Positions 1 to 64,000 of a DNA stretch of 64,000 nucleotides are shown here, one piece after another. The position numbers and the translations under genes were made by a program. The DNA is from Nocardia transvalensis NBRC 15921 (GTDB lineage Bacteria > Actinomycetota > Actinomycetes > Mycobacteriales > Mycobacteriaceae): assembly GCF_000308875.1 (NCBI RefSeq), contig NZ_BAGL01000124.1, positions 1 to 64,000 of the forward strand, in the 5' to 3' direction. How positions within the stretch are numbered: the first letter of the stretch is position 1; every line of letters starts with the position of its first letter. The notes under the pieces are model-generated. The model was given only the letters and a program-made list of their open reading frames with translations. It was not told the DNA's origin and ran no database searches.

Positions 1-1
1 G

Positions 2-211
2 GTCGTCGTGTGGGGCGCCGGCTGGGCTCCCGGCGACGGCCAGGACGCGCGGCCGGTGCTCCACACCCTCAGTGCCGCGGCCCGGGCGTTCAAGGCCCAC
101 GCCCTGGCCGCGGCGTCCGCCCCGGCCGACATCGGCACGACCGAGGCGTTCCTCCGCTCCGGCCGGCCGACCGACCCCTCGACAGGCACCGACCTACGGC
201 CCGCGTCCTGA
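2..211 (+). CDS. C-terminal fragment of an unidentified protein
   Basis: An open frame enters from the left edge and ends at TGA 209-211, so only the last 69 residues are visible. They are Ala-rich with a helical-looking stretch (LHTLSAAARAFKAHALA) and a polar, Pro/Thr-rich tail. Codon use is strongly GC3-biased, as expected for a real gene here. I do not recognise the family. The next gene starts within about 70 bp on the same strand. Confidence 0.5.
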   Translation, partial: VVVWGAGWAPGDGQDARPVLHTLSAAARAFKAHALAAASAPADIGTTEAFLRSGRPTDPSTGTDLRPAS

Positions 212-280
212 TCGGCGGCCCAGGCCGCCGGGATGACCATCGCGCCGCCGCCCCCTCGCATCCCGACTTCAGGTGTATCC

Positions 281-1333
281 ATGATCACGCCAGTTCCGTC
301 GTCCGCCACCGGGTTCGACCAGTCGGTCCTGCATGCCTGCCGGGACCTCGCAGAGGCGATACTCGAGGGACGCTTCCTCCGCCAGAAGGCCCGGCACATC
401 GAGACGATCGCGACGGGATGGGCGAAGGCCGGCGTCCCCCTGGACTGGATCCACAAGCAGGTGTGGGAGAGCGTGAAGCAGGCCGCGCAGCCCGGCTCGC
501 GCGGCGCCGCGACCGAACGCGCGGATCTCGCCGCGCTCATGGACACCATGACCAGCGTCCTGGCCATGGTCTCGGCGACCTATCTGGGCGAGCTGCGCGG
601 GCGGTCCGCGCGGCAGCGCCTCATGTCGGCGCTGCTGAACGGTGAGGACACCACGGGGCTCGCCCGCGAATGCGGCCTGACCATCGCCGGCTCCTACGCC
701 GTCATCGCCCTCGCCTTCCCGATACCGCGGGCACAGCAGGCGTCGCTCGCGCACACGACGGCCCGGATCAGCTCGGAACTGGCCCACCACGGCGGGGCCG
801 AGACGCTGGCGCGGCTGTCCGACGAGGGCGGCACCATCCTGCTGCCCGCGCCCGACGACGACGCCGCCCTCGACCATCTCCTCGACGAGCTGAAGGCCGC
901 CACTCGCATCCCGCTGACCGCCGCCACGACCTCGGCGCCACCGGCCGGACTCGCCGACGCCGCCGGCCGCGCCCACGAACTCCTCGACGTCGCACTGCTT
1001 TTCGGCCGCGAGGGAACCCTGCACCGCTTCAGCGATCTCGCCGCGGAATACCAGCTCACCCGCCCCGGCCCGGCCCGCGATCAGCTCGCCACGATCCTCG
1101 ATCCGCTCGAGACGACGCCGCATCTGTCGGACACGCTGCACCTGTACCTGCGCGGCACCCTGAGCCGCCGGGCCATCGCGCGGCATCTCGGTATCCACGC
1201 GAATACGGTCGAGTACCGGCTCAAACGGGTCGCGGCGCTCACCGGCCTGGATCCGCTGACGCAGGCCGGGCAGTGGCAGCTGCGATGCGCGATGGTCGCG
1301 CGGAGCTGTTCGCACTGCCCGATTGCCCGGTAG
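281..1333 (+). CDS. PucR/CdaR-type transcriptional regulator
   Basis: A probable cytoplasmic DNA-binding regulator. The C-terminal 60 residues hold the PucR-type helix-turn-helix (LHLYLRGTLSRRAIARHLG, then HANTVEYRLKRV), preceded by a GGDEF-like mixed alpha/beta middle part and an N-terminal helical region (HACRDLAEAILEGRF). This order and the length of about 350 residues fit the actinobacterial PucR family, which often senses small metabolites; the ligand here is unknown. ATG 281 is preceded by an AGGTG-like site. An in-frame ATG at 233 would add 16 low-complexity residues and cannot be excluded. The gene converges on the HxlR regulator. Confidence 0.85.
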   Translation: MITPVPSSATGFDQSVLHACRDLAEAILEGRFLRQKARHIETIATGWAKAGVPLDWIHKQVWESVKQAAQPGSRGAATERADLAALMDTMTSVLAMVSATYLGELRGRSARQRLMSALLNGEDTTGLARECGLTIAGSYAVIALAFPIPRAQQASLAHTTARISSELAHHGGAETLARLSDEGGTILLPAPDDDAALDHLLDELKAATRIPLTAATTSAPPAGLADAAGRAHELLDVALLFGREGTLHRFSDLAAEYQLTRPGPARDQLATILDPLETTPHLSDTLHLYLRGTLSRRAIARHLGIHANTVEYRLKRVAALTGLDPLTQAGQWQLRCAMVARSCSHCPIAR

Positions 1334-1362
1334 CCTCCCGGAACAGTCTGCCGCGCAACCGA

Positions 1363-1836
1363 TTACGCATCGGCGGCGGAGCTTTCACCCACCTTGCGGA
1401 CGCGCGTGGTCTCCGCGCCGACCGGCGTCCCGTCACGGTCCTCGGTCCGGAGTCGGGCGACGGGGCGGCCGTCGCGGTCGACGAGTGTCGAATGCGGTTC
1501 GCCGCGTGTGAAGGCGTGGCGTTCGCCCCACTGGCGCAGTGCCACGACGACGGTGAACAGGTCACGACCGGCCGCGGTCAGCTCGTAGCTGTGCCGCTTG
1601 CCGCCGGGAGCGGTGCTCGTGGCGAGGATGCCGTGATCGACGAGCTTGCGCAGGCGGTCGGCGAGGATATTGCGGGCGATCCCGAGCCGCTGCTGGAAGT
1701 CGGTGAAGGACGCCGCGCCGTCCATGGCGTCGCGCACGATCAGCAGGCTCCACCGGTCGCCCACGAGGTCCGCGGTCCGCGCGACGGGGCAGGCGGGATC
1801 GGTCCACTCGCGACCGGATCCGGGCATCGCGGTCAT
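1363..1836 (-). CDS. HxlR-family winged-helix regulator
   Basis: A 157-residue regulator with the typical HxlR opening: a conserved Cys in DPACPVARTADLVGDRW, then LLIVRDAMDGAASFTDFQQRLGI and a winged-helix recognition region (ARNILADRLRKLVDHGIL). The Cys is used for redox or electrophile sensing in several family members. The C-terminal 35 residues are variable. It is divergent from an MFS transporter, with only about 85 bp between the starts and repeated half-sites there, so it probably represses the transporter and itself. GGAGG lies just before ATG 1836; an ATG at 1827 is an alternative start. Confidence 0.9.
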   Translation of the reverse strand: MTAMPGSGREWTDPACPVARTADLVGDRWSLLIVRDAMDGAASFTDFQQRLGIARNILADRLRKLVDHGILATSTAPGGKRHSYELTAAGRDLFTVVVALRQWGERHAFTRGEPHSTLVDRDGRPVARLRTEDRDGTPVGAETTRVRKVGESSAADA

Positions 1837-1852
1837 GCGCCTCCCTCCAATC

Positions 1853-1897
1853 GGTTGCAATTCGAAACCATTATGCCCTACCGTCTGAATGGTTGCA
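1853..1897. promoter_or_regulatory. Candidate HxlR operator region
   Basis: GGTTGCA occurs at 1853-1859 and 1891-1897 as a direct repeat. AACCATT (1866-1872) and AATGGTT (1888-1894) form an inverted repeat with a 15-nt spacer. All lie in the short AT-rich space between the divergent HxlR and MFS genes. The positions are read directly from the sequence; binding by the HxlR protein is inference. Confidence 0.5.
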
Positions 1898-1921
1898 TTT
1901 TGCTACTAATTGGAGGCGTGA

Positions 1922-3124
1922 ATGACGAGGTCGCAGCGATTCGTGCTGGCGCTCGTGTGTGCCGTGGCCGTCTCGACCATCTATGCGATCCAGCCGGTGC
2001 TGGCGACGGCGGGCACCGGCCTGGGCCTCGGGCACGAGTCGCTGGGAGCGCTGGTGGCCGCCGGGCAGATCGGGTACGTGGCCGGTCTGATCCTGCTGGT
2101 TCCGCTCGGGGATGTGGTGAATCGGCGGCGGCTCATCACCGTGCAGTTGCTGCTCACCGCCCTCGGGGCGGCGGTCGTGGCTTTCGCGCCGAACGGCGGG
2201 GTCGCGGTGGCGGGGCTGGCGGTCGCGGGGTTGTTCGCGGTCGTGGTTCAGGTGACGGTCGCCTATGTGGCCGCCGTATCCGCGCCGGGTGAGCGGGGAC
2301 GCAATATCGGCGCGGTCACCTCGGGGGTGGTGCTCGGAATTCTCGGTGTCCGGATCCTCGCGGGCCTGCTGGGCGATACGGCGGGATGGCGGGCGGTGTA
2401 CGCGGTACTCGCCGTGTGCTGTGTGGCTCTCGCGCTGACCGTCCGCGCGGTTCTCGGCCCGGACCGCGGGACTCCGGGCGCCCGGTACGGGCGGGTGCTG
2501 GCATCGATGGGACGGCTCGCGCGCACGGATCGCCTGTTCCTGAACCGGGGTCTGATCACCTTCTTCCTCTTCGCCTCGTTCGGAACCCTGTGGAGCGGGC
2601 TCGCACTCCCCCTGGGCGCCGCGCCCTGGCACTTCGGCACCACGCAGATCGGGCTGTTCGGGCTGGCGGGCCTGGCCGGAGCGCTCGGCGCCGCCCGCGC
2701 GGGACGCGGCGCGGATTCCGGTCACGCACAAGCGATCACGGGAACCGCGCTGGCGGTACTGACCGCGTCCTGGCTGCTGATCGCGCGGGCGGAGACCACT
2801 CTGTGGCTGCTCGTCGCCGGTATCGTCCTGCTCGACTTCGCCGTCCAGGCCGTGCATGTCGGTTCGCAGCATCTCCTGACCGCGGCGCATCCGGACCGGG
2901 CCGGCAGCGTCATCGGCGCGTACATGGCCTTCTACTCCCTCGGCTCGGCCCTCGGCGCGATCACGACCACCTGGGCCTACAGCGTCTGGGGCTGGCAGGG
3001 GTCCTGCTGGTTCGGCGCGGCCTACTCCGCCTCGGCGCTGGCACTGTGGGGACTCGGCCAGGCGACCCGGTCCGTCGCCACGGGTTCCGCGCCGCCCCGG
3101 CGGGAGTCCCCGGTGCGTTGCTGA
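1922..3124 (+). CDS. MFS transporter
   Basis: A 400-residue integral membrane protein of the major facilitator superfamily. About 12 hydrophobic segments are visible, with the loop 2-3 signature LGDVVNRRRLITVQ after the second segment. The N-terminal part (LVCAVAVSTIYAIQPVLATAG) resembles YfcJ/AraJ-like exporters. The substrate is unknown. Pairing with a divergent HxlR regulator favours efflux of a toxic small molecule. A clear GGAGG site precedes ATG 1922. Confidence 0.9.
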   Translation: MTRSQRFVLALVCAVAVSTIYAIQPVLATAGTGLGLGHESLGALVAAGQIGYVAGLILLVPLGDVVNRRRLITVQLLLTALGAAVVAFAPNGGVAVAGLAVAGLFAVVVQVTVAYVAAVSAPGERGRNIGAVTSGVVLGILGVRILAGLLGDTAGWRAVYAVLAVCCVALALTVRAVLGPDRGTPGARYGRVLASMGRLARTDRLFLNRGLITFFLFASFGTLWSGLALPLGAAPWHFGTTQIGLFGLAGLAGALGAARAGRGADSGHAQAITGTALAVLTASWLLIARAETTLWLLVAGIVLLDFAVQAVHVGSQHLLTAAHPDRAGSVIGAYMAFYSLGSALGAITTTWAYSVWGWQGSCWFGAAYSASALALWGLGQATRSVATGSAPPRRESPVRC

Positions 3125-3280
3125 ATTCCTCGGTCGTTCACCAGTCACCCTCCGTCGGCGTTGGTGTGTTCATCCAATTTCGAAAACATCGCTTGCCGTT
3201 GCAGGAAGGCGTATTTACGGTCGGGTGACACGAATTACCCACGGCCCGAGCCGATTCCGCACGATCATGGAGGTCGACCC

Positions 3281-4876
3281 ATGCCCGAATTCCCGCGCCG
3301 CGCCTTTCTGGGCGCGGCGGCCGGCGCCGCTCTCGCCTCGGTGAGCGCACCGGCGGCTTTCGGCGGCAACGGAATCGCCATGGCGGTGAACCGGGTGCGG
3401 GTGGTGCGCGAGGACCGTCGCGTCATCGTGATCGGTTCCGGTTTCGGCGGCGGCGTCACCGCGTTGCGGCTGGCACAGGCGGGGGTTCCGGTGCTGGTCC
3501 TGGAGCGGGGACAGCGGTGGCCGACCGGGCCGAATTCCGACACGTTCCCGCGCGCGACAGCGCCGGACAAACGCATGCTCTGGTATCGATCCGCGCCTCG
3601 GTTGTTCGGCAATCCGGTGGGTTTCGAGCCGTACACCGGATTACTCGAAACGGTCGTCGGCGACAATATGACCGCGCTGTGCGCGGCCGGTGTCGGCGGC
3701 GGATCACTCGTCTATCAAGGCATGTCGCTGCAACCCACGGAGGAGGCGTTCTACACGCAATTCCCGGAGCAGCTGAATTGGCAGGCGATGGACCGGATCC
3801 ACTATCCGCGCGTCGCACGCATGCTGCGCTTGGCCGTCGCGCCGGACGAACTCGTCGACACCCCGAATTATCGCGCGGTGCGGGTCTTCGAGGAACACGC
3901 CCGCCGCGCCGGACTGCCGGTGTCGAAGATCCCGATGCCGATCGACTGGAAATACGCCCTCGCCGAACTCCGCGGGCTGATGAAGCCCTCCTACACCAAC
4001 GGCGACGGCGCGCTGGGAGTCAACAACGGCGGAAAACACTCGGTCGACGTCACCTACCTCGCCGCCGCCGAGGCCACCGGCCGCGTGCAGGTCGAACCGC
4101 TGCACCACGTCACCGATATCGCGCGCGATCCGGACGGGCGATGGACCGTGCACGTCGACCGGATCGACACCGGCGGGACCGTCCTCGAGAACAAGATCCT
4201 CACCACCGACACCCTGGTCCTGGCCGCCGGCAGCCTCAATACGACCAGGCTGCTGGTGCGGGCCGCGGCGAAGGGCGCCATCCCCGACCTGCCCGACGGG
4301 CTCGGCGGCGGGTGGGGCACCAACGCCGACCGGATCTACACCTGGACCTGCCTCGACGCCGAACTCGGCGCGGCCCAGGGCGGTCCGGTCGTCTTCGGCA
4401 GCCTGAACTGGGACGACCCCGCCCGCGCGGCCACCGTCATCCAGGCCTCCATCCCGCCGACGGGCGCCGACGCGCACACCACCATGCTGGTCGGCTACGG
4501 CGTCAGCGACTCCCGGGGCCATTTCGACTACGACCCGGCCACCGACGACGCGATACTCCGCTGGCCCGCCGACGGCGACGCCGTCGCGCAGAACGGCGCC
4601 ATCGGCCCGCTGGTGCACCGGATCGCCGGTCCCGCAAGCATTCTCGTCGACACCAACGCGGTCGCGCCCTCCACCTGGCATCCGCTCGGCGGCGCGAGTA
4701 TGGGGCCGGTCTGCGATCCGGACGGCCGCGTGCACGGGCAGCGCGGCCTCTACGTTCTCGACGGCGCGCTGCTCCCGGGCAACTGCGCCGCCTGCAACCC
4801 GTCGATGACCATCGCGGCCGTCGCCGAGCGCGCCCTCGACACTCTCGTCACCGAGGATGTGGGATCGATCATCTGA
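3281..4876 (+). CDS. Tat-exported GMC oxidoreductase, type I cholesterol oxidase-like
   Basis: A 531-residue flavoenzyme with a twin-Arg signal (RRAFLGAAAG, residues 6-15). The FAD-binding motif is VIVIGSGFGGGVTALRLAQAG, followed by GVGGGSLVYQG. The C-terminal part carries TWHPLGG (His467) and ACNPSMTI (Asn506), which match the catalytic His and Asn of Streptomyces/Rhodococcus type I cholesterol oxidase. This family oxidises 3beta-hydroxysterols with O2. The Glu of the reference AEIAPMP motif appears replaced in the corresponding QASIPPT stretch, so substrate or isomerase activity may differ. GGAGG sits 7 nt before ATG 3281; longer in-frame starts lack one. Confidence 0.82.
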   Translation: MPEFPRRAFLGAAAGAALASVSAPAAFGGNGIAMAVNRVRVVREDRRVIVIGSGFGGGVTALRLAQAGVPVLVLERGQRWPTGPNSDTFPRATAPDKRMLWYRSAPRLFGNPVGFEPYTGLLETVVGDNMTALCAAGVGGGSLVYQGMSLQPTEEAFYTQFPEQLNWQAMDRIHYPRVARMLRLAVAPDELVDTPNYRAVRVFEEHARRAGLPVSKIPMPIDWKYALAELRGLMKPSYTNGDGALGVNNGGKHSVDVTYLAAAEATGRVQVEPLHHVTDIARDPDGRWTVHVDRIDTGGTVLENKILTTDTLVLAAGSLNTTRLLVRAAAKGAIPDLPDGLGGGWGTNADRIYTWTCLDAELGAAQGGPVVFGSLNWDDPARAATVIQASIPPTGADAHTTMLVGYGVSDSRGHFDYDPATDDAILRWPADGDAVAQNGAIGPLVHRIAGPASILVDTNAVAPSTWHPLGGASMGPVCDPDGRVHGQRGLYVLDGALLPGNCAACNPSMTIAAVAERALDTLVTEDVGSII

Positions 4877-4909
4877 GGGTGGGGAGCCCGGCAACGCGTT
4901 CACGATCTA

Positions 4910-5010
4910 AGTGACTCACTATTCTTATAGTTCGAAACCGAGCACAACGTCAGATCTACAGCAATCACGATACAGACACTCACATCATCGCTAGCATGTT
5001 AGTCACTATT
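4910..5010. promoter_or_regulatory. AT-rich intergenic region with repeated CACTATTCT element
   Basis: The 153 bp between the oxidase and the small secreted protein are much more AT-rich than the surroundings. AGTGACTCACT (4910-4920) is a perfect palindrome and runs into CACTATTCT. A near copy, AGTCACTATTCT, lies at about 5001-5012, just before the next ribosome binding site. It probably holds the promoter and an operator for the downstream gene; the factor is unknown. Confidence 0.35.
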
Positions 5011-5032
5011 CTCCATCGATAGGAGCGCGATG

Positions 5033-5326
5033 ATGCGTACCACCCTTCGTTCCGGCGCCGCCTCGGTCGCGGCCGCCGCCCTCGTCACCACCGCGGCCTC
5101 GGCGGCGGCCGACCCCGCGCCCGCCCCGGCGGCCGGGACCGGCTCGTCCGCGGTGGACTCCGGATCGGCGGCGGCACAGACGGGGGTGTTCTACCTCCAG
5201 CACGGCAATGTCATCGGACTGCTCACGCTCCTCGTCGTCACCCCCTTCCAGATCCTGACCACCGGCGTCTGCGACCTCGCCACGGGTTCGGGGCTGCCGA
5301 GTCCGTGCACTCCCGGAGCCCGCTAG
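5033..5326 (+). CDS. Small secreted protein of unknown function
   Basis: A 97-residue protein with a Sec signal peptide: a short basic N-terminus, an Ala-rich hydrophobic core and an ASAAADPAPA cleavage region. A Pro/Ala-rich linker follows, then a conserved-looking hydrophobic part (FYLQHGNVIGLLTLLVVTPF) and two Cys that could form a disulfide (CDLATGSGLPSPC). I do not recognise the family. ATG 5033 is 7 nt after AGGAG; ATG 5030 is also in frame. Upstream repeats suggest individual regulation. Confidence 0.7.
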   Translation: MRTTLRSGAASVAAAALVTTAASAAADPAPAPAAGTGSSAVDSGSAAAQTGVFYLQHGNVIGLLTLLVVTPFQILTTGVCDLATGSGLPSPCTPGAR

Positions 5327-5479
5327 GTTCCGCCCCGCTCAGCGCGCCTGCCTGCGAAGTCCCGGCGAGACGAACGTTGCGGACTTCGCGGCACGCGATC
5401 AGCATGGAGGTGATACGACCCGCCGCCCGGAACACCAGGACCCCCTCGGGGGCACCGACCAGCACCGGAGGCCCGACCT

Positions 5480-6484
5480 ATGACGTCCACGAACGCACCC
5501 GGCACCAGCACCGGCCCGGACGAGGCGACGATCGTCGCGGCACTGGAATCGGCGCAACGCGCGCCCTCGGTGCACAACACGCAGCCCTGGCGCTGGGAAT
5601 TCGACGGAACCCGGCTCGACCTGTACGCCGACGCCGACCGCATGCTGCCCGCCACCGATCCACACGGCCGCCAGCAGGTGATCAGTTGCGGCGCCGTCCT
5701 GCACCACGCCCGCACGGTCTTCGCCGCGCACGGCTGGCACACCGACACCACCCGCGTGCCCAGCCCGGATCGGCCCGAGCGGCTGGCGTCGATCGAGTTC
5801 CGGCCCTGGCCCGACCCGCCGCCCGGCGTCGCGACGCGGGCCGAGGCGATCGGCGCGCGGCACAGCGACCGGTTACCGCTGCTCCCGCCCGAGAACTGGA
5901 CCGCCGTCCTGCCCGCGCTCCGCATGCTCGTCTCACCCCACGACATCGCCCTGGACGCGCTCGACGACACGACCGTCGCGCGGCTGACCGCGGTCTCGCA
6001 ACAGGCCACGGCCGCACGCCGGGACGATCGAATGTACCAGCAGGAGCTGCGATGGTGGGCCGGTCACTCCGGCGTGCCGGAGGGTGTGCCGCTCTCCGCG
6101 CTGGTCTCGGACGCCGAGCTGGCCCGGGTCGGGGTGGGCCGCGCGTTTCCCTCCGCACCGCACTCCATGCGCCGTGCCGAACTCACCGACCACGCCGAGC
6201 TGGTGGCCCTGAGTTCGCACGGCGACGCGGTGCCGATGTGGCTGCACTCCGGCGAGGCGCTGTCGGCCGTCCTGCTCGAATGCACGGCCGCCGGGCTGGC
6301 CACCTGTGCTGTCACCCACGTCACCGAACTCCCGGCCGGCCGCCGGGCGATCGCCGATCTGCTGCCCAGCCCGACCGTGCCGCAGATCGTCATCCGCGTC
6401 GGCACCGTCCCGTCCGGCGACGAGCGGCCACCGGCCACTCCGCGCCGGCCGCTGGCCGAGATCCTGACGATCCGCCACCGGTGA
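5480..6484 (+). CDS. Acg-family FMN-binding nitroreductase-like protein
   Basis: A 334-residue protein of the Acg/Rv3131 family, an atypical two-lobed nitroreductase fold. Family marks are ESAQRAPSVHNTQPWRWEF near the N-terminus, RHSDRLPLLP in the middle and GEALSAVLLECTAAGLATCAVTHVTELP in the second lobe. In mycobacteria members belong to the DosR dormancy regulon and may sequester FMN. I saw only a poor partial DosR-like half-site about 95 bp upstream, so that regulation is not supported here. It converges on the MmyB-type regulator. Confidence 0.88.
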   Translation: MTSTNAPGTSTGPDEATIVAALESAQRAPSVHNTQPWRWEFDGTRLDLYADADRMLPATDPHGRQQVISCGAVLHHARTVFAAHGWHTDTTRVPSPDRPERLASIEFRPWPDPPPGVATRAEAIGARHSDRLPLLPPENWTAVLPALRMLVSPHDIALDALDDTTVARLTAVSQQATAARRDDRMYQQELRWWAGHSGVPEGVPLSALVSDAELARVGVGRAFPSAPHSMRRAELTDHAELVALSSHGDAVPMWLHSGEALSAVLLECTAAGLATCAVTHVTELPAGRRAIADLLPSPTVPQIVIRVGTVPSGDERPPATPRRPLAEILTIRHR

Positions 6485-6502
6485 CGACCGGTCGCACTCG
6501 GT

Positions 6503-7258
6503 TCAGTGGACCGGAGTCAGCGTGACCAGGCGCTGGCGGAAATCGCCTGGCAATTCCAGGTTTTCGTAGTTCACCGTCACCGTGCCCCGCGCGGGGTGAC
6601 GAAAGCTCTTGCTGCCGTAGGTCCGTAGCGTCACGTCGCCGGTCCGCCACAATGCGGCGAACGCGGCACTCGCGGTCGCCAGCTCCGCCGTCAACGCCGA
6701 GGCCTCCTCGTCGTCGGGGTAGCGGCCGGTCACCAGCCGCAGCTGTGCGACCGTCGCGGCCGCCACCTCGTCCCATTCGACATAGAACGTGCGGGCGGCC
6801 GGATCCAGGAACAGCGCGCGAGCGAGGTTCCCGTACCGGGCCAGCGGTTCGAACAGACTGCGCGCCAACGCGTTCTCCGCCAGCACGGTGAACAGATCCG
6901 TGATGACCATGGCCGGGACGCCGTCCATCCGGTCGAGCATCCGCCGGAGTTCGGGACGGGCGGCGGGCGGGGCCGGCGGGGTGCGCCGCCGAGCCGGGCG
7001 GGCGAGGGCTCGCAGATGCTCGCGTTCGACCGCGTCCAGCCGCAGCGCACCGGCGAGGGCGTCGAGCACCTCCTCGGAGGGACGCGTGGACCTCCCCTGC
7101 TCGAGCCGCTGATAGTACTCGGCGCTGATCCCGGCGAGCAGGGCCAATTCCTCGCGCCGCAGACCGGGGACCCGGCGCCGGCGGCCCGCGGGCAGCCCGA
7201 CGTCCGACGGGTCGATGCGGGCACGGCGGGCAGCCAGGAAACCGGCCAGTTCGGTCAT
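6503..7258 (-). CDS. XRE-type regulator with MmyB-like ligand domain
   Basis: A 251-residue regulator. The N-terminal helix-turn-helix is of the Streptomyces XRE/MmyB kind (GLRREELALLAGISAEYYQRLEQG, residues about 36-59). The C-terminal half is the MmyB-like PAS-fold ligand domain (VITDLFTVLAENALARSLF, FYVEWDEVA, HPARGTVTVNYENL). Family members bind fatty acids and usually repress an adjacent oxidoreductase or SDR. ATG 7258 is preferred over a start 14 codons upstream because family members begin close to the LAGFLAARRARI segment. It is divergent from the NTF2-like gene, its likely target. Confidence 0.88.
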   Translation of the reverse strand: MTELAGFLAARRARIDPSDVGLPAGRRRRVPGLRREELALLAGISAEYYQRLEQGRSTRPSEEVLDALAGALRLDAVEREHLRALARPARRRTPPAPPAARPELRRMLDRMDGVPAMVITDLFTVLAENALARSLFEPLARYGNLARALFLDPAARTFYVEWDEVAAATVAQLRLVTGRYPDDEEASALTAELATASAAFAALWRTGDVTLRTYGSKSFRHPARGTVTVNYENLELPGDFRQRLVTLTPVH

Positions 7259-7344
7259 GGGCTCAGTGTACGAATCCTCGTATCCGCGGTACGTGGACAA
7301 GGCGGGCCTGGTTCACCCCGCCGGGGTCCAGCACCCTCGATGCC

Positions 7345-7815
7345 ATGACCACAGCACAGCAGCGCGCCGACGTCATCGAGGCCGCCACCCGGATGTTCTG
7401 GTACATCGACATCCGCGACTGGGACGCGTTTCCCGGCGTCTTCGCCGACCGGGTCGTCCTGGACTACACCGCGATCTGGGGCGACGAACCCACGACCGCC
7501 ACGCCCGAGGAGATCCGTGCCGACTGGTCGGCGCTGCTCGGGGCGTTCGACGCCACCCAGCATCTGCTCGGCAACCATCTGGTCCGCGCCGACGGCGACC
7601 GCGCCGAACTCACCGCCGTCTTCCAGGCGATCCACCTGCTGGCCAACCGTCTCGGCTCACCACGCTGGACGCTGGGCGGCACGTATCGAATCGGCTTGGC
7701 GCACACCGCCGGTCGCTGGCTCATCGACACCGTCACCATGACGCCCACCTGGGCCGACGGCAACAAGGAAGTCCTCACGATCGCCGCCGCGGGCTCCGCG
7801 TTCGCCACGACCTGA
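7345..7815 (+). CDS. NTF2-like (SnoaL/polyketide-cyclase fold) protein
   Basis: A 156-residue single-domain cone-fold protein: an N-terminal helix (ADVIEAATRMFWYIDIRDWDAF), a VFADRVVLDYTAIWG strand, and sheet segments GNHLVRADGDRAELTAVFQAIH and WLIDTVTMTPTW. These folds serve as isomerases, cyclases or ligand-binding proteins, and no catalytic set can be assigned from the sequence. Its start is divergent from the MmyB regulator with about 85 bp between, so it is probably the regulated target. A small inverted repeat, TGACCG/CGGTCA, follows its stop and separates it from the convergent gene. Confidence 0.78.
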   Translation: MTTAQQRADVIEAATRMFWYIDIRDWDAFPGVFADRVVLDYTAIWGDEPTTATPEEIRADWSALLGAFDATQHLLGNHLVRADGDRAELTAVFQAIHLLANRLGSPRWTLGGTYRIGLAHTAGRWLIDTVTMTPTWADGNKEVLTIAAAGSAFATT

Positions 7816-7827
7816 CCGCCGCACCGG

Positions 7828-8649
7828 TCACACCGCGAGGTCGATGTCCTCGGCCAGTTCCGGGTCGTACACGTCGTCCCCGCCGGCGAGGGCCTCCTGG
7901 TACCTGGCCAGGGTCGCCGAATCGTTGTCCGTACTGGTGGTTCCGAGCTTCCAGTACGCGCGGGCCAGCAGGTCGGCACGGGCGATCCCCCACCGGTCGG
8001 TCACGTGCGCCCGGACCCGGCGCACCTGCCCGGCCTCGGCGGCGATCCACGCCTGCGCCCGGCGGGCGGCGGCGACGGGCGGTGGCGTGTGCTCGGCGGC
8101 TTCGGTGACAGCGCCGAGCCGCCGCACCGTCAGGTTCGGATGGGACGGCACGAGGGCGATATCGGCCGGATCGGACAGGGCGAGATAGACCGACACCGTA
8201 TCGCTCGCGTCGAGACTCTCGATGATGGCGGCGATCGCCGGGACCGCGGTGTCGTCGCCGATCAGCACGTGGTCGCGGACGCCCTCGCCGACCGCCCACT
8301 CCGGCCGCATACCCGAGAGCGACACCGTGTCACCCGGCCGCAGCGCGAGCAGCCAGTCGATACTGCCCTGTTCGTGGCGGGCCACGTCCATCGTCAATCG
8401 CTGTGCGGCCGAATCGAATCGGCGCACGGTGAAGGCGCGCAGCACGGGTTCCGGCGCATCGCCCGGCAGGATCAGTTTGAACGCGTCGGCCGGCCGCGGA
8501 TCCGTGTAGTCCGCCAGCGCGGAGCCCGACAGCACCACGCGGGTGAACCCGGGAGTCAGCTGCTCTATCTCGGCGACCGACAACTCCAACGACAGCAGCC
8601 GGTTGCTCTGCGCCCGCTGCCGGACACCGGCCTTGATCGATTCAGACAC
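7828..8649 (-). CDS. Siderophore-interacting FAD protein (ferric-siderophore reductase family)
   Basis: A 273-residue SIP/ViuB-type flavoprotein that releases iron from ferric siderophores in the cytoplasm by reduction. The FAD-binding barrel contains LRAFTVRRFDSAAQRLTMD (RxFTxR type). The NAD(P)-binding lobe has HVLIGDDTAVPAIAAIIE and the family tail AYWKLG. It starts at GTG 8649. A 25-bp perfect inverted repeat with an iron-box-like core lies immediately upstream and overlaps the expected ribosome binding site, so iron repression is likely. It is probably a functional partner of the iron-uptake genes at 23.5-26.8 kb. Confidence 0.9.
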   Translation of the reverse strand: MSESIKAGVRQRAQSNRLLSLELSVAEIEQLTPGFTRVVLSGSALADYTDPRPADAFKLILPGDAPEPVLRAFTVRRFDSAAQRLTMDVARHEQGSIDWLLALRPGDTVSLSGMRPEWAVGEGVRDHVLIGDDTAVPAIAAIIESLDASDTVSVYLALSDPADIALVPSHPNLTVRRLGAVTEAAEHTPPPVAAARRAQAWIAAEAGQVRRVRAHVTDRWGIARADLLARAYWKLGTTSTDNDSATLARYQEALAGGDDVYDPELAEDIDLAV

Positions 8650-8650
8650 G

Positions 8651-8675
8651 AGCCCACCCTAACTTAGGGTGGGCT
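8651..8675 (-). promoter_or_regulatory. Iron-box-like palindrome upstream of the SIP gene
   Basis: Arms at 8651-8662 and 8664-8675 (TTAGGGTGGGCT and its complement) are perfect 12-mers around a single base. The 19 bp from 8664 match 12 of 19 positions of the IdeR/DtxR consensus TTAGGTTAGGCTAACCTAA. It ends 1 bp from the start codon, so a bound repressor would also mask translation initiation. Confidence 0.65.
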
Positions 8676-8698
8676 AATAGTCTGGGAAACTCCGGCCC

Positions 8699-10063
8699 TC
8701 ACTCCGCCGGGTCGCAGAGTCCCTTCAGGGCCAGCGGGACGTCCTCGGCGGGCAGGTAGCAGCCGGTCTGCTCGAATCCGCCTATGGTGTGGGTGTCGTA
8801 GTCGCCGTAGCCGATACGGAGGAAATCGTCGCCGCTGAGCCCGTGGATGGCCCAGTCGAACGCGACCCGCGCGCGGGCGACGAAGGTGCGCAGCGCCATC
8901 AGGTGGTAGCTCCGGGTGACGACCTGTGCCGGGAGGCCGCTCAACCGGATCTTCAGCGGGCGCGCGACCGCGTCCATGCCACCGAGGTCGACCACCATGC
9001 CGAGGTCGGGGTGACGATACGGAACTCGCCGCTCGCCGCGGACCTCGGCCGCCAGATTCTTGCCCAGGTGGCGGCCCTGCCGCATGGCGTGCTGGGCGGT
9101 GGGGGCGCAGACGGCGCCGTCACCCGTGGCCAGGTCGGGCACCGCGGCCGCGTCACCGCACGCCCAGATGCCGGGCAGTCCCGGCACGGTGAGGTCGGCG
9201 TCGGCGACGATGCGGCCCTTCTCGGTGGCCGCGCCCAGATGTCCCGCGAGAGGACTGGGCTGGACGCCGGCGGTCCACAGCACGGTGCGGGACCGGATGA
9301 ACCGGCCGTTGGTGAGCTGAACCCCGTGCGCGGTAACCTCTTTCGCCGAGGCGCCGCAGATCAGTTCGATACCGCGTTCGGCCAGATTGCGCTTGGTCTG
9401 CTCGCCGAGCCGCTCGCCGAGTTCGGGCATGATCCGGTCGCCGCGGGTGACGAGATGCCAGCGCACCATGCCGGATTCGAGTTTCGGGAAGTAGCGGCGC
9501 GCGGCGGCCTGGGTGACCTTGTTGAGGACCGCGGTGGTCTCGGTTCCGGCGTAGCCCGCGCCGATGGTGACGAAGTGGAGGCGCTCGCGGTCCTCGTCCT
9601 CCTCACCGCGCATCGCGGCGACGTCCAACTGCTGCAGCACGTGGTCGCGCAGGAACATGGCCTCGGCGAGGGTCTTCATCCCGAAGCCGTGCTCGTGCAG
9701 GCCCGGCACGTCGAGGACGCGGGTGATGCTGCCCGGGACCAGCACCAGATGGTCGTACTCGAGGGCGCATTCGGCGCCCGCGGGCCGGCGGACCACGACC
9801 TGCCTGGTCTCCGGGTGCACGCCGATGGCCATGCCGGGAACGACCTCCGTCCGCCGCAGCACCCGCCGCAGCGACACCGATATCGATCTCGGATTGAGGA
9901 CTCCCGAGGCGACCTGCGGCAGCAGCGGCAAGTAGAGCAGCCCCGCATCCGGCGTGACGAGCTGGACGAACGCCTCGTCCGGACCCAGCTGCCGTTCCAG
10001 ATAGCGGGCACACTCGACACCGGCGAAACCACCGCCGATGATCACGATCTTCGCGGGAGCCAT
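8699..10063 (-). CDS. ndh: Type II NADH:quinone oxidoreductase-like FAD protein
   Basis: A 454-residue pyridine nucleotide-disulfide family enzyme. The N-terminal FAD motif is IVIIGGGFAGVECARYLE; the NADH motif region is FVTIGAGYAGTETTAVLNK; later motifs are LWTAGVQPSPLAGHLG and GIWACGDAAAVPD. NDH-2 enzymes pass electrons from NADH to menaquinone at the inner face of the membrane. The C-terminal 90 residues contain a helical, possibly membrane-associating region. ATG 10063 directly precedes the FAD motif; upstream in-frame sequence is Arg-rich and unlikely to be translated. A related carotenoid or sulfide oxidoreductase role cannot be excluded. Confidence 0.82.
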   Translation of the reverse strand: MAPAKIVIIGGGFAGVECARYLERQLGPDEAFVQLVTPDAGLLYLPLLPQVASGVLNPRSISVSLRRVLRRTEVVPGMAIGVHPETRQVVVRRPAGAECALEYDHLVLVPGSITRVLDVPGLHEHGFGMKTLAEAMFLRDHVLQQLDVAAMRGEEDEDRERLHFVTIGAGYAGTETTAVLNKVTQAAARRYFPKLESGMVRWHLVTRGDRIMPELGERLGEQTKRNLAERGIELICGASAKEVTAHGVQLTNGRFIRSRTVLWTAGVQPSPLAGHLGAATEKGRIVADADLTVPGLPGIWACGDAAAVPDLATGDGAVCAPTAQHAMRQGRHLGKNLAAEVRGERRVPYRHPDLGMVVDLGGMDAVARPLKIRLSGLPAQVVTRSYHLMALRTFVARARVAFDWAIHGLSGDDFLRIGYGDYDTHTIGGFEQTGCYLPAEDVPLALKGLCDPAE

Positions 10064-10174
10064 GTGCCTCACCCTAACGACCGCGGGCGGACGACGTGCG
10101 GCTACGCGTCGACTCGCCGGGACGCGATCGCCGCGCCGTCCGCTCCGTGCCGTGACCACCAGCGGGCCGGGGTG

Positions 10175-10852
10175 TCACTGCGGCAGCGGGCCGTTCGCGG
10201 CCGGTCCGGCCACCTGCGCGAGCCGCTTGGTGCTGCGTCGGAACGCCCAGACGACGATCACCGCGGCGAGGATCGTGAGCGGCGTGCCCATGGCGACCCG
10301 GGCCGCGGCGAGGCCGCCGGTCGTATCGGCCGCGTACAGCCACTGCTGCACGACGAACCGGGCGCCGAAGATGGCCGCCACGGCCAAGGTCGCCAGATCG
10401 TGTGCGCGGCGGCTCGGCCGGTCGTCGTACCAGGCGTGTGCACCGCCGCGCAGGGCGTTCCAGATCACTCCGGTCAACGACCGGCGAACGACGACGGATC
10501 CGAACGTGACGACGAATCCCGCCAGCGCCAGCCAGATCCCGATCGCGAAGAAGTCCTTGGCGGAGCCGGTCCAGGCGACGACGCCCACGGCCACGCCGAT
10601 GGCCACCAGCCCTCCCGCGGCGGACGAGAACCGCTCGCCCCGCAGCATGCGGACGACCGTGAGGACCACCGAGATTCCCACGGACACCGCGATCGTGATC
10701 GGTAGCGGGAGAAACGCGTTGGCGGTGGCGAAGACCACCACCGGGACCGTCGAGTAGACGAACCCCATCGGGCCGCCCATCTGGCTCAGGAGCGTCTCCT
10801 CCCGCGCCGGGGTCCCCTCCGCGTCGTCGTGGTTCGGATTCGTCGTGACCAT
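10175..10852 (-). CDS. DUF3159 membrane protein
   Basis: A 225-residue actinobacterial membrane protein of the DUF3159 family with 5-6 hydrophobic segments. It opens with a charged cytoplasmic tail and the family stretch LLSQMGGPMGFVYSTVPVVVF, then VRMLRGERFSSAAGG and RRSLTGVIWNALRGG. Its function is unknown. Codon 54 of the longest frame, ATG 10852, has a strong GGAGGG site 6 nt upstream, whereas the upstream starts have none. It is divergent from the DNA polymerase gene. Confidence 0.85.
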   Translation of the reverse strand: MVTTNPNHDDAEGTPAREETLLSQMGGPMGFVYSTVPVVVFATANAFLPLPITIAVSVGISVVLTVVRMLRGERFSSAAGGLVAIGVAVGVVAWTGSAKDFFAIGIWLALAGFVVTFGSVVVRRSLTGVIWNALRGGAHAWYDDRPSRRAHDLATLAVAAIFGARFVVQQWLYAADTTGGLAAARVAMGTPLTILAAVIVVWAFRRSTKRLAQVAGPAANGPLPQ

Positions 10853-11009
10853 CTCGTCCCTCCGGGCCGTGTCGTCGTTCGGTGCCGGGCGCTCCGGTGC
10901 GCCGTCCGCGGGAACCATGAGAAACGATGCCGTTACGGCATCCTCAAGTCCGGCGGCGAAACGGGTGGTCGGCGGCTTTGTGTCTGTGCCCGCTGCCAGA
11001 CTCTGACCC

Positions 11010-12671
11010 ATGCGATGGGCGCTGGCGGAGACGGGTGCGGGCGGGGCGCGGGTGTGCCCGCTCGATCAGGACGGGCGGCCCGCGGGGCCGGTGGTGCACG
11101 AATCCTCGCTCGCCGAGGCGGTGCGGTCGCGTCCGGAGGTCGAGCGGTGGGTGTGGCGATCCACGGGCGAGATCTACCGGCGGCTGCTCGCGGCGGGCGT
11201 GCGGGTGGATCGCTGTTACGACGTGGAGGCCGCGGAATCGCTGCTGATCGGCCACGAGGAGGGCCAGTCCGGGCAGGCTCGCTCACTGGCGGCGGGCTGG
11301 GCGCGGCTGCATGGCCTTCCGGTTCCCCCGGACGCGCCCGTGCGCGCCGCGGAGACCCAGCCGACCCTGTTCGAGTCCGGACCGGTGCCGCTGCCGTCCG
11401 GTACGGACGAGTTCACGGCGCTGCTCGAGGTGTACGCGGGACAGGTGGCGCGCACGGCCGCGACCGAGCATCCGGAGCGGATGCGCATGCTGCTGGCCGC
11501 GGAGTCGGCGGGCATGCTGGTGGCCGCGGAGATGACGCGCGCGGGCATCCCGTGGCGGGCCGACCTCCACCGGGAACTGCTGGATTCGGTCCTGGGCGAA
11601 CGTATTTCGGGCACCGGTGAGCCGCGCCGGATGGCGGAGCTGGCCGAGGAGGTGTCGCGGGCCTTCGGCGACGGCGTGCGGGTCCGCCCCGATCTGCCCC
11701 AGGACGTCATCCGCGCGTTCGCCCGCGCCGGAATCGAGCTGTCCTCCACCCGCAAGTGGGAGTTGCAGGAGATCGACCATCCGGCGGTGGCGCCGCTGCT
11801 GGCGTACAAATCGCTGTATCGCCTGCACACCGCCCACGGCTGGTCCTGGATCGAGCAGTGGGTGCACGACGGCCGGTTCCGTCCCGAGTATCTGCCGGGC
11901 GGCACGGTGACGGGCCGCTGGACCGCCAACGGCGGTGGCGCCCTGCAGATTCCGAAGGTGATCCGCCAGGCGATCCGCGCGGATCCGGGGTGGCGGCTGG
12001 TGGTCGCGGACGCCGGCCAGATGGAACCGCGCGTCCTCGCCGCCATCTCCCGCGATCCGGGACTGATGGACGTGGCAGGCCGCGGCGAGGACCTGTACGC
12101 GGATCTGGCGGCCCGCGCCTTCGGCGGCGACCGCGCCCAGGCCAAGATCGCGCTTCTCGGCGCCGTCTACGGCCAGACCTCCGGCGACGCGCTCACCCAC
12201 CTGGCCGAACTCCGGCGCCGCTATCCGGCCGCGGTCGCCTATGTCGACGATGCCGCACGGGCGGGTGAGGAGGGCCGTCTGGTGCGCACGTGGTTCGGCC
12301 GGACCTCCCCGCCCGCGACCTCGTTCGAGAACCCGGACGACGGCGCGGAGCGCGGCTACGGCAGCACCCCCGCGGACCGCGCGCGCGGCCGCTTCACCCG
12401 CAATCTCGTCGTCCAGGGCAGCGCCGCCGACTGGGCCCTGCTCATGCTGGCGGGCCTGCGCCACGCCATGAACCACGCCGGCTTACGCGCCGAACTGGTG
12501 TTCTTCCAGCACGACGAGGTGATCGTGCACTGCCCTCACGAGGAGGCCGAAGCCGTCACCACCATGATCACGACCGCGGCCGAGACGGCGGGCCGGACGG
12601 CCTTCGGCCCGACCCCGGTCCGTTTCCCCTTCACCACGGCGGTGGTCGACTGCTACGCGGACGCGAAATGA
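11010..12671 (+). CDS. Stand-alone family A DNA polymerase with exonuclease-like N-terminus
   Basis: A 553-residue PolA-type enzyme annotated in actinobacteria as bifunctional 3'-5' exonuclease/DNA polymerase. Polymerase motifs are in order: PGGTVTGRWTANGGGALQIP (template-primer binding), motif A VVADAGQMEPRVLA with its Asp, Gln, Glu and Arg, motif B RAQAKIALLGAVYG, and motif C FQHDEV. Motif A has Ala-Gly in place of the usual Tyr-Ser. The N-terminal 180 residues show no clear DEDD exonuclease set, and there is no 5' nuclease domain. It therefore differs from housekeeping Pol I and may serve repair or translesion synthesis. Confidence 0.88.
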   Translation: MRWALAETGAGGARVCPLDQDGRPAGPVVHESSLAEAVRSRPEVERWVWRSTGEIYRRLLAAGVRVDRCYDVEAAESLLIGHEEGQSGQARSLAAGWARLHGLPVPPDAPVRAAETQPTLFESGPVPLPSGTDEFTALLEVYAGQVARTAATEHPERMRMLLAAESAGMLVAAEMTRAGIPWRADLHRELLDSVLGERISGTGEPRRMAELAEEVSRAFGDGVRVRPDLPQDVIRAFARAGIELSSTRKWELQEIDHPAVAPLLAYKSLYRLHTAHGWSWIEQWVHDGRFRPEYLPGGTVTGRWTANGGGALQIPKVIRQAIRADPGWRLVVADAGQMEPRVLAAISRDPGLMDVAGRGEDLYADLAARAFGGDRAQAKIALLGAVYGQTSGDALTHLAELRRRYPAAVAYVDDAARAGEEGRLVRTWFGRTSPPATSFENPDDGAERGYGSTPADRARGRFTRNLVVQGSAADWALLMLAGLRHAMNHAGLRAELVFFQHDEVIVHCPHEEAEAVTTMITTAAETAGRTAFGPTPVRFPFTTAVVDCYADAK

Positions 12672-12692
12672 GCGGGCACCCAGCGTTATTCG

Positions 12693-13106
12693 TTACCGGG
12701 TCGCGGTGCCGCCGAGGGAGTCGAGGGCGGCGCGGAGTTTGGCGGCGGCTTCCGCGGCGACCGTCTCCAGTGCGGGGTCGCCGGTGACCTGGACCATCAC
12801 CGTGGGGTTCAGCGCTTCCACGAGGACGGACGCGGCGTCGGACGGGTCGCGCCGGACGACCACGTTGCACGGCAGCAGCAGTCCGATCCGGCGGTCGGCC
12901 TCGACGGCACGGTGGGCCAGCGGCGGATTGCAGGCGCCGAGGATGCGGTAGTCCTCCAGCTCCGCGCCGATCTTCGCCTTCAGGGTGGCGGCCATATCGA
13001 TTTCGGTCAGAATGCCGAAACCCTGCTCGGACAGCGCGTTACGCGTGCGTTCGGCGGCATCGTCGACGCTGTCCGCGCGCAGTGTCGTGGAAATGGCCAG
13101 GCTCAT
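12693..13106 (-). CDS. DUF302 protein
   Basis: A 137-residue DUF302 protein. The family marks are EQGFGILTEIDMAATLKAKIG, YRILGACNPPLAHRAVEAD, IGLLLPCNVVVRR and a C-terminal helix. The role is not established; such genes are often next to CsoR-type repressors and thiol or sulfur-stress genes. AAAGGAG lies 6 nt before ATG 13106, which decides the start. It follows the CsoR-type gene by 11 bp and is surely co-transcribed with it from the palindromic promoter at 13416-13433. Confidence 0.9.
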   Translation of the reverse strand: MSLAISTTLRADSVDDAAERTRNALSEQGFGILTEIDMAATLKAKIGAELEDYRILGACNPPLAHRAVEADRRIGLLLPCNVVVRRDPSDAASVLVEALNPTVMVQVTGDPALETVAAEAAAKLRAALDSLGGTATR

Positions 13107-13117
13107 CGCTTCTCCTT

Positions 13118-13414
<297 letters not shown>

Positions 13415-13415
13415 C

Positions 13416-13433
13416 TATACCCCCGGGGGTATA
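13416..13433. promoter_or_regulatory. Perfect 18-bp CsoR/CstR-type operator
   Basis: TATACCCCCGGGGGTATA is a perfect palindrome about 30 bp upstream of the repressor start. A-T flanks around C/G tracts are typical of CsoR/RcnR/CstR operators. It is almost certainly the autoregulatory site for the repressor-DUF302 operon. Confidence 0.85.
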
Positions 13434-13502
13434 TAAACGGTTGTGAGATCTTTCATCGTCGAAGAACACCGCACCGCCGGAGGCCGACCCGCGACCTATC
13501 GC

Positions 13503-14168
13503 TCAGACCAGAGCGGCGCGGGAGCGGGCGTAGGCGATGAGGTCGTCGGCGTAGGTGCGGGAATCGCCGTCGGTGTGGCACAGGCGCAGGTGGGCTATCG
13601 CCTCGTCCAGGTCGGGGCCGGGGCCGCGGTCGGCGAGGAGGACGACGATCGCCTCCCGGGCCGCGCTTCCCGCGTCGGGGCGGGACGTCAGTTCCGCGAG
13701 GTACCGGTCCGGTTCCACCAGGCGCAGTGCGCGGCGCGCGTAGGCGTGGACGCGGCGGGGCAGGTCGGCGCGAATGGCGTCGAGATCGCTCTGCAGGACG
13801 TGCTGGCCCGGCTGTTCGGGGTCGACTCGCAAGGACCACGGTTCGGTCAGCTCGGCCGAGAGGGTTTCGGCGCCTGCCAGGCCGGGGCCGGACGCGTGCT
13901 CCAGCGGCACCTCCGGCAGCCCGAGTCGCGCGTTGCGCCAGTTGCAGTACTCCCACCAGGCCAGCGGCGTCGCGTTCAGTTCCAGGCCGAAGCGGAGGAC
14001 CTGCCGCCCGCCGGTCCACGTGCGGGCCACACGGGTCCGCCCCACCGACGCGACGCCCGCCGGTCGCACCCGCACCCATAGGGGTTCGGAGCCGTGAAAG
14101 CCGTACGGCTGCAGCAACTTCTCCGTCTCACGCAGTAAGCGGCGCAACGCCGTATCGGGTCTGACCAC
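13503..14168 (-). CDS. Conserved hypothetical protein, DUF4304-like opening
   Basis: A 221-residue cytoplasmic protein that I cannot assign with confidence. The opening LRRLLRETEKLLQPYGFHGSEPLWVRV resembles DUF4304-type proteins, and FGLELNATPLAWWEYCNWRNARLGLP fits their Trp-rich core. The rest is helical and charged, with a possible repeat-like C-terminus (RADLPRRVHAYARRALRLVE). The start is GTG 14168. It is divergent from the M3 peptidase. Confidence 0.65.
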   Translation of the reverse strand: MVRPDTALRRLLRETEKLLQPYGFHGSEPLWVRVRPAGVASVGRTRVARTWTGGRQVLRFGLELNATPLAWWEYCNWRNARLGLPEVPLEHASGPGLAGAETLSAELTEPWSLRVDPEQPGQHVLQSDLDAIRADLPRRVHAYARRALRLVEPDRYLAELTSRPDAGSAAREAIVVLLADRGPGPDLDEAIAHLRLCHTDGDSRTYADDLIAYARSRAALV

Positions 14169-14338
14169 GACCGCAGACTAACCGCGCCCACCGACACCGC
14201 CCCCACATGCCCGAACAAGCCGACACCGTGTCGCACCGCCGCCGCCTTCTGCACGGCACCGGATGTCAGCGGTGGGAGCGGCGCTGTCCACGTACTGTGG
14301 CGGAAGCCGAGTCCGCCCCCGATCAGGAGCCTGCCCCG

Positions 14339-16393
14339 ATGCTTTCGCCGGACAACCCGTTCTCCGCACCGAGCGAGCTGCCGTACGCGCTGCCGCCCTT
14401 CAACCTGATCTCCGAGGAGCACTACCGGCCCGCACTCGAGGCCGGACTGGCCGAACACGCGGCGGAGATCGACGAGATCGCGGCGCGCGACGATGAGCCG
14501 ACATTCGAGAACACCGTAGTGGCCCTGGAACGCGCCGGGGAGTTGCTCGAGCGCGTGGCGAGCGTGTTCTACAACCTGGCGGGCACCGACAGCACCGACG
14601 AGATCCAGGCCGTCCAAGCCGAATTCGCGCCGCGGCTCGCCGCGCACGAGGACGCGATCCACCTCGACCCGCGGCTGTTCGCCCGCATCGATGCCCTGCA
14701 CGCGCGCCGAGAGGACCTCGGGCTGGACGAGGAATCGCTGCGGTTGCTGGAACGGCGGCACCTGGCCTTCACCCGCGCCGGGGCGGGGCTGCCGGAGGCC
14801 GATCAGGAGCGACTGCGGGAACTCAACGCGCAATTGTCGACGCTGCAGACCCGCTTCCAGCAGAACCTGCTCAAGGACACCAACGATCTGGCCGTCGTGC
14901 TGACCGACCGGTCCGAGCTGGCCGGATTCGGCGAGGACGCACTCGCCACCGCGGCCGAGGCGGCGACCGCGCGCGGCGAGACCGGGGCCTACGTCCTCGC
15001 CCTGACGCTGCCGACCAGCCAGGCGGCGCCGCTCGCGACCCTGCGCGACCGTGCCGTCCGCGAGCGCGTCCACGCGGCGTCGATGGCGCGCGGCAACCGC
15101 GGCAACGACTTCGACAACAACGCCGTGGTCGCCGAGATCGCCCGCCTGCGCGCCGAACGGGCCGCGCTGCTCGGCTATCCGAACCACGCGGCCTACGTGA
15201 TCGCGGACCAGACCGCCGTGACCGCCGAGGCGGCGACCGGCCTGCTGGAGCGGCTGGCCCCCGCCGCCGTGGCGAACGCGCGTACCGAGGCCGAGGAACT
15301 GCAGCGGCTGCTGGAGGCCGACGAACCGCAGGCGCGGCTGCGGCCGTCGGACTGGCCGTACTACGCCGCGCAGGTCCGCCGGGAGCGCTTCGACGTCGAC
15401 ACCGAGGCGCTGCGGCCGTATTTCGAGGCGAACCGCGTCTACACCGACGGCATCTTCTTCGCCGCGAACCGGCTGTACGGCATCACCGTCACCGAACGGC
15501 ACGACCTGCCCTCCTACCATCCGGAGGTCCGGACGTTCGAGGTCCGCGACGCCGACGGCGGCCCCCTGGGATTGTTCCTGCTCGACCTCTACACCCGCGA
15601 CTCCAAGCGCGGCGGGGCCTGGATGAACACCTTCGTCGACCAGTCGGAACTGCTCGGCCGCGCGACGGTCGTGGTGAACGTGCTGAATGTCGACCGGCCG
15701 CCGGCGGGTGAGCCGACGCTGCTGACGTTCGCCGAGGTCACCACCGCGTTCCACGAATTCGGGCACGCCCTGCACGCGCTGCTCTCGTCGGTGCGTTACC
15801 CGATGTTCTCCGGCACCAACGTGCCGCGCGACTTCGTCGAATATCCGTCCCAGGTCAACGAGATGTGGATGCTGTGGCCGGAGGTGCTGGCCAACTACGC
15901 CCGCCACCACGAGACCGGCGAGGCCCTGCCCGCCGAGCGCGTCGAGAAGCTGATGGCCTCCCAGCAGTACGGCGAGGGCTTCGCCACCACCGAATACCTC
16001 GCCGCCTCGCTGCTCGACCAGGCCTGGCACGCCGTGGGCGCCGACGACGCGATCGGCGACGTCCAGCGTTTCGAACGCGACGCACTCGTGAAAGCCGGTG
16101 TCGCACTGGACAGTATCCCGCCCCGCTACCGCACCACCTATTTCGCGCACGTCTTCAGCGGCGGCTACAGCGCCGGGTACTACTCCTACATCTGGAGCGA
16201 GGTCCTCGACGCCGACACCGTCCAATGGTTCCACGAGAACGGCGGCCTCACCCGCGCCAACGGCGACCACTTCCGCCGCACCCTGCTGGGCCGCGGCGGC
16301 AGCGTCGACCCGATGGCCGCCTTCCGTGACTTCCGCGGCCGCGACCCGGAGATCGAGCCGCTGCTCGCCCGCCGCGGTCTCACGGGCGCGTAA
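14339..16393 (+). CDS. M3-family metallopeptidase (peptidyl-dipeptidase Dcp-like)
   Basis: A 684-residue zinc peptidase of family M3A, the usual size for Dcp or oligopeptidase A. The N-terminal half is helical (EEHYRPALEAGLAEHAAEIDEIA). The catalytic site is HEFGH at residues 472-476, followed by FVEYPSQVNEMW, which supplies the third zinc ligand Glu, and the substrate-gating region FAHVFSGGYSAGYYSYIWSE. It degrades short peptides in the cytoplasm. ATG 14339 has AGGAG 9 nt upstream; longer in-frame starts encode Arg-rich non-conserved sequence. Confidence 0.93.
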   Translation: MLSPDNPFSAPSELPYALPPFNLISEEHYRPALEAGLAEHAAEIDEIAARDDEPTFENTVVALERAGELLERVASVFYNLAGTDSTDEIQAVQAEFAPRLAAHEDAIHLDPRLFARIDALHARREDLGLDEESLRLLERRHLAFTRAGAGLPEADQERLRELNAQLSTLQTRFQQNLLKDTNDLAVVLTDRSELAGFGEDALATAAEAATARGETGAYVLALTLPTSQAAPLATLRDRAVRERVHAASMARGNRGNDFDNNAVVAEIARLRAERAALLGYPNHAAYVIADQTAVTAEAATGLLERLAPAAVANARTEAEELQRLLEADEPQARLRPSDWPYYAAQVRRERFDVDTEALRPYFEANRVYTDGIFFAANRLYGITVTERHDLPSYHPEVRTFEVRDADGGPLGLFLLDLYTRDSKRGGAWMNTFVDQSELLGRATVVVNVLNVDRPPAGEPTLLTFAEVTTAFHEFGHALHALLSSVRYPMFSGTNVPRDFVEYPSQVNEMWMLWPEVLANYARHHETGEALPAERVEKLMASQQYGEGFATTEYLAASLLDQAWHAVGADDAIGDVQRFERDALVKAGVALDSIPPRYRTTYFAHVFSGGYSAGYYSYIWSEVLDADTVQWFHENGGLTRANGDHFRRTLLGRGGSVDPMAAFRDFRGRDPEIEPLLARRGLTGA

Positions 16394-16396
16394 CGA

Positions 16397-17281
16397 TCAG
16401 TCGCCGGCCACGTGGCACGCGGAGATCAGCGCGCGTAGCTCGGCCCGCGGTGGGTCCGGGCGCACCGCGAGGAAATTGGGCATCATCGGCTCCGGATCGC
16501 GCAGCGGCCGGAAGACGACGCCGGGGAACGACAGCTGGGCGGCCATGGCGGCGTAGTACACCGTCCAGCTCGGCGGGCCGAATCCGATGGCCGCCAACGT
16601 GTCCTGTTCGGTGGGCAGCTCCGGCCCGAAGATCTGCTCGGATCCGGCCCGGCGGCAGCTGTCCACCATCAGGTCGTGGAGCGCGGAATTGCGCGAGCGG
16701 CCCACGACCCGCAGCGGCAGCCCGGCCAGGGCGGACAGCTCGATCTCACGCAGCACCGCGAGATCGTGCCGCGCGGGAATGGCCGCGACCAGCGCATCCG
16801 ACCACAGCGGCAGGAGTTCCAGGCCGGGGGCCTCGCGTGGGCCGCGCACGACGGCCGCGTCCAGCTCACCCGACCGCACCCGCTTGATCCGCTCGTCTCC
16901 TCCGGCGTTCACGAGTTCGAGGCGGGCATCGGGTGCGAGGCGGGCGAATTCGACCACGATGGTCTCCAACCGCGTGCCCAGGCCGGTGCTGGTCCCCAGC
17001 CGGATGGTCCCGGTGCGTTCGGTGCGCAGATCGTCGACGGCGTGCCGGGCCCCCGCCACCGCGTCCCGCACGTGCTCGGCGTGCGGCAGTAGCCGCCGGC
17101 CCGCCTCGGTCAGGCGCACGGTGCGGGTGGTGCGCTCGAACAGGGCCACGCCCAGTTCCTTCTCCAGCCGGTTCACCTGCTGGCTGACCGCGGACTGCAC
17201 GATGTGCAGCCGTTCGGCGGCGCGTCCGAAGTGCAATTCCTCGGCCACGATCAGGAAGTACTGCAACTGGCGAAGCTCCAC
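16397..17281 (-). CDS. LysR-family regulator
   Basis: A 294-residue LTTR. The N-terminal winged helix is MELRQLQYFLIVAEELHFGRAAERLHIVQSAVSQ-like (first 33 residues), followed by the linker helix and a two-lobed effector domain (TIRLGTSTGLG, LPLWSDALVAAIPARHDL). It starts at GTG 17281. It is divergent from the two alpha/beta hydrolase genes, which are its likely targets. It overlaps no gene and ends 4 bp from the convergent M3 peptidase stop. Confidence 0.92.
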   Translation of the reverse strand: MELRQLQYFLIVAEELHFGRAAERLHIVQSAVSQQVNRLEKELGVALFERTTRTVRLTEAGRRLLPHAEHVRDAVAGARHAVDDLRTERTGTIRLGTSTGLGTRLETIVVEFARLAPDARLELVNAGGDERIKRVRSGELDAAVVRGPREAPGLELLPLWSDALVAAIPARHDLAVLREIELSALAGLPLRVVGRSRNSALHDLMVDSCRRAGSEQIFGPELPTEQDTLAAIGFGPPSWTVYYAAMAAQLSFPGVVFRPLRDPEPMMPNFLAVRPDPPRAELRALISACHVAGD

Positions 17282-17399
17282 CCCGCCAGATTAATCAGTT
17301 TCGGTGATCAGTGTCGGCGCGATCCGGCCATTTCTCCCCGCCGCCGATCACGGTTTCCTTGGGTTCACCCCGGAAAACCAGTGATAGGAAGTGACGACA

Positions 17400-17597
17400 A
17401 TGCCGTACCTCACCGTCGACGACACCCAGCTCTATTACGAGGACGAGGGCGCCGGGCAGCCGCTGCTGTTCCTGCACGGCTGGGGCACCAGCGGCCGGGC
17501 CTGGGGCGCGCAGCAGGCCGAACTCGTCATAGCGGGCGCGGGGCATATGCCGCGGCAGGAGAAGGCCGCCGAATTCACCGCCGCCGTCGCCGCCTGA
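17400..17597 (+). pseudogene. Alpha/beta hydrolase with internal in-frame deletion
   Basis: The 65-codon frame joins a normal alpha/beta hydrolase N-terminus (YLTVDDTQLYYEDEGAGQP, LLFLHGWGTSGRAWGAQQ, about 40 residues with the oxyanion HGW motif) directly to a C-terminus (VIAGAGHMPRQEKAAEFTAAV, which includes the catalytic-His region GxGHM). The roughly 190 residues with the nucleophile elbow and Asp are missing. The join is in frame and the start (ATG 17400 with AGGAAG upstream) is intact, so a 65-residue product could be made. It is almost certainly a deletion remnant. It lies 25 bp before a complete hydrolase gene. Confidence 0.75.
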
Positions 17598-17622
17598 CCC
17601 GCCACCGAGAAACGGAATCACC

Positions 17623-18438
17623 ATGTACACCACCACAGTTCAGCTCAGCGGCGGCCCGGCCACCGTCGCCTACGACCGCACCGGCAGCGGGCCCGCCGTG
17701 GTCCTGATCCACGGCACCGCGGCCGACCGCACGCAATGGGCGGCACTGACCGCCGCGATCGCCTCCCGCTATACCGTTGTCGCCCTGGACTATTCGGGCT
17801 CCGGGGAGACCGTCGACCACGGCGGCCCGCTGACCCTGGCCGATCTCGCGGCCGAGGTCCGCGCGGTCGCCGACCACGCCGGTCTCGGGCGATTCCATCT
17901 GGTCGGCCACTCGCTCGGCGCGGCGGTCGCGGCGCAGGTCGCCGCGACCGACCCCGCCCGGCCGTACTCGCTGCTGATGCACGCCGGTTGGGTCCGCACC
18001 GACACCCGCATGGACGCCGAATTCCGGTACTGGCTCGACCTTCTCCGCGCCGACGCCGAACACGGCACCACCCTGTTCCCGCACTATCTCCCCCTCGCGG
18101 CACTCGGCCCGCGCTACTGGGACCGTGTCACGGAGGCCGAGAACACCGCCCTCATCGCCCAGCTCGCCGACGCGATAGCCCCCGGCGCGGCACGCCAGAC
18201 CGAGGTCGACCGCACCGTGGACCTCACCGGCCTCCTCGGCCGCATCACCGCACCGTCCCTGGTCCTGGCCAGCGCACACGACCGGGTCATCCCCGCCGAC
18301 CAGCAACGACAGCTACTGAAAGCCATCCCCGACGCTCGCTACGCCGAGATCGACGCGGGCCACGGCGCTCCCGCCGAGGACCCGGACGGCTTCCACGCCA
18401 AGATCACCGCCTTCCTGGATGCCCAGGTCACGGCCTGA
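17623..18438 (+). CDS. Alpha/beta hydrolase
   Basis: A 271-residue alpha/beta-fold hydrolase. It has the oxyanion loop VVLIHGTAADRTQW, the nucleophile elbow LVGHSLGAAVAAQ (catalytic Ser), the acid region LVLASAHDRVIPADQQ and the terminal His segment EIDAGHGAPAEDP. Substrate unknown; esterase, haloalkane dehalogenase-like and C-C hydrolase roles are all possible. It follows the truncated hydrolase and is divergent from a LysR regulator, so one LysR-controlled unit is likely. Confidence 0.88.
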   Translation: MYTTTVQLSGGPATVAYDRTGSGPAVVLIHGTAADRTQWAALTAAIASRYTVVALDYSGSGETVDHGGPLTLADLAAEVRAVADHAGLGRFHLVGHSLGAAVAAQVAATDPARPYSLLMHAGWVRTDTRMDAEFRYWLDLLRADAEHGTTLFPHYLPLAALGPRYWDRVTEAENTALIAQLADAIAPGAARQTEVDRTVDLTGLLGRITAPSLVLASAHDRVIPADQQRQLLKAIPDARYAEIDAGHGAPAEDPDGFHAKITAFLDAQVTA

Positions 18439-18444
18439 ATGCCC

Positions 18445-19860
18445 TCAGTGGACCGCGGCCTCCGCGGGCTCCCGGCGCAGTTCGGTCCGGAATCGGCGCA
18501 GCATGAGGACCGCGGTGGCGCCGAAGCCCAGGCACAGTCCGAACCAGACGCCGTAGCCGCGCCAGTGCAGGAGGTAGGCGGCCGCCGCCATGGCGGGAAT
18601 GCCGACGGCCCAGTAGCCGATCAGGGTGATCCGCAGGCCGGCGGTGGTGTTGCCCAAGCCGCGCAGCAGTCCGACCCCGACGTTCTGGGCGCCCTTGAAA
18701 TACTGGTGGGCGATGGCGAATCCGAGCAGGGCGGTCGCCGTGGTGACGACCTCGGTGTCGTGCTCGCCGTGCAGGAACGGCAGGAGCACGACGGACGGCG
18801 CGACGAGATACACCACCGCGAAGACGGTCATCGCCGTGACGCTGAGGGTGAGCGCGCGCCGGGCGATCCGGCCGGCGGCCGCCCGGTCCCCCGCCCCGTC
18901 GGAGCGGCTGATGAGGATCGACGACCCTTGGGACAGACCGATATTGAGCTGGTAGACGATGTAAGCGAGCTGGTTGACCACGTTGCTCGCCGCGAGCATC
19001 GCGGGACCGAAGGCGCCCATCATCAAGGTCGCGACGGAGGTGATGGCCGCCTCGTTGCCGTAGGTGAGGGCGATGGGCGTGCCCATCTTCACGATGCGGC
19101 GGACCGTGGCGCGGTCGGCGTTCCAGCAGTCCAGGGCGATCAGCCCGGTGAGGTGGGTGTCGCGGCGGACCCGCGAGTAGAACACGGCGAGGGTGAACAC
19201 CTGAACCGTGGTGGTGGCCAGCCCGATTCCGGTCAGGCCGAGCGCGGGGATACCCAGCCAGCCGTAGATGAACGCCCCGTTCAGCGCGGCGTTCACCGCG
19301 ATCGACACGAGGGTGACAGTGAGCAGCGACCCGGGCCGGCGCATGCCGACGGCGAACTGCCGCAACACGTTCAGCCACAGCATCGGCAGCAGTCCGGGCG
19401 CCAGCGCCGCCATCATCGGCCGGGCGAGCCGCACGACCTCGTCGCTTTGCCCGAACCACGGCAGTACGGCACCGATCCCGATCAGTATCACCGCGCCCGC
19501 GATCGCGACCACGGTGGCCACGAGGAATCCGGCCCGCGTCAGGCCGCGGATCTCCGCGCGGGCGGACTCGTCGAGTTCGCCCGAGCCCGTGCGCTTCTCA
19601 CCCTTCCCGGCCGCGGACGCGATCTGGTTCCCGATCCCGGTGACCATGCCGACGGTCATCGTGCGCAGCTGGTTGTACAGCAGCACCGACAGACCGCCCG
19701 CGGCGACCGCGGTCACTCCGATCAGCCCCATCATGGCCAGGTCGACGGTGGTCAGCGCGACCTGGGCCAGCTGGATGCCCGCGATCGGCGCCGCCAGCGC
19801 GAGCACGGGCCGATACCCGCGCAGCCGCCCGCCGATGCCCTCGTCCACAGCAGACATCAT
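18445..19860 (-). CDS. MATE-family exporter of the iron-regulated biosynthetic operon
   Basis: A 471-residue multidrug/toxin-extrusion (MATE) family membrane protein with 12 predicted membrane segments in two halves: IAGIQLAQVALTTVDLAMMG at the start, and GTPIALTYGNEAAITSVATLMMG opening the second half. Its ATG at 19860 overlaps the TGA of the SbnA-like gene, so it is translationally coupled to metabolite synthesis. It is the last gene of the operon behind the iron box at 23300. The most likely role is export of the small metallophore made by the upstream enzymes; this is inference. Confidence 0.88.
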   Translation of the reverse strand: MMSAVDEGIGGRLRGYRPVLALAAPIAGIQLAQVALTTVDLAMMGLIGVTAVAAGGLSVLLYNQLRTMTVGMVTGIGNQIASAAGKGEKRTGSGELDESARAEIRGLTRAGFLVATVVAIAGAVILIGIGAVLPWFGQSDEVVRLARPMMAALAPGLLPMLWLNVLRQFAVGMRRPGSLLTVTLVSIAVNAALNGAFIYGWLGIPALGLTGIGLATTTVQVFTLAVFYSRVRRDTHLTGLIALDCWNADRATVRRIVKMGTPIALTYGNEAAITSVATLMMGAFGPAMLAASNVVNQLAYIVYQLNIGLSQGSSILISRSDGAGDRAAAGRIARRALTLSVTAMTVFAVVYLVAPSVVLLPFLHGEHDTEVVTTATALLGFAIAHQYFKGAQNVGVGLLRGLGNTTAGLRITLIGYWAVGIPAMAAAAYLLHWRGYGVWFGLCLGFGATAVLMLRRFRTELRREPAEAAVH

Positions 19861-20927
19861 GCACCGGCCCGCAACAACAGGTCCGCCGCGGCGATGCCGA
19901 CCGAGTCGGCGTACGCGTCGAGCAGGCGCTGCGTGCGGCGATGCGCCGCCTCGTCCAGCAGGTCGCGGGCGCGCAGCCAGTCGTCGTCGTAGATGCTGTC
20001 GAGGTACTTCTCCCCCGCGTCGCACACGAGCACGACGACCGTACTGCCGGCCGGCACCAGCGTGAGCCGTTTGAGCGCCACGTTCACCGCGGCGCCCGCC
20101 GTGCCGCCGACCAGCAGGCCCGTGCGGCGGGCGATGACGCGGGCGGTGGTGAAGGCGTCGACGTCACCGACCTGCACGCCCTCGTCGATCGCCGAGTAGT
20201 CGACATTGGCGCCGACGTCGAATCCGGGCGGGCTGCCCGCGCCCGACTGCCAGTACGGGCCGCCCGGCCCGCCGAAGATGATCGATCCGAGCGGTTCCAC
20301 GCCGATGGTGGTCACCCGCGATCCGTGTCTGCGCAGTTCGCGCGCCGTCCCGCACAGCGAGCCGCCCGTGCCGACAGCGCCCACCAGGTAGTCGATCTCC
20401 CCCAGCGAGTCACGTAGTTCCCCGGCCAGCTCGTCGTATCCGGCGCCGTTGCCCGGATTGTTGTGCTGATCGGGGCGGAACGCGCCCGTGCGCGCCGCGA
20501 TCTCGTCGGCGATCCGGCGGCGTTCGACGGTACTGGGCCCGCCGGACGCGCCACCCTCGACGTATACGATCTCCGCGCCCATCGCGGCCATCGCGCGCAC
20601 TTTGTCCTTCGCGGCGTGGGCGTCGACGACGGCGGTGAACCGGTAGCCGCGTTCGAGCGCGACGAGCGCCAGGCCGAGTCCGGTATTGCCGGATGTCGGC
20701 TCGACGATATGGCCGCCCGGGGCGAGCGCGCCGCTGCGCTCGGCGTCCAGGATCATGCGGCGCGCCATGCGCACCTTCCCCGATCCGGTCGGGTTGAACT
20801 GCTCGAGTTTCAGCAGCAGGCGGGTGCCCGATCCGGTGCGGGTGAACTCGAGCAGCGGCGTATCGCCGATCAGTTCGGACGCGCGATCGGGGATCGATAC
20901 CTGCGGAGGGCTGATCGTGGTCAGCAT
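19857..20927 (-). CDS. SbnA-like PLP-dependent synthase (cysteine synthase superfamily)
   Basis: A 356-residue fold-type II PLP enzyme. Lys51 in NPTGSGKVRMA is the expected Schiff-base lysine, with the phosphate/asparagine loop EPTSGNTGLGLAL and glycine loop GAVGTGGSLCGTARE. VEPLGSIIFGG and GEKYLDSIYDDDWL resemble S. aureus SbnA (GSVIFG, RYLDLVYSDTW) more than CysK or Cbs. SbnA joins O-phosphoserine to glutamate by beta-replacement to give N-(2-amino-2-carboxyethyl)-glutamate, the 2,3-diaminopropionate precursor. It lies between the decarboxylase (32 bp upstream) and the MATE exporter. ATG 20927 was chosen by the family N-terminus. Which amino acid is the nucleophile is unknown. Confidence 0.82.
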   Translation of the reverse strand: MLTTISPPQVSIPDRASELIGDTPLLEFTRTGSGTRLLLKLEQFNPTGSGKVRMARRMILDAERSGALAPGGHIVEPTSGNTGLGLALVALERGYRFTAVVDAHAAKDKVRAMAAMGAEIVYVEGGASGGPSTVERRRIADEIAARTGAFRPDQHNNPGNGAGYDELAGELRDSLGEIDYLVGAVGTGGSLCGTARELRRHGSRVTTIGVEPLGSIIFGGPGGPYWQSGAGSPPGFDVGANVDYSAIDEGVQVGDVDAFTTARVIARRTGLLVGGTAGAAVNVALKRLTLVPAGSTVVVLVCDAGEKYLDSIYDDDWLRARDLLDEAAHRRTQRLLDAYADSVGIAAADLLLRAGA

Positions 20928-20959
20928 CGTGCCGGAATTCCTTTGCGTCGCGGCCGGTG

Positions 20960-22282
20960 TCAGTGGGTGTCGAAGGCCCAGGTGATCCGGCCGTCGTGGT
21001 CGGCGAGGCGGATCTTGGGCGGTAGCGGGAGCTGATGGAATTCGCTCTCGTTCTTGTCCATCTGATATCCGGCGGTATTGGGGTAGATCAGCAGATCGCC
21101 GTGCGCGGGACGGCGCGGGAAACCGATCTTGCGCCAGGTGAGCACGTCGTACTCCATACAGCTCGCGCCCCCGACGAAGGCCGTGACCGGATCGCCGGGA
21201 GCCGAATCCGGGTGCCACAGCAGCGGATCGGGCAGGAATTCGCTGCCCTTCCACTGTTCGGACACGCTCATGCTCAGCCCGCCGACCGCGACCACCCCGT
21301 GATCACCGCGCTCCTTGTACCCCTGGACCGGGAAGACGGAGAATCCGGCCTGATCCAGCAGCGCCCGGCCCGGTTCGCACAACAGCCGGGTCCCCGTCCC
21401 GGCCAGGCGCGGGCCGATGTGCCCGAGGATGTCGGCGAGCATGGCGGCGCCGGTCGGATTCTGGTGGTAGGGATAGAATTTCGCGAATTTCCTACCGGCG
21501 TGGAACCAGTCGTCGCGGTAACCGGACCGGAACCGCTCCCAGTCCTCTTCGTCGACGTAGCTGCACGCGAAGCCGCCGCCGATGGAGATCGACGTCGCGG
21601 GCAGGCCGCGGGTGCGAGCCGCCGTGCACAGATCGATCAACCGGTCGGCGAGTTCGGCCCGGGGGCGCACCTCGTAGCCGTCGAGGTGGAAGGAGAACCC
21701 CTCCATGGAGATCCGCGAGGACTCGGCGGTGCACCGGTCCAGAGCGTGCTCCACCTGTTTCCGGTCGAGCCCGAACCTGCTGTCCGGGTTGACATCCGGC
21801 AGGACGCGCAGCAGGATCCGCACCGGAATATGTAGTGCGGCAATGCGTTCGAGTTCGTCGAGGTTGTCGACGGCGATCAGGCACCGATGCCGGGCGGCCA
21901 GCCACAGCAGGCGGTCGGCCTTGGCGGCGCCGGTGACGACGACGTCCTCGCCGCGGACCCCGCACTCGAGCGCGTGCACCAGTTCGGGGACGCTGGCGAC
22001 GTCGACGCCGCCGTCGTGCCGCGCGCATTCGCCGAGCCAGGCGCCGGCCTTGTTCGCCTTCTTGCCGTAGTAGATCTGGCCGTCCACCCCCGCCGCGGAC
22101 AGGACCGCCTTGAACGCCGCGAGATTCGCCCCGAACCGGGCGGGATCGATGACGTGGAAGGGGCCGTCCACGGCGCGGGCGATGTCGCCGAGCAGGACCG
22201 GATCCTGCTGCACCCGCAGGGCCCAGTCGGATTGGCGGGCGGGAAGGTGGGACGAGGTCGGGGGCGCGGAGGAGATCGTCAC
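20960..22282 (-). CDS. Type III PLP decarboxylase (SbnH/LysA-like)
   Basis: A 440-residue alanine-racemase-fold decarboxylase. It has the PLP lysine segment YYGKKANKAG (Lys75), FHLDGYEV, the phosphate loop SIGGGF, CEPGRAL, and the second-subunit Cys/Asp site GGASCMEYDVL. All catalytic elements of the DAP/ornithine decarboxylase group are present. In staphyloferrin B synthesis, SbnH decarboxylates a diaminopropionate-containing intermediate; here it could remove the same carboxylate from an SbnA-type product. GTG 22282 overlaps the TGA of the SbnB-like gene (GTGA), which fixes the start. The specific substrate is unknown. Confidence 0.85.
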   Translation of the reverse strand: MTISSAPPTSSHLPARQSDWALRVQQDPVLLGDIARAVDGPFHVIDPARFGANLAAFKAVLSAAGVDGQIYYGKKANKAGAWLGECARHDGGVDVASVPELVHALECGVRGEDVVVTGAAKADRLLWLAARHRCLIAVDNLDELERIAALHIPVRILLRVLPDVNPDSRFGLDRKQVEHALDRCTAESSRISMEGFSFHLDGYEVRPRAELADRLIDLCTAARTRGLPATSISIGGGFACSYVDEEDWERFRSGYRDDWFHAGRKFAKFYPYHQNPTGAAMLADILGHIGPRLAGTGTRLLCEPGRALLDQAGFSVFPVQGYKERGDHGVVAVGGLSMSVSEQWKGSEFLPDPLLWHPDSAPGDPVTAFVGGASCMEYDVLTWRKIGFPRRPAHGDLLIYPNTAGYQMDKNESEFHQLPLPPKIRLADHDGRITWAFDTH

Positions 22283-23244
22283 CGCCACAGCTCGACCCGC
22301 TGTCCGCGACCGGCCGCGATCGCACGGGTGGCGAGCGCGTGCGCCACCGGGATGTCGGTGATGATCATGCCGCTGGAGAAGGCGAAGATCCGGTCGTCGG
22401 CGGCGCGCCGCCCGATCACCGTGCCCGCCAGGATCTCCGGCAGGGTCCCGTCGATGTGGACCTCGCCGTCCGGGCCCGCCAGCCGCGTCCCCGTGACACC
22501 GAGCTGCCCGATGCTCGTGGTGACGGTGTAGTCGGCGTCGCGCAGCGCGCCGGCCGCGACACCCTTGCTCGCCACCGAGATCAGCAGCCCGCCCGCGGGC
22601 AGCCAGCTCGTCTGCACCGGCGGATGCGCCGCCCGGCCCGAGGCCACGACCACGATGTCGGAGTCCGCCACCGCCTCCGGCACATCGGGCACCAGCGCTA
22701 TCTCCCGGTCGGGGAAATGGTCGCGAAATACCTTCTGCGACAGCGCGATTCCCTCCGGGTGGGTGCCGAACAGGCGCAGCTTCTCCAGCTTCGGCAGGGC
22801 CGTCAGCAGGTAGGGCAGCGTGTTGACGCCCTGCACTCCGGTCCCGATCATCAACGCGGAGCGCGCATCCGGGCGCGCGCATTCCCGCGCGATGAGGGCG
22901 GTCGTCGCCGGGGTCCGCGAGGCGCCGACCCGCTGGCAGTCCATCAGCGCGAACGGCAGCCCGGTCGCGTCGTCGTACAGGCTGATCGTGGTGTAGTACT
23001 TCTCGTTGCTCCGGCTCCCCTGCCGGTAGGAGGTCTTGAATCCGAGCTGCTCGAGGTTGGCGTCGTAGCCGAGCATCGAATACGAGACGGAGTCACGCGT
23101 CTCGTCGGGCAGCGGCATCATCAGCTTCGTGGGACAACGGGATTTTCCGTCCGCCAGCGCCAGATAACCGTCCTCCACGGCGGCGATGACATCCTGGGCG
23201 GATAAGGGCAGGTCAGACAAATCACTGCGCGTGAGAATGTGCAT
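22279..23244 (-). CDS. SbnB-like ornithine cyclodeaminase/mu-crystallin-family dehydrogenase
   Basis: A 321-residue NAD(P)-dependent enzyme of the OCD/mu-crystallin family. It has the dinucleotide motif ALMIGTGVQGVNTLPYL, CQRVGASRTPATTALIA before it, and the family tail FAFSSGMIITDIPVAHALA. In staphyloferrin B synthesis, SbnB oxidatively cleaves the SbnA product to L-2,3-diaminopropionate and 2-oxoglutarate; run in reverse such an enzyme could act as an opine-type reductive coupler. It is the first gene of the four-gene unit. ATG 23244 is favoured by homology but lacks a clear ribosome binding site; an in-frame TTG at 23283 is possible. The iron box is about 56 bp upstream. Confidence 0.82.
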   Translation of the reverse strand: MHILTRSDLSDLPLSAQDVIAAVEDGYLALADGKSRCPTKLMMPLPDETRDSVSYSMLGYDANLEQLGFKTSYRQGSRSNEKYYTTISLYDDATGLPFALMDCQRVGASRTPATTALIARECARPDARSALMIGTGVQGVNTLPYLLTALPKLEKLRLFGTHPEGIALSQKVFRDHFPDREIALVPDVPEAVADSDIVVVASGRAAHPPVQTSWLPAGGLLISVASKGVAAGALRDADYTVTTSIGQLGVTGTRLAGPDGEVHIDGTLPEILAGTVIGRRAADDRIFAFSSGMIITDIPVAHALATRAIAAGRGQRVELWR

Positions 23245-23299
23245 GAGATCGGTGTCCAATCGTGCGTTTGCGAGATCTACCAACAGCCTGGGACGTGAA

Positions 23300-23318
23300 T
23301 GAGGGTAGCCTCACCTAA
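23300..23318 (-). promoter_or_regulatory. IdeR/DtxR iron box of the SbnB-decarboxylase-SbnA-MATE operon
   Basis: Read on the minus strand, the site is TTAGGTGAGGCTACCCTCA, matching 16 of 19 positions of the IdeR/DtxR consensus. It lies 56 bp upstream of the first gene of the operon. This is the strongest iron box in the window and implies repression by Fe(II)-loaded IdeR. Confidence 0.85.
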
Positions 23319-23349
23319 TTTGTCCCGCAAGGGCTTCGATATTCGCCCG

Positions 23350-23403
23350 AACATGTCCGCACGCGCTGCCGAGATTCACCAACAGCCGTGCGTCGGACAT
23401 GTT
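23350..23403. repeat. Inverted repeat, 10-bp arms
   Basis: AACATGTCCG (23350-23359) and CGGACATGTT (23394-23403) are perfect complements separated by 34 nt, with additional CACG/CGTG pairing inside. It lies about 150 bp after the ATPase stop and upstream of the next iron box. It may be a transcript-end hairpin or an operator; no T-run follows on the minus strand. Confidence 0.5.
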
Positions 23404-23550
23404 TATCGACGGGTATCGGCACTCGGTCCGCGAATTCTTCCGGCCGATCCGGGAATCGACGACATCTCGCCGTTCGTTCGCGTCAATAGCGAACCGGTTG
23501 CCCCGGCGCGATTTCTGTCCGATTTGTCGCTGATTTAATTCCGCTGTGCG

Positions 23551-24360
23551 TCAGATACTTCTCTTCGCCGCGACATTGAGAGTTCCGTCCGGCATCGCGT
23601 GGACCGTCGCGTCGACCTGGTAGACATCGCGCAGCATCGCCTCGGTGATGGTCTCCTCCGGGGAGCCCGCCGAATGCACCGCCCCGCCGTGCAGGACGAC
23701 GATCTGGTCGGCGAACCGCGCGGCGAGGGCGAGGTCGTGCACGGTGATGACGATCGCGGCCGGCTGGGAGCGCGCCAATTCCCGTATGAGCGTGAGGATC
23801 TGGAGCTGGTTGCGCAGGTCCAGGTTGCTGGTCGGCTCGTCGAGCAGCAGGACGGTCGGCTCGCGGACCACCGCCTGGGCCAGGCTCACCAGCTGCCGCT
23901 GCCCGCCCGACAGATCCGAGATCGGCCGGGTGGACAGCTCGTCGAGGTTCAGCTGGGTGAGGACCTGTCCGATCCGGTCGAGGACCGCGGCGTCGGCGCG
24001 ACCCCGCAACTGCCCCTGGCGGGCCAGCAGCACGGCCTCGAACACCGTGATCGAGCTGGCGGGCGGGGTTTCCTGCGGGGTGTACAGGATCCGGTCGTGG
24101 CCCGCTCCCCTGCCGAGCCAGCGCCGGATCGCGCGCCCGCCGGGACGCGCGTCGAGGGCGCCCTCGCCGTCGATCCGGACGCTGCCGGACGCGCGGTGCA
24201 ACCCGGCGATGCAGCGCAGCAGGGTCGACTTGCCGGTGGCGTTCGGGCCGACCAGCGCGGTCACCGTGCCGGATCGCACTGCGGGCAAGGTGATCTCGCG
24301 CAGGACGGGGGTTCCGTTGTAGCCGAAGGTGAGTCCTTCGACGGCCAGTTCTACGCCCAC
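23551..24360 (-). CDS. Fe-siderophore ABC transporter ATPase (FecE/FepC family)
   Basis: A 269-residue cytoplasmic ATPase: Walker A GPNATGKSTLLR, Q-loop region YTPQETPPAS, signature LSGGQRQLVSLAQ, Walker B VLLLDEPTSNLD and switch His VITVHDLALAARF. The family couples ATP hydrolysis to import of ferric siderophores, haem or cobalamin. GTG 24360 overlaps the end of the permease gene by about 10 bp, giving translational coupling. Iron as the cargo follows from the iron box upstream of the operon. Confidence 0.92.
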   Translation of the reverse strand: MGVELAVEGLTFGYNGTPVLREITLPAVRSGTVTALVGPNATGKSTLLRCIAGLHRASGSVRIDGEGALDARPGGRAIRRWLGRGAGHDRILYTPQETPPASSITVFEAVLLARQGQLRGRADAAVLDRIGQVLTQLNLDELSTRPISDLSGGQRQLVSLAQAVVREPTVLLLDEPTSNLDLRNQLQILTLIRELARSQPAAIVITVHDLALAARFADQIVVLHGGAVHSAGSPEETITEAMLRDVYQVDATVHAMPDGTLNVAAKRSI

Positions 24361-25517
24361 AGCTGCCTCCGCTTGGTGAGGATGAGCACGAGGAATACCG
24401 GGACACCGACGATCGAGGTGATGATGCCGACCGGGACGATCACGCCGGGGACGAGCAGCTTGCTGGCGATCGACGCCCCGGACAGCAGGATCGCGCCGCA
24501 CAGCGCCGACGCCGGCAGCAGATGCCTTTGGTTCTCCCCCACCAGCATTCGCGCCGCGTGCGGCCCGACCAGCCCGACGAAGCCGATCGATCCGGCGATG
24601 GCGACCGCCGTCGCGGCCAGCACGGAGACACCGACCAGGACCCACATCCGGGTCCGCTCGACGGAGACGCCGAGCGCCCGCGCCCGGTCGTCGCCCAGCC
24701 GCAGCGTCGTGAGCGTCCACGCCGAGCGCCGGAACAGCGGCGTGATCACGCAGAAGACGACGGCCAGCAGCGTGACCTGCGGCCAGTCGGCGCGCCCGAG
24801 GCTGCCCATGGTCCAGAACACGACCTGTTGCAGCTGCGCGTCCGAGGCCACGTACTGCATCAGCGACAGCAGCGCGGTGAACAGGAACACCATCGCGATG
24901 CCGAGCAGGATCATGGTCTCGGTGCTCGCGCCGCGGACCAGGCTGAAACCCAGGATCACCGCGCAGGCGATCATGGCGAAGATCCACGCCGTCCCCGCCA
25001 TGCTCAGCAGCGAGCCGACCATGGGGATGACCGTGACACCGGCGACCACATTGAGAGCCGCGCCGAATCCCGCCGCCGCCGAAATCCCCAGCGTGTAGGG
25101 CTCGGCGAGCGGATTGTTCAGGATGGTCTGCATCTGCACGCCCGCGACCGCGAGCGAGGCGCCGACCAGCACGCCGACGACCGACATCGGCATGCGGATA
25201 TTCCACACGATCTGCTTGACGGTCTCGGGCGCGTGCCACGGCGTGAACACCCCCTGTAGCAGTTCGGGCAGGCTCAGCCCGCTGCCGCCGACGCCGACGT
25301 CCGCCACGAACAGCACCACCGCCAGGATCAGCAGCGCAAGCACGAGCAAGCCGCGACGGCGGATCACCCCGCGGTAGGCCCGCGTCGTGAGGTCCGCGCG
25401 CGCGGCCGGTTCGAGCTCCCGGCCGTCGACCCCGACCTGCGATTCGTTGCCCTCGACCTGCGATTCGTTGCCCTCGAACTTGTTCGAGGGCTTTGCCGAG
25501 ACGTCCTGGCTGGTCAT
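24351..25517 (-). CDS. FecCD-family Fe-siderophore permease
   Basis: A 388-residue BtuC/FecCD-type permease with about ten membrane segments. Family marks are NIRMPMSVVGVLVGASLAVAG, MQTILNNPLAEPYTLGISAAAGFGA, SIGFVGLVGPHAARM and the C-terminal GVPVFLVLILTKRR. Only one permease gene is present, so the channel is expected to be a homodimer. An N-terminal cytoplasmic tail of about 45 residues contains two tandem copies of EGNESQV. ATG 25517 overlaps the TGA of the binding-protein gene. Confidence 0.92.
   Translation of the reverse strand: MTSQDVSAKPSNKFEGNESQVEGNESQVGVDGRELEPAARADLTTRAYRGVIRRRGLLVLALLILAVVLFVADVGVGGSGLSLPELLQGVFTPWHAPETVKQIVWNIRMPMSVVGVLVGASLAVAGVQMQTILNNPLAEPYTLGISAAAGFGAALNVVAGVTVIPMVGSLLSMAGTAWIFAMIACAVILGFSLVRGASTETMILLGIAMVFLFTALLSLMQYVASDAQLQQVVFWTMGSLGRADWPQVTLLAVVFCVITPLFRRSAWTLTTLRLGDDRARALGVSVERTRMWVLVGVSVLAATAVAIAGSIGFVGLVGPHAARMLVGENQRHLLPASALCGAILLSGASIASKLLVPGVIVPVGIITSIVGVPVFLVLILTKRRQLWA
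25434..25475. repeat. Perfect 21-bp tandem duplication in the permease gene
   Basis: Two adjacent identical 21-mers (25434-25454 and 25455-25475) encode the seven-residue EGNESQV twice in the cytoplasmic N-terminal tail of the permease. Being in frame, it leaves the protein intact and looks like recent slippage. Confidence 0.85.
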
Positions 25518-26716
25518 GGCAGACCTGCCCAGAAGGCGCCGGTGGCGGGGATCGGCAGGAATTTCTCGTGCAGCGCACGGAAACTCGCGTCGGGATCGAC
25601 GTCGGTGAACAGATCGGGATGCATCCACTTCGCGAACCACTGGATGGCCAGGAAGTTGTACGGCGAATCGTAGAAGTGATGCCACGCGACGTACGTCCGG
25701 TGGTTCTGCACGGCCCGCAGCTGCGAGAAGCCCGCCTGCCGGTCGACGATCGAACGCAGCTGCGCCTTCGCCTGCTCCTGCGACTGGTCGTAGCCGAGCG
25801 GGACGAAGGTGCCGGGCTTGGCCGGCGTGTCCGGCGACCAGTTGGCGCCGGTGGCGATCACGACCTCCGGATTGCGCGACAGCACGGCCTCCGGCGAGAT
25901 ACTGCCCTGCTGGCCCGGCAGCATGTCGTCGGCCATGTTCACGCCGCCCGAATACGTCACGATCGCAGCCAGATTGGAGCGCGCGAACGAAGAGCAGCAG
26001 TCGAAGTACCCCGGCGCACGCCACAGGAACGTCGGCGTCGCAGGCTGTTTGGCGGCATCCAGGCGCGACCGGACCCCGTCCACGACCGACCGGTAGTAGG
26101 AGACGAAACCGGCCGCCTCGGCATTGCGGTCGAGCAGCTTGCCCATGAGTTCCACGCTGGGCACGGTGTTCTTGATCGGGTCGACGAAGTAGTCGAGGAA
26201 GACCGTCGGAATGCCGACCTTGGCCAGGCGGTCGATGACACCGGCGTCCTGCGCCGTCTTGAACGCCGACGCGCTCGCCACGAAGACGTCCGGGCGCAGC
26301 TTGATCGCCTGCTCCACCGAGAACGATCCGTCGTAGAGATCGCCGATCGTCGGGATGTCCGCCAGCTGCGGGAACTGCCGCTGATACGTCTGGTACGTCC
26401 CAGGGTCGTTCTGCTGCAAGTCCTTCGGCCAGCCCACGATCCGCGCGACCGGATTCTGCTTGTCCAGCATCGCGGTCGTGTACAGATAGCGCGCACCGTC
26501 CACGAGAATCCGCGCCGAGGGCGCCTTCACCGTGACCTTGCGCCCCAGCACATCGGTGACCTCGACCTCCGGCCCGCTCGACTGCCCGTTCGACGCCCCC
26601 TGCTCGGTGCCGCCGGAGCAGCCCGACACCGCGGCGACCAGCGCCGCCACCAGAAACAGAATCACCGGTGCGAAGCGACGTAGGAACCGAATTCTGTGTT
26701 GCTGCGAGCTGACCAT
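25514..26716 (-). CDS. Iron-siderophore substrate-binding lipoprotein (FecB/FepB family)
   Basis: A 400-residue periplasmic-type binding lipoprotein. It has a hydrophobic signal (PVILFLVAALVAAVSG) ending in a lipobox Cys (AVSGCSGG), a Gly/Ser linker, then the class III binding-protein fold: VEVTDVLGRKVTVKAPSARI, IPTIGDLYDGSFSVEQAIKLRPDVFVA, and a long central helix. It captures the ferric chelate outside the membrane and delivers it to the FecCD permease. ATG 26716 has GAGGG upstream. An iron box lies about 60 bp further upstream. Aromatic and acidic residues are plentiful, but the ligand cannot be deduced. Confidence 0.9.
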   Translation of the reverse strand: MVSSQQHRIRFLRRFAPVILFLVAALVAAVSGCSGGTEQGASNGQSSGPEVEVTDVLGRKVTVKAPSARILVDGARYLYTTAMLDKQNPVARIVGWPKDLQQNDPGTYQTYQRQFPQLADIPTIGDLYDGSFSVEQAIKLRPDVFVASASAFKTAQDAGVIDRLAKVGIPTVFLDYFVDPIKNTVPSVELMGKLLDRNAEAAGFVSYYRSVVDGVRSRLDAAKQPATPTFLWRAPGYFDCCSSFARSNLAAIVTYSGGVNMADDMLPGQQGSISPEAVLSRNPEVVIATGANWSPDTPAKPGTFVPLGYDQSQEQAKAQLRSIVDRQAGFSQLRAVQNHRTYVAWHHFYDSPYNFLAIQWFAKWMHPDLFTDVDPDASFRALHEKFLPIPATGAFWAGLP

Positions 26717-26776
26717 GAATCCCTCATCCAGTTCGACCGCATGTCTCCACACGGCATACTCATGCCACGACACAAC

Positions 26777-26795
26777 TAAGGTGATGCTTGCCTAA
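26777..26795 (-). promoter_or_regulatory. Iron box of the ABC importer operon
   Basis: On the minus strand it reads TTAGGCAAGCATCACCTTA, matching 13 of 19 consensus positions, with both TTAGG-like ends intact. It sits about 60 bp upstream of the binding-protein start. Confidence 0.7.
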
Positions 26796-26856
26796 TAGGT
26801 ACTCATACCTTTCGGAAAGAATCAACCCGCGGCCGTGAACACGCAGTTCGGGATTC

Positions 26857-28068
26857 TCAGCGTGTCGGCAGGATGCGGCCCGTGCATTCGCCGAAAGTGA
26901 GGGTGGTGTCGCCGGGACCCGGCGCGGTCGCGCGGAGGGTCACCTCGTCGCCGTCGCGGAGGAAGGCTATTTCCGTTCCGTCCGCGAGTTTCAGGGGTTC
27001 CGTTCCACCCCAGGCCATTTCGAGGAAAGAACCGCGCTGGCGGGGTTCCGGTCCGGAGATGGTTCCGCTGGCGAAGAAGTCGCCCGCGCGCAGGCTCGCG
27101 CCGTTGACGGTCATGTGGGCCAGCATCTGCGCGGCCGTCCAGTAGGTCGTGGCGTAGGGAGCGGTCGATACCACCTCGCCGTTGAGGACCACGTCGATAT
27201 CGATGTCGAAAGCCCATGCGGGAGTGGCGGTGTCGTCGAGGTAGTGGGCCGGCGGAGTGTCACGGGGCGGCGGGGCGATGCGCGCCCGGTCCAGGCACGG
27301 CAGGGGCGTGACCCACGCCGCGATCGAGGTGGCGAACGACTTGCCGAGGAACGGTCCGAGGGGGACGTATTCGAAGGCCTGGATGTCGCGGGCGGACCAG
27401 TCGTTGGTGAGGACCAGCCCGAAGATGTGCTCGTCCGCGTGGGCGAGCGCCACCTCGCCGCGCGCGACGGGGGCGCCGAGCACGAATCCGACCTCGGCCT
27501 CGATATCGAGGCGGCGGCTCGGTCCGAAACTGGGCGGGTTGTCGGGTTCGGGCCGCAGGCCGCGGGGACGGGCGATCTCGGTGCCGCTCGGCACGATGGT
27601 GCCCGCGCGGCCGTGGTAGCCGATCGGCAGGTGCTTCCAGTTCGGGGTCAACGGCGGCTGCCCGGGACGGAAGATCCGCCCGACGTTCGAGGCGTGGAAT
27701 TCGTTGCCGTAGAAATCCACGTAGTCGGCGACGGTGAAGGGCAGGTGCAGGGTCGCCTCGGCGAGCGGGACGGCGTCGGCCACGATATTCGCCGTCGCGG
27801 ACGGGTCGGTGAGGGCCGCTATCAGCCCGGCCCGCACCCGATCCCAGGTCTCGCGGTCGCGGGTCAGCAGGACATCGAGATTCGCGGCGTCCACCACGGC
27901 GAGGTCCTCGGCCGACGCGCCACCGCGCCGCAGCAGGGCCGCGGCCCCGAGCACGTGGTCGCCGATCCGCACGCCGAGTCTCGGCTCGCTCAGCGCCGTC
28001 GAGAACGAGCCGTACGGCAGATGGGTGATCCCGAATCCCTCGGTCGCCAAATGGTCGGCGGCGGTCAT
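26857..28068 (-). CDS. fahA: Fumarylacetoacetase
   Basis: A 403-residue FAH, the normal full length. An N-terminal SH3-like part precedes the catalytic domain: [20 protein letters not shown], metal-binding acidic residues in [12 protein letters not shown], and [21 protein letters not shown]. It hydrolyses fumarylacetoacetate to fumarate and acetoacetate, the last ring-derived step of tyrosine/homogentisate breakdown. ATG 28068 overlaps the stop of the CoA-transferase B gene (ATGA), so it is the distal gene of the homogentisate operon. Confidence 0.95.
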
Positions 28069-28724
28069 CGCAGTGCCTCCTGGAGCAGTGAGCCGGCTAC
28101 TTCTATCGGTGGTTCGGTGCGGGCGCGGACGTCCTCCACCCCGACCGCCGGAGCGAGTTCGACCAGGCGCAGCCCCGCGGGCGTGACGTCGAGGACCCCG
28201 AGATCGGTGATGATCCGGTGGACCACCGCGCGGCCGGTGTAGGGCAGTGTGCACTCGCGAACCAGTTTGGGCGTGCCGTCCTTCGCGTTGTGCTCCATGA
28301 GGACGACGACCCGGCGGGCGCCGTGCACGAGATCCATGGCGCCGCCCATCCCTTTGATCATCTTGCCAGGGATGGTCCAGTTCGCGATGTCGCCACGGGC
28401 CGAGACCTGCATCGCGCCGAGGATCGCGGCGTCGATCTTCCCGGCCCGGATCATGCCGAAGCTCGTCGCGCTGTCGAAGAACGCCGCGCCGCGCCGCACG
28501 GTGACGGTCTCCTTACCGGCGTTGACGAGATCCGCGTCGACGGCCTCGTCGTCCGGATACGGTCCGACGCCGAGGATCCCGTTCTCGGACTGCAAGACGA
28601 GTTCCACCTCGTCGGGCACGAAGTTCGGGACCAGCGTCGGCAGGCCGATGCCGAGATTGACGTAGTCGCCGTCGCGCAATTCGGCGGCCGCGCGGGCGGC
28701 CATCTGTGCTCTGGTCCACGGCAT
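28065..28724 (-). CDS. 3-oxoacid CoA-transferase subunit B
   Basis: A 219-residue beta subunit of the SCOT/PcaJ class. The catalytic Glu lies in [14 protein letters not shown], and the N-terminal family motif is [21 protein letters not shown]. With subunit A it would move CoA from succinyl-CoA to acetoacetate, the product of fumarylacetoacetase, feeding acetoacetyl-CoA to thiolase. A beta-ketoadipate substrate is possible for this family, but the homogentisate operon context argues for acetoacetate. It overlaps both neighbours by a few bases. Confidence 0.93.
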
Positions 28725-29494
28725 CAGCGCGACTCCTTCGTGACCGTGCGCTTCTCGATTCTCTTGTCCCGCACCTGATCCGGGGTGAGCGGGAGGACAT
28801 GGCGGACGTACACGCCCGGGGTGTGGATCTCGTCGGGGTCCAGGCTGCCCGCCGGCACCAGCTCCTCCACCTCGGCGACGGTCACACGCGCGCACATCGC
28901 CACGAGCGGGTTGAAATTGCGCGCGGATTTGCGGAAGACGAGATTGCCGTGGCGATCTCCCTTCCAGGCCCGCACCAATCCGAAGTCCGCCACGATCGCG
29001 CGCTCGAGGACGTGCTCGTGACCGTCGAACACCTCGACCGGTTTCGGGGGCGAGGCGACGGCGACGGATCCGTCGGAGGCGTACCGCCAGGGCAGCCCGC
29101 CGTCGGCGACCTGGGTGCCGACACCGGTGCGGGTGTAGAAGGCGGCGATTCCGGAGCCGCCCGCCCGCAGGCGCTCGGCCAGCGTCCCCTGCGGCGTCAG
29201 CTCGACTTCCAGTTCGCCGGACAGGTATTGGCGCGCGAACTCCTTGTTCTCGCCGACGTAGGAAGCGACGATCCGGCGCAGCCGCCGCGCGCCGAGCAGC
29301 AGTCCCAGCCCCCAGTCGTCGACGCCGGCATTGTTGGAGACCGCCTCGATATCGGTGACGCCCGACTCGAGCAGCGCGGCGATCAGCACGGACGGGATTC
29401 CGCTCAGCCCGAAGCCGCCGACGGCGACGGTCGCGCCGGAGGGAATCCGGCCGACGATATCCGCGGCGGTGGCGCAGACCTTGTCCACGGTCAC
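28724..29494 (-). CDS. 3-oxoacid CoA-transferase subunit A
   Basis: A 256-residue alpha subunit. It has the CoA-binding glycine motif [19 protein letters not shown], followed by [18 protein letters not shown] and [25 protein letters not shown] 29494 overlaps the stop of homogentisate dioxygenase (GTGA), and the end abuts subunit B. The tail after the conserved core is charged and short. Confidence 0.93.
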
Positions 29495-30681
29495 CCCGCC
29501 TTCCGGCCGGCCCAGGCCCAGGCGTAGACGCCGTCGTCGACGGCGGTCCCGCCCTCGCCCAGTTCGAGTGGCCGGAAGGTGTCGACCATGACCGCGAGTT
29601 CGTCGAAGCTCTCCGCCCCGATCGAGGCCTCGACCGCGCCCGGCTGCGGGCCGTGCGCGTGCCCGCCGGGATGCAGCGATATCGACCCGACGCCGATCCC
29701 GGATCCCTTGCGCGCGGCGTAGTCGCCGCCGGCGTAGAACATGACCTCGTCGGAGTCGACGTTGGAGTGGTAGTACGGCACCGGGACCGACAGCGGGTGG
29801 TAATCCACCTTGCGGGGCACGAAGTTACAGATCACGAAGTTGTCGCCCTCGAAGACCTGATGCACCGGCGGGGGCTGGTGGACCTTGCCGGTGATGGGCA
29901 TGAAGTTCTCGACGTTGAACGTGTACGGATACAGGCAGCCGTCCCAGCCGACCACGTCGAACGGATGCTCGGCGTAGCGGAACCGGGTCCCGACGATCCC
30001 GCGGGACCCGCGATGCTTCACCAGCACCTCGACATCCGTGCCCGCGGCGAGCAGGGGCGCGCCGGGGCCGCGCAGATCGCGCTCACAGTAGGGCGCGTGC
30101 TCCAGCAGTTGGCCGTAGCGCGACAGGTAGCGTTCGGGCGGGGCGATGTGGCCGTTGCCCTCGATCGTGTACAGCCGGCTCGGACCGTCCGGCACCCAGC
30201 GATGCGTCGTGGCCCGCGGAATGACCACGAAATCGCCTGTGCGGTAGGGCAATTCACCGAACACGGTCTCGACCACGCCGCGCCCCGCCTCGACGTACAC
30301 GCATTCGTCGCCGACCGCGTCGCGGTAGTACGGCGAGACCGCCGCGGCCACCACGTAGCCGAGGCGCACATCGGCGTTGCCGAGGACGAGCCGGCGGCCG
30401 GTGACCGCGTCGGTCGCCTCGGCCGCGGCCTCGTCGAACAGGTTGTGCAGCCGCAGATGCCGGGGTTTGAGCGGGTGGTTCGGCGCCGTCGACTGGTCCG
30501 GGAGATGCCAGATCTCGCTGCCGGTGATCGCCGAGGGAATCGTGCGGTGGTACAGCAGCGACGAATCGGAGGAGAAGCCCTCCTCCCCCATCAGCTCCTC
30601 GTACCGGAACCCGCCCGCCTCGTCGCGGAACGCGGTGTGCCGGGTGTCCGGCACCTCGCCCACGCGTCGGTAGTACGCCAT
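29491..30681 (-). CDS. hmgA: Homogentisate 1,2-dioxygenase
   Basis: A 396-residue non-haem Fe(II) ring-cleavage enzyme converting homogentisate to maleylacetoacetate. Cupin elements are visible: [55 protein letters not shown] and [13 protein letters not shown], which contain the His/Glu iron ligands. It is the first gene of a four-gene operon with CoA-transferase A and B and fumarylacetoacetase. AGGA lies 7 nt before ATG 30681. An in-frame ATG two codons upstream is less well placed. A palindrome lies just upstream. Confidence 0.95.
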
Positions 30682-30700
30682 AATCATCCTCGATGTTCGA

Positions 30701-30710
30701 TAACCGGTTA
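30701..30710. promoter_or_regulatory. Palindrome between hmgA and the divergent unknown gene
   Basis: TAACCGGTTA is a perfect 10-bp palindrome in the 72-bp space between divergent starts. It lies in AT-rich promoter-like sequence and is the best candidate operator for the IclR regulator encoded at 31631. Confidence 0.5.
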
Positions 30711-30753
30711 CTAAATGACCTATTATCGACCACTCTGCGCTAGAGTGTGAGCC

Positions 30754-31590
30754 ATGTCAATCCCGACCGTGTTTGCCGCCCTCGTCGACGACGCCGCGAT
30801 CTTTCCGCCGGGGTCGCTTCCGCTCCCCGAGGCCGTCCCCGCGCATGCCGCGCATCGGGGTTCGCCGCTGCGGGCCCTCGTCGGGCCGTTCGTCGTCGGG
30901 GCGGGCGATCTCGCGGCGGCGGCCGAATCGGCCACGCCCGCACTGTTTCCCGACGCCCTGCCGGTGAGCGTCGTCGTCCCGGGCCCGGAGGCCGTGGGTG
31001 CGACCGTGGACCTGGCCGGTCGCCTGCGCGTGACCCTGGCCGCGCTGGAGGTCAAACTCGACCCCGCGCGGCCGCTCGCCGAGCAGGTCGCGCGGATCGC
31101 GGCCCGCGACCGGCGGGGCGCGATCACCTATGTCGAGGCACCGCGACCGGGTCATGCCGAATGGCCCCAGGTGCTCACCGCGGTCGCCGGCAGTGGCCTG
31201 CGGCTCAAATTCCGCACCGGGGGCACCGAGGCGCGCGCGTTTCCGTCCGAGGCCGAGGTGGCCGAGTGGATCGCCGCCGCGGCGCGTACCGCCACGCCGT
31301 TCAAATGCACTGCGGGACTGCACAATGCGATCCGGCACACCGACGCGGTCACCGGATTCGAGCACCACGGCTTTCTCAATATCCTGTGCGCGGCGGCGGC
31401 CGCGGTCGAGGGCGCCACCGCCGGATCGCTCGCCGCGATCCTCGCCGAGCGGGATGCGCACGCGCTCACCGGCGCTCTCGCCGACCGGGCGCGCACCGCC
31501 GCCGCGCGGACCTTGTTCGCCTCCTACGGCTCGTGCAGCGTTCAGGAGCCCTACGACGATCTCGCCGCCCTGGGGCTGCTCGGGCCGTGA
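30754..31590 (+). CDS. Conserved unknown protein linked to homogentisate catabolism
   Basis: A 278-residue cytoplasmic protein that I do not recognise as a named family. Distinct segments are AALVDDAAIFPPGSLPL, LAALEVKLDP, SGLRLKFRTGG, FKCTAGLHNAIRH and HHGFLNILCA. Alternating strand/helix blocks ending in LKFRTGG and FKCTAGLH suggest a TIM-barrel-like enzyme with conserved Lys, Cys and His. It is divergent from hmgA and precedes the IclR regulator. No maleylacetoacetate isomerase is visible in this locus, so a role in that step or in aromatic-acid catabolism is worth testing; this is inference. Confidence 0.7.
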   Translation: MSIPTVFAALVDDAAIFPPGSLPLPEAVPAHAAHRGSPLRALVGPFVVGAGDLAAAAESATPALFPDALPVSVVVPGPEAVGATVDLAGRLRVTLAALEVKLDPARPLAEQVARIAARDRRGAITYVEAPRPGHAEWPQVLTAVAGSGLRLKFRTGGTEARAFPSEAEVAEWIAAAARTATPFKCTAGLHNAIRHTDAVTGFEHHGFLNILCAAAAAVEGATAGSLAAILAERDAHALTGALADRARTAAARTLFASYGSCSVQEPYDDLAALGLLGP

Positions 31591-31630
31591 TCGGCGGGCC
31601 GCGGTCCCGGCGGGTGCGGGAGGGAGAACA

Positions 31631-32326
31631 ATGTCAGCCGTGACACGCGCTGAACCGAACGAGGGTGCGCAGACGCTGGAACGCGGTCTCGCGGTACTGG
31701 TCGAGCTGAGCCGGCATCCCGGTGGCCTCACCACCGCCCAGGTCGCGACGGCGTGCGGGCTGCACCGGTCGATCACCACCCGTTTGCTGGTGTCGTTGCA
31801 GCGCACCGGATTCGCCCGCCGCGACGAGACAGGGGCGTACTCGGTCGGCCCGGCGGTCGGTGATCTGCTCGGCCTGTCGCGCCCGGAGTTGCGCGCCGTG
31901 GCCGCGCCCGTCCTCGACCGCCTGGCGCGCACGGTCGACGCCACCGCGTCGCTGGTCGAGGTGGTCGACGGGTACGCGGTGACCACCCTGGTCGCCGAAC
32001 CTCCCAGTGACGGACCGCGATTCTCCTATCGCCTGGGCAATCGCGATCCGCTCGATCGCGGCGCGGGCGGTGTGGCCGCGCTCGCCGCCGGACCGCCCCG
32101 TCCGGACGAACCGGACCGGGTCGCCTCGGCCCGCGCGCACGGCTACCTCACCACCCACGGCGAACTCAATCTCGGCGCCCACGCCATCGCGGCACCATTG
32201 CCCGGCTGGGGCCGTCCCGCCGCGATCAATATCGTCACCAACCGCGAGTCCGTCCTCGAGAACGCCCGGGACCCGCTCCTGGACGCGGTACGCGAGATCG
32301 GCATCCACACCGGCGACGCAATCTAG
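31631..32326 (+). CDS. IclR-family regulator of the homogentisate locus
   Basis: A 231-residue IclR protein. The winged helix is AQTLERGLAVLVELSRHPGGLTTAQVATACGLHRS-like (residues 12-47), followed by an effector domain in which the usual long signature is shortened (DRLARTVDATASLVEVVDGYAV). It starts at ATG 31631 after GGAGGGAG. It is downstream of the unknown gene and close to hmgA, and probably controls both through the palindrome at 30701, with an aromatic acid as effector. Confidence 0.88.
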   Translation: MSAVTRAEPNEGAQTLERGLAVLVELSRHPGGLTTAQVATACGLHRSITTRLLVSLQRTGFARRDETGAYSVGPAVGDLLGLSRPELRAVAAPVLDRLARTVDATASLVEVVDGYAVTTLVAEPPSDGPRFSYRLGNRDPLDRGAGGVAALAAGPPRPDEPDRVASARAHGYLTTHGELNLGAHAIAAPLPGWGRPAAINIVTNRESVLENARDPLLDAVREIGIHTGDAI

Positions 32327-32331
32327 CGCTG

Positions 32332-33087
32332 TCAGTTCAGCAGTGAGCCCAGCTGCCGGGCGGAGTCGACCACGGCCGCGCCCAGCGCGGGCTCGTCGTC
32401 GATCTCGAACACCGAGATGCCGATCGTCGTCTGCGGGCCGCCGCGCCGCCGCGGGACCGGGGCGGAGACGCCGAATACCGTCGCCACCACCTCGCCCCGG
32501 GTGACGGCGTAGCCGCGGCTGCGCGCGGCCTGAACTTCCGGGCGTTCGCCGGCGGTGGCCGGGAGACCGATCAGCATGGCCAGGCCCGCGGAGCCGCGGT
32601 CGATGGGGTGCACCTGGCCGGGCCGGAAGGCGACGTGCACCTGCGCGTTGCGCGGTTCCACGACCATGAGCGCGCGCACCTCGGTCTCGCTCTCGCGGAT
32701 CACGAGGTGCACCGTCGCGCGCGTGCGTTCGGCCAACTCCTCCATGACCGGCCGCGCCACGGTCCGCAGATCCTGTTCCACCGGCTCGGCGAGGGTGACC
32801 AGTCCCGCGCCCAGCGTGACGCGTTTGCTGTCGTCGCGCCGGCACAGCCGGTGGGCCTCCAGGGTGCGCACGAGCCGGTGCGCGACCGTGCGATGCACGC
32901 CGACCGCGTCGCCGACCTCGGTGATGGTCAGCCCGTGCGGATACCGCGACAGCACCTCGAGGATCCGCAGTCCGTGATGCAGCGTCTTCGACATTCCCGG
33001 GTCCAGTTCTGCCGCGGGTTTGCCCGCACTCGCCGATTCCGCGCTGTGATTCAACTCGACTTCCTTGACTTCTGTGAGCGGGGACAC
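32332..33087 (-). CDS. IclR-family regulator of the 33-38 kb catabolic cluster
   Basis: A 251-residue IclR protein: winged helix LHHGLRILEVLSRYPHGLTITEVGDAVGVHRTVAHRL (residues about 36-72), then an effector domain with TRATVHLVIRESETEVRALMVVE and GSAGLAMLIGLP. The start GTG 33087 gives a 30-residue polar N-terminal tail; ATG 32994 is an alternative but lacks a ribosome binding site. It is divergent from the NTF2/SDR/flavoprotein/MHS operon, with an ATCGCAC inverted repeat between, so it likely represses or activates that operon. Confidence 0.88.
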   Translation of the reverse strand: MSPLTEVKEVELNHSAESASAGKPAAELDPGMSKTLHHGLRILEVLSRYPHGLTITEVGDAVGVHRTVAHRLVRTLEAHRLCRRDDSKRVTLGAGLVTLAEPVEQDLRTVARPVMEELAERTRATVHLVIRESETEVRALMVVEPRNAQVHVAFRPGQVHPIDRGSAGLAMLIGLPATAGERPEVQAARSRGYAVTRGEVVATVFGVSAPVPRRRGGPQTTIGISVFEIDDEPALGAAVVDSARQLGSLLN

Positions 33088-33102
33088 TTACTCTGCATAC
33101 AT

Positions 33103-33129
33103 ATCGCACACTGCGTGCGATTATCGCAC
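33103..33129. promoter_or_regulatory. IclR-type operator ATCGCAC-N5-GTGCGAT plus a third half-site
   Basis: Perfect 7-bp inverted repeat at 33103-33109 and 33115-33121, followed by another ATCGCAC at 33123-33129. It lies between the divergent IclR regulator and the catabolic operon, just upstream of both starts. Confidence 0.7.
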
Positions 33130-33186
33130 GGACAGCGGTGACTATCAACCCGCCCCGACACCGTGCCGAGTTCGAGGAGACATTCC

Positions 33187-33633
33187 ATGACCAGGGTTCG
33201 ATCCGGCGGGCTGCCGGATCCCGCGACGGTCGTCGCGGTCCACCAGCTGTACGGCTTCCAGAGCCGGTCCATCGATGAGGGATGGACGGCCGAGTGGGCC
33301 GCGACGTTCACGCCCGGCGGCGAATTCCATTCGCCGACCTACCCCGAGCCGGTCGCCGGCACGGCCGCACTCACCGAATTCGCCGCCGCGTTTCGTGAGG
33401 GGGCGCGGGCGGCGAACGAGGTGCGGCGGCATGTGATCACCAATATTGCTGTCCGGCAATCGGATTCGTCGAACCTGGAGGTGACCGCCTACCTCCAGAT
33501 CATCGCGACGGCGCCCGGCGCGGACGCGCGGCTGGTGCGAATGACCACGATCGAGGACCGCCTCGAACTCGTCGACGGCGCCTGGCTCGTCGCCCGCCGT
33601 CGCGTCTTCCGCGACGACGCACCGCGGCCCTAG
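33187..33633 (+). CDS. NTF2-like (SnoaL/ketosteroid-isomerase fold) protein
   Basis: A 148-residue cone-fold protein: ATVVAVHQLYGFQSRSIDEGWTAEWAATFTPGGEFHSP at the N-terminus, then RRHVITNIAVRQSDSSNLEVTAYLQII and a closing strand. It is common as an auxiliary isomerase, dehydratase or small dioxygenase-like subunit in degradation gene clusters. First gene of the cluster driven from the ATCGCAC operator; GGAGA lies before ATG 33187. The substrate is unknown. Confidence 0.78.
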   Translation: MTRVRSGGLPDPATVVAVHQLYGFQSRSIDEGWTAEWAATFTPGGEFHSPTYPEPVAGTAALTEFAAAFREGARAANEVRRHVITNIAVRQSDSSNLEVTAYLQIIATAPGADARLVRMTTIEDRLELVDGAWLVARRRVFRDDAPRP

Positions 33634-33676
33634 CCGCCACGACCTTCACCCATCGAGAAATTCGGAGGAACTACAG

Positions 33677-34513
33677 ATGAGCAGCACGGCGCGAGAGGCC
33701 AATCCCGGGCGCACCGACGCGACGCCGCCCAGCGCGCACTACCCGGAGATGGACGGCAAGGTCGCCGTCGTCACGGGCGCGGCGCAGGGCATGGGGGCGG
33801 TCTTCGCGGCGGGCCTGGCCACCCGCGGGGTGTCGGTCCTCGCCGCGGATATCGATGAGGAGCGGGTCGTCGCCACCGCGGAGCGCATCAACGGGGAACT
33901 CGCCGGGCAGTCGCTCGCGGACAAGCCGGGCCGGGTCGCCGGCGTCCGCGCGGACGTCACCGTCGCCGCCGACCACGAGGAACTCGCCCAGCGGGCGCTG
34001 CGGGAGTTCGGGCGGATCGACTTCTGGATCAACAACGCCGGCATCTTCCCGTTCGCGGCGGCGGAGGAGATCTCCCCCGAGCAGATCGGCGCCACACTGA
34101 GCGTCAATGTCGAGGGTGTGCTCTACGGGGCGCAGGCCGCGGCGCGGCACATGAAGCCGGGCGGCGCGATCGTGAACATGTCGTCGGTCTCGGCGGTGCG
34201 GGTCCGCAAGGGACGCGGGGCGTACTGCACGTCGAAGGCGGCCGTCGCGCACCTCACCGAATCGCTCGCGGTCGAACTGGGCGACAAGGGAATTCGGGTC
34301 AACTCCCTCGCCCCGGGCTATATCGATACCGAGATGACCCGCTGGGTGCAGGACGATCCCGCCGCCCTCGCGCACGCGCTGGACGTGGTGCCGCTGCACC
34401 GGCTCGGCTCGCCCGAGGAGGTGTTCGGGCCGCTGCTGTTCCTGCTGTCCGACAGCGCCCGCTACGTCACCGGGCACAGCATCGCCGTCGACGGCGGGTC
34501 GCGTCATGTCTGA
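33677..34513 (+). CDS. SDR-family oxidoreductase
   Basis: A 278-residue classical short-chain dehydrogenase. The NAD(P) motif is [20 protein letters not shown], with [12 protein letters not shown], Ser in NMSSVSAV and the catalytic YCTSKAA (Tyr and Lys), then [17 protein letters not shown] after the second strand suggests NAD(H) preference. It oxidises or reduces an alcohol/ketone of an unknown alicyclic or steroid-like substrate. It overlaps the next SDR gene by 8 bp. Confidence 0.9.
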
Positions 34514-35288
34514 TCGGCCGGAGTATCCCGGGGTCGTCCTGGTCACCGGGGCCGCCGCGGGTATGGGCGCGGCGCACGCGCGGGCGCTGGGCGCGCTCGG
34601 CGTCCATGTGTGCCTCGCCGACGTCGCCGACACCACCGCACTCGCGGCGGAGATCACCGCGGCGGGCGGCTCGGCGAGCGCGCATACGCTCGACGTCGCA
34701 GACCGCGCCGCGTGGACCCGGATCGTGGACGAGATCCGTTCCACGCGTGGCGAACTCGGCGGGCTGGTCAACAACGCCGGGATCTCGCGGCGCCGGGAAT
34801 TCATGGACACCCCGGACGACGTCTGGGAAACGACGTTGCGTATCAACCTGTTCGGCCCGTTCTACGGAATGCAAGCCGTCGCACCGCTGATGCGTGATTC
34901 CGGCGGCGGGTCCATCGTCAACATCTCCTCGATCTCCGGGCAGATCGGCTACTTCTCGCCCGCCTATTCGGCGAGCAAATGGGGGCTGACGGGATTGTCG
35001 AAGTCGGCCGCGGGCGGACTGGCGCAGTGGGGTATCCGGGTCAACTCCGTTCATCCCGGCCTGGTCGGTACCGCACTGGTCAGCGGATCGGGCGCGTTCG
35101 TGGAGTCGTCGCTGCGGTCCATCCCGATGGGCCGGATGGGCGCGGCCGAGGAGATCACCGACGCCGTCCTGCATCTGCTGTCGGACCGGTCCAGCTATAT
35201 GACCGGCAGCGAGGTGACCGTCGACGGCGGCCTGGTCTCCAACGGCCTGTACCACCGCATCGTCGCCGAGACCGAGGGGAGCCTGTGA
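34506..35288 (+). CDS. SDR-family oxidoreductase
   Basis: A 260-residue classical [29 protein letters not shown] (Asp, NAD-type), [29 protein letters not shown] (catalytic Ser, Tyr, Lys) and [13 protein letters not shown]. It is paralogous to the preceding gene and could act on a second hydroxyl or keto position of the same substrate. Its TGA overlaps the flavoprotein start (TGATG). Confidence 0.9.
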
Positions 35289-36703
35289 TGGACGTCGATG
35301 TCGTCGTGATCGGCGGCGGCGGAGCGGGTCTGGCCGCCGCGGTCTCGGCCGCCGAGCAGGGCGCGTCGGTCGTCCTCTTCGAATCCGAGCGCGAACTCGG
35401 CGGGTCCACCCAGCTGTCCGCGGGACTGTTCACCGCCGCGGGCACCAGCGTGCAGCGCGCGCTGGGCATCGAGGATTCGGCGGAGCGGTTCTTCCAGCAC
35501 TACATGGATCTCAACCAGTGGGTGCTGCGCCCGGGCCTGATCCACGCGTTCTGCGAGAACGCCGGGCCGACGCTGGAATGGCTGATCGGGCTCGGCGTGG
35601 AGATTCCCGCGACGGTGTCGGGCAACGCACATCAACCGGGCCTCGCCCGCGCGGGCGTGGAGGACGTGTGGCGCGCGCACGTGCCCAAGGATCAGGGCTA
35701 CGGGCTCGTCCAGGTCCTCGCCCGCGCCGGGCGCGCGCACGGGATCGAGGTGGTGCTCGGCACCCGCGTGGAAAGCCTGCTCGTCGAGGACGGCCGCGTA
35801 GCCGGCGTCGTCGCCGACGGGATCGAGGTGCACGGTGCGTCCGTCGTCGTCACGACCGGCGGCTTCGCACAGGATCCCGGCCTGGTCGACCGGTACTTCC
35901 CGGCGGCGCGGGCGGCGGGCGACGCACTGTTCGTGGTGGCCGCGCCGGGCAGCCGCGGGGACCACCTGCGGTTCGGGGCCGAGGTCGGCGCGTCGCTCAC
36001 CGGGCACGGGTGGGGCCTGCTCATGCCGACCGTGTACTTCCAGCGCCTGCATCACTGGCAGTCCGGATTCCCGCCCGCCTCCCGCATTCACATCGACCGC
36101 ACCGGGCGGCGCTTCATGGACGAGGACGCCCCGTACGCCGTCTCCAGCGGCATCATCGACCACCACGGCGGGCGCGGCTGGATGATCTTCGACGAGAAGG
36201 CGCGGGTGAATCTGGCGTCCGGGTACACCGACTGGATTCCCGAGCGCGTCGCGGCGGAGGTCGCCGCCGGGCGCACGGCGTGCGCCGCCACCTGGGAGGA
36301 ACTCGCCGGGACCCTCGGCGTCCCCGCGCCCGCGCTGCGTGCGAGTATCGAACGCTGGAACGCTCAGCTGCCCACGGGCGTGGACGACGACTTCCGCCGC
36401 CATGTCTCGCTCGCGGCCAAGGGCGGCGCGACCCGGCTCGATCCGATCGCCGAGGCGCCGTTCTACGCGGCCGAGATCCTGCCCGCCGAACTCGTCTGTA
36501 CCCATACCGGTCTCGAAATCGACGCGCACGCAGCCGTTCTCGATACCACCGGACAGCCCGTCCCCGGGCTCTTCGCCGCCGGAGAGGCCGGCGGCGGAGT
36601 CCTCGGACAGCGCTACGTGGGCGGCGGCAACGCCGTCGCCAATGCTTTGACGATGGGACGCGTCGCCGGCCGCAGCGCCGCCCGCGCCCACAGGAACACC
36701 TGA
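35288..36703 (+). CDS. FAD-dependent oxidoreductase, fumarate reductase/3-ketosteroid dehydrogenase superfamily
   Basis: A 471-residue flavoprotein. The N-terminal FAD motif is VVVIGGGGAGLAAAVSAAEQG; the FAD-binding C-terminus has GLFAAGEAGGGVLGQRYVGG and GNAVANALTMGRVAG. The middle cap domain (FQRLHHWQSGF, HIDRTGRRFMDEDAPYAVSS) is typical of the KstD/flavocytochrome c group, which removes hydrogens next to a carbonyl. This fits ring desaturation or aromatisation of an alicyclic substrate. Residues cannot separate Delta1-steroid from other substrates. It is co-transcribed with two SDRs and a transporter. Confidence 0.85.
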   Translation: MDVDVVVIGGGGAGLAAAVSAAEQGASVVLFESERELGGSTQLSAGLFTAAGTSVQRALGIEDSAERFFQHYMDLNQWVLRPGLIHAFCENAGPTLEWLIGLGVEIPATVSGNAHQPGLARAGVEDVWRAHVPKDQGYGLVQVLARAGRAHGIEVVLGTRVESLLVEDGRVAGVVADGIEVHGASVVVTTGGFAQDPGLVDRYFPAARAAGDALFVVAAPGSRGDHLRFGAEVGASLTGHGWGLLMPTVYFQRLHHWQSGFPPASRIHIDRTGRRFMDEDAPYAVSSGIIDHHGGRGWMIFDEKARVNLASGYTDWIPERVAAEVAAGRTACAATWEELAGTLGVPAPALRASIERWNAQLPTGVDDDFRRHVSLAAKGGATRLDPIAEAPFYAAEILPAELVCTHTGLEIDAHAAVLDTTGQPVPGLFAAGEAGGGVLGQRYVGGGNAVANALTMGRVAGRSAARAHRNT

Positions 36704-36713
36704 GGAAGCCGAC

Positions 36714-38042
36714 ATGTTGGGAAACGAGTTGATGCCGCACGCCGAGCAGCGTTCCGGCCCGCCCGCCACGAGCGGGCGGTCGTCGGTGAAGGTCGTGCGC
36801 GCGGCCATCGTCGGCACCGTGGTCGAGTACTACGACTTCGGCATCTACGGATATATGGCGACCGTCGTCGCCACCCTGTTCTTCGTCTCGGAGAACGATA
36901 CGGCCGCACTGCTGGGGACGTTCGCCGCCTTCGCGGTCGCGTTCTTCCTCCGGGTGCCGGGCGGGATCTTCTTCGGGCACATCGGCGACAAGTACGGGCG
37001 CAAGAGCGCCCTGTCGTGGACCATCCTGCTGATGGTGATCGCCACGGTGATCATGGGCCTGATGCCGACCTACGTCACGCTGGGGGTCTGGGCCACCGCG
37101 GCGCTGGTGCTCGCGCGCTGTCTACAGGGCTTCGCGGCGGGCGGTGAACTGGGCGGCGCCAACGCGTTCGTCTCCGAATCGGCCCCGGCGCGCTGGCGGG
37201 CCACGCAGACCTCGATGGTCAATTCCGGCACGTACCTGGGATCGCTCGTCGCCTCCCTCGTCGCGCTCGCCCTGACCTCGATCTTCTCCCACGACACCAT
37301 CCTGTCCTGGGCGTGGCGCATTCCGTTCCTGCTGAGCGTCGTCATCGGCGTCGTCGGCATCTGGATCCGCAACCACATGGAGGACACGCCGCAGTTCGAG
37401 GAGCTCGCGGAGAAGGGCGAGACGAAGAAGCTGCCGGTGGCGGAGCTGCTGCGCACCTCCGGCGGCGCGGTGGTCAAGATCGTGTTCCTGGGCGCGCTCA
37501 TCACCGGCGGCTACTACATCGCCTCGGTGTACGCCGCGACCTATCTGCAGACCACCGGCGGGCACTCCGCCACGCTGGCGTTCCTGTCGACCTCGCTCGC
37601 GCTGGTGCTCGGCGTGATCACCCTGCCCATCGCCGGGTACTGCGCGGACCGGTACGGCCGGAAGCCGGTGCTGTATCTCGGCAGCGCGGCGGCCGCGGTC
37701 CTCGGCGTGCCGATGTTCATGCTGATGGCCGGGGGCGGCGCCTGGCAGGCCGTGGCGGGGCAGTCGGTCCTGTTCATCTGCGTCTCGATCGTCAACGGCG
37801 CCTCGTACGTCACCTACGTGGAGATGCTGAAGGCCTCGGTCCGCTACAGCGGCCTGGCGCTGGGCAACAACATCACCAATATGCTGCTCGGCGGCACGGC
37901 CCCGTTCATCGCGACCTACCTCATCGACCTCACGGGCAATTCCCTCGCCCCGGCCGGATACTTCGTCTTCACCGCCCTGCTCACCCTGGGCACGGTCTAC
38001 TTCGTCACCGAGACCAAGGGCATCGAATTGCGGGCGGACTGA
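36714..38042 (+). CDS. MHS-family (MFS) metabolite:proton symporter
   Basis: A 442-residue, 12-segment transporter of the MHS subgroup (ShiA, KgtP, ProP). It has the opening GTVVEYYDFGIYGYMATVVA, FFGHIGDKYGRKSAL in the loop 2-3 signature, FAAGGELGGANAFVSESAPA and a C-terminal YFVTETKG. MHS members import organic acids such as shikimate, 2-oxoglutarate and aromatic carboxylates. Located at the end of the SDR/flavoprotein operon, it probably imports that pathway's carboxylate substrate. GAGGA lies before ATG 36714. Confidence 0.92.
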   Translation: MLGNELMPHAEQRSGPPATSGRSSVKVVRAAIVGTVVEYYDFGIYGYMATVVATLFFVSENDTAALLGTFAAFAVAFFLRVPGGIFFGHIGDKYGRKSALSWTILLMVIATVIMGLMPTYVTLGVWATAALVLARCLQGFAAGGELGGANAFVSESAPARWRATQTSMVNSGTYLGSLVASLVALALTSIFSHDTILSWAWRIPFLLSVVIGVVGIWIRNHMEDTPQFEELAEKGETKKLPVAELLRTSGGAVVKIVFLGALITGGYYIASVYAATYLQTTGGHSATLAFLSTSLALVLGVITLPIAGYCADRYGRKPVLYLGSAAAAVLGVPMFMLMAGGGAWQAVAGQSVLFICVSIVNGASYVTYVEMLKASVRYSGLALGNNITNMLLGGTAPFIATYLIDLTGNSLAPAGYFVFTALLTLGTVYFVTETKGIELRAD

Positions 38043-38068
38043 GAAGCGTCCGGCCGGTGCGGCACTCG

Positions 38069-38356
38069 TCAGACGGCGTCGAAGTACTCGATCTTCGGCG
38101 CGCCGGCCAGGAGCGGGGCGAGATTCTTCCCCGCGGCGCGGAAATGATCGGATTTGCCGTGGAATTCGAGCGCCTCGTCGTTGTCGTACAGCTCGAAGAT
38201 GCGGTAGGAGTTCGGGTCGCTCTTGGACCGGACGAGCCGGTACTCCCGGTTGCCCGGCTCGTTCTGCTCGATTTGCTGCACGAGATCGGCCACCACGGAT
38301 TCGAGTTCGGCGCCCTTCCCGTCCTGCACGGTCAATTCGGCGATTACAGCGATCAT
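38069..38356 (-). CDS. Antibiotic-biosynthesis-monooxygenase-fold protein (YgiN/quinol monooxygenase type)
   Basis: A 95-residue ABM-domain protein: MIAVIAELTVQDGKGAELESV, REYRLVRSKSDPNSYRIFELYDNDEALEFHGKSDHF-like core and AGAPKIEYFDAV at the end. Family members are cofactor-free oxygenases or quinone-handling proteins and act as dimers. AAAGGA lies 7 nt before ATG 38356. It converges on the MHS transporter and may or may not belong to the same pathway. Confidence 0.88.
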   Translation of the reverse strand: MIAVIAELTVQDGKGAELESVVADLVQQIEQNEPGNREYRLVRSKSDPNSYRIFELYDNDEALEFHGKSDHFRAAGKNLAPLLAGAPKIEYFDAV

Positions 38357-38469
38357 GCGTGTTCCTTTCGCGCGCAACCCGCGAGGGGCCGGACTCCGTC
38401 GTCCGTCACTGCAGCTTAGGTCGACGCCGGCCCGGCCTCGGTGACGGGGCGAACAGTCACCCGGCTGTG

Positions 38470-39543
38470 CTACCTGTCGGGCCGTCCCCACCGGGCGAGC
38501 GCGTCGCTCGCGGCGGCCAGCAGGCGCCGGGAGCGCGGGAAGTCCTGCAACCGGGTGCCCAGGATATCGAACACCACACCGAGCGATGCGGCGGGAACGC
38601 CACGGGCGGTGAGGATATCGGCGGTCCAGGTGATGAAACCGGTGAACAGATCGTCGTCGTCGGTGTAGAGGGCGGTGGCCAGGAAATCGACGATATGGGC
38701 GATGTCCTCCGCCGTCCGGTCACGCTGGGCCGCGTTGTAGGCGCGCATCGGCGGGAACCGCTGCTCGAGCCCGGCCAGCGTGGAGGCCACGAGTTGCGGC
38801 GCCGAGCGGGCGACCATCGTGTATTCCTGATCGGCCAGGTGCGCGAGCGGATCGGGCGCCGGCGGGTCGTCGAGCGATACGGCGGTCCGGCGTAGTCCTC
38901 CCCCGAGCAGATCCGCGGCGGCCCGCGCGTCGGGCGCCCACGCGTCGGCGCCCAGCATCCGCGCGTACCGGCCGTCCGGCCCGAACGCCGCGCCGCCGGC
39001 GACGACCGGGATCCCGGTCGCCTGGCAGGCGCTGATCGCGGCATGTGCGGTGGGCAGCCGGGTCGGCAGGGACGACGACAGCGCCACCGCGTCGGGATTG
39101 TGCTGATGCAGATGGACGATCAGATGACCGGTGGGCACCTGCGCGCCCAGGAAGTCGACCCGCCACCCCCGCAGCCGCAGCACCTCGGCGACCAGCCGCG
39201 CGGGCAGCGCGTGCCACTCCCCGTCGACGCAGGCGACGGTGACGCTACCGGCCGTCGTCTCCGACGCGCCCGCGGGATGGTGGGCCAGCGCCGCCATCGC
39301 GCGGTCGTTGATGGCCGTGACGGCATGCTCCTGCGCGACGGTGACGCGGTTCGCCGCCCATTCCACCCCGACTCTGCGCTGCACGGGCGCGACCACCTCG
39401 AGCAGGATCATCTCGACGCTCAACCCGGCGTCGGCCACGCCGAGAAGCACTGCGGCGGCGGCATATTCGTCACGGTCCGAGACCGCGTCCCACAGTTCGT
39501 CGCGGGCCCGATCCACCGAAGGGGCCGCCATACCGGTCGTCAT
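38470..39543 (-). CDS. Cobalamin-binding CarH-like sensor without DNA-binding domain
   Basis: A 357-residue cytoplasmic protein. Residues 1-95 form a helical B12-binding-2 bundle containing W62-x9-E72-H73, the motif that caps the 5'-deoxyadenosyl group in CarH photoreceptors. Residues 100-200 are the Rossmann-like B12 domain with His111 in EWHALP (DxHxxG-like), SSL at 157-159 and GG at 183-184. Residues 230-357 form a helical C-terminal region resembling RsbR-type signalling domains. There is no MerR helix-turn-helix. ATG 39543 overlaps the stop of the PP2C gene, so the two are made together. Adenosylcobalamin light sensing is inferred. Confidence 0.85.
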   Translation of the reverse strand: MTTGMAAPSVDRARDELWDAVSDRDEYAAAAVLLGVADAGLSVEMILLEVVAPVQRRVGVEWAANRVTVAQEHAVTAINDRAMAALAHHPAGASETTAGSVTVACVDGEWHALPARLVAEVLRLRGWRVDFLGAQVPTGHLIVHLHQHNPDAVALSSSLPTRLPTAHAAISACQATGIPVVAGGAAFGPDGRYARMLGADAWAPDARAAADLLGGGLRRTAVSLDDPPAPDPLAHLADQEYTMVARSAPQLVASTLAGLEQRFPPMRAYNAAQRDRTAEDIAHIVDFLATALYTDDDDLFTGFITWTADILTARGVPAASLGVVFDILGTRLQDFPRSRRLLAAASDALARWGRPDR

Positions 39544-41210
39544 GCCGTATACCTCCCGCTCATGTGCCCGTCGACCGCGCTCAGATGCGCGTGCCGGGGC
39601 GCCGTGATGGCGACGACAGCGATATCGTCGTGCCGCTGCCGGCCCACCCACTCCGTCGTGAGCATCTGGATATGTTCGACCACCGCGTCCGCGGGCATAC
39701 GGGCGCATCCGGACAGGGCCGCCGACAGCCGCTCCTCACCGAACATCTCCCCGCCCAGGGGCCCGCCCCGCGCCTCGGTCACCCCGTCGGTGTAGAGCAG
39801 GCAGGTCTCGCCCGGCGCCAGCCAGGTCCGGAAGGTGGTGGCGGAGATACTGGGCAGCACGCCGACGAGTTGTCCTCGGGTGTCGGCCTTTTCGACGATG
39901 CCGTCACCCCGCACGATCAGCGGCGGCAGGTGGCCGCCACACGTCAGCCGCACCCCCAGGCCGCCGTGGCTGCGGACCACGGAGGCCAGCACGACCGTGG
40001 CGAAGCGGGTGTGCTCGGTGGACAGCAGCGCGCTGTTCAGCATGTTCAGCAGGCGTTCGTGATCGTCGGCCATCGGCGCGAGCGCCTGCAGGGTGTTGCG
40101 GATCTTGCCGGTGAGCACCGCGGCCTCCAGGCCCTTGCCGCACACGTCGCCGAGGACGACCAGCGATTCCCCGTCGGGCGTCGCGGCGGGATGCACGTCG
40201 TAGAAGTCGCCGCCGACGATCTCGTGATTCTCCGACGCGCGGTAACCGCCCGCCAGTTCGATGCCGTGCACCCACCGCAACCGCGGCGGCAGCAGTTCGT
40301 GCATGAGGATGCCGGTGATGTTCACCTGCTCGGCGTAGAGCCGCGCGGCCGACAGCGCACCCCCGGCTCGGGCGGCGAACAGGTGCGCGAAGAGTTCGTC
40401 GCGTTCGCCGAAGACCTGTTCTCCCGTGCGGCGCAACAGGATCAGCGCACCGGCCGGCACGCCGTGCCCGGGCAGCGGAGTGATCACCACCGAACCGACC
40501 GGCCCGTCGAAACCGGCGGGCAGGATCCACTCGGGCACCGTCGCCGGATCGATCCAGCGCGACGGCACCGGCGGGAATCCGCGCAGCGCCTCGCTGAGTC
40601 CCGGCACGGCCGCCGGGTCCTGATCCGCGGTCCCGTGCCACACCTCGCCGCCCGAACAGCAGGACGTGATCGGCAGCTGCGGTCCGGACGCGGGCGCCAC
40701 GACCACCGCGGCGTCCGCGAGATGCTGTGCGGCCATCCGTACCGTCGCCTCCATGCACCGCGTGATGTTCAGCGACGATAGCAAGATGTCGGAGGTCTCC
40801 GAGAGGAATGCCGTGCGCTCCCGCTCCCGCGTCAGCGCCTCGCGCGCGGCGGTCAGCGAGCGGGTGGCGTCCTCGACCAGCCACCACACCACCGAGTGAT
40901 CGGCCAGCACCGTCGGCCGCGCCTCGACCGTCCGGCCGTCCAGGGGACCCGACGCCGACTCGGCCTCCGGACATCCCCCCACGACCTCGGCGTGGGCCCG
41001 CACCAACCAGTCGGGCGCGGTATCGCGCAGCGGCGACCCCGCGCCTATCCCGGGCAGGACCGCCCGGCCCGCGGCGGTGGCGGCCAGCACGGTTCCCGCG
41101 CGATCGACCACCACCGCCGGATGCGGCACCGCCGACCACCCGCCGCACCGGTCGAGCACGGGCTCGGCGTCACCGCTCGGGTACGCCATGTCGACTGCTT
41201 CGTCCACCAC
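39540..41210 (-). CDS. SpoIIE/RsbU-type PP2C phosphatase with PAS and GAF regions
   Basis: A 556-residue multidomain phosphatase. N-terminal PAS-like part (VPHPAVVVDRAGTVLAATAAGRAVLP), a GAF-like middle (about 140-310), and a PP2C domain with metal-binding motifs VGGDFYDVHP, LGDVCGKGLEAAVLTG, LLYTDGVTEAR and HDDIAVVAI. Such enzymes dephosphorylate STAS anti-anti-sigma proteins, here likely the one encoded at 41257. GGAGGA precedes two adjacent GTG codons (41210, 41207); the second is better spaced. It overlaps the B12-binding gene at its end. Confidence 0.92.
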   Translation of the reverse strand: MVDEAVDMAYPSGDAEPVLDRCGGWSAVPHPAVVVDRAGTVLAATAAGRAVLPGIGAGSPLRDTAPDWLVRAHAEVVGGCPEAESASGPLDGRTVEARPTVLADHSVVWWLVEDATRSLTAAREALTRERERTAFLSETSDILLSSLNITRCMEATVRMAAQHLADAAVVVAPASGPQLPITSCCSGGEVWHGTADQDPAAVPGLSEALRGFPPVPSRWIDPATVPEWILPAGFDGPVGSVVITPLPGHGVPAGALILLRRTGEQVFGERDELFAHLFAARAGGALSAARLYAEQVNITGILMHELLPPRLRWVHGIELAGGYRASENHEIVGGDFYDVHPAATPDGESLVVLGDVCGKGLEAAVLTGKIRNTLQALAPMADDHERLLNMLNSALLSTEHTRFATVVLASVVRSHGGLGVRLTCGGHLPPLIVRGDGIVEKADTRGQLVGVLPSISATTFRTWLAPGETCLLYTDGVTEARGGPLGGEMFGEERLSAALSGCARMPADAVVEHIQMLTTEWVGRQRHDDIAVVAITAPRHAHLSAVDGHMSGRYTA

Positions 41211-41256
41211 TGCTCCTCCAAAGAACGGCGTCGTGGTCGGGCCGGCGCCGGACGGT

Positions 41257-41598
41257 TCACGGACCGGTCGCCTCGTCCAGGTGATCGATCAGGCGAATCG
41301 TGTCCGACAGCCCGGTGATCTCGATCAGCCGTCGCACCGGATGGGAGCCGATCACCCTCAGCTCCACCGAATCCCGGGCCGTGCGCAGCAGCACGTTGAG
41401 CCCCGACGAATCGAAGAATCCCACTTCGGACAGATCGACGACAACCGTCCGCGGCCCGCACCGCACCGCGGCGTCGACCGCTTCCCGCAGCCGGGACGCC
41501 GTGAGGATGTCGACCTCGCCCGCGGCGATCACCACGACCGCCGCACCCACCGACACGACGTCGACGGTGAAACCCCGCCGTTGGCCTTCGTGACGCAA
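41257..41598 (-). CDS. STAS-domain anti-sigma factor antagonist
   Basis: About 113 residues: VVVIAAGEVDILTASRLREAV, VVVDLSEVGFFDSSGLNVL (the DSSG with the phosphorylatable Ser) and a C-terminal LIEITGLSD helix. It is the expected substrate of the adjacent PP2C phosphatase in an RsbV/SpoIIAA-like partner switch. The start is uncertain: TTG 41598 is preceded by AAAGG at a good distance and gives the normal family length, while GTG codons further upstream are possible. No RsbW-like kinase gene is present in the window. Confidence 0.85.
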   Translation of the reverse strand: MRHEGQRRGFTVDVVSVGAAVVVIAAGEVDILTASRLREAVDAAVRCGPRTVVVDLSEVGFFDSSGLNVLLRTARDSVELRVIGSHPVRRLIEITGLSDTIRLIDHLDEATGP

Positions 41599-41890
41599 TC
41601 CATGACCTTTCGCATTCCGTACCCGCACGAATCGCACAGCGGCGCGCACGTTCTCACGTGTCGCGGACCCGCGCGTGCTGTTCGGGACGTTCGAAACCAG
41701 GGCCCCGCTCTCTCGTGGACCCGTCGTCGGAATCGGCGAGGCTGTGGTTCTCAACCGTCGCAATTCACCGAGTCTAGAGCCACAAGACCCCAATCCGTAG
41801 TCACACGCGTATAGGGGCGTTCGGCCCAGACCGCGAGTACGACCCGGCCCTGGCCGGAGCATCCGCACCGGCACGGCGGATAATGCTGCT

Positions 41891-42586
41891 GTGATCAGTG
41901 GTGAACAGCGGGTCGATCCCGAATTGACGACGGTGATCGAATCCGTCGTCGGCGGCACGCCCTGTGCCAACTCCGGGGAGTTCCATTACTCGCTCGCCGA
42001 GCGGCGGTGGGAGTGGTCCGACGATCTCGCCCGGATGTTCGGCTACGAACCCGGCACGGTCCGGCCGACCACGGAACTGCTCCTGTCGCATCAGCATCCC
42101 GACGATCGGGCGACCGGTGAGGCGGTGATCCACCGGGTCGAGGACGGCGAACCGTTCTGCGGCCGGCACCGCATCATCGATACCGCCGACCGGGTGCGCG
42201 AGGTCATCGTCATCGGTGACTACGAGTCCGACGACCAGGGCACGGTCGTCGGCACGACCGGGTTCTACATCGACCTCACCGACGCGCTCGAGGAGGAGCG
42301 CAACGACGCCCTCGACAACGTCCTGCCCGAGACGATCGCGGCCCGCGCGCCGATCGAGCAGGCCAAGGGCATTCTGGCCCTGATCTACGGGCTGAACTCC
42401 GAACAAGCCTTCGCGGTGCTGAAATGGCGTTCCCAGCACACCAATACGAAGCTGCGGGCGCTCGCGGCGCGGCTGGTCGAGGAGGCCAGGCAGTTCGACC
42501 CCAACAGTCCCGGGGCGCGCACCCGATTCGACCACGTGCTGCTCACCGTGCACGAACTGGTCGACCCGGCCGCCGACGCGTCCTAG
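41891..42586 (+). CDS. PAS-ANTAR domain regulator
   Basis: A 231-residue protein. Residues 25-135 are a PAS fold (GEFHYSLAERRWEWSDDLARMFGYEPG, HQHPDDR). Residues 145-205 are an ANTAR RNA-binding domain (APIEQAKGILALIYGLNSEQAFAVLKWRSQHTNTKL region). ANTAR proteins act as antiterminators by binding dual hairpins in mRNA leaders. It starts at GTG 41891. It is divergent from the STAS gene, and together with the phosphatase and B12 sensor forms a stress-signalling cluster. The target RNAs are not visible here. Confidence 0.9.
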   Translation: MISGEQRVDPELTTVIESVVGGTPCANSGEFHYSLAERRWEWSDDLARMFGYEPGTVRPTTELLLSHQHPDDRATGEAVIHRVEDGEPFCGRHRIIDTADRVREVIVIGDYESDDQGTVVGTTGFYIDLTDALEEERNDALDNVLPETIAARAPIEQAKGILALIYGLNSEQAFAVLKWRSQHTNTKLRALAARLVEEARQFDPNSPGARTRFDHVLLTVHELVDPAADAS

Positions 42587-42598
42587 CCCGCGCGCGGC

Positions 42599-44113
42599 TC
42601 AGGCGCGGCGGAGTTCGCGGGCCACGAGGGTGTCGACCAGGCCGTTCAGCTCGTCGACCACCGGCGACGCGGCCGGGTCGTGCGCGAGGTTGCGCATCTC
42701 CAGCGGATCCTCCTGCCGGTCGTACAGCTCGTACTCGAAGTCCGCACGGGAGCCGTCGACCCCCGCGGGGGTCGAGTAGCGGGCGAAGCTGTAGCGCGGG
42801 GTGATCGTGCCGCGCAGGCAGTACCGCACGCCCGGCGTCCGGCCGCCGCTGGACCTGGCGTCCGCGGTGAGCAGCAGCGCCTCCCGGACGTCGCCGCCCG
42901 GATTGCCGAGCAGCGGGGTCAGGTCGCGGCCGGTGCTCGCGACCGCGACCCCGGCCAGCGCGGCGAGCGTCGGGACGAGGTCTATGTGCGAGGTGAGGCC
43001 GGACACGGTGCGCCCGTGGGTGGCCGGGATGCGCGGATCGGCGATGGTGAGCGGGACACGGTTGTTCTCCCGGTAGATCATGGCCCCCTTCTGCCGCAGG
43101 CCGTGCGCGCCACCCAGTTCGCCGTGGTCGGCCACCCGGACGACCACCGTGTCGTTCGCGGCGCCGCTCGCGTCCAGGCCGTCGAGGACGCGGCCGATGA
43201 GGTCGTCGGTGCGCAGCAGGAGTTCGAGGTACCAGTTGCCCCACCGCTGCCACTGCCGGCGCGCGCCGGGTGAGGTCACCTCCTCCGGCATCACCCCGCC
43301 GACCGCGGTGTTCAGCGTCCGCCATACGCTCTGCACCTGCGGTTTGGCGGACAGGTCGGCTTCGAAGTTCGGCGGGACGTCCGCGCCGTGCTCGGGCACG
43401 TCCGCGAGCCGGTAGAAGCGCGGGCAGTACATCATGTCGTGCGGGTTGACCATACTCACCACGCACAGCCACGGCTCGGCCCGAGTGCCGTTGTCGCGCA
43501 ACCAGTTCACGGCACGGTCGACCACGCCCGGATCCTCGTGCAGCCCCTCGTCGGGCCCGCCGCCGCCGAGAATGTCGTGGGATTCCTGAAATCCGTAGCC
43601 CGCCAGGCCCGCCGGATCCGGGCTCACCGCACCGGACAGATGCCACTTGCCGATATAGGCGGTGTGGTAGCCGGTCTGCCGCAACAGCGTGCCGAGGGTG
43701 GGGATCGCGGTGTCCAGATCGGCGTTGGCAGTGCCGGTGAGATCGAGCAGCTGATCGACGACGCCGCTGCCGCCGACATTGTCGATCATCCCGTTCACGG
43801 GCGCGTGCAGACCGGTGAAGAAGGTGGAGCGGGCCGGGGTGCACGGGGCCGTCGGGGTGTGATGCATGGCGAATCGCACACCGGCGGCGTCGATCCGGTC
43901 ACGGGCGGGCAGCGCGAACCCGGGCGGGCGCACGACATCGGCCCGCTCCTGATCGGTCATCACGACAAGGATGTTCGGGCGGCGGCCCGGATCCGCCCCG
44001 GCCCGCGCCCCACCCAACGCCGGCACGGCGAACGGCGCCGCCGCCATCATCGACAGCAACGCCCGGCGGCCGAGACGGGCGGTGTCGCGCGGATCCGGAA
44101 TATGCGACGGCAC
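42599..44113 (-). CDS. Tat-exported sulfatase (arylsulfatase/choline-sulfatase type)
   Basis: A 504-residue type I sulfatase. Twin-Arg signal GRRALLSMMAAAPFAVPALG at the N-terminus, metal Asp in ILVVMTDQER (Asp54), and the formylglycine motif CTPAR (Cys91) with TFFTG following. Later elements are YIGKWHLSG, VNPHDMM and a C-terminal RADFEYELYDRQEDPLEMRNL. Cys91 would be converted by formylglycine-generating enzyme. It cleaves sulfate esters outside the cytoplasm. GTG 44113 has AAAGG upstream; an ATG at 44194 has none. It is divergent from the P450. Confidence 0.88.
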   Translation of the reverse strand: MPSHIPDPRDTARLGRRALLSMMAAAPFAVPALGGARAGADPGRRPNILVVMTDQERADVVRPPGFALPARDRIDAAGVRFAMHHTPTAPCTPARSTFFTGLHAPVNGMIDNVGGSGVVDQLLDLTGTANADLDTAIPTLGTLLRQTGYHTAYIGKWHLSGAVSPDPAGLAGYGFQESHDILGGGGPDEGLHEDPGVVDRAVNWLRDNGTRAEPWLCVVSMVNPHDMMYCPRFYRLADVPEHGADVPPNFEADLSAKPQVQSVWRTLNTAVGGVMPEEVTSPGARRQWQRWGNWYLELLLRTDDLIGRVLDGLDASGAANDTVVVRVADHGELGGAHGLRQKGAMIYRENNRVPLTIADPRIPATHGRTVSGLTSHIDLVPTLAALAGVAVASTGRDLTPLLGNPGGDVREALLLTADARSSGGRTPGVRYCLRGTITPRYSFARYSTPAGVDGSRADFEYELYDRQEDPLEMRNLAHDPAASPVVDELNGLVDTLVARELRRA

Positions 44114-44344
44114 GAGGCGGCCTTTCGTTCGTCGGACGGTGCGGCGGCGCGGTCGATCACGCCGTGTCGCCCCGCGGTCACAGTAGTCATCCACATCGCG
44201 GACGGGTGAGCGGCGGTGTGCCGTGCCGACTTTGCGAGGGATGTGGAATTCCGGCGGCCTCTCGCCCCCGTATCCTTCCGGCTGGCAACACCAAGGCCCT
44301 GACCTTGGGTACTATGCTGCGGCAACCGATTTCAAGGAGACTAC

Positions 44345-45595
44345 GTGTATCCGCAGCACACGCGTGAGGGTGCTACCGCTAACTCGATGTCGTCGATCGA
44401 GGACATAGAAGCCCGAATCCCGATTTACAGTCCGGAATTTGCGGCCGATCCGCACGGGGCCTATCGTCAGATGCGTAGAGACTACGGCGCGCTGGTGCCG
44501 GTCGACATGTGGCCCGGTGTGCCCGCAACCCTGGTGATCAAATATAGCACCGCCGTACGCATTTTGAACGATTCGGATCATTTCCCGGCAGATCCGAGCA
44601 CCTGGCAGAAATCCGTTCCCTCCGATATCCCGATCATGCCGATGATCGAGTACCGGCCCAACGCGATCCGTACCAGCGGCACGGAGCACGCGCGCTACCG
44701 CAAATCCATCGGCGACGCCCTGGCCGGAATCGATCTGCACTCGCTGCGGTCCATGGTGGAGAATTCCGCCATCCCGATCGTGAACACGTTCTGCGAGGAC
44801 GGGCACGCCGACGTGCTGAGCCAATACGCTCTGCCGCTGGTGTTCTCGGTGTTCTGCCAGGTTCTCGGCTGCCCGCCGGATATCGGCGAACGGGTCGCGC
44901 AGGCCAGTGCCGCGATGTTCGACGGCGTCGACACCGAGACCGTGAACGCGATCATGGGCGAGGCGCTGATGGACCTCACCGCCCTCAAGCGCGCCCACCC
45001 GGCCGACGACGTCACCACGCGGCTGGTCCAGCACTCCGCCGGGCTCTCCGACGAGGAGATGGTGCACCAGCTGGTCCTGCTGTTCGCCGCCGGCGTCGAA
45101 CCGCCGCTGAATCTCATTGCCAACACCCTGTTGTTGATGCTGACCGACAGCCGGTACACCAGCGACGACAACAGGCTTCCGCTGTCCACGAAGACCGCGC
45201 TCGACGAGCGGCTGGCAACCGACCCGCCAATGGCGAATTACTGCATTACCTATCCCCGCCAGCCGACTTTGATCGAGGGTGTATGGCTGCCCGCGCACGA
45301 GCCGGTCATCATCAGCATGGCGGCGTGTAATACCGATCCGGAGATGAATAACGGCGAATTCCTGGACAACGGCTGGAATCTCGCATTCAGCACCGGCGAT
45401 CACGCCTGCCCCGCACACGCCCGGCCGTACGGGCTCCTGCTCGCGCAGGACGTCATCGATCAACTCCTGGACACCCTCCCGGAAATGCAGCTGGCGGTCG
45501 CCAAAGAGGATCTCGTCTGGCGCCCGGGCCCCTTCCACCGCGCCCTGACGACGCTGCCGGTCGTGTTCCCGCCCAGTTCCCCGTTCTCGCTCTGA
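44345..45595 (+). CDS. Cytochrome P450 lacking the ExxR arginine (CYP157-like feature)
   Basis: A 416-residue P450-fold protein. The haem loop FSTGDHACPAHARP keeps the thiolate Cys355. The I-helix AGVEPP (249-254) lacks the usual acid-Thr pair, with Pro where Thr is expected. The K-helix that normally reads ExxR is ALDERLATDPP (285-295), with Ala at the Arg position. CYP157 enzymes of Streptomyces conservons also lack ExxR. AGGAG lies 6 nt before GTG 44345. Oxygen activation may be impaired; it could be a regulatory or unusual haem protein. Neighbours give no substrate. Confidence 0.82.
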   Translation: MYPQHTREGATANSMSSIEDIEARIPIYSPEFAADPHGAYRQMRRDYGALVPVDMWPGVPATLVIKYSTAVRILNDSDHFPADPSTWQKSVPSDIPIMPMIEYRPNAIRTSGTEHARYRKSIGDALAGIDLHSLRSMVENSAIPIVNTFCEDGHADVLSQYALPLVFSVFCQVLGCPPDIGERVAQASAAMFDGVDTETVNAIMGEALMDLTALKRAHPADDVTTRLVQHSAGLSDEEMVHQLVLLFAAGVEPPLNLIANTLLLMLTDSRYTSDDNRLPLSTKTALDERLATDPPMANYCITYPRQPTLIEGVWLPAHEPVIISMAACNTDPEMNNGEFLDNGWNLAFSTGDHACPAHARPYGLLLAQDVIDQLLDTLPEMQLAVAKEDLVWRPGPFHRALTTLPVVFPPSSPFSL

Positions 45596-46439
45596 CGGTG
45601 TAGCTCCCTGTGCGGTAACCCCTTTCGCCGTCTTCGCATCGGCGCCGGGGAACCGCGCGGTCATCGGTTGAGGGAGCCGCACCGGCCGGAGTCGCGGATC
45701 GCGCGCCGGCGTCGCCGCCCCGGGTGGCGGCGCCGGGCGGATCACGCGCTGGCCGGTTGCGCGTCCACCGGTGAGACTAAATGTCAAGGGGGAGCCGGGG
45801 TTTGCCCAGCGGCAACTTTACGTGCCGACCGGTCGCCACTCTCGCACCCGCTCCCGGGTCTCCGGCCCTAGACAGCCGATCCAAGACTTTTTTCCCAGGC
45901 GCCCTCGATCGAGGTCAACGCCTCGACCAGCACTGTCCGGTGTCGATTCGCCATGATGCGTTCGCCATGAGCCGTCCGTTATGAGCGGTTCGGCATGAGT
46001 CGTAAGAAAATTTGTGGCACACTACAATTCGTGGCTCGGTCGGTCGAAAGCAACTCCGCGGCAACGGTGACGCCGCTCATCGACCCGACCGCAACATCGG
46101 CCCGGCGGCATGTACGCACTGCCGCCCCGCCGATTCGACCAGACAGCCCGCCTCACCGACGCGACCGGATCGGACGACCGCATCGATGCGCGTCTACCCC
46201 GCGCCGCGCTGCGCGCATCCGGTGGACGGGCTAGCGGAACAACTCTCACGTGAAGGTGTGTGGTGCTTTGAGCGTCTGACGGGTGATCGTCCCGGCCCTT
46301 TCTCTCCAGTCCCCGACAGTGGCCGCGCGAGCGCGCGGCGACGACGGGTCCCGGTGCGTCGAGGTCCGGCCACGATCGCCTCGGTTATGCCCAGCGACGG
46401 ACGAATGCTGCTGGGATCGAAAATGAGTAGGAGGCGGTT
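45596..46439. other. 844-bp region without a convincing gene
   Basis: No frame here resembles a protein family. It contains four contiguous 14-bp repeats (separate entry), then an AT-rich stretch with a TACAAT-like element near 46023 that may be a promoter. A 47-codon frame from ATG 46109 has mixed codon use and was not called. It separates the P450 from the acyl-CoA oxidase-like gene. Confidence 0.5.
45947..46002 (+). repeat. Four contiguous imperfect 14-bp repeats
   Basis: Units at 45947, 45961, 45975 and 45989 read TTCGCCATGATGCG, TTCGCCATGAGCCG, TCCGTTATGAGCGG and TTCGGCATGAGTCG. They are in exact 14-bp register, about 440-490 bp upstream of the acyl-CoA oxidase-like gene, and next to the AT-rich TACAAT stretch. 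They look like tandem binding sites. Confidence 0.7.
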
Positions 46440-48209
46440 ATGGTTACGCACGGGTACGAGGAAGGGACATCGCTCGCCGAACTTCTTCGGCACGGCAGCC
46501 TGGATTTTCACGATCAGCTGCAGAAGGTGTTGAGCAACCCGCACTATGCCGTTACCGAGAAGCAGAGTCAAGAGCAACGGCGCGAGAACGCCTACGCCCA
46601 TCTGCGCTACCTGGTGGAGGAGATCGGGAGCACCCGGGCCGTCGCTACCGAACTGCCCGAGTTGTTCGCGGTGTTCGACTGGTCCGCGGTGCTGGCGACC
46701 GATCTGATCCCGCTGATCTCCGGTCACTACAATCTGGCCTCCGGCAGCCTGGCCACCCTGACCGACTCCGATTCCGCCGCACCGTATCTCGCGGATCTGG
46801 ACAACGCGTCCAGCATCGGCGTGATGCTGCTGACCGAGTACGGCTGCGGTTCCAACATCGGCTTCATGCAGACCACCGCGACCTGGGACGGCGACGGATT
46901 CGTCCTCAACACCCCCAATCCGCGGGCGCGGAAGTTCATGCCCAGCGTCGGCATCCCGGTCTCCCGGGTCTGCGTCATCGGCGCCCGGTACATCGACGCC
47001 GCGGGCGTCGATCAGGGGGTGCACCTGTTCACGGCGCGGCTGCGCGACGCCAACGGCGATCCCGCACCGGGTGTCACGATCACCCAGCTCGATCACCAGC
47101 CGCTGGTCATCATGGACAACTCGGTCATCAGCTTCGACAATCTGCGGGTCGAGCGCAGTGCCTGGCTGAGCAACGACCTCGCCACGATCGATGACCGGGG
47201 CGTGCTGACCTGGCGCGACGAGAACAGCAAGAAGCGGTCGTTCGCCTCGGCGATCAGCCAGCTGACCGTCGGGCGGCTGGCGCTCTCGTCCTGCCTGAAC
47301 GCCACGGCCCGCGCCTCGCTGTACATCGCGCTGCGCTACGCCGCCAAGCGGGTGGTGCCGCTGACTCCGGTCGACGCCCCGCTCATGGCCGACATCCCGC
47401 ACGTGCGCGACACCTTGCTCACCGACCTGGCCGGCACGGTGGCCCGCACGATCTACGGCAACTCGATCAAGACCTTCCTGGCGGGCAGCGATCTCACCGA
47501 TCGCGACACCGTCGTCTCGGTGATGCTGGCCAAGCACTTCATCCAGTTGCACGCCCTGGACACGGTCACCCACTGCCGCATCAAGATGGGCGCGCAGGGC
47601 ATGTTCAGCGCCAACCGGGTGGCAGGCTATCTCGGGGTCTGTCATGCGGCCATCACCGGCGAGGGCGACTGCCACGTCCTGGGCTCCGTCGCCGGGCGCG
47701 TGCTGGCCAAACACCTGGCCGGAAAGATGCCGCCCGAGCCCGGCCTGCTGGACCCCGCCGACCCCGCCGACCGTTTAGGCCTGCTCAACGCGCGCACCCT
47801 GACGATCGTGCAGGAGGCGCAGGAGCATCTGGCGAGCCCGGCGCTGGCGGATCGGCTGGCGGTCATTCCCGAGGCGCTGGACCTCGCCGAGGCGTACTGC
47901 GCCGAGGAGGCCCTGCAACTGCTCCACCAGCATGCCGATCATGCCGAGATCGCCGCCGTGCGTGATGTTTTCGCGCTGCACTATCTCAACGAGCACGCGG
48001 CGTGGTACCTCACCCACGGTCTTCTCGACGTGGCGGGGGTCCAGGCGGCGCAGCGGCAGTTCCACAGTGCCATCGACACGCTCGCCGACAACCTGCCCGC
48101 ACTGCTCGACGCCTTCGGTCTCGACGACGAGATTCTCGACGCGCCGGTCCTGTCCGACGACCTACCCGGTGCGTGGGCCACGCGCTGCGAGGATTCACGC
48201 CGTCGCTGA
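46440..48209 (+). CDS. Acyl-CoA oxidase/dehydrogenase-family protein
   Basis: A 589-residue flavoprotein of the acyl-CoA oxidase branch, longer than a normal dehydrogenase of about 380. It has the FAD-contact region LLTEYGCGSNIGFMQTTATWDGDGFVLNTPN, ALRYAAKRVVPL, and AAITGEGDCHVLGSVAG, corresponding to the TxEGDN/catalytic Glu segment of oxidases. The C-terminal 180 residues are helical. It would oxidise acyl-CoA at the alpha-beta bond, possibly with O2. A good AGGAGG precedes ATG 46440. A hairpin terminator follows it. Substrate unknown. Confidence 0.85.
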   Translation: MVTHGYEEGTSLAELLRHGSLDFHDQLQKVLSNPHYAVTEKQSQEQRRENAYAHLRYLVEEIGSTRAVATELPELFAVFDWSAVLATDLIPLISGHYNLASGSLATLTDSDSAAPYLADLDNASSIGVMLLTEYGCGSNIGFMQTTATWDGDGFVLNTPNPRARKFMPSVGIPVSRVCVIGARYIDAAGVDQGVHLFTARLRDANGDPAPGVTITQLDHQPLVIMDNSVISFDNLRVERSAWLSNDLATIDDRGVLTWRDENSKKRSFASAISQLTVGRLALSSCLNATARASLYIALRYAAKRVVPLTPVDAPLMADIPHVRDTLLTDLAGTVARTIYGNSIKTFLAGSDLTDRDTVVSVMLAKHFIQLHALDTVTHCRIKMGAQGMFSANRVAGYLGVCHAAITGEGDCHVLGSVAGRVLAKHLAGKMPPEPGLLDPADPADRLGLLNARTLTIVQEAQEHLASPALADRLAVIPEALDLAEAYCAEEALQLLHQHADHAEIAAVRDVFALHYLNEHAAWYLTHGLLDVAGVQAAQRQFHSAIDTLADNLPALLDAFGLDDEILDAPVLSDDLPGAWATRCEDSRRR

Positions 48210-48233
48210 TCCCGCAACGGCCCGGGACGAACG

Positions 48234-48262
48234 GGGCGCCCTGCCGGGGGCGCCCTCTTTCG
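48234..48262. terminator. Hairpin terminator between convergent genes
   Basis: GGGCGCCC at 48234-48241 and 48248-48255 form an 8-bp stem with a 6-nt loop, followed by TCTTTCG. It serves the acyl-CoA oxidase-like gene and possibly the convergent TetR gene. Confidence 0.7.
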
Positions 48263-48281
48263 TATTCCGGACCGCGTTGCC

Positions 48282-48884
48282 CTAGCGTGTCGTCCAGTCC
48301 GGGGTGAGAACGGTGCGCAGGGCGTTCTCGACCAGCTCCGGCAGCGGGGTCTCGCCGGGAGCGGTGATCCAGGTGCGGAAGGCGAACTCGCCGGCGGCGA
48401 GGGCGACGGTGACGAGCAGGCCGGGCCGCGGGTCGGTCGCGGGGTCGGCGGACGTGCCCATGCGGCGGGCGGCGGCCTCGATCAGGGCGGCCCGATCGTC
48501 GGGGCCGATCAGCGCGACCCGCCCGAGAAGGTGGGGCGCGGTGCGAATCGCCGTGCACCACAGCTCGATATCGGCGGATTCGGCCGCCGTCACGCGGTCG
48601 ACCATGGCGGCGATCAGCGCATCAGTGACCTGCTCGGTCGCGGGCCTGGCGGCGAAGGCCGCCACGACCGCGGCGACGTTCTCCAGCAGCGGATCCACCA
48701 GCAGGCTGTCCTTACCGGCGACCACGCGGAAGAACGTGCTCTTCGAGATTGCCGCAGCGGCGACGATATCGTCCACGGTGACCGCGTCGAAGCCGTGCCG
48801 GGCGAACAGCCGCAACGCGGTCCTGCGGATCTCCTTCGTCAGCTGGGCGCGCCGGCGGGCGCGCAGCGGCGGCGGCGAATCCAT
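48282..48884 (-). CDS. TetR-family regulator
   Basis: A 200-residue TetR protein. The helix-turn-helix is TALRLFARHGFDAVTVDDIVAAAAISKSTFFRVVAGKDSLL-like (residues about 22-62), and the C-terminal ligand/dimer domain is helical. It follows the DapB-like gene by 17 bp on the same strand and is therefore likely co-transcribed with it and with the Tat-exported FAD oxidoreductase. Confidence 0.9.
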   Translation of the reverse strand: MDSPPPLRARRRAQLTKEIRRTALRLFARHGFDAVTVDDIVAAAAISKSTFFRVVAGKDSLLVDPLLENVAAVVAAFAARPATEQVTDALIAAMVDRVTAAESADIELWCTAIRTAPHLLGRVALIGPDDRAALIEAAARRMGTSADPATDPRPGLLVTVALAAGEFAFRTWITAPGETPLPELVENALRTVLTPDWTTR

Positions 48885-48901
48885 CGGGGCCTACCGGGAA
48901 T

Positions 48902-49960
48902 TCAGGACTTCAGGAGCCGGGGATGCGCCCGGCCGGACACCAGCGGCAGGTCGATCGCGGTCCGGATACCGGACGGCGCGGCGCAGACGTACGGGATCGA
49001 GTTCACCACGTGCGCGGCGGTGGCGACGATGCCCGCGTTGCCCGCGAGCCCCGCGACGACCGAATCGGAATGCCAGCCGTGGATCACGACGTGGCTGTCC
49101 GGATCGCCCTTCACCTGCATCTCGAACCGCTGCCCGCCGGACCCGAAAGTCCAAGGCGGATCGAGGTTCTCCTCCCCCATCAGCCAGTTCACGCCGATCC
49201 GGACGACGACGTCGCCGCCCACGGTCGCCTCCCAGTGGAAGCGCTGCGCGGCGACCTGCCCCGGCTCGATCACGCCGATGGGGGACTCGATCGGGGCGGT
49301 GGCGACCGCGGACTCGTGCAGGCCGTGGATCTCCGCCTCGCCGATGCCGAGGGTCTCGAGGATCATCCGCACCGATTGGCGGAACCCGCCGTCGAGCAGC
49401 GACAGCATCGGCCCGTCGGCCGCCGCCTCAGGGGTCGCGCCGAACCGCATGATGTGCCGCACCACATCGGGCGCCTCATAGCCGCGGATATCCGAGAACT
49501 CCTCGCCGCGAACGAATTCCACCGATGAGGACATGGCCGTCATCATCAGCGGGAAGATCTCGGTGGCGCCCCCGGGATCGATTCCGGTGCCGTGCAACGT
49601 CACACCGCCCTCGGCACACGCCTCCCGCAGCACGGACGCCTCGCTCTCACCCGGATAGAACCACCCCACCGGCGTGATGACGTTCTTCCCCGACCGCAGC
49701 AGGGCCGCCACCTGCCCCGGATCCGGTAGCAGCGGCGCGTAGACGACCGCGTCGGCCCGCAGCGCCAGGATCTCCTCGACGCTGGAGGTGGCGGTCACGC
49801 CCAGCGGATCGGTCCCGATGATCTCCCCCACGTCGAGCCCGTTCTTGCTGTCCGAATGCACCCAGCACCCCACCAGCTCGAGATCCGGATGCCGCCGGAT
49901 GCACTCGATGGCCGCCCGCCCCACCGAACCCGTAGCCCACTGAACGACTTTCCACACCAC
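48902..49960 (-). CDS. DapB-like NAD(P)-dependent oxidoreductase (amine dehydrogenase/dihydrodipicolinate reductase fold)
   Basis: A 352-residue protein. N-terminal Rossmann motif VVQWATGSVGRAAIECIRRHP, then AVVYAPLLPDPGQVAALLRSGKNVITPVGWFYPG, and a C-terminal alpha/beta domain. It belongs to the actinobacterial family annotated as dihydrodipicolinate reductase or NAD(P)H-dependent amine dehydrogenase, seen near steroid and lipid genes but not functionally settled. It is too long for true DapB. GGAGG lies 6 nt before GTG 49960. The upstream minus-strand region has a TTGACA (50018-50023) that could be its own promoter. Confidence 0.82.
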   Translation of the reverse strand: MVWKVVQWATGSVGRAAIECIRRHPDLELVGCWVHSDSKNGLDVGEIIGTDPLGVTATSSVEEILALRADAVVYAPLLPDPGQVAALLRSGKNVITPVGWFYPGESEASVLREACAEGGVTLHGTGIDPGGATEIFPLMMTAMSSSVEFVRGEEFSDIRGYEAPDVVRHIMRFGATPEAAADGPMLSLLDGGFRQSVRMILETLGIGEAEIHGLHESAVATAPIESPIGVIEPGQVAAQRFHWEATVGGDVVVRIGVNWLMGEENLDPPWTFGSGGQRFEMQVKGDPDSHVVIHGWHSDSVVAGLAGNAGIVATAAHVVNSIPYVCAAPSGIRTAIDLPLVSGRAHPRLLKS

Positions 49961-50052
49961 CGAAACCCTCCTGACACCGCACTTTGCAGTGGGAGTCTGT
50001 TCCCGTATGGAACTCGGTGTCAAGGCTGGACGCGGTTCCCAGCCGAGGGGGC
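49961..50052 (-). promoter_or_regulatory. Probable promoter of the DapB-like gene
   Basis: On the minus strand TTGACA (50023-50018) is followed 17-18 nt later by a weak CAGACT -10. The spacer contains the inverted repeat GTTCC-N5-GGAAC, and CACT-N4-AGTG follows. These could be TetR operator sites. The assignment is inference from motifs. Confidence 0.35.
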
Positions 50053-51852
50053 TCACACGTCCAGGATGTGCGGGAGGCCGGCCCGGTAGCGGTCCGCGTC
50101 CAGTTTCTTCGCGGCGTCGAAGGCCGGCAGTGCCACGAGCGGGAATACCGCGGCGCGCGGCCCGGAGTCGCCGGCGGCGTCGAGGACGGCGTTGGCCACC
50201 GCGCGCCCGGATTCGTTGGCGCCCTCCATGGTTGCCAGATCGATGTGGCTGCGCACGTGGTCGCCGCCGAAGTACAGGTTGGGGATCGCGCAGTGGGCGT
50301 GGGGCCGGTTGTCGTAGGAGCCGACGGTGTTCACCAGCAGCGGCGTCTCGTTGGCGATATCGCCGCCGGACCAGCTGACGCCCGGGTCGAGATGCCAGGA
50401 GTGGATGTCCTCGTCGCGCAGCCAGCCGGTGGACGTGTTGAGCCATTCCTTCAGCTGCGCCCACACCTCGGCCGAGATCTCCTCCGCGCCGCACTCTTTG
50501 GCGGATCGGCCGTACAGGATGCCCGGGGTATCCCAGTCGGAGATGTCGACCGACAGGCATTCCCGCACGCTGCCGTCGCCGTACTTCGCCGCGAAATCCC
50601 CGACCCACATCGGCGCCTGCCGCAGCGCCGTGAGCGCCCACGGCGAGCCGAGCGCCGCGATGTGCCCCTCCGGCAGGTCGGTCGAGCGGCGCAGGAAGTA
50701 CTGGATCCCGACCATCCAGTCGGTCAGTAGGTCTCGCATTCCGGCCAGGTGCGGATCCGCCTCCAGAATCCGGTCGTTCAGCAGCGGCAACGCCCGGTCC
50801 ACGGGCATGGCGCAGACGTAGTGGTCCGCCTCGACGCGGGAGGTCGCGCCGCGGGCGTCGGTGACCGTCACCGATTCGATCCGGCCGCCGTCCAGCCGCA
50901 GCGCGCTCGCCCGGCTGCCCATCACGAACCGCACCCCGAGCGAGCGCAGATGGGCGACCCAGGGGTCGATCCACGCCTCGTTGGTGGGGCGGTTGAGGAT
51001 GCGGTCGACGCCGCCGGAGAATTGCGGGATCGCCCCGGTCGCGGCCAGCACCAGGGCTTCTCCGATGGTGCCGATCGTCCGGGCGGAGCTGAGATGCGGT
51101 TTCGCCGCGACCGTGATCCGGGTCAGCGCGTTCACCAGGTAGCTCCGGTACGCCGCGGATTTCCCGTCCGCCTGCATGATCCGCTCCCAGGTGACGTACT
51201 CCCACTGGCCGAACCGGCGCTCCTCGCTGGAGGTGAACCACAGGGCCATCTGCTTGCCGAAGAACGCCAGCTCCTGCGGCGGGAGTTCGGGTACGAACCC
51301 GAACGCGGTCACGACGGCGTTCTGCACCAGCTGCGGGGTGAGCTGGTCGACCGAGCCGATCTCCACCGGCGCGAAGACCGGCGCGCGGCCGCGGAATCCC
51401 GCCACCGTGCCTTCGACGCGAATCAGGTTGTCCAGCACACCGTTCGGGTTGCCGGGGAACGGAATTCGGCGCATGGTGTCCGGGACATGCTGGTAGCAGC
51501 CGGGAAAGAAGCGGAATCCGTGTTCGCCGGGCAGGTCGAGCCGCCCGTCGGCGCCCGTCCCGGGAACGCCCATGCTGCGGGCCTTGCCGCCCAGATACGC
51601 CGGCTCGTACACCGTGACCGGATAGCCGCGCTCGGCGAGTTCGTGCGCGGCCGAGAGGCCCGCCATCCCGCCGCCGAAGATTGCCACGGTCGCCTCCCGA
51701 GCCGGTCCGGGCGAGCGTCGCCGCGGCGTGATCGCGGTGGCCGGACCGGCCAGGGCGGGGGCGACCGCGAGGGCGGCTCCCGCCGCCAGCGTCCCGCGCA
51801 GTACGTCGCGGCGGTTCATCCGAGCCGGCGTCATCGGCAGCTGTTCAGACAT
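50053..51852 (-). CDS. Tat-exported FAD-dependent amine oxidase/phytoene desaturase-like protein
   Basis: A 599-residue flavoprotein. A twin-Arg signal lies at residues 13-40 (NRRDVLRGTLAAGAALAVAP). The FAD motif is VAIFGGGMAGLSAAHELAERG, followed by YEPAYLGGKARSMG and GEHGFRFFPGCYQHV (second FAD motif). The C-terminal part has LYFGGDHVRSHIDLATMEGANESGRAVANAV. The group includes carotenoid desaturases, squalene-oxidising HpnE and amine oxidases. Substrate unknown; export suggests a cell-envelope lipid or external compound. CAGGAG lies 7 nt before ATG 51852. Confidence 0.83.
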   Translation of the reverse strand: MSEQLPMTPARMNRRDVLRGTLAAGAALAVAPALAGPATAITPRRRSPGPAREATVAIFGGGMAGLSAAHELAERGYPVTVYEPAYLGGKARSMGVPGTGADGRLDLPGEHGFRFFPGCYQHVPDTMRRIPFPGNPNGVLDNLIRVEGTVAGFRGRAPVFAPVEIGSVDQLTPQLVQNAVVTAFGFVPELPPQELAFFGKQMALWFTSSEERRFGQWEYVTWERIMQADGKSAAYRSYLVNALTRITVAAKPHLSSARTIGTIGEALVLAATGAIPQFSGGVDRILNRPTNEAWIDPWVAHLRSLGVRFVMGSRASALRLDGGRIESVTVTDARGATSRVEADHYVCAMPVDRALPLLNDRILEADPHLAGMRDLLTDWMVGIQYFLRRSTDLPEGHIAALGSPWALTALRQAPMWVGDFAAKYGDGSVRECLSVDISDWDTPGILYGRSAKECGAEEISAEVWAQLKEWLNTSTGWLRDEDIHSWHLDPGVSWSGGDIANETPLLVNTVGSYDNRPHAHCAIPNLYFGGDHVRSHIDLATMEGANESGRAVANAVLDAAGDSGPRAAVFPLVALPAFDAAKKLDADRYRAGLPHILDV

Positions 51853-52291
51853 GGGTCATCTCCTGAGCGGGGTGGAGCGGAATGGGCCCGGCGCATCGGC
51901 CGCCGTCCCAGACGATCTTGAAACCCTGCGCCGACACCGGATTTGCGCACCCGCCGCCACGTCGCGGACGGGCGTCCAATACCTCTCCCACCGCACACCA
52001 CTGGGTCGGTAGCGGTGCAGTTCGATTGCGGCACAAAGTAATTCACAACACCGGCCCGCCCGGTCGCCGCAACGGCCATCTCGCCCATACGTACCGCCTC
52101 GGGCACCGAGTCTCGGACAGTGTGTCCGATCAATAGTGCGGCGGGTCGCACCGAAAGTCAACGCCCCCCGCGCCCGGCCGGATCGGTGTCCGGGACAGCG
52201 CCGCGCGGATCGTCCGTCACCGGCTTCCCACTCCCGGCAGGCACAATGGGCCTATGGCAGGTGCGAACAGCAGGTCGGCGGCGGGCGGCCG
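51853..52291. other. Divergent intergenic region with palindromes
   Basis: These 439 bp separate the FAD oxidoreductase from a TetR gene. TCGGACA-GTG-TGTCCGA (52113-52129) is a perfect 7-bp inverted repeat. TGTCC-G-GGACA (52187-52197) is a second palindrome built from the same half-sites in the opposite order. I see no gene. Both palindromes are candidate TetR operators. Confidence 0.6.
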
Positions 52292-52945
52292 ATGCCCTCA
52301 CTGACCCGGGTCCCGCGGCACGCGCGCAAGCCCACCGACGATCGCCGTGCCGAATTCGAACAGCGGGTGCTCGTCGCGGTGGAGGAACTCCTCGCCGACG
52401 GCACGCCGTTCACCGAGATCGCCGTGCAGAAGATCGCCGCGGCCTCGAATTCGGCCCGGTCGACGTTCTATCGCTACTTCCCGGACAAGAGCCGGTTGCT
52501 GATCCGCATGGCCGACCTGGGCACCGCCGACCTGTTCCGGGCCGCCGAAATGTGGTGGACCACAGAGCATACCGACCGCCGCGCGGGCGTGACCCGCGCC
52601 ATCGCCGCCATGATCGCGGGCTTCCGCCGCCACCGCTACCTGCTGCTGGCCCTGAGCGAGGTCGCCGGATACGACCGCGACGTCCGCGCCTACTGGCAGG
52701 CCCGGGTCGCCACCTTCGCCGAAATGGTCCGCGAGCGACTGGAATCCGACCGCGCGGCGGGCCGGGTCAGCGCGGACCTCGATCCCGCGGCCACCGCGCT
52801 GGCACTGACCTCGATGGTGGAACGCTCGATCACCGTCGCCTTCTCGGCCGATATCGGCACCGGCCTCTCCGACGGAGACCTGGCCGCGGCCCTCGGCCGC
52901 GCCATCTGGCTGGTCGTCTACGGCGACACCCCGAACGCGCGCTGA
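52292..52945 (+). CDS. TetR-family regulator
   Basis: A 217-residue TetR protein. The helix-turn-helix ends with IAAASNSARSTFYRYFPDKSRLLIRM (residues about 47-72). The ligand domain is helical and ends WLVVYGDTPNAR. ATG 52292 is the first in-frame ATG before the conserved RRAEFEQRVLVAVEELL helix and has no clear ribosome binding site; an earlier start is possible. It is divergent from the FAD oxidoreductase and likely controls it through the palindromes at 52113 and 52187. Confidence 0.88.
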   Translation: MPSLTRVPRHARKPTDDRRAEFEQRVLVAVEELLADGTPFTEIAVQKIAAASNSARSTFYRYFPDKSRLLIRMADLGTADLFRAAEMWWTTEHTDRRAGVTRAIAAMIAGFRRHRYLLLALSEVAGYDRDVRAYWQARVATFAEMVRERLESDRAAGRVSADLDPAATALALTSMVERSITVAFSADIGTGLSDGDLAAALGRAIWLVVYGDTPNAR

Positions 52946-52963
52946 ATTCCGGCGCGCGACGGA

Positions 52964-53590
52964 TCAGGGGCTCAGCAGCGCGAAGACCGCGTTCAGCTGC
53001 TCGGGGGCCTGGTCGGTTTCCGTTGTGCGGCCGGCGATGTGGTGCAGTAGCGCCCGCTGGAAGATCCCGTCGATGGTGACGTACACCGTGGCGGGCGAGA
53101 GCGCCGGTTCGGTGCCGGAGAGTTCGCAGTAGCGCGAGACCACCCGCCAGATCATCTCCTCGCGGCGGGCCTCGATGTCGAGGACGTCGGCGCGGAACGT
53201 GTCGTCGAACAGGCTCTGGTTGCGCAGGTCGTACCAGAGCCGGTGGACGGCGGCGTCGGCCCGCAGGGTGCCGAAGAACATCGCGGCGAATTCGGCGCGC
53301 AGCTGCTCGGGACTCTCGGCCGCGGCGACGACCTCGTCGTAGCGGGTCACGCAGACCGCCTCGTACTGCCGCACGGCGTGGGTGATCAGGTCGAGCTTGT
53401 CGGAGAAGTAGTAGTGCAGGACGCCGTGCGAGTACTCGGAGTTCTGCGCGATCTCACGCAGGCTGGTCCGCGCGTAGCCGAGTTCGGCCAGCGTGTGCAG
53501 CGTGGCCTGCGCCAGCTCGGTACGCCGCGCCTGGAACTTGTCGCGGGCGCGTCCTTCCACACGGGCTTTCGGGTCGGCGACCTGCGTCAC
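52964..53590 (-). CDS. TetR-family regulator of the 53.8-57.4 kb operon
   Basis: A 208-residue TetR protein. Helix-turn-helix: HTLAELGYARTSLREIAQNSEYSHGVLHYYFSDKLDLI-like at residues about 32-70. The ligand domain has a TetR_C_6-like form (RYDEVVAAAESPEQLRAEFAAMFFG). GTG 53590 follows AGGA by 6 nt. It is divergent from the SDR/saccharopine-like/ligase operon, with three operator copies in between, so it very probably represses that operon and itself. Confidence 0.9.
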   Translation of the reverse strand: MTQVADPKARVEGRARDKFQARRTELAQATLHTLAELGYARTSLREIAQNSEYSHGVLHYYFSDKLDLITHAVRQYEAVCVTRYDEVVAAAESPEQLRAEFAAMFFGTLRADAAVHRLWYDLRNQSLFDDTFRADVLDIEARREEMIWRVVSRYCELSGTEPALSPATVYVTIDGIFQRALLHHIAGRTTETDQAPEQLNAVFALLSP

Positions 53591-53658
53591 GGTGAGTCCT
53601 TGTCGGCCGGGTCACGTCATGTCTGTCCTGTGAGTGTAGCGGTGCGGCGCGGAGCGTC

Positions 53659-53718
53659 TTTGACGAGTGTCCAGCGAAAACTTGACGACTGTCAAGAGAA
53701 GTCTTGACGACTGTCAAG
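53659..53718. promoter_or_regulatory. Three TetR-type operator copies
   Basis: CTTGACGACTGTCAAG occurs exactly at 53681-53696 and 53703-53718, a 6-bp inverted repeat around GACT. A degenerate copy, TTTGACGAGTGTCCAG, lies at 53659-53674. Centre spacings are 22 bp, two helical turns, so several dimers could bind one face. Confidence 0.85.
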
Positions 53719-53821
53719 ATTTCCGCTTAGTGTGGCCTGCGACACATCACTCCGCGGCTGTGCCGCACATCGCACCCGCGGAATTCTCGACACTCGCGCA
53801 TCTCAACGAAGAGGTATCGAC

Positions 53822-54625
53822 ATGACGAGCTACAACCTGGCCGGACGCACCGCACTGGTCACCGGCGGGGCGCAGGGCCTGGGGGCGGGTATGGCGCACG
53901 CGCTGGCGGCGGCCGGCGCCTCGGTGGCAATCGGCGACGTCAACGTGGACGGCGGCCAGCAGGCGGTCGAGGACCTACGCGGGACGGGCGCCAAGGCCGA
54001 ATTCGTCGGCTTCGACGTCACCGACGACACCGCGTGGGAGGCGGCGGTCGCCACGACGGTCGAGTCCCTCGGCGGGCTGGACATCGTCGTCAACAACGCC
54101 GGTATCGAGGTCACGGATCTGCTGGTCGATCTCGATCCCGTCGCGGCGTCGAAGATGCTGGAGATCAACCTGCTGGGCACGGCACTGGGCATCAAGCACG
54201 CCTTCCGCGCCATGCGTCCCGGCGGCGCGGCCGGTAACGGCGGCGCGGTGGTCAATATCGCGTCGGTCGCCGCGACGATCGCCTTCCCCGGCATCAGCAT
54301 GTACTCGGCGACCAAATCTGGTATCGACCGCCTCACCCGGGTCGCCGCGGCCGAATCGGGCAAGCTCGGGTACGGCGTGCGGGTCAACTGCATCTACCCG
54401 GCGCTGACCCCGACCGCCATGGGCAACAAACTCGCCGTCGACTGCGCGCAGCTGGGCCTGTTCCCCTCCCCCGAGGCCGCCGCGCAGGCGGTCGCCGAAC
54501 TCACCCCGCTCGGCCGCCTGGGCCAGGTCGACGACATGGCCGACGCCGTGGTCTTCCTCGCCTCGGACGCGGCGAAGTTCATCACGGGCGCGGGCCTGCC
54601 CGTCGACGGCGGCATGGGCATGTAG
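53822..54625 (+). CDS. SDR-family oxidoreductase
   Basis: A 267-residue classical SDR: ALVTGGAQGLGAGMAHALAAAG, GDVNVDG, IVVNNAGIEVTD, VNIASVAATIAFPGISMYSATKSG (catalytic Ser, Tyr, Lys) and the C-terminal FITGAGLPVDGGMGM. ATG 53822 has AGAGG upstream. It is the first gene of the TetR-controlled operon and is followed 54 bp later by the saccharopine-dehydrogenase-like gene. It probably acts on a hydroxyl or keto group of the compound activated by the ligase. Confidence 0.9.
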   Translation: MTSYNLAGRTALVTGGAQGLGAGMAHALAAAGASVAIGDVNVDGGQQAVEDLRGTGAKAEFVGFDVTDDTAWEAAVATTVESLGGLDIVVNNAGIEVTDLLVDLDPVAASKMLEINLLGTALGIKHAFRAMRPGGAAGNGGAVVNIASVAATIAFPGISMYSATKSGIDRLTRVAAAESGKLGYGVRVNCIYPALTPTAMGNKLAVDCAQLGLFPSPEAAAQAVAELTPLGRLGQVDDMADAVVFLASDAAKFITGAGLPVDGGMGM

Positions 54626-54679
54626 TCCGTTCTCTCGCAGCATCGTTCATCGACACCCGACCTTCCGAGGAGTTCAGCC

Positions 54680-55807
54680 ATGCCCACCGACAAGCGCGTC
54701 GTCGTCTACGGAGCCTCCGGGTACACCGGCCGCCTCATCTGTGAGTACCTGCGCGAGTACACCATTCCGTTCCTGGCCGCCGGCCGCGACCACGGGCGCG
54801 TCAAGGCCGCGGTCGACGCCGTACCGGGCATCGATACCGTCGACCACGAGATAGCGGAGGTCGAGCACACCGCGGCCGGGCTGGCCGAGGCGTTCCGCGG
54901 CGCGAGCGTCGTGCTCAACACCGTCGGCCCCTTCGCCCGCTACGGCCACGAGGTCGTGCAGGCATGCCTGGAGATCGGGGCGCACTACACCGACACCAAC
55001 GGCGAGCAGAACTGGATGATCGACGCCGAGGCCCGCTACGGTGCCGAATTCGCCTCGCGCGGACTACTTCTCACCCCCGGCCTGGCGCAGATGTACTCGA
55101 TCGGCGAGATCGCCGCGAATATCTGCCTGGAGAATCCAGGTCTGGACACCCTCGACATCCAGGTGTTCTGGAAGGGTCATCCGACCGTCGCGTCGACCAA
55201 CACCATCCTCACCAACGCGGCCTTCGCCAAGGCGTACTACCTCGAACAGAACGAGTACGTGGAGTGGCCGCCGGAGGAGGGGCTCTACACGGTCAGCGTG
55301 CCGGGGCAGCACGATCTCGGCCTGGCGCTGCCGTGGGGCGGCACCTCGCATCCGGTGTGGTTCAAGAACGATCCGCGCGTGGCCACCGCCCGCGCGCTGG
55401 GCGGGGTGTTCAATCGTCCGCTGATGCAAGGGGTTCCGGTGCTGGTAGCCGCGGCGCTGCAACAGATGGAGGGCAAGTCGGAGGAGGAGAAGTACCGGAT
55501 CATCGACGAGCAGTCGGCGGCGATCCGCAGCGAGATGCCGCCGCGGGAGAATCCGCGGATCAACACCTCGCTGGATTCGGTGTACGCCTCCGGCCCGCTC
55601 GGGCGGGCGCACTGCGTGATTCACGGCAACTGCAACTACAAGCAGACGGCCCTGCTCAACGCGCACGCCGCGGCCGAACTCCTGCAGGGCACGCCGCGGC
55701 GCGCCGGATTCGCCTCGAGCTGCCAGGCGTTCGGGCATCGCGAGCTGCTGGGGACGTTGCGGGCGTTCGGCCTCGTGCTGAATCCGATTGTCACCGTTCA
55801 CAACTGA
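54680..55807 (+). CDS. Saccharopine-dehydrogenase-like NAD(P)-binding protein
   Basis: A 375-residue protein. N-terminal NAD(P) fold VVVYGASGYTGRLICEYLREY, then VVLNTVGPFARYGHEVVQACLEIGAHYTDTNGEQ, the typical start of saccharopine dehydrogenase and trans-acting enoyl reductase families. The C-terminal two-thirds contain a mixed fold with NPRINTSLDSVYASGPLGRAHCV. True lysine metabolism is unlikely given the operon. A reductase acting on an acyl or terpenoid intermediate is plausible. GGAG precedes ATG 54680, and it is followed 9 bp later by the ligase. Confidence 0.8.
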   Translation: MPTDKRVVVYGASGYTGRLICEYLREYTIPFLAAGRDHGRVKAAVDAVPGIDTVDHEIAEVEHTAAGLAEAFRGASVVLNTVGPFARYGHEVVQACLEIGAHYTDTNGEQNWMIDAEARYGAEFASRGLLLTPGLAQMYSIGEIAANICLENPGLDTLDIQVFWKGHPTVASTNTILTNAAFAKAYYLEQNEYVEWPPEEGLYTVSVPGQHDLGLALPWGGTSHPVWFKNDPRVATARALGGVFNRPLMQGVPVLVAAALQQMEGKSEEEKYRIIDEQSAAIRSEMPPRENPRINTSLDSVYASGPLGRAHCVIHGNCNYKQTALLNAHAAAELLQGTPRRAGFASSCQAFGHRELLGTLRAFGLVLNPIVTVHN

Positions 55808-55815
55808 GGTCGACG

Positions 55816-57360
55816 ATGCGTCTCGCGGAGTATCTCGACAAGGGCGCGTCGCTCGGTCGTGGGGCGCCCTGCCTCACGACCGGCGGCGTGACCGCCACCT
55901 ACGGCGAGGTCCAGGACCGTTCCGTCCGCATCGCCGGTGCGTTGCAGCACACCGGTATCGCGGCGGGCGACCGGGTGGCGGTGCTGGCGGCGAACGATCC
56001 GCTCGCGCTCACGTGTGTCTTCGGCATCTCGCGGGCGGGTGCGGTGTGGTGCCCGGTCAATCCGCGCAACGAGGCCGGGGAGAACCGGGAGCTGTTCGGT
56101 CTGTTCGGGTGCCGGCTGCTGTTCTTCCAGGAGCGGTTCGCCGGTCTCGTCGACCGGATCCGGGGCGAGCTGCCACGCCTGGAATGGCTCGTGTGTCTCG
56201 ACGGTGACGTCGAGTGGGCGACGCGCTTCGACGACTGGGTCGCCGCGCATCCCGCGGAACCCGACGAGACGCGGCGGCCGGAGCGCGGCCTGTGCATGCT
56301 GGCGGGTACGGGCGGCACGACGGGGCGGCCGAAGGGCGTGCGGCTCACCGAGGACAACATGATGACCTCGACGGCGCTGGCGCTCATGAGCTATCCGTTC
56401 GGCGAGCGGCCGCGTTATCTCGCGCTCGCCCCGCTGACCCATTCGGCGGGCGTGCTGACCTTCCCGATCCTCAGCCTCGGTGGCGAGGTCGTGATCATGC
56501 CCGCGCCCGATATCGGTGAATTCCTCGCGGTGATCGAGCGACGCCGCATCACGCACGCCTTCCTCCCGCCGACGGTCGTCTACGGCGTCCTCGACCACCC
56601 CGATCTCGACACCCGCGACCTCGGTTCACTGCGGTGCCTCTGGTACGGGGCGGCCCCGATGTCGCCGGTGCGGCTCGAGGAGGCGCTGCGCCGCATCGGC
56701 CCCGTTCTCGGCCAGCTGTTCGGACAGACCGAGGCGCCCAATATGATCGCCACCCTGTCCCCCGCCGACCACTTCCGCCCGGACGGCTCGGTCGCCACCG
56801 AACGCCTCGCTTCGGCAGGCCGCCCCACCCCGCTCACCACCGTCGCCATCATGGGCGAGCAGGGCAGGCTGCTCCCCCGCGGCGAGCGCGGCGAAATCGT
56901 CGTCCGCGGCCCGCTGGTCATGGACGGATACCACGAAAACCCCGACGCCACAGCCGAAGTCGGCGCCTTCGGCTGGCACCACACCGGCGATATCGGCTAC
57001 CTGGACGACGAGGGCTTCCTGTTCGTCGTGGACCGCGCCAAGGACATGATCATCACCGGCGGCTTCAACGTCTACTCCGCCGAGGTCGAACAGGCCCTCC
57101 TCGCCCACCCCGCCGTCAAGGACGCCGCCGTCGTCGGCCTCCCCCACCCCAAATGGGGCGAACAGGTAACCGCCGCAATAGAACTCCGCACCGGCCACAC
57201 CACCACCCCCGAAGCCCTACTCACCTTCGTCAAACACCAGCTCGGCAGCGTGAAAACCCCCAAACACCTGGAAATCTGGCCCGACCTCCCCCGCTCCAAG
57301 GTAGGCAAAATCCTCAAAACCGAAATCCGCACAACCCTGCGAGAAGCCCCCGAACCCTGA
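55816..57360 (+). CDS. AMP-binding acyl-CoA ligase
   Basis: A 514-residue adenylate-forming enzyme. P-loop region LAGTGGTTGRPKGVRLT, LFGQTEAPN, the adenine-binding HHTGDIGYLDDEGFLFVVDRAKDMI (TGD and hinge region), GGFNVYSAEVEQ and the C-terminal catalytic Lys in PRSKVGKILK. It activates a carboxylic acid to its acyl-AMP and CoA ester; chain length cannot be told. The operon with an SDR and a saccharopine-dehydrogenase-like reductase points to catabolism of a specific acid, under TetR control. Confidence 0.92.
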   Translation: MRLAEYLDKGASLGRGAPCLTTGGVTATYGEVQDRSVRIAGALQHTGIAAGDRVAVLAANDPLALTCVFGISRAGAVWCPVNPRNEAGENRELFGLFGCRLLFFQERFAGLVDRIRGELPRLEWLVCLDGDVEWATRFDDWVAAHPAEPDETRRPERGLCMLAGTGGTTGRPKGVRLTEDNMMTSTALALMSYPFGERPRYLALAPLTHSAGVLTFPILSLGGEVVIMPAPDIGEFLAVIERRRITHAFLPPTVVYGVLDHPDLDTRDLGSLRCLWYGAAPMSPVRLEEALRRIGPVLGQLFGQTEAPNMIATLSPADHFRPDGSVATERLASAGRPTPLTTVAIMGEQGRLLPRGERGEIVVRGPLVMDGYHENPDATAEVGAFGWHHTGDIGYLDDEGFLFVVDRAKDMIITGGFNVYSAEVEQALLAHPAVKDAAVVGLPHPKWGEQVTAAIELRTGHTTTPEALLTFVKHQLGSVKTPKHLEIWPDLPRSKVGKILKTEIRTTLREAPEP

Positions 57361-57378
57361 GCCGGTCGAGCCGGCTCA
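57358..57378. terminator. Stem-loop at the operon end
   Basis: TGAGCCGG and CCGGCTCA form an 8-bp stem with loop TCGAG. The first arm includes the stop codon of the ligase gene. It separates the operon from the convergent frameshifted phosphatase gene. Confidence 0.6.
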
Positions 57379-57418
57379 CAGCAACTCGACCTCACCGAAG
57401 TCGACTGAGTAATCCACG

Positions 57419-58023
57419 TCAGCCGCCCGCGTCCGGCGCGGTCGAGCAGGGGCGGCGGATCACAGGGTGTGGGGTGGTGCGGAGGGTCCAGGCAGGGGGG
57501 CGGTGGTGCAGGGTGATTGTGGTGAGGGGTGGGATGTCTATGCGCCAGAAGGACTTTGCGGGGGCGTCGAGGGTGGTGAGGATGGCGGCGCGGGCGACGG
57601 CGGGGTGGGTGATGGCGATGATGGGGTCGCCTCGGTTCTCCAAGGTGGTCAGCCAGGTGTGGGTGCGGGCTAGGAGGTCGGTGAGGGATTCGCCGCCGTG
57701 GGCGCGGTAGGTGGGGTCGGTGAGCCAGGCTGTCAGGTCGGCGGGGTCGGTCGCGGTCATCGGCAGGCCTGCCCAGTGGCCGCAGTCGAGGTCGCGCAGG
57801 GCGTCGTCGGGGGTGGCGGACAGGCCGAGTGACTGTGCGGTCTGGCGGGTGCGGGTCTCGGGGCCGCAGTAGACGGCCGCGCGGTCGGCGCCGGGGAGGC
57901 GCCGACCGTCGCGATCGATCGGAGGCCGAGCGGGTCGAGTGGCTCGTCGGCCGGGAACCGGGCGTGCCGGACGGCGTCGGTGACCGCGTGCGCGACGAGC
58001 GTGAGGCGGGTGACCGCGCTCAC
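57419..58023 (-). pseudogene. Histidine phosphatase-family gene with a frameshift
   Basis: The first frame, from GTG 58023 (GTGA overlap with cbtA), encodes TRLTLVAHAVTDAVRHARFPADEPLDPLGLRSIATVG, a normal family start with a weakened LxxHA motif. From about position 57905 similarity continues in the -1 frame: RLPGADRAAVYCGPETRTRQTA, DCGHWAGLP, then GESLTDLLARTHTWLTTL and ITHPAVARAAIL with the second catalytic His. The total length is 605 nt, one base short of a clean frame. A single-base deletion or a sequencing error explains it. Family members are often linked to CbtAB and cobalamin genes. Confidence 0.8.
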
Positions 58024-58877
58024 GCCGCCGGGGCCGGTTCGCCGGATTCGGTGGCCGGGGTCCGCTCGCCGAGCAGGCGCGGGGCCAGCCAGGCGAATCC
58101 GACGCCGATGACCAGCCACAGGATCAGCTGGGCGCCGAAGGCGTAGAGCCGGAAGTGGTAGAGGTCGTCGGCGGGGAAGCCGGGGTAGACGATCCTCCCG
58201 GCCGGGTCGGTGAGCGGTTGCGGTGTCTCGGTGTCGAAATCGCCGAACGACGCGTTGGCCGAGAGACGACCCAGCGACGGCATCAGCGCCAGGACCACAC
58301 CCATGACCACCACGAACGACACCGCGGCGGCCACGGTTGCCGCCCAGTCACCCCAGCGCGAGGCGAGCCGGCGGCCGAGCCACACCGCACCCAGCAGGAC
58401 GACGGCGGTGATCACGATCATCGCCAGGTACAACCCGGTGCGTTCCTCGATGGTGTCGGCGTGCCCGACCGACGGCGGGTTGGCCGGATACTTCAGGAAC
58501 GGCACGGCATAGAGCGCGAGGAACATGCCGCCCGAGACGAGCAGGGCCAGCGGCCGCGGCGCGATGCGGCCCGCGCGGCGCAGGGCGAGGTAGTAGACGA
58601 CCGCGAACAGCGCGCCCATCGCGATGCCGAAGACGATCACCCCGAACCCGAGGCCGGCATTGGCCTGCTCGGTGCGGGTGAACAGCTCGGTCTCGCCCAT
58701 CCCGTGCATCGAATGCCCGGCGGCCTTGTCGAGCGCCTCCTGGGCCTCGTCGCGGCCGGCCTCGTAGTCGATGGCCCGGTCGATGAGGGGTTCGGACAGG
58801 ATCCGCGCGAACAGGAACGCCAGTAAGCCGCCGAGCGCGCCCAGCAGGACGCCGCGGCCGATGATTCGCTTTTCCAT
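58020..58877 (-). CDS. cbtA: CbtA-family cobalt transporter subunit
   Basis: A 285-residue membrane protein of the CbtA family: KRIIGRGVLLGALGGLLAFLFARI at the N-terminus, several further membrane segments (GLGFGVIVFGIAMGALFAVVYYLA), the conserved FLKYPANPPSVGHADTI with a His, and FRLYAFGAQLILWLVIGV at the end. It is predicted to import cobalt for cobalamin together with CbtB. ATG 58877 follows the CbtB stop by 20 bp; both are behind the cobalamin riboswitch. Confidence 0.92.
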   Translation of the reverse strand: MEKRIIGRGVLLGALGGLLAFLFARILSEPLIDRAIDYEAGRDEAQEALDKAAGHSMHGMGETELFTRTEQANAGLGFGVIVFGIAMGALFAVVYYLALRRAGRIAPRPLALLVSGGMFLALYAVPFLKYPANPPSVGHADTIEERTGLYLAMIVITAVVLLGAVWLGRRLASRWGDWAATVAAAVSFVVVMGVVLALMPSLGRLSANASFGDFDTETPQPLTDPAGRIVYPGFPADDLYHFRLYAFGAQLILWLVIGVGFAWLAPRLLGERTPATESGEPAPAA

Positions 58878-58897
58878 TGTGAGGTCTCGATCCCCGC

Positions 58898-59113
58898 CTA
58901 GTGGCAGGGGAATCCGAGGAAATGGCGGCCGTCGTGCACGAACTCGTGCACATGCATATCGCTGCCGAAGATCGAGACCGCACCCTGGTCGATGCCGATG
59001 AAATACAGCGCGAGCAGCGCGAGAACGGTGGTGCCGATCAGCCAGAGGGCCGTGGACGGGACCGCCAGCGATCGGGTTCCGGCACCGGACCGCGGGACGT
59101 AGGAGGTGGCCAC
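58898..59113 (-). CDS. cbtB: CbtB-family cobalt transporter subunit
   Basis: A 71-residue protein with one membrane segment (LWLIGTTVLALLALYFIGIDQG) and the family's His-rich C-terminus (MHVHEFVHDGRHFLGFPCH), which likely binds cobalt. AAGGAG lies 5 nt before GTG 59113; starts further upstream would run into the riboswitch. It is co-transcribed with cbtA. Confidence 0.9.
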   Translation of the reverse strand: MATSYVPRSGAGTRSLAVPSTALWLIGTTVLALLALYFIGIDQGAVSIFGSDMHVHEFVHDGRHFLGFPCH

Positions 59114-59165
59114 AATGACTCCTTGCATTCGTGGGGATTGCGCGTCCCCGTCGTCGAGCTGAACC

Positions 59166-59260
59166 ACGATGCGAGGGTCTGACTTGCCCCACACCCGCAG
59201 GCGTGGAGGTTCACAGTGGCGCGACCGTCCGGAATTTCACCGGATTCCTCGAGACATCGT
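59166..59260 (-). ncRNA. Cobalamin riboswitch (B12 box)
   Basis: On the minus strand the conserved core is readable: GGAATCCGGTGAAATTCCGG, then CGCCACTGTGA, then AAGTCAGACC. ACGATG (59260-59255) and CATCGT (59171-59166) close a P1 stem. It lies 53 nt upstream of cbtB. Binding of adenosyl- or methylcobalamin would reduce cbtBA expression. Confidence 0.88.
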
Positions 59261-59291
59261 CGCTCAACGATACGAACTGTGGGATCGCAGG

Positions 59292-60431
59292 TCAATCGCG
59301 GGGCCGTCGGGCGACGACGGAACGCTGCGGCACCCCGACGTATTCGCTCAGCGGCCGGATCAGGGAATTGGCGGCGCCCTGTTCGATGATGTGGGCGGTC
59401 CAGCCGGTGATGCGGCTCATCACGAAGATCGGCGTGAACGCCTCGATATCGAATCCGAGCAGGAAATACGCGGGGCCCGTGGGGAAGTCGAGATTCGGCT
59501 CGATGCCCGTCTCCTCCGCCATGGTGCGCTCGAGGACGTCGTACATCCGCACCCACTTCTCCCCGCCGGTGGCGGCGGCGATGTCGTGGAACGCCTTCCT
59601 CATGGTCGGCACCCGGGAGTCGCCGTTCTTGTAGACCCGGTGGCCGAACCCCATGACCTTGTCCTTGTTCGCCAGCTTGGCGCGCAGCCACTCCTCCGCG
59701 CGGGCCGGGTCGCCGATCTCGAGCATGTCGCGCATGACGGCCTCGTTGGCGCCGCCGTGCAGCGACCCTTTGAGCGCGCCGATGGCGGCGGTGACCGCGC
59801 TGTAGATATCCGACAGGGTCGAGGTGACCACACGCGCGGCGAAGGTCGAGGCATTGAAACTGTGCTCGGCGTAGAGAATCAGCGACACCTCGAACGCCTG
59901 CACCAGCTCCGGCGCGGGCACCGTCCCGAAACACATGTTCAGGAAATTCTCCGCGTACCCCAGGTGCGAATGCGGCGCGATGGGGTCCAGCCCGTGCCGA
60001 CGGCGATGATCGGCGGCCACAATGGTCGGCAGCACGGCGAGCATACGTAATGCCTTGGCGCGGTTGGCCTTCGGAGAATTGTCGTCCTCGGCCGGATCCT
60101 CGGCGCCGAGATAGCTGATCGCGGTGCGCACCACATCCATCGGATGGCAGTTGTCGGGCAGTTTCGCGACGAGCGACAGCAGCGAACGGTCGACGCGGCG
60201 TGCGGCCCGCTCCCGCTGGAGGAACTGTGTCAGCTGGGCGTCGGTGGGCAGCTCACCGTTCCACAGCAGGTAGGCGACCTGTTCGAAGGTGCAGTGCGCG
60301 GCGAGGTCCTGGACCGGATAGCCGCGATAGGTCAGCGAGTTGGTTTCCGGCACCACTTTCGAGATGGCGGTGGTGTCGACGACGACACCGGCCAATCCCT
60401 TGCGGATGGTGGGGACCGCGGTCTCCGTCAT
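59292..60431 (-). CDS. prpC: 2-Methylcitrate synthase
   Basis: A 379-residue citrate synthase-fold enzyme condensing propionyl-CoA and oxaloacetate. Motifs include SLTYRGYPVQDLAAHC, EHSFNASTFAARVV, GSLHGGANEAVMRDML (catalytic His), GFGHRVYKNGDSR (second His) and NLDFPTGPAYFLLGF (Asp). Context with prpB and prpD makes methylcitrate rather than citrate the product. ATG 60431 overlaps the prpB stop (ATGA). Confidence 0.95.
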   Translation of the reverse strand: MTETAVPTIRKGLAGVVVDTTAISKVVPETNSLTYRGYPVQDLAAHCTFEQVAYLLWNGELPTDAQLTQFLQRERAARRVDRSLLSLVAKLPDNCHPMDVVRTAISYLGAEDPAEDDNSPKANRAKALRMLAVLPTIVAADHRRRHGLDPIAPHSHLGYAENFLNMCFGTVPAPELVQAFEVSLILYAEHSFNASTFAARVVTSTLSDIYSAVTAAIGALKGSLHGGANEAVMRDMLEIGDPARAEEWLRAKLANKDKVMGFGHRVYKNGDSRVPTMRKAFHDIAAATGGEKWVRMYDVLERTMAEETGIEPNLDFPTGPAYFLLGFDIEAFTPIFVMSRITGWTAHIIEQGAANSLIRPLSEYVGVPQRSVVARRPRD

Positions 60432-61345
60432 CACTGGTTCCTTCCCAGGGTGAAAGTGACTATGTCGGAATCGAATTCGCTGTAGCGCTCGTACCGGAGG
60501 AGTTCGTAGAGGCGGCTGCGGTGCTGCATGCGATCCAGCAGCCCCGATTGCGTTCCCTGCTCGAAGATTTCCCGCAGGCCCGCCTCCGCGGCGAACATGG
60601 CCAGCCGCAGCGTGGAGACGGGATAGATGACGGCGTTGTACCCGATCGACTCCAGGGTCCGCGCGGTCAGCAACTCCGACTTGCCGAACTCGGTCATGTT
60701 GGCCAGCAACGGAATCGAGACGGCCGCACGGAATTTCTCGAAGTCGGCGGCATTCCGCAGCGCCTCGGTGAAGATCAGGTCGGCGCCCGCGTCCGCGTAC
60801 GCCCCGGCCCGTTCGATGGCGGCGTCGATACCCTCGATTCCCGCGGCGTCGGTGCGGGCGCAGATCACGAAATTCGGGTCTCGACGGGCGGATACCGCAG
60901 CGCGCAGGCGGCGCACCATATCCGCGGTGGGCACCACCGCCTTGCCGTCGAGGTGGCCGCACCGCTTCGGGTTGACCTGGTCCTCCAGGTGCAGACCGGC
61001 GATGCCGGCGTCCTCCATCACCGTCACCGTGCGGGCGGCGTTCATCGGTTCGCCGAAGCCGGTGTCGGCGTCGACGAGGACCGGCAGATCGGTGACCCGC
61101 GCGATCTGCTGACTACGTCCGGCGACCTCGGTCAGGGTCGTTAAACCGATATCGGGTAGCCCCAGATCGGCCGACAACACCGCCCCGGAGACATAGACGC
61201 CCTCGAAGCCGATCTCCTGAATCAGCGTGGCCACCAACGGATTGAACGCGCCCGGTAAGCGCTGGATCGTGCCCGAGGTGAGCCCCGCCCGGAACGCGGC
61301 GCGCTTGTCGGCAGCCGATGTCTCCGCGGCGATCAGGCCGGTCAT
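60431..61345 (-). CDS. prpB: 2-Methylisocitrate lyase
   Basis: A 304-residue TIM-barrel lyase: [13 protein letters not shown] (metal-binding Asp), [16 protein letters not shown] (catalytic Cys loop KRCGH) and [18 protein letters not shown]. It splits 2-methylisocitrate to pyruvate and succinate. It overlaps prpD and prpC by 4 bp each, so all three are coupled. AGVSVIYP-type segment here is [16 protein letters not shown]. Confidence 0.95.
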
Positions 61346-62847
61346 CGGAACAGTCCCTGCGGCGAGCGGGGCGCGCGGGCGAGCACGTCCGGCGCGACGG
61401 TGAAGGTCAGTTCCGGCAGCTCACCGGCGGACAACTCGCCCGCGCGCCGGACCACCTCGAGGAAGCGGTCCTGTTCGGCGGCGTCGATCACGCCCTCGGC
61501 GAGGGTCCGGAACTTGGCGATGTACTGCTCCCGGGCGAACGGCCGCGCGCCCAGCGGATGCGCGTCGGCGACGGCCAGTTCGTCGACGATCACCGCACCG
61601 CTCTTCAGCGTGACCTCCGCCCGCGCGCCGAACGCCTTCTCGTCCGGATCGGTGGAGTGGTAGCGGCGGGTCCATTCCGGGTCCTCGGCGGTGGAGATCT
61701 TGTTCCACAGCTCCACGGTGTCGGGACGCCGCGCTCGTTCGGGTGCGTAGGAGCGCTCGTGGTGCCAGACACCGTCCTGCAACGCGACCGCGAAGATGTA
61801 CATGACCGAGTGATCGAGGGTTTCGCGGGACGCCGCCGGATCGAATTTCTGCGGATCGCCCGAACCCGTCCCGATCACGTGGTGGGTGTGGTGGCTGGTG
61901 TGCAGCACGATAGACGCGATCCGATCCAGATCGCCGATGCGCTCGCGCAGGCGTCGCGCCAGGTCGATGGGCGCCTGACTCTGGTACTCGGCCGAATGTT
62001 CCTTGGTGTAGGTGTCGAGAATGCCGCGCTTGGGCTCGCCCGGACCGGGCAGCGGTACCGCGTATTCGGCGTCCGGCCCGCCGAGCAGCCGGGCGATGAC
62101 GCCGTCCTCGCCCTCCCAGATCGGCGACGGCGCACCCTCGCCACGCATCGCCCGGTCCACGGCCTCGACGGCCATCTTTCCCGCGAAGGCGGGCGCGTAC
62201 GCCTTCCAGCTGGAGATCTCCCCTTTGCGGGACTGCCGGGTCGCTGTGGTGGTGTGCAGCGCCTGCCCTACGGCCTGAGAGATGATCCCGGTATCCAGGC
62301 CCAGCAGAGTGCCGATACCGGCCGCGGCCGACGGGCCCAGATGCGCGACATGGTCGATCTTGTGCTCGTGCAGGCAGATCGCGCGCACCAGATCCACCTG
62401 GATCTCGTAACCCGTTGCCAGACCGCGAATCAGATCCCGCCCGGACCGCCCGGCGTGCTGAGCGACCGCGAGGATCGGCGGGATGTTGTCGCCCGGGTGG
62501 GAGTACTCGGCGGCCAGGAAGGTGTCGTGGAAATCGAGTTCGCGCACCGCGACCCCGTTGGCCCACGCCGCCCACTCCGGCGAATAGCGGCCCTCGGCAC
62601 CGAAGACCGTCGCGCCGGGCTCGTACGGGTGGGCCAGCGCCTGCGCGCGAGCATTGGCGACGGGACGCCGGGTGAGCGAGGCCGCCGCGACCGCGGCATT
62701 GTCGATGATCCGATTGACGATCATCTCCTCCGTCTCCGCGGGGACCTCCACGGTATCCGCGGCGACCTCCGCGATACGCCAGGCGAGATGGTCCTCGCGC
62801 GGGAAACTCTCCGCCGAGCGACGGGGTCGGACGAGATGATTCTTCAC
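61342..62847 (-). CDS. prpD: 2-Methylcitrate dehydratase
   Basis: A 501-residue MmgE/PrpD-family dehydratase converting 2-methylcitrate to 2-methyl-cis-aconitate. Segments include EFHDTFL-type REIDFHDTF here as [20 protein letters not shown], then [10 protein letters not shown] and [24 protein letters not shown] 62847 has GGAGG upstream, and the product begins like mycobacterial PrpD ([22 protein letters not shown]). An ATG at 62877 lacks a ribosome binding site. First gene of prpDBC. Confidence 0.94.
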
Positions 62848-63001
62848 GGTCGGAAACCTCCCGGAGTTCGGTGACATCGAATTGTTTCGCACGCTACACA
62901 TGCCGCGTTCAGGCGGAAATACTCAACAAATGCCTAATTTTGCGGAAGCCGACCGGTGAATGTGTGAAAGTTGTGGAAATGGCGATTGGTAGATTGGCCG
63001 G
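62848..63001. promoter_or_regulatory. Divergent prpD/regulator promoter region
   Basis: 154 bp separate prpD from the divergent RamB/PrpR-type gene. TTTTGCGGAA (62938-62947) and TTTCGCA (about 62885-62891) resemble the TTTGCAAA-type sites reported for RamB/PrpR. They are candidate operators for propionyl-CoA-responsive control. Confidence 0.45.
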
Positions 63002-64000
63002 GTGCAGAAGATGTATGCGGGTGCGCGGCTGCGGGCGCTGCGCGAACAGCGCGGGCTGTCCCAATCCGCTCTGGCGAAGGCGCTGGAGCTTTCCGTCAGC
63101 TACATCAATCAACTGGAACACGATCAGCGCCCGCTCACCGTCCCGGTGCTGCTGCGCCTGAATTCCCGCTTCGATCTCGATACGGCGTTCTTCGCCGCGG
63201 ATACCGACGCGCGCCTGATCGCCGATCTCCAGGACGTGTTCACCGAGGATCCCGAGGGCGCGACCATCACCACCGCCGAGATGGACGATCTGGTGGCTCG
63301 CGTCCCGGCGGCGGCGCGGCTGCTCGTCTCCCTGCACCGGCGGCTGCGCGGGACCACCGAGCAGATGGAACGCGTATCCGCCGGAATCGACGGTATCGCA
63401 AGCGATCCCGCGGCCGCGATGCCCTACGAGGAGGTGCGCGACTATTTCTACGACCGCCGCAACCACATTCCGGAACTGGACGCCGCGGCCGAGGATCTGT
63501 TCGCGCGCAACGGTTTGAGCCTCGGCGGCCTCGATCTGCAACTCACCCGGATGCTGCGCGAGCAGCACGATATCGCGGTCGTCATCCGCACCGACGACCC
63601 GCATCGGCCCGGCCCGAAGCGGGTCTACGATCCCGGCGATCGGGTCGTGACCCTGGCGCGGCGGCTCAGTCCGGGGCAGCGCGCCTTCCAATTGGCCACG
63701 CAGCTGGCGTTTCTCACCCAGGCCGCGGTCATCGGCGACCTGATCGCCGCCGCGGACGCCCTGCCCGAACGCTCCCTCGGGTTGCTGCGCATCGGCCTGG
63801 CCAACTACTTCGCCGGAGCGCTCATCCTGCCCTACACCGCATTCCGGGACACCGCCGAGACCCTGCGCTACGACATCGAGATGCTCGCGGCGAAGTTCGA
63901 GGTCGGTTTCGAGACCGTCTGCCATCGCCTGTCCACCCTGCAACGGCCGGGCCGGCGCGGGGTGCCGTTCTTCTTCGTGCGCACCGACCGCGCCGGGAAC
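63002..64000 (+). CDS. RamB/PrpR-type short-chain fatty acyl regulator (partial)
   Basis: 333 codons are visible and the gene runs off the window; there is no stop. The N-terminus is an XRE helix-turn-helix (RLRALREQRGLSQSALAKALELSVSYINQLEHDQRPLT-like, first 45 residues). It is followed by the ScfR core with an IrrE/ImmA-like part in which the metal-binding HExxH is not evident (RAFQLATQLAF). PrpR (Rv1129c) and RamB of this family activate or repress methylcitrate and glyoxylate genes in response to short-chain acyl-CoA. GTG 63002 or ATG 63011 can be the start. Divergent from prpDBC. Confidence 0.92.
   Translation, partial: MQKMYAGARLRALREQRGLSQSALAKALELSVSYINQLEHDQRPLTVPVLLRLNSRFDLDTAFFAADTDARLIADLQDVFTEDPEGATITTAEMDDLVARVPAAARLLVSLHRRLRGTTEQMERVSAGIDGIASDPAAAMPYEEVRDYFYDRRNHIPELDAAAEDLFARNGLSLGGLDLQLTRMLREQHDIAVVIRTDDPHRPGPKRVYDPGDRVVTLARRLSPGQRAFQLATQLAFLTQAAVIGDLIAAADALPERSLGLLRIGLANYFAGALILPYTAFRDTAETLRYDIEMLAAKFEVGFETVCHRLSTLQRPGRRGVPFFFVRTDRAGN

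Follow-up and report, generated by a model that had tools for sequence, protein, structure and literature searches.

Photocobilins are a known family of light sensors that combine vitamin B12 with a bile pigment, and the 2024 paper PMC10979010 describes the function of their standalone members as less clear (section 8). That paper reports that separate photocobilin domains alter the activity of a cyclase (section 8), which points to protein contacts; when the standalone Saccharothrix photocobilin SasPcob was tried with a foreign cyclase, the direction of its effect depended on the bilin. STAS/SpoIIE/PP2C partners were suggested for SasPcob from an interaction-network analysis (PMC10979010, section 9), and within the portions of text covered by our literature search on B12 photoreceptors with SpoIIE or STAS, this paper alone joins both subjects. 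Both the family and the STAS/SpoIIE suggestion are already in print; what we add is the breadth of the linkage and a kinase. For the locus described below, we consider it likely that a standalone photocobilin feeds a light signal into an RsbU/RsbV-type partner switch, and that this signal reaches the phosphatase through protein contact.

The stretch analyzed here (the window) comprises 64,000 nt of Nocardia transvalensis NBRC 15921 (GCF_000308875.1, contig NZ_BAGL01000124.1, positions 1 to 64,000). On its minus strand, 38470..39543 encodes a 357-aa protein recognized by profile, sequence and fold matches as an AdoCbl and bilin photoreceptor, with the domain order of a photocobilin: a four-helix B12 cap (residues 14-86, PF02607), a B12 Rossmann domain (100-209, PF02310) and a bilin-type globin (about 234-351). 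This agrees with the first-pass annotation, made from the sequence alone, which had placed a B12-binding protein at 38470 and had seen no MerR helix-turn-helix in it; our Pfam search likewise returned no such match. The 4-bp overlap with the phosphatase gene that it had reported is also present (ATGA). ATG 39543 is the likely start of the photocobilin, and the start of a longer, 412-aa alternative ORF falls within the phosphatase gene. That gene (39540..41210, minus strand) encodes a 556-aa SpoIIE/RsbU-type PP2C phosphatase, and beyond it lies an anti-anti-sigma-type STAS ORF (41257..41970, minus strand; domain about 41269-41559), the start codon of which is probably well inside the ORF.

We identified the B12 gene product as a photocobilin by comparison with solved structures. 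The dark and light structures of SasPcob, from Saccharothrix syringae, were its top sequence matches (E 2e-93), with 173 of 328 aligned residues identical (53%), and its predicted fold matches SasPcob 8J2W (Foldseek TM 0.84/0.91). In the alignment, all seven cofactor residues named in PMC10979010 (W61/E71/H72/H108/H137/D270/W296 in SasPcob) are kept in the window protein. These include the AdoCbl motifs W-x-EH and E/DxH (Trp61, Glu71, His72 and His108 in SasPcob) and the bilin contacts Asp270 and Trp296, which correspond to D280 and W306; the W62, E72-H73 and ExHxxP loop picked out in the first reading recur here, the loop as E109-x-H111-x-x-P114. By analogy with the solved homologues, the protein would bind both cofactors and share their photochemistry, and its globin may extend sensing to red light. 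The globin also replaces an earlier interpretation, in which the C-terminus was an RsbR-like helical region. RsbR is defined by a C-terminal STAS domain, and membership was rejected for the B12 protein, in which a Pfam scan found no STAS match. The RsbR globin domain is nevertheless described as a relative of the photocobilin bilin-binding globin in the excerpt of PMC10151467 consulted.

The motifs W-x9-EH and ExH, together with a weak NCBIfam CarH match, could also suggest a canonical CarH-like photoreceptor that forms a bis-His light state and has lost its DNA-binding domain. We regard this as very improbable. The match to the NCBIfam CarH equivalog reaches 49.1 bits against a cut-off of 400 bits, and the protein carries a bilin globin in addition to its 53% identity to a photocobilin. 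In the part of PMC10442372 consulted, the light-state ligand of CarH is His132, directly after Trp131; in our alignment this position is Ala63, following Trp62, and a His was absent from this column in every group examined. CarH-style bis-His ligation, which the first-pass annotation had expected to be light-induced, is therefore unlikely here, and the solved SasPcob ends water/hydroxide-ligated after light (PMC10979010). With the MerR domain missing, the cut-off missed and Ala63 at the His132 position, CarH membership was rejected. That the protein carries a corrinoid for some methyltransferase or mutase, its gene merely travelling with that of the phosphatase, is hardly credible: the weak MtgC, MtbC and MetH matches that might suggest such a role, including that of a corrinoid methyl carrier, all lie far under their cut-offs, no other match comes near the one to a photocobilin, and no methyltransferase was found among 20 neighbour and partner proteins scanned with Pfam.

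A less remote alternative, though still an unlikely one, is that the photocobilin senses cobalamin supply or redox/oxygen instead of light, yet acts on the phosphatase. AdoCbl-bound and empty (or hydroxy-) forms would then differ, and light would be incidental in a soil organism. The same residues would suit ligand sensing, and the genome encodes CobA/BtuR, so that the AdoCbl level can vary. Against this, a pure ligand sensor would have no need for a bilin site, and both the adenosyl-capping residues and the bilin Asp and Trp are invariant among 80 close relatives (part of 388 confirmed relatives): W62, E72, H73, H111, D280 and W306 are kept in 80/80, and H140 in 79/80. The argument from the bilin site is weaker outside this close branch, because only 33 of 42 linked but more distant sequences retain the bilin Asp. 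One PP2C-linked homologue has lost the cofactor residues, which counts against the light-switch reading.

Gene order supports our preferred reading, a light input to the phosphatase. Since a GC-based gene caller misplaced genes (it missed the window photocobilin and STAS), linkage counts were based on profile matches in ORFs, and only the neighbourhood clusters rely on that caller. In all 80 close relatives, a PP2C domain on the same strand lies directly upstream of the photocobilin domain at a distance of 15-168 nt, and at 40 of 51 loci in a class-wide sample it lies within 500 bp; these counts are inflated by the relatedness of the genomes. The two genes are also neighbours in 16/16 other carriers in the genus. 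The reverse search gave the same picture, with 28 of 30 close phosphatase homologues adjoining a photocobilin. A STAS gene stands beside the pair in 76/80 close relatives and at 28/51 class loci, and none was found nearby at the remaining 23 of the 51. By comparison, no PP2C was found at any of seven other B12-domain loci of the genome (3.3 kb each), and SpoIIE domains number only 4 in 8.4 Mb. In line with the preferred reading, the genome encodes a heme oxygenase as well as CobA/BtuR. Among 73 loci where a start could be placed, 64 allow the 4-bp overlap, a count biased towards overlap by choosing the start codon nearest to it. Photocobilin and phosphatase distances are correlated (r 0.95 over 120 loci and 0.90 over 40 class loci, uncorrected for phylogeny), which we do not count as proof. 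Ten of the scanned neighbour and partner proteins were metabolic enzymes, DivIVA, LysR and the like, and each of these is confined to some of the loci.

The first-pass annotation had proposed looking for conserved synteny with PP2C/STAS genes, and the outcome is positive. We consider the photocobilin-PP2C link strong: the conserved gene order shows functional linkage rather than direct contact, and contact with the phosphatase is what we infer from it. One photocobilin remnant retains the cap, most of the remaining protein being gone; this would point to the cap helices as the contact surface. A photo-regulated partner switch working through such contacts rather than DNA binding, as that annotation had envisaged, is the best reading. 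Photocobilins as a family do not all have this partner, because 11 of the 51 class-sample loci are without an adjacent PP2C (four of these being contig-end or partial matches), and one of them sits directly behind GGDEF genes. The PAS-ANTAR gene (41891..42586, plus strand), divergent from the STAS ORF, was judged to lie outside the module. Both ORFs do adjoin the pair as originally noted, but the PAS-ANTAR linkage is not conserved: it was seen in 1/80 loci and in 1/16 other genus carriers, there on the opposite side, and homologues are present in 141 of the 148 genomes sampled from the genus. Judged by synteny, the PAS-ANTAR protein is a bystander.

The partner proteins have the features of such a switch. 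The phosphatase has a PF07228 domain and a predicted layout of N-terminal PAS-like, GAF-like and PP2C domains; of the earlier PAS/GAF/PP2C label, the PP2C part holds, and the PAS and GAF parts rest on the predicted model and sub-cut-off Pfam matches. Its top fold match is 3KE6 (Rv1364c). A regular-expression check, which found all four phosphatase patterns at 38/75 loci, was replaced by a check of alignment columns: the motif Asp columns hold Asp at 80, 80, 79, 79 and 79 of 80 loci, the rest being gaps, and we take these residues, by motif, to bind metal. The window STAS carries the Asp-Ser acceptor motif DSSG, one Ser of which is presumably the phospho-acceptor by alignment to SpoIIAA Ser58; the pattern D[ST][STAC]G fits 58/80 STAS domain matches, and variants including DSMG and DSLG appear in some rows. 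Phosphorylation of SpoIIAA at Ser58 is given in the excerpt of PMC3517971 consulted.

No RsbW-like HATPase_c_2 kinase was found in the window operon. An intact one lies between STAS and phosphatase in 12 of the 16 other carriers in the genus (in one more it is in two weak pieces, and in three it was not found). A kinase was also seen in this position at 9/11 Nocardia loci of the close-relative set, the two sets having species in common. Because the kinase is gone from the window operon, the switch may have lost control in N. transvalensis, and the module could be vestigial, controlling nothing now, or another client may have taken over. The patchy distribution of the photocobilin (17 of 148 genomes in the genus) would agree with this. 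We nonetheless find it quite improbable: neither the photocobilin nor the phosphatase ORF is truncated, both keep their key residues, and other HATPase_c_2 matches in the genome (35 among the matches listed, many near or below cut-off) could serve as the kinase. No sigma factor was found among the 20 scanned neighbour and partner proteins.

For the light-controlled switch that we favor, the following sequence of events can be proposed. In the dark, the photocobilin would be a head-to-tail dimer holding AdoCbl, with His111 below and Trp62/Glu72/His73 surrounding the adenosyl moiety, together with biliverdin, bound via Asp280 and Trp306. The Co-C bond would be broken by green light or, through absorption by biliverdin, by red light, whereupon the Glu72/His73 helix would shift and the dimer separate. 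The light state would change how the photocobilin contacts the phosphatase, the product of the overlapping gene, and thereby how this enzyme acts on phosphoserine in the neighbouring STAS protein; STAS would then bind or release an RsbW-like kinase, so that a sigma factor or other client is freed or held. With somewhat less confidence, we extend this beyond the window: in this bacterial class, the majority of standalone photocobilins are probably dedicated inputs to a hard-wired partner switch under light control (STAS, RsbW-like kinase, PAS-GAF-PP2C phosphatase and photocobilin), in which B12/bilin photochemistry tunes the phosphatase through protein contact, and a sigma factor or some other client is controlled as a result.

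Finding a photocobilin usually in an operon with a phosphatase, and often with its partner protein, makes the likely job of these sensors testable. The conserved operon suggests that the sensor targets the phosphatase whose gene overlaps its own and that STAS is the substrate, and in many Nocardia relatives it also names the kinase; four proteins could therefore suffice to rebuild the output in vitro. If true, this would link B12/bilin photobiology with the partner-switching systems in charge of stress and developmental responses.

Among the known systems, CarH/LitR share with the window protein the cap and Rossmann domains, the Trp and Glu-His capping and the lower-ligand His, whereas the window protein is without the MerR domain and the His132 equivalent and has an extra bilin globin. 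SasPcob (PDB 8J2W/8J2X; PMC10979010) has the same domain order, fold, seven residues and standalone state; the two are 53% identical, the PP2C and STAS operon is seen here and found to be widespread, and photochemistry like that of SasPcob would be expected. AbDPcob (PDB 8J2Y), a photocobilin-diguanylate cyclase fusion, has the same sensory fold, and light acts on its enzyme; it is fused to GGDEF, whereas the window photocobilin stands alone. In AbPcob, a His replaces the bilin Asp (PMC10979010), while the window protein keeps D280. RsbU/RsbV/RsbW and SpoIIE/SpoIIAA/SpoIIAB share PP2C and STAS with the window, and the kinase stands in the same row in 12/16 genus carriers; in Rv1364c (3KE6), a single chain combines an RsbU with an RsbW domain. 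Compared with these RsbU/V/W-type switches, the window operon is missing the kinase and has, as its presumed input, a separate B12/bilin photoreceptor.

The minus-strand gene at 38470-39543 (probable start ATG 39543) encodes a protein of 357 residues in which Pfam matches a B12 cap domain (PF02607, residues 14-86) and a B12 Rossmann domain (PF02310, residues 100-209). Among PDB sequences its best match is SasPcob, the photocobilin (adenosylcobalamin-bilin photoreceptor) of Saccharothrix syringae, in both its dark and its light structure (E 2e-93; 173 of 328 aligned residues identical), followed by the Acidimicrobiaceae photocobilin (E 2e-40) and then by 1y80 and the MerR-type protein 8jbs, with CarH chains ranking lower (8e-7 and weaker). 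The top five fold matches of its AlphaFold model (24 sequences, mean pLDDT 87.7) are chains of 8J2W, 8J2X and 8J2Y. Seven SasPcob residues named in PMC10979010, Trp61, Glu71, His72, His108, His137, Asp270 and Trp296, correspond to W62, E72, H73, H111, H140, D280 and W306, and the motifs read in the first-pass annotation (W62, E72-H73 and E109-W110-H111-A112-L113-P114) are all present. The RsbR-like C-terminus proposed there gives way to a bilin-binding globin, as identified by the SasPcob sequence and fold matches and the seven retained residues; the Pfam scan of the protein found no STAS domain behind the globin. The RsbR reading was near the mark, since PMC10151467 uses the RsbR globin domain as outgroup for photoglobins.

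As first described, the ATG at 39543 overlaps the stop of the upstream phosphatase gene by 4 bp (ATGA). This gene (39540-41210, minus strand) carries a SpoIIE-type PP2C domain (Pfam) and is preceded, across a 46-bp gap, by a STAS open reading frame (41257-41970, minus strand), from which a PAS-ANTAR gene diverges; Pfam supports both of these neighbours. Just downstream of the photocobilin gene lies a small gene of antibiotic-biosynthesis-monooxygenase type (38069-38491, minus strand; Pfam). The phosphatase model (mean pLDDT 81, pTM 0.55) comprises an N-terminal mixed alpha/beta part, a long helix, a GAF-like part, another helix and the PP2C domain, and its top fold match is 3KE6, a chain of Rv1364c that contains both its RsbU and its RsbW domain. 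The N-terminal parts are predicted to be PAS-like and then GAF-like, labels based on the model and on Pfam matches below cut-off (PAS-like ligand-binding in the window phosphatase, GAF in one relative). A PAS-ANTAR homologue also lies downstream of a photocobilin at L189:5595-6239 (photocobilin orientation), the sole other such neighbour in a sample of 148 genomes from the window's own genus (the genus sample).

A public-genome scan with the window protein yielded 437 candidate stretches, of which 388 were confirmed and the best 80 retained (Nocardia, mycobacteria, Streptomyces, Amycolatopsis and others), a set that leans towards close relatives. Each of the 80 encodes a same-strand PP2C of the window's kind, whose domain ends 15-168 nt before the photocobilin domain. 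Five alignment columns spread over four PP2C motifs hold Asp in 80, 80, 79, 79 and 79 sequences, the remainder being gaps. An anchor motif was present in 75 of the 80, and a 4-bp overlap is possible in 64 of the 73 loci with a placeable start, a count that favours overlap because the script chose the start nearest to it. The less biased class sample (296 genomes of the class to which the window belongs) contains photocobilins at E 1e-30 or better in 46 genomes, the window's own included; the 54 matches reduce to 51 loci once the window's own is left out and two tandem pairs are merged. A PP2C lies within 500 bp upstream on the same strand in 40 of these, while the other 11 include one locus starting at a contig end (L155), three partial matches (L153, L170, L172) and one photocobilin directly behind a GGDEF gene (L162). 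In the reverse search, the window phosphatase (1e-60) matched at 30 sites spread over 28 of the 296 genomes, and 28 of these sites adjoin a photocobilin; the exceptions are L173, where what remains of a photocobilin, with a large gap inside it, occupies that place, and a second phosphatase copy in a genome with a linked pair elsewhere. The window's own genome has four SpoIIE-type domains in 8.4 Mb, and none occurs at its seven other B12-domain loci (3.3 kb each; two fall below the family cut-off). Given these counts, the coupling of a DNA-binding-free B12 protein to a PP2C phosphatase is a conserved synteny that is not explained by chance. At L162:3944-7579 the photocobilin sits just behind GGDEF and GGDEF-EAL genes, an arrangement that mirrors the photocobilin-cyclase fusion with the genes kept separate, and at L139 and L140 tandem photocobilin genes stand behind one phosphatase, the checked key residues all being retained in both.

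The STAS linkage held only in part. Among the 80, a STAS gene adjoins the pair in 76: 66 have it no more than 400 bp downstream and 13 no more than 1.5 kb upstream, 3 of them on both sides; at 4 loci none was found. It is less fixed than the phosphatase, since in the class sample 21 of 51 loci have it downstream and 7 have it upstream, at up to 2.6 kb and on either strand, and at 23 it was not found with a profile derived from the closer set, which may overlook distant STAS domains. Between STAS and phosphatase, 9 of the 11 Nocardia loci of the 80 encode an RsbW-like protein (HATPase_c_2 at 84 and 73 bits in the two scanned). Photocobilins occur in 17 of the 148 genus-sample genomes; the 16 other carriers have an adjacent PP2C in 16 cases, an upstream STAS in 15 and an RsbW-like kinase that is intact in 12, in two weak pieces in 1 and not found in 3, a set not independent of the 11 loci because several species are common to both. 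The window has 46 bp at the place of this kinase, a search of it with two relatives' kinases found none, and its genome holds 35 HATPase_c_2 matches, all strengths counted. At L180 (genome G361, about 2063-2319 in photocobilin orientation) the two weak kinase pieces overlap, representing either a decaying copy or sequence errors.

The CarH-style light-induced His-Co ligation suggested initially was not borne out. The upper cobalt ligand in CarH is His132, the neighbour of Trp131 (PMC10442372). The window has Ala63 at this position, its relatives Ala (79 of 80) or Val (1), and the class sample gives Ala, Gln, Arg, Leu or Glu in 42 linked sequences and no His in the 11 unlinked ones. With SasPcob described in PMC10979010 as ending as a water/hydroxide-ligated monomer, bis-His ligation of the CarH type would not be expected. 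In tallies listing six residue types per group, the biliverdin Asp is retained in 80/80 close relatives and 33/42 linked class-sample sequences, so that red-light coupling is likely in the window's branch and perhaps weaker in some of the more distant relatives. With one heme oxygenase and one CobA/BtuR adenosyltransferase match, the window's genome could make both cofactors. One PP2C-linked homologue (L152, genome G071) carries R for W62, R for H111, Y for D280 and R for W306 but retains Glu-His and its operon place, and is perhaps blind to both cofactors.

In partner switches, an input phosphatase strips phosphate from a STAS serine; the STAS protein can then capture the anti-sigma kinase, which frees the sigma factor (PMC8256260, PMC3517971). 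Section 8 of PMC10979010 reports that separate photocobilin domains alter cyclase activity, from which its authors conclude contact, and that the sign of the SasPcob effect depends on bilin. Taken together, light would be expected to change phosphatase activity in the photocobilin-phosphatase module. The L173 remnant (4530-5006, 159 aa), flanked by the phosphatase gene on one side and two STAS genes on the other, joins the cap and first strand to the protein end; with the cap helices kept and most else lost, this single case would fit the cap as contact surface, or it could be a dying gene.

The photocobilin family is already known, and section 9 of PMC10979010 names STAS, SpoIIE and PP2C proteins as potential interaction partners of SasPcob; the window protein is therefore a further family member. 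A literature search for a B12 photoreceptor-phosphatase pair found nothing beyond that paper, whose neighbourhood supplement, like the photoglobin paper, may show wider synteny. To the partner link suggested in print for SasPcob, our analysis adds how widely the phosphatase linkage occurs and the form of the operon that includes a kinase.
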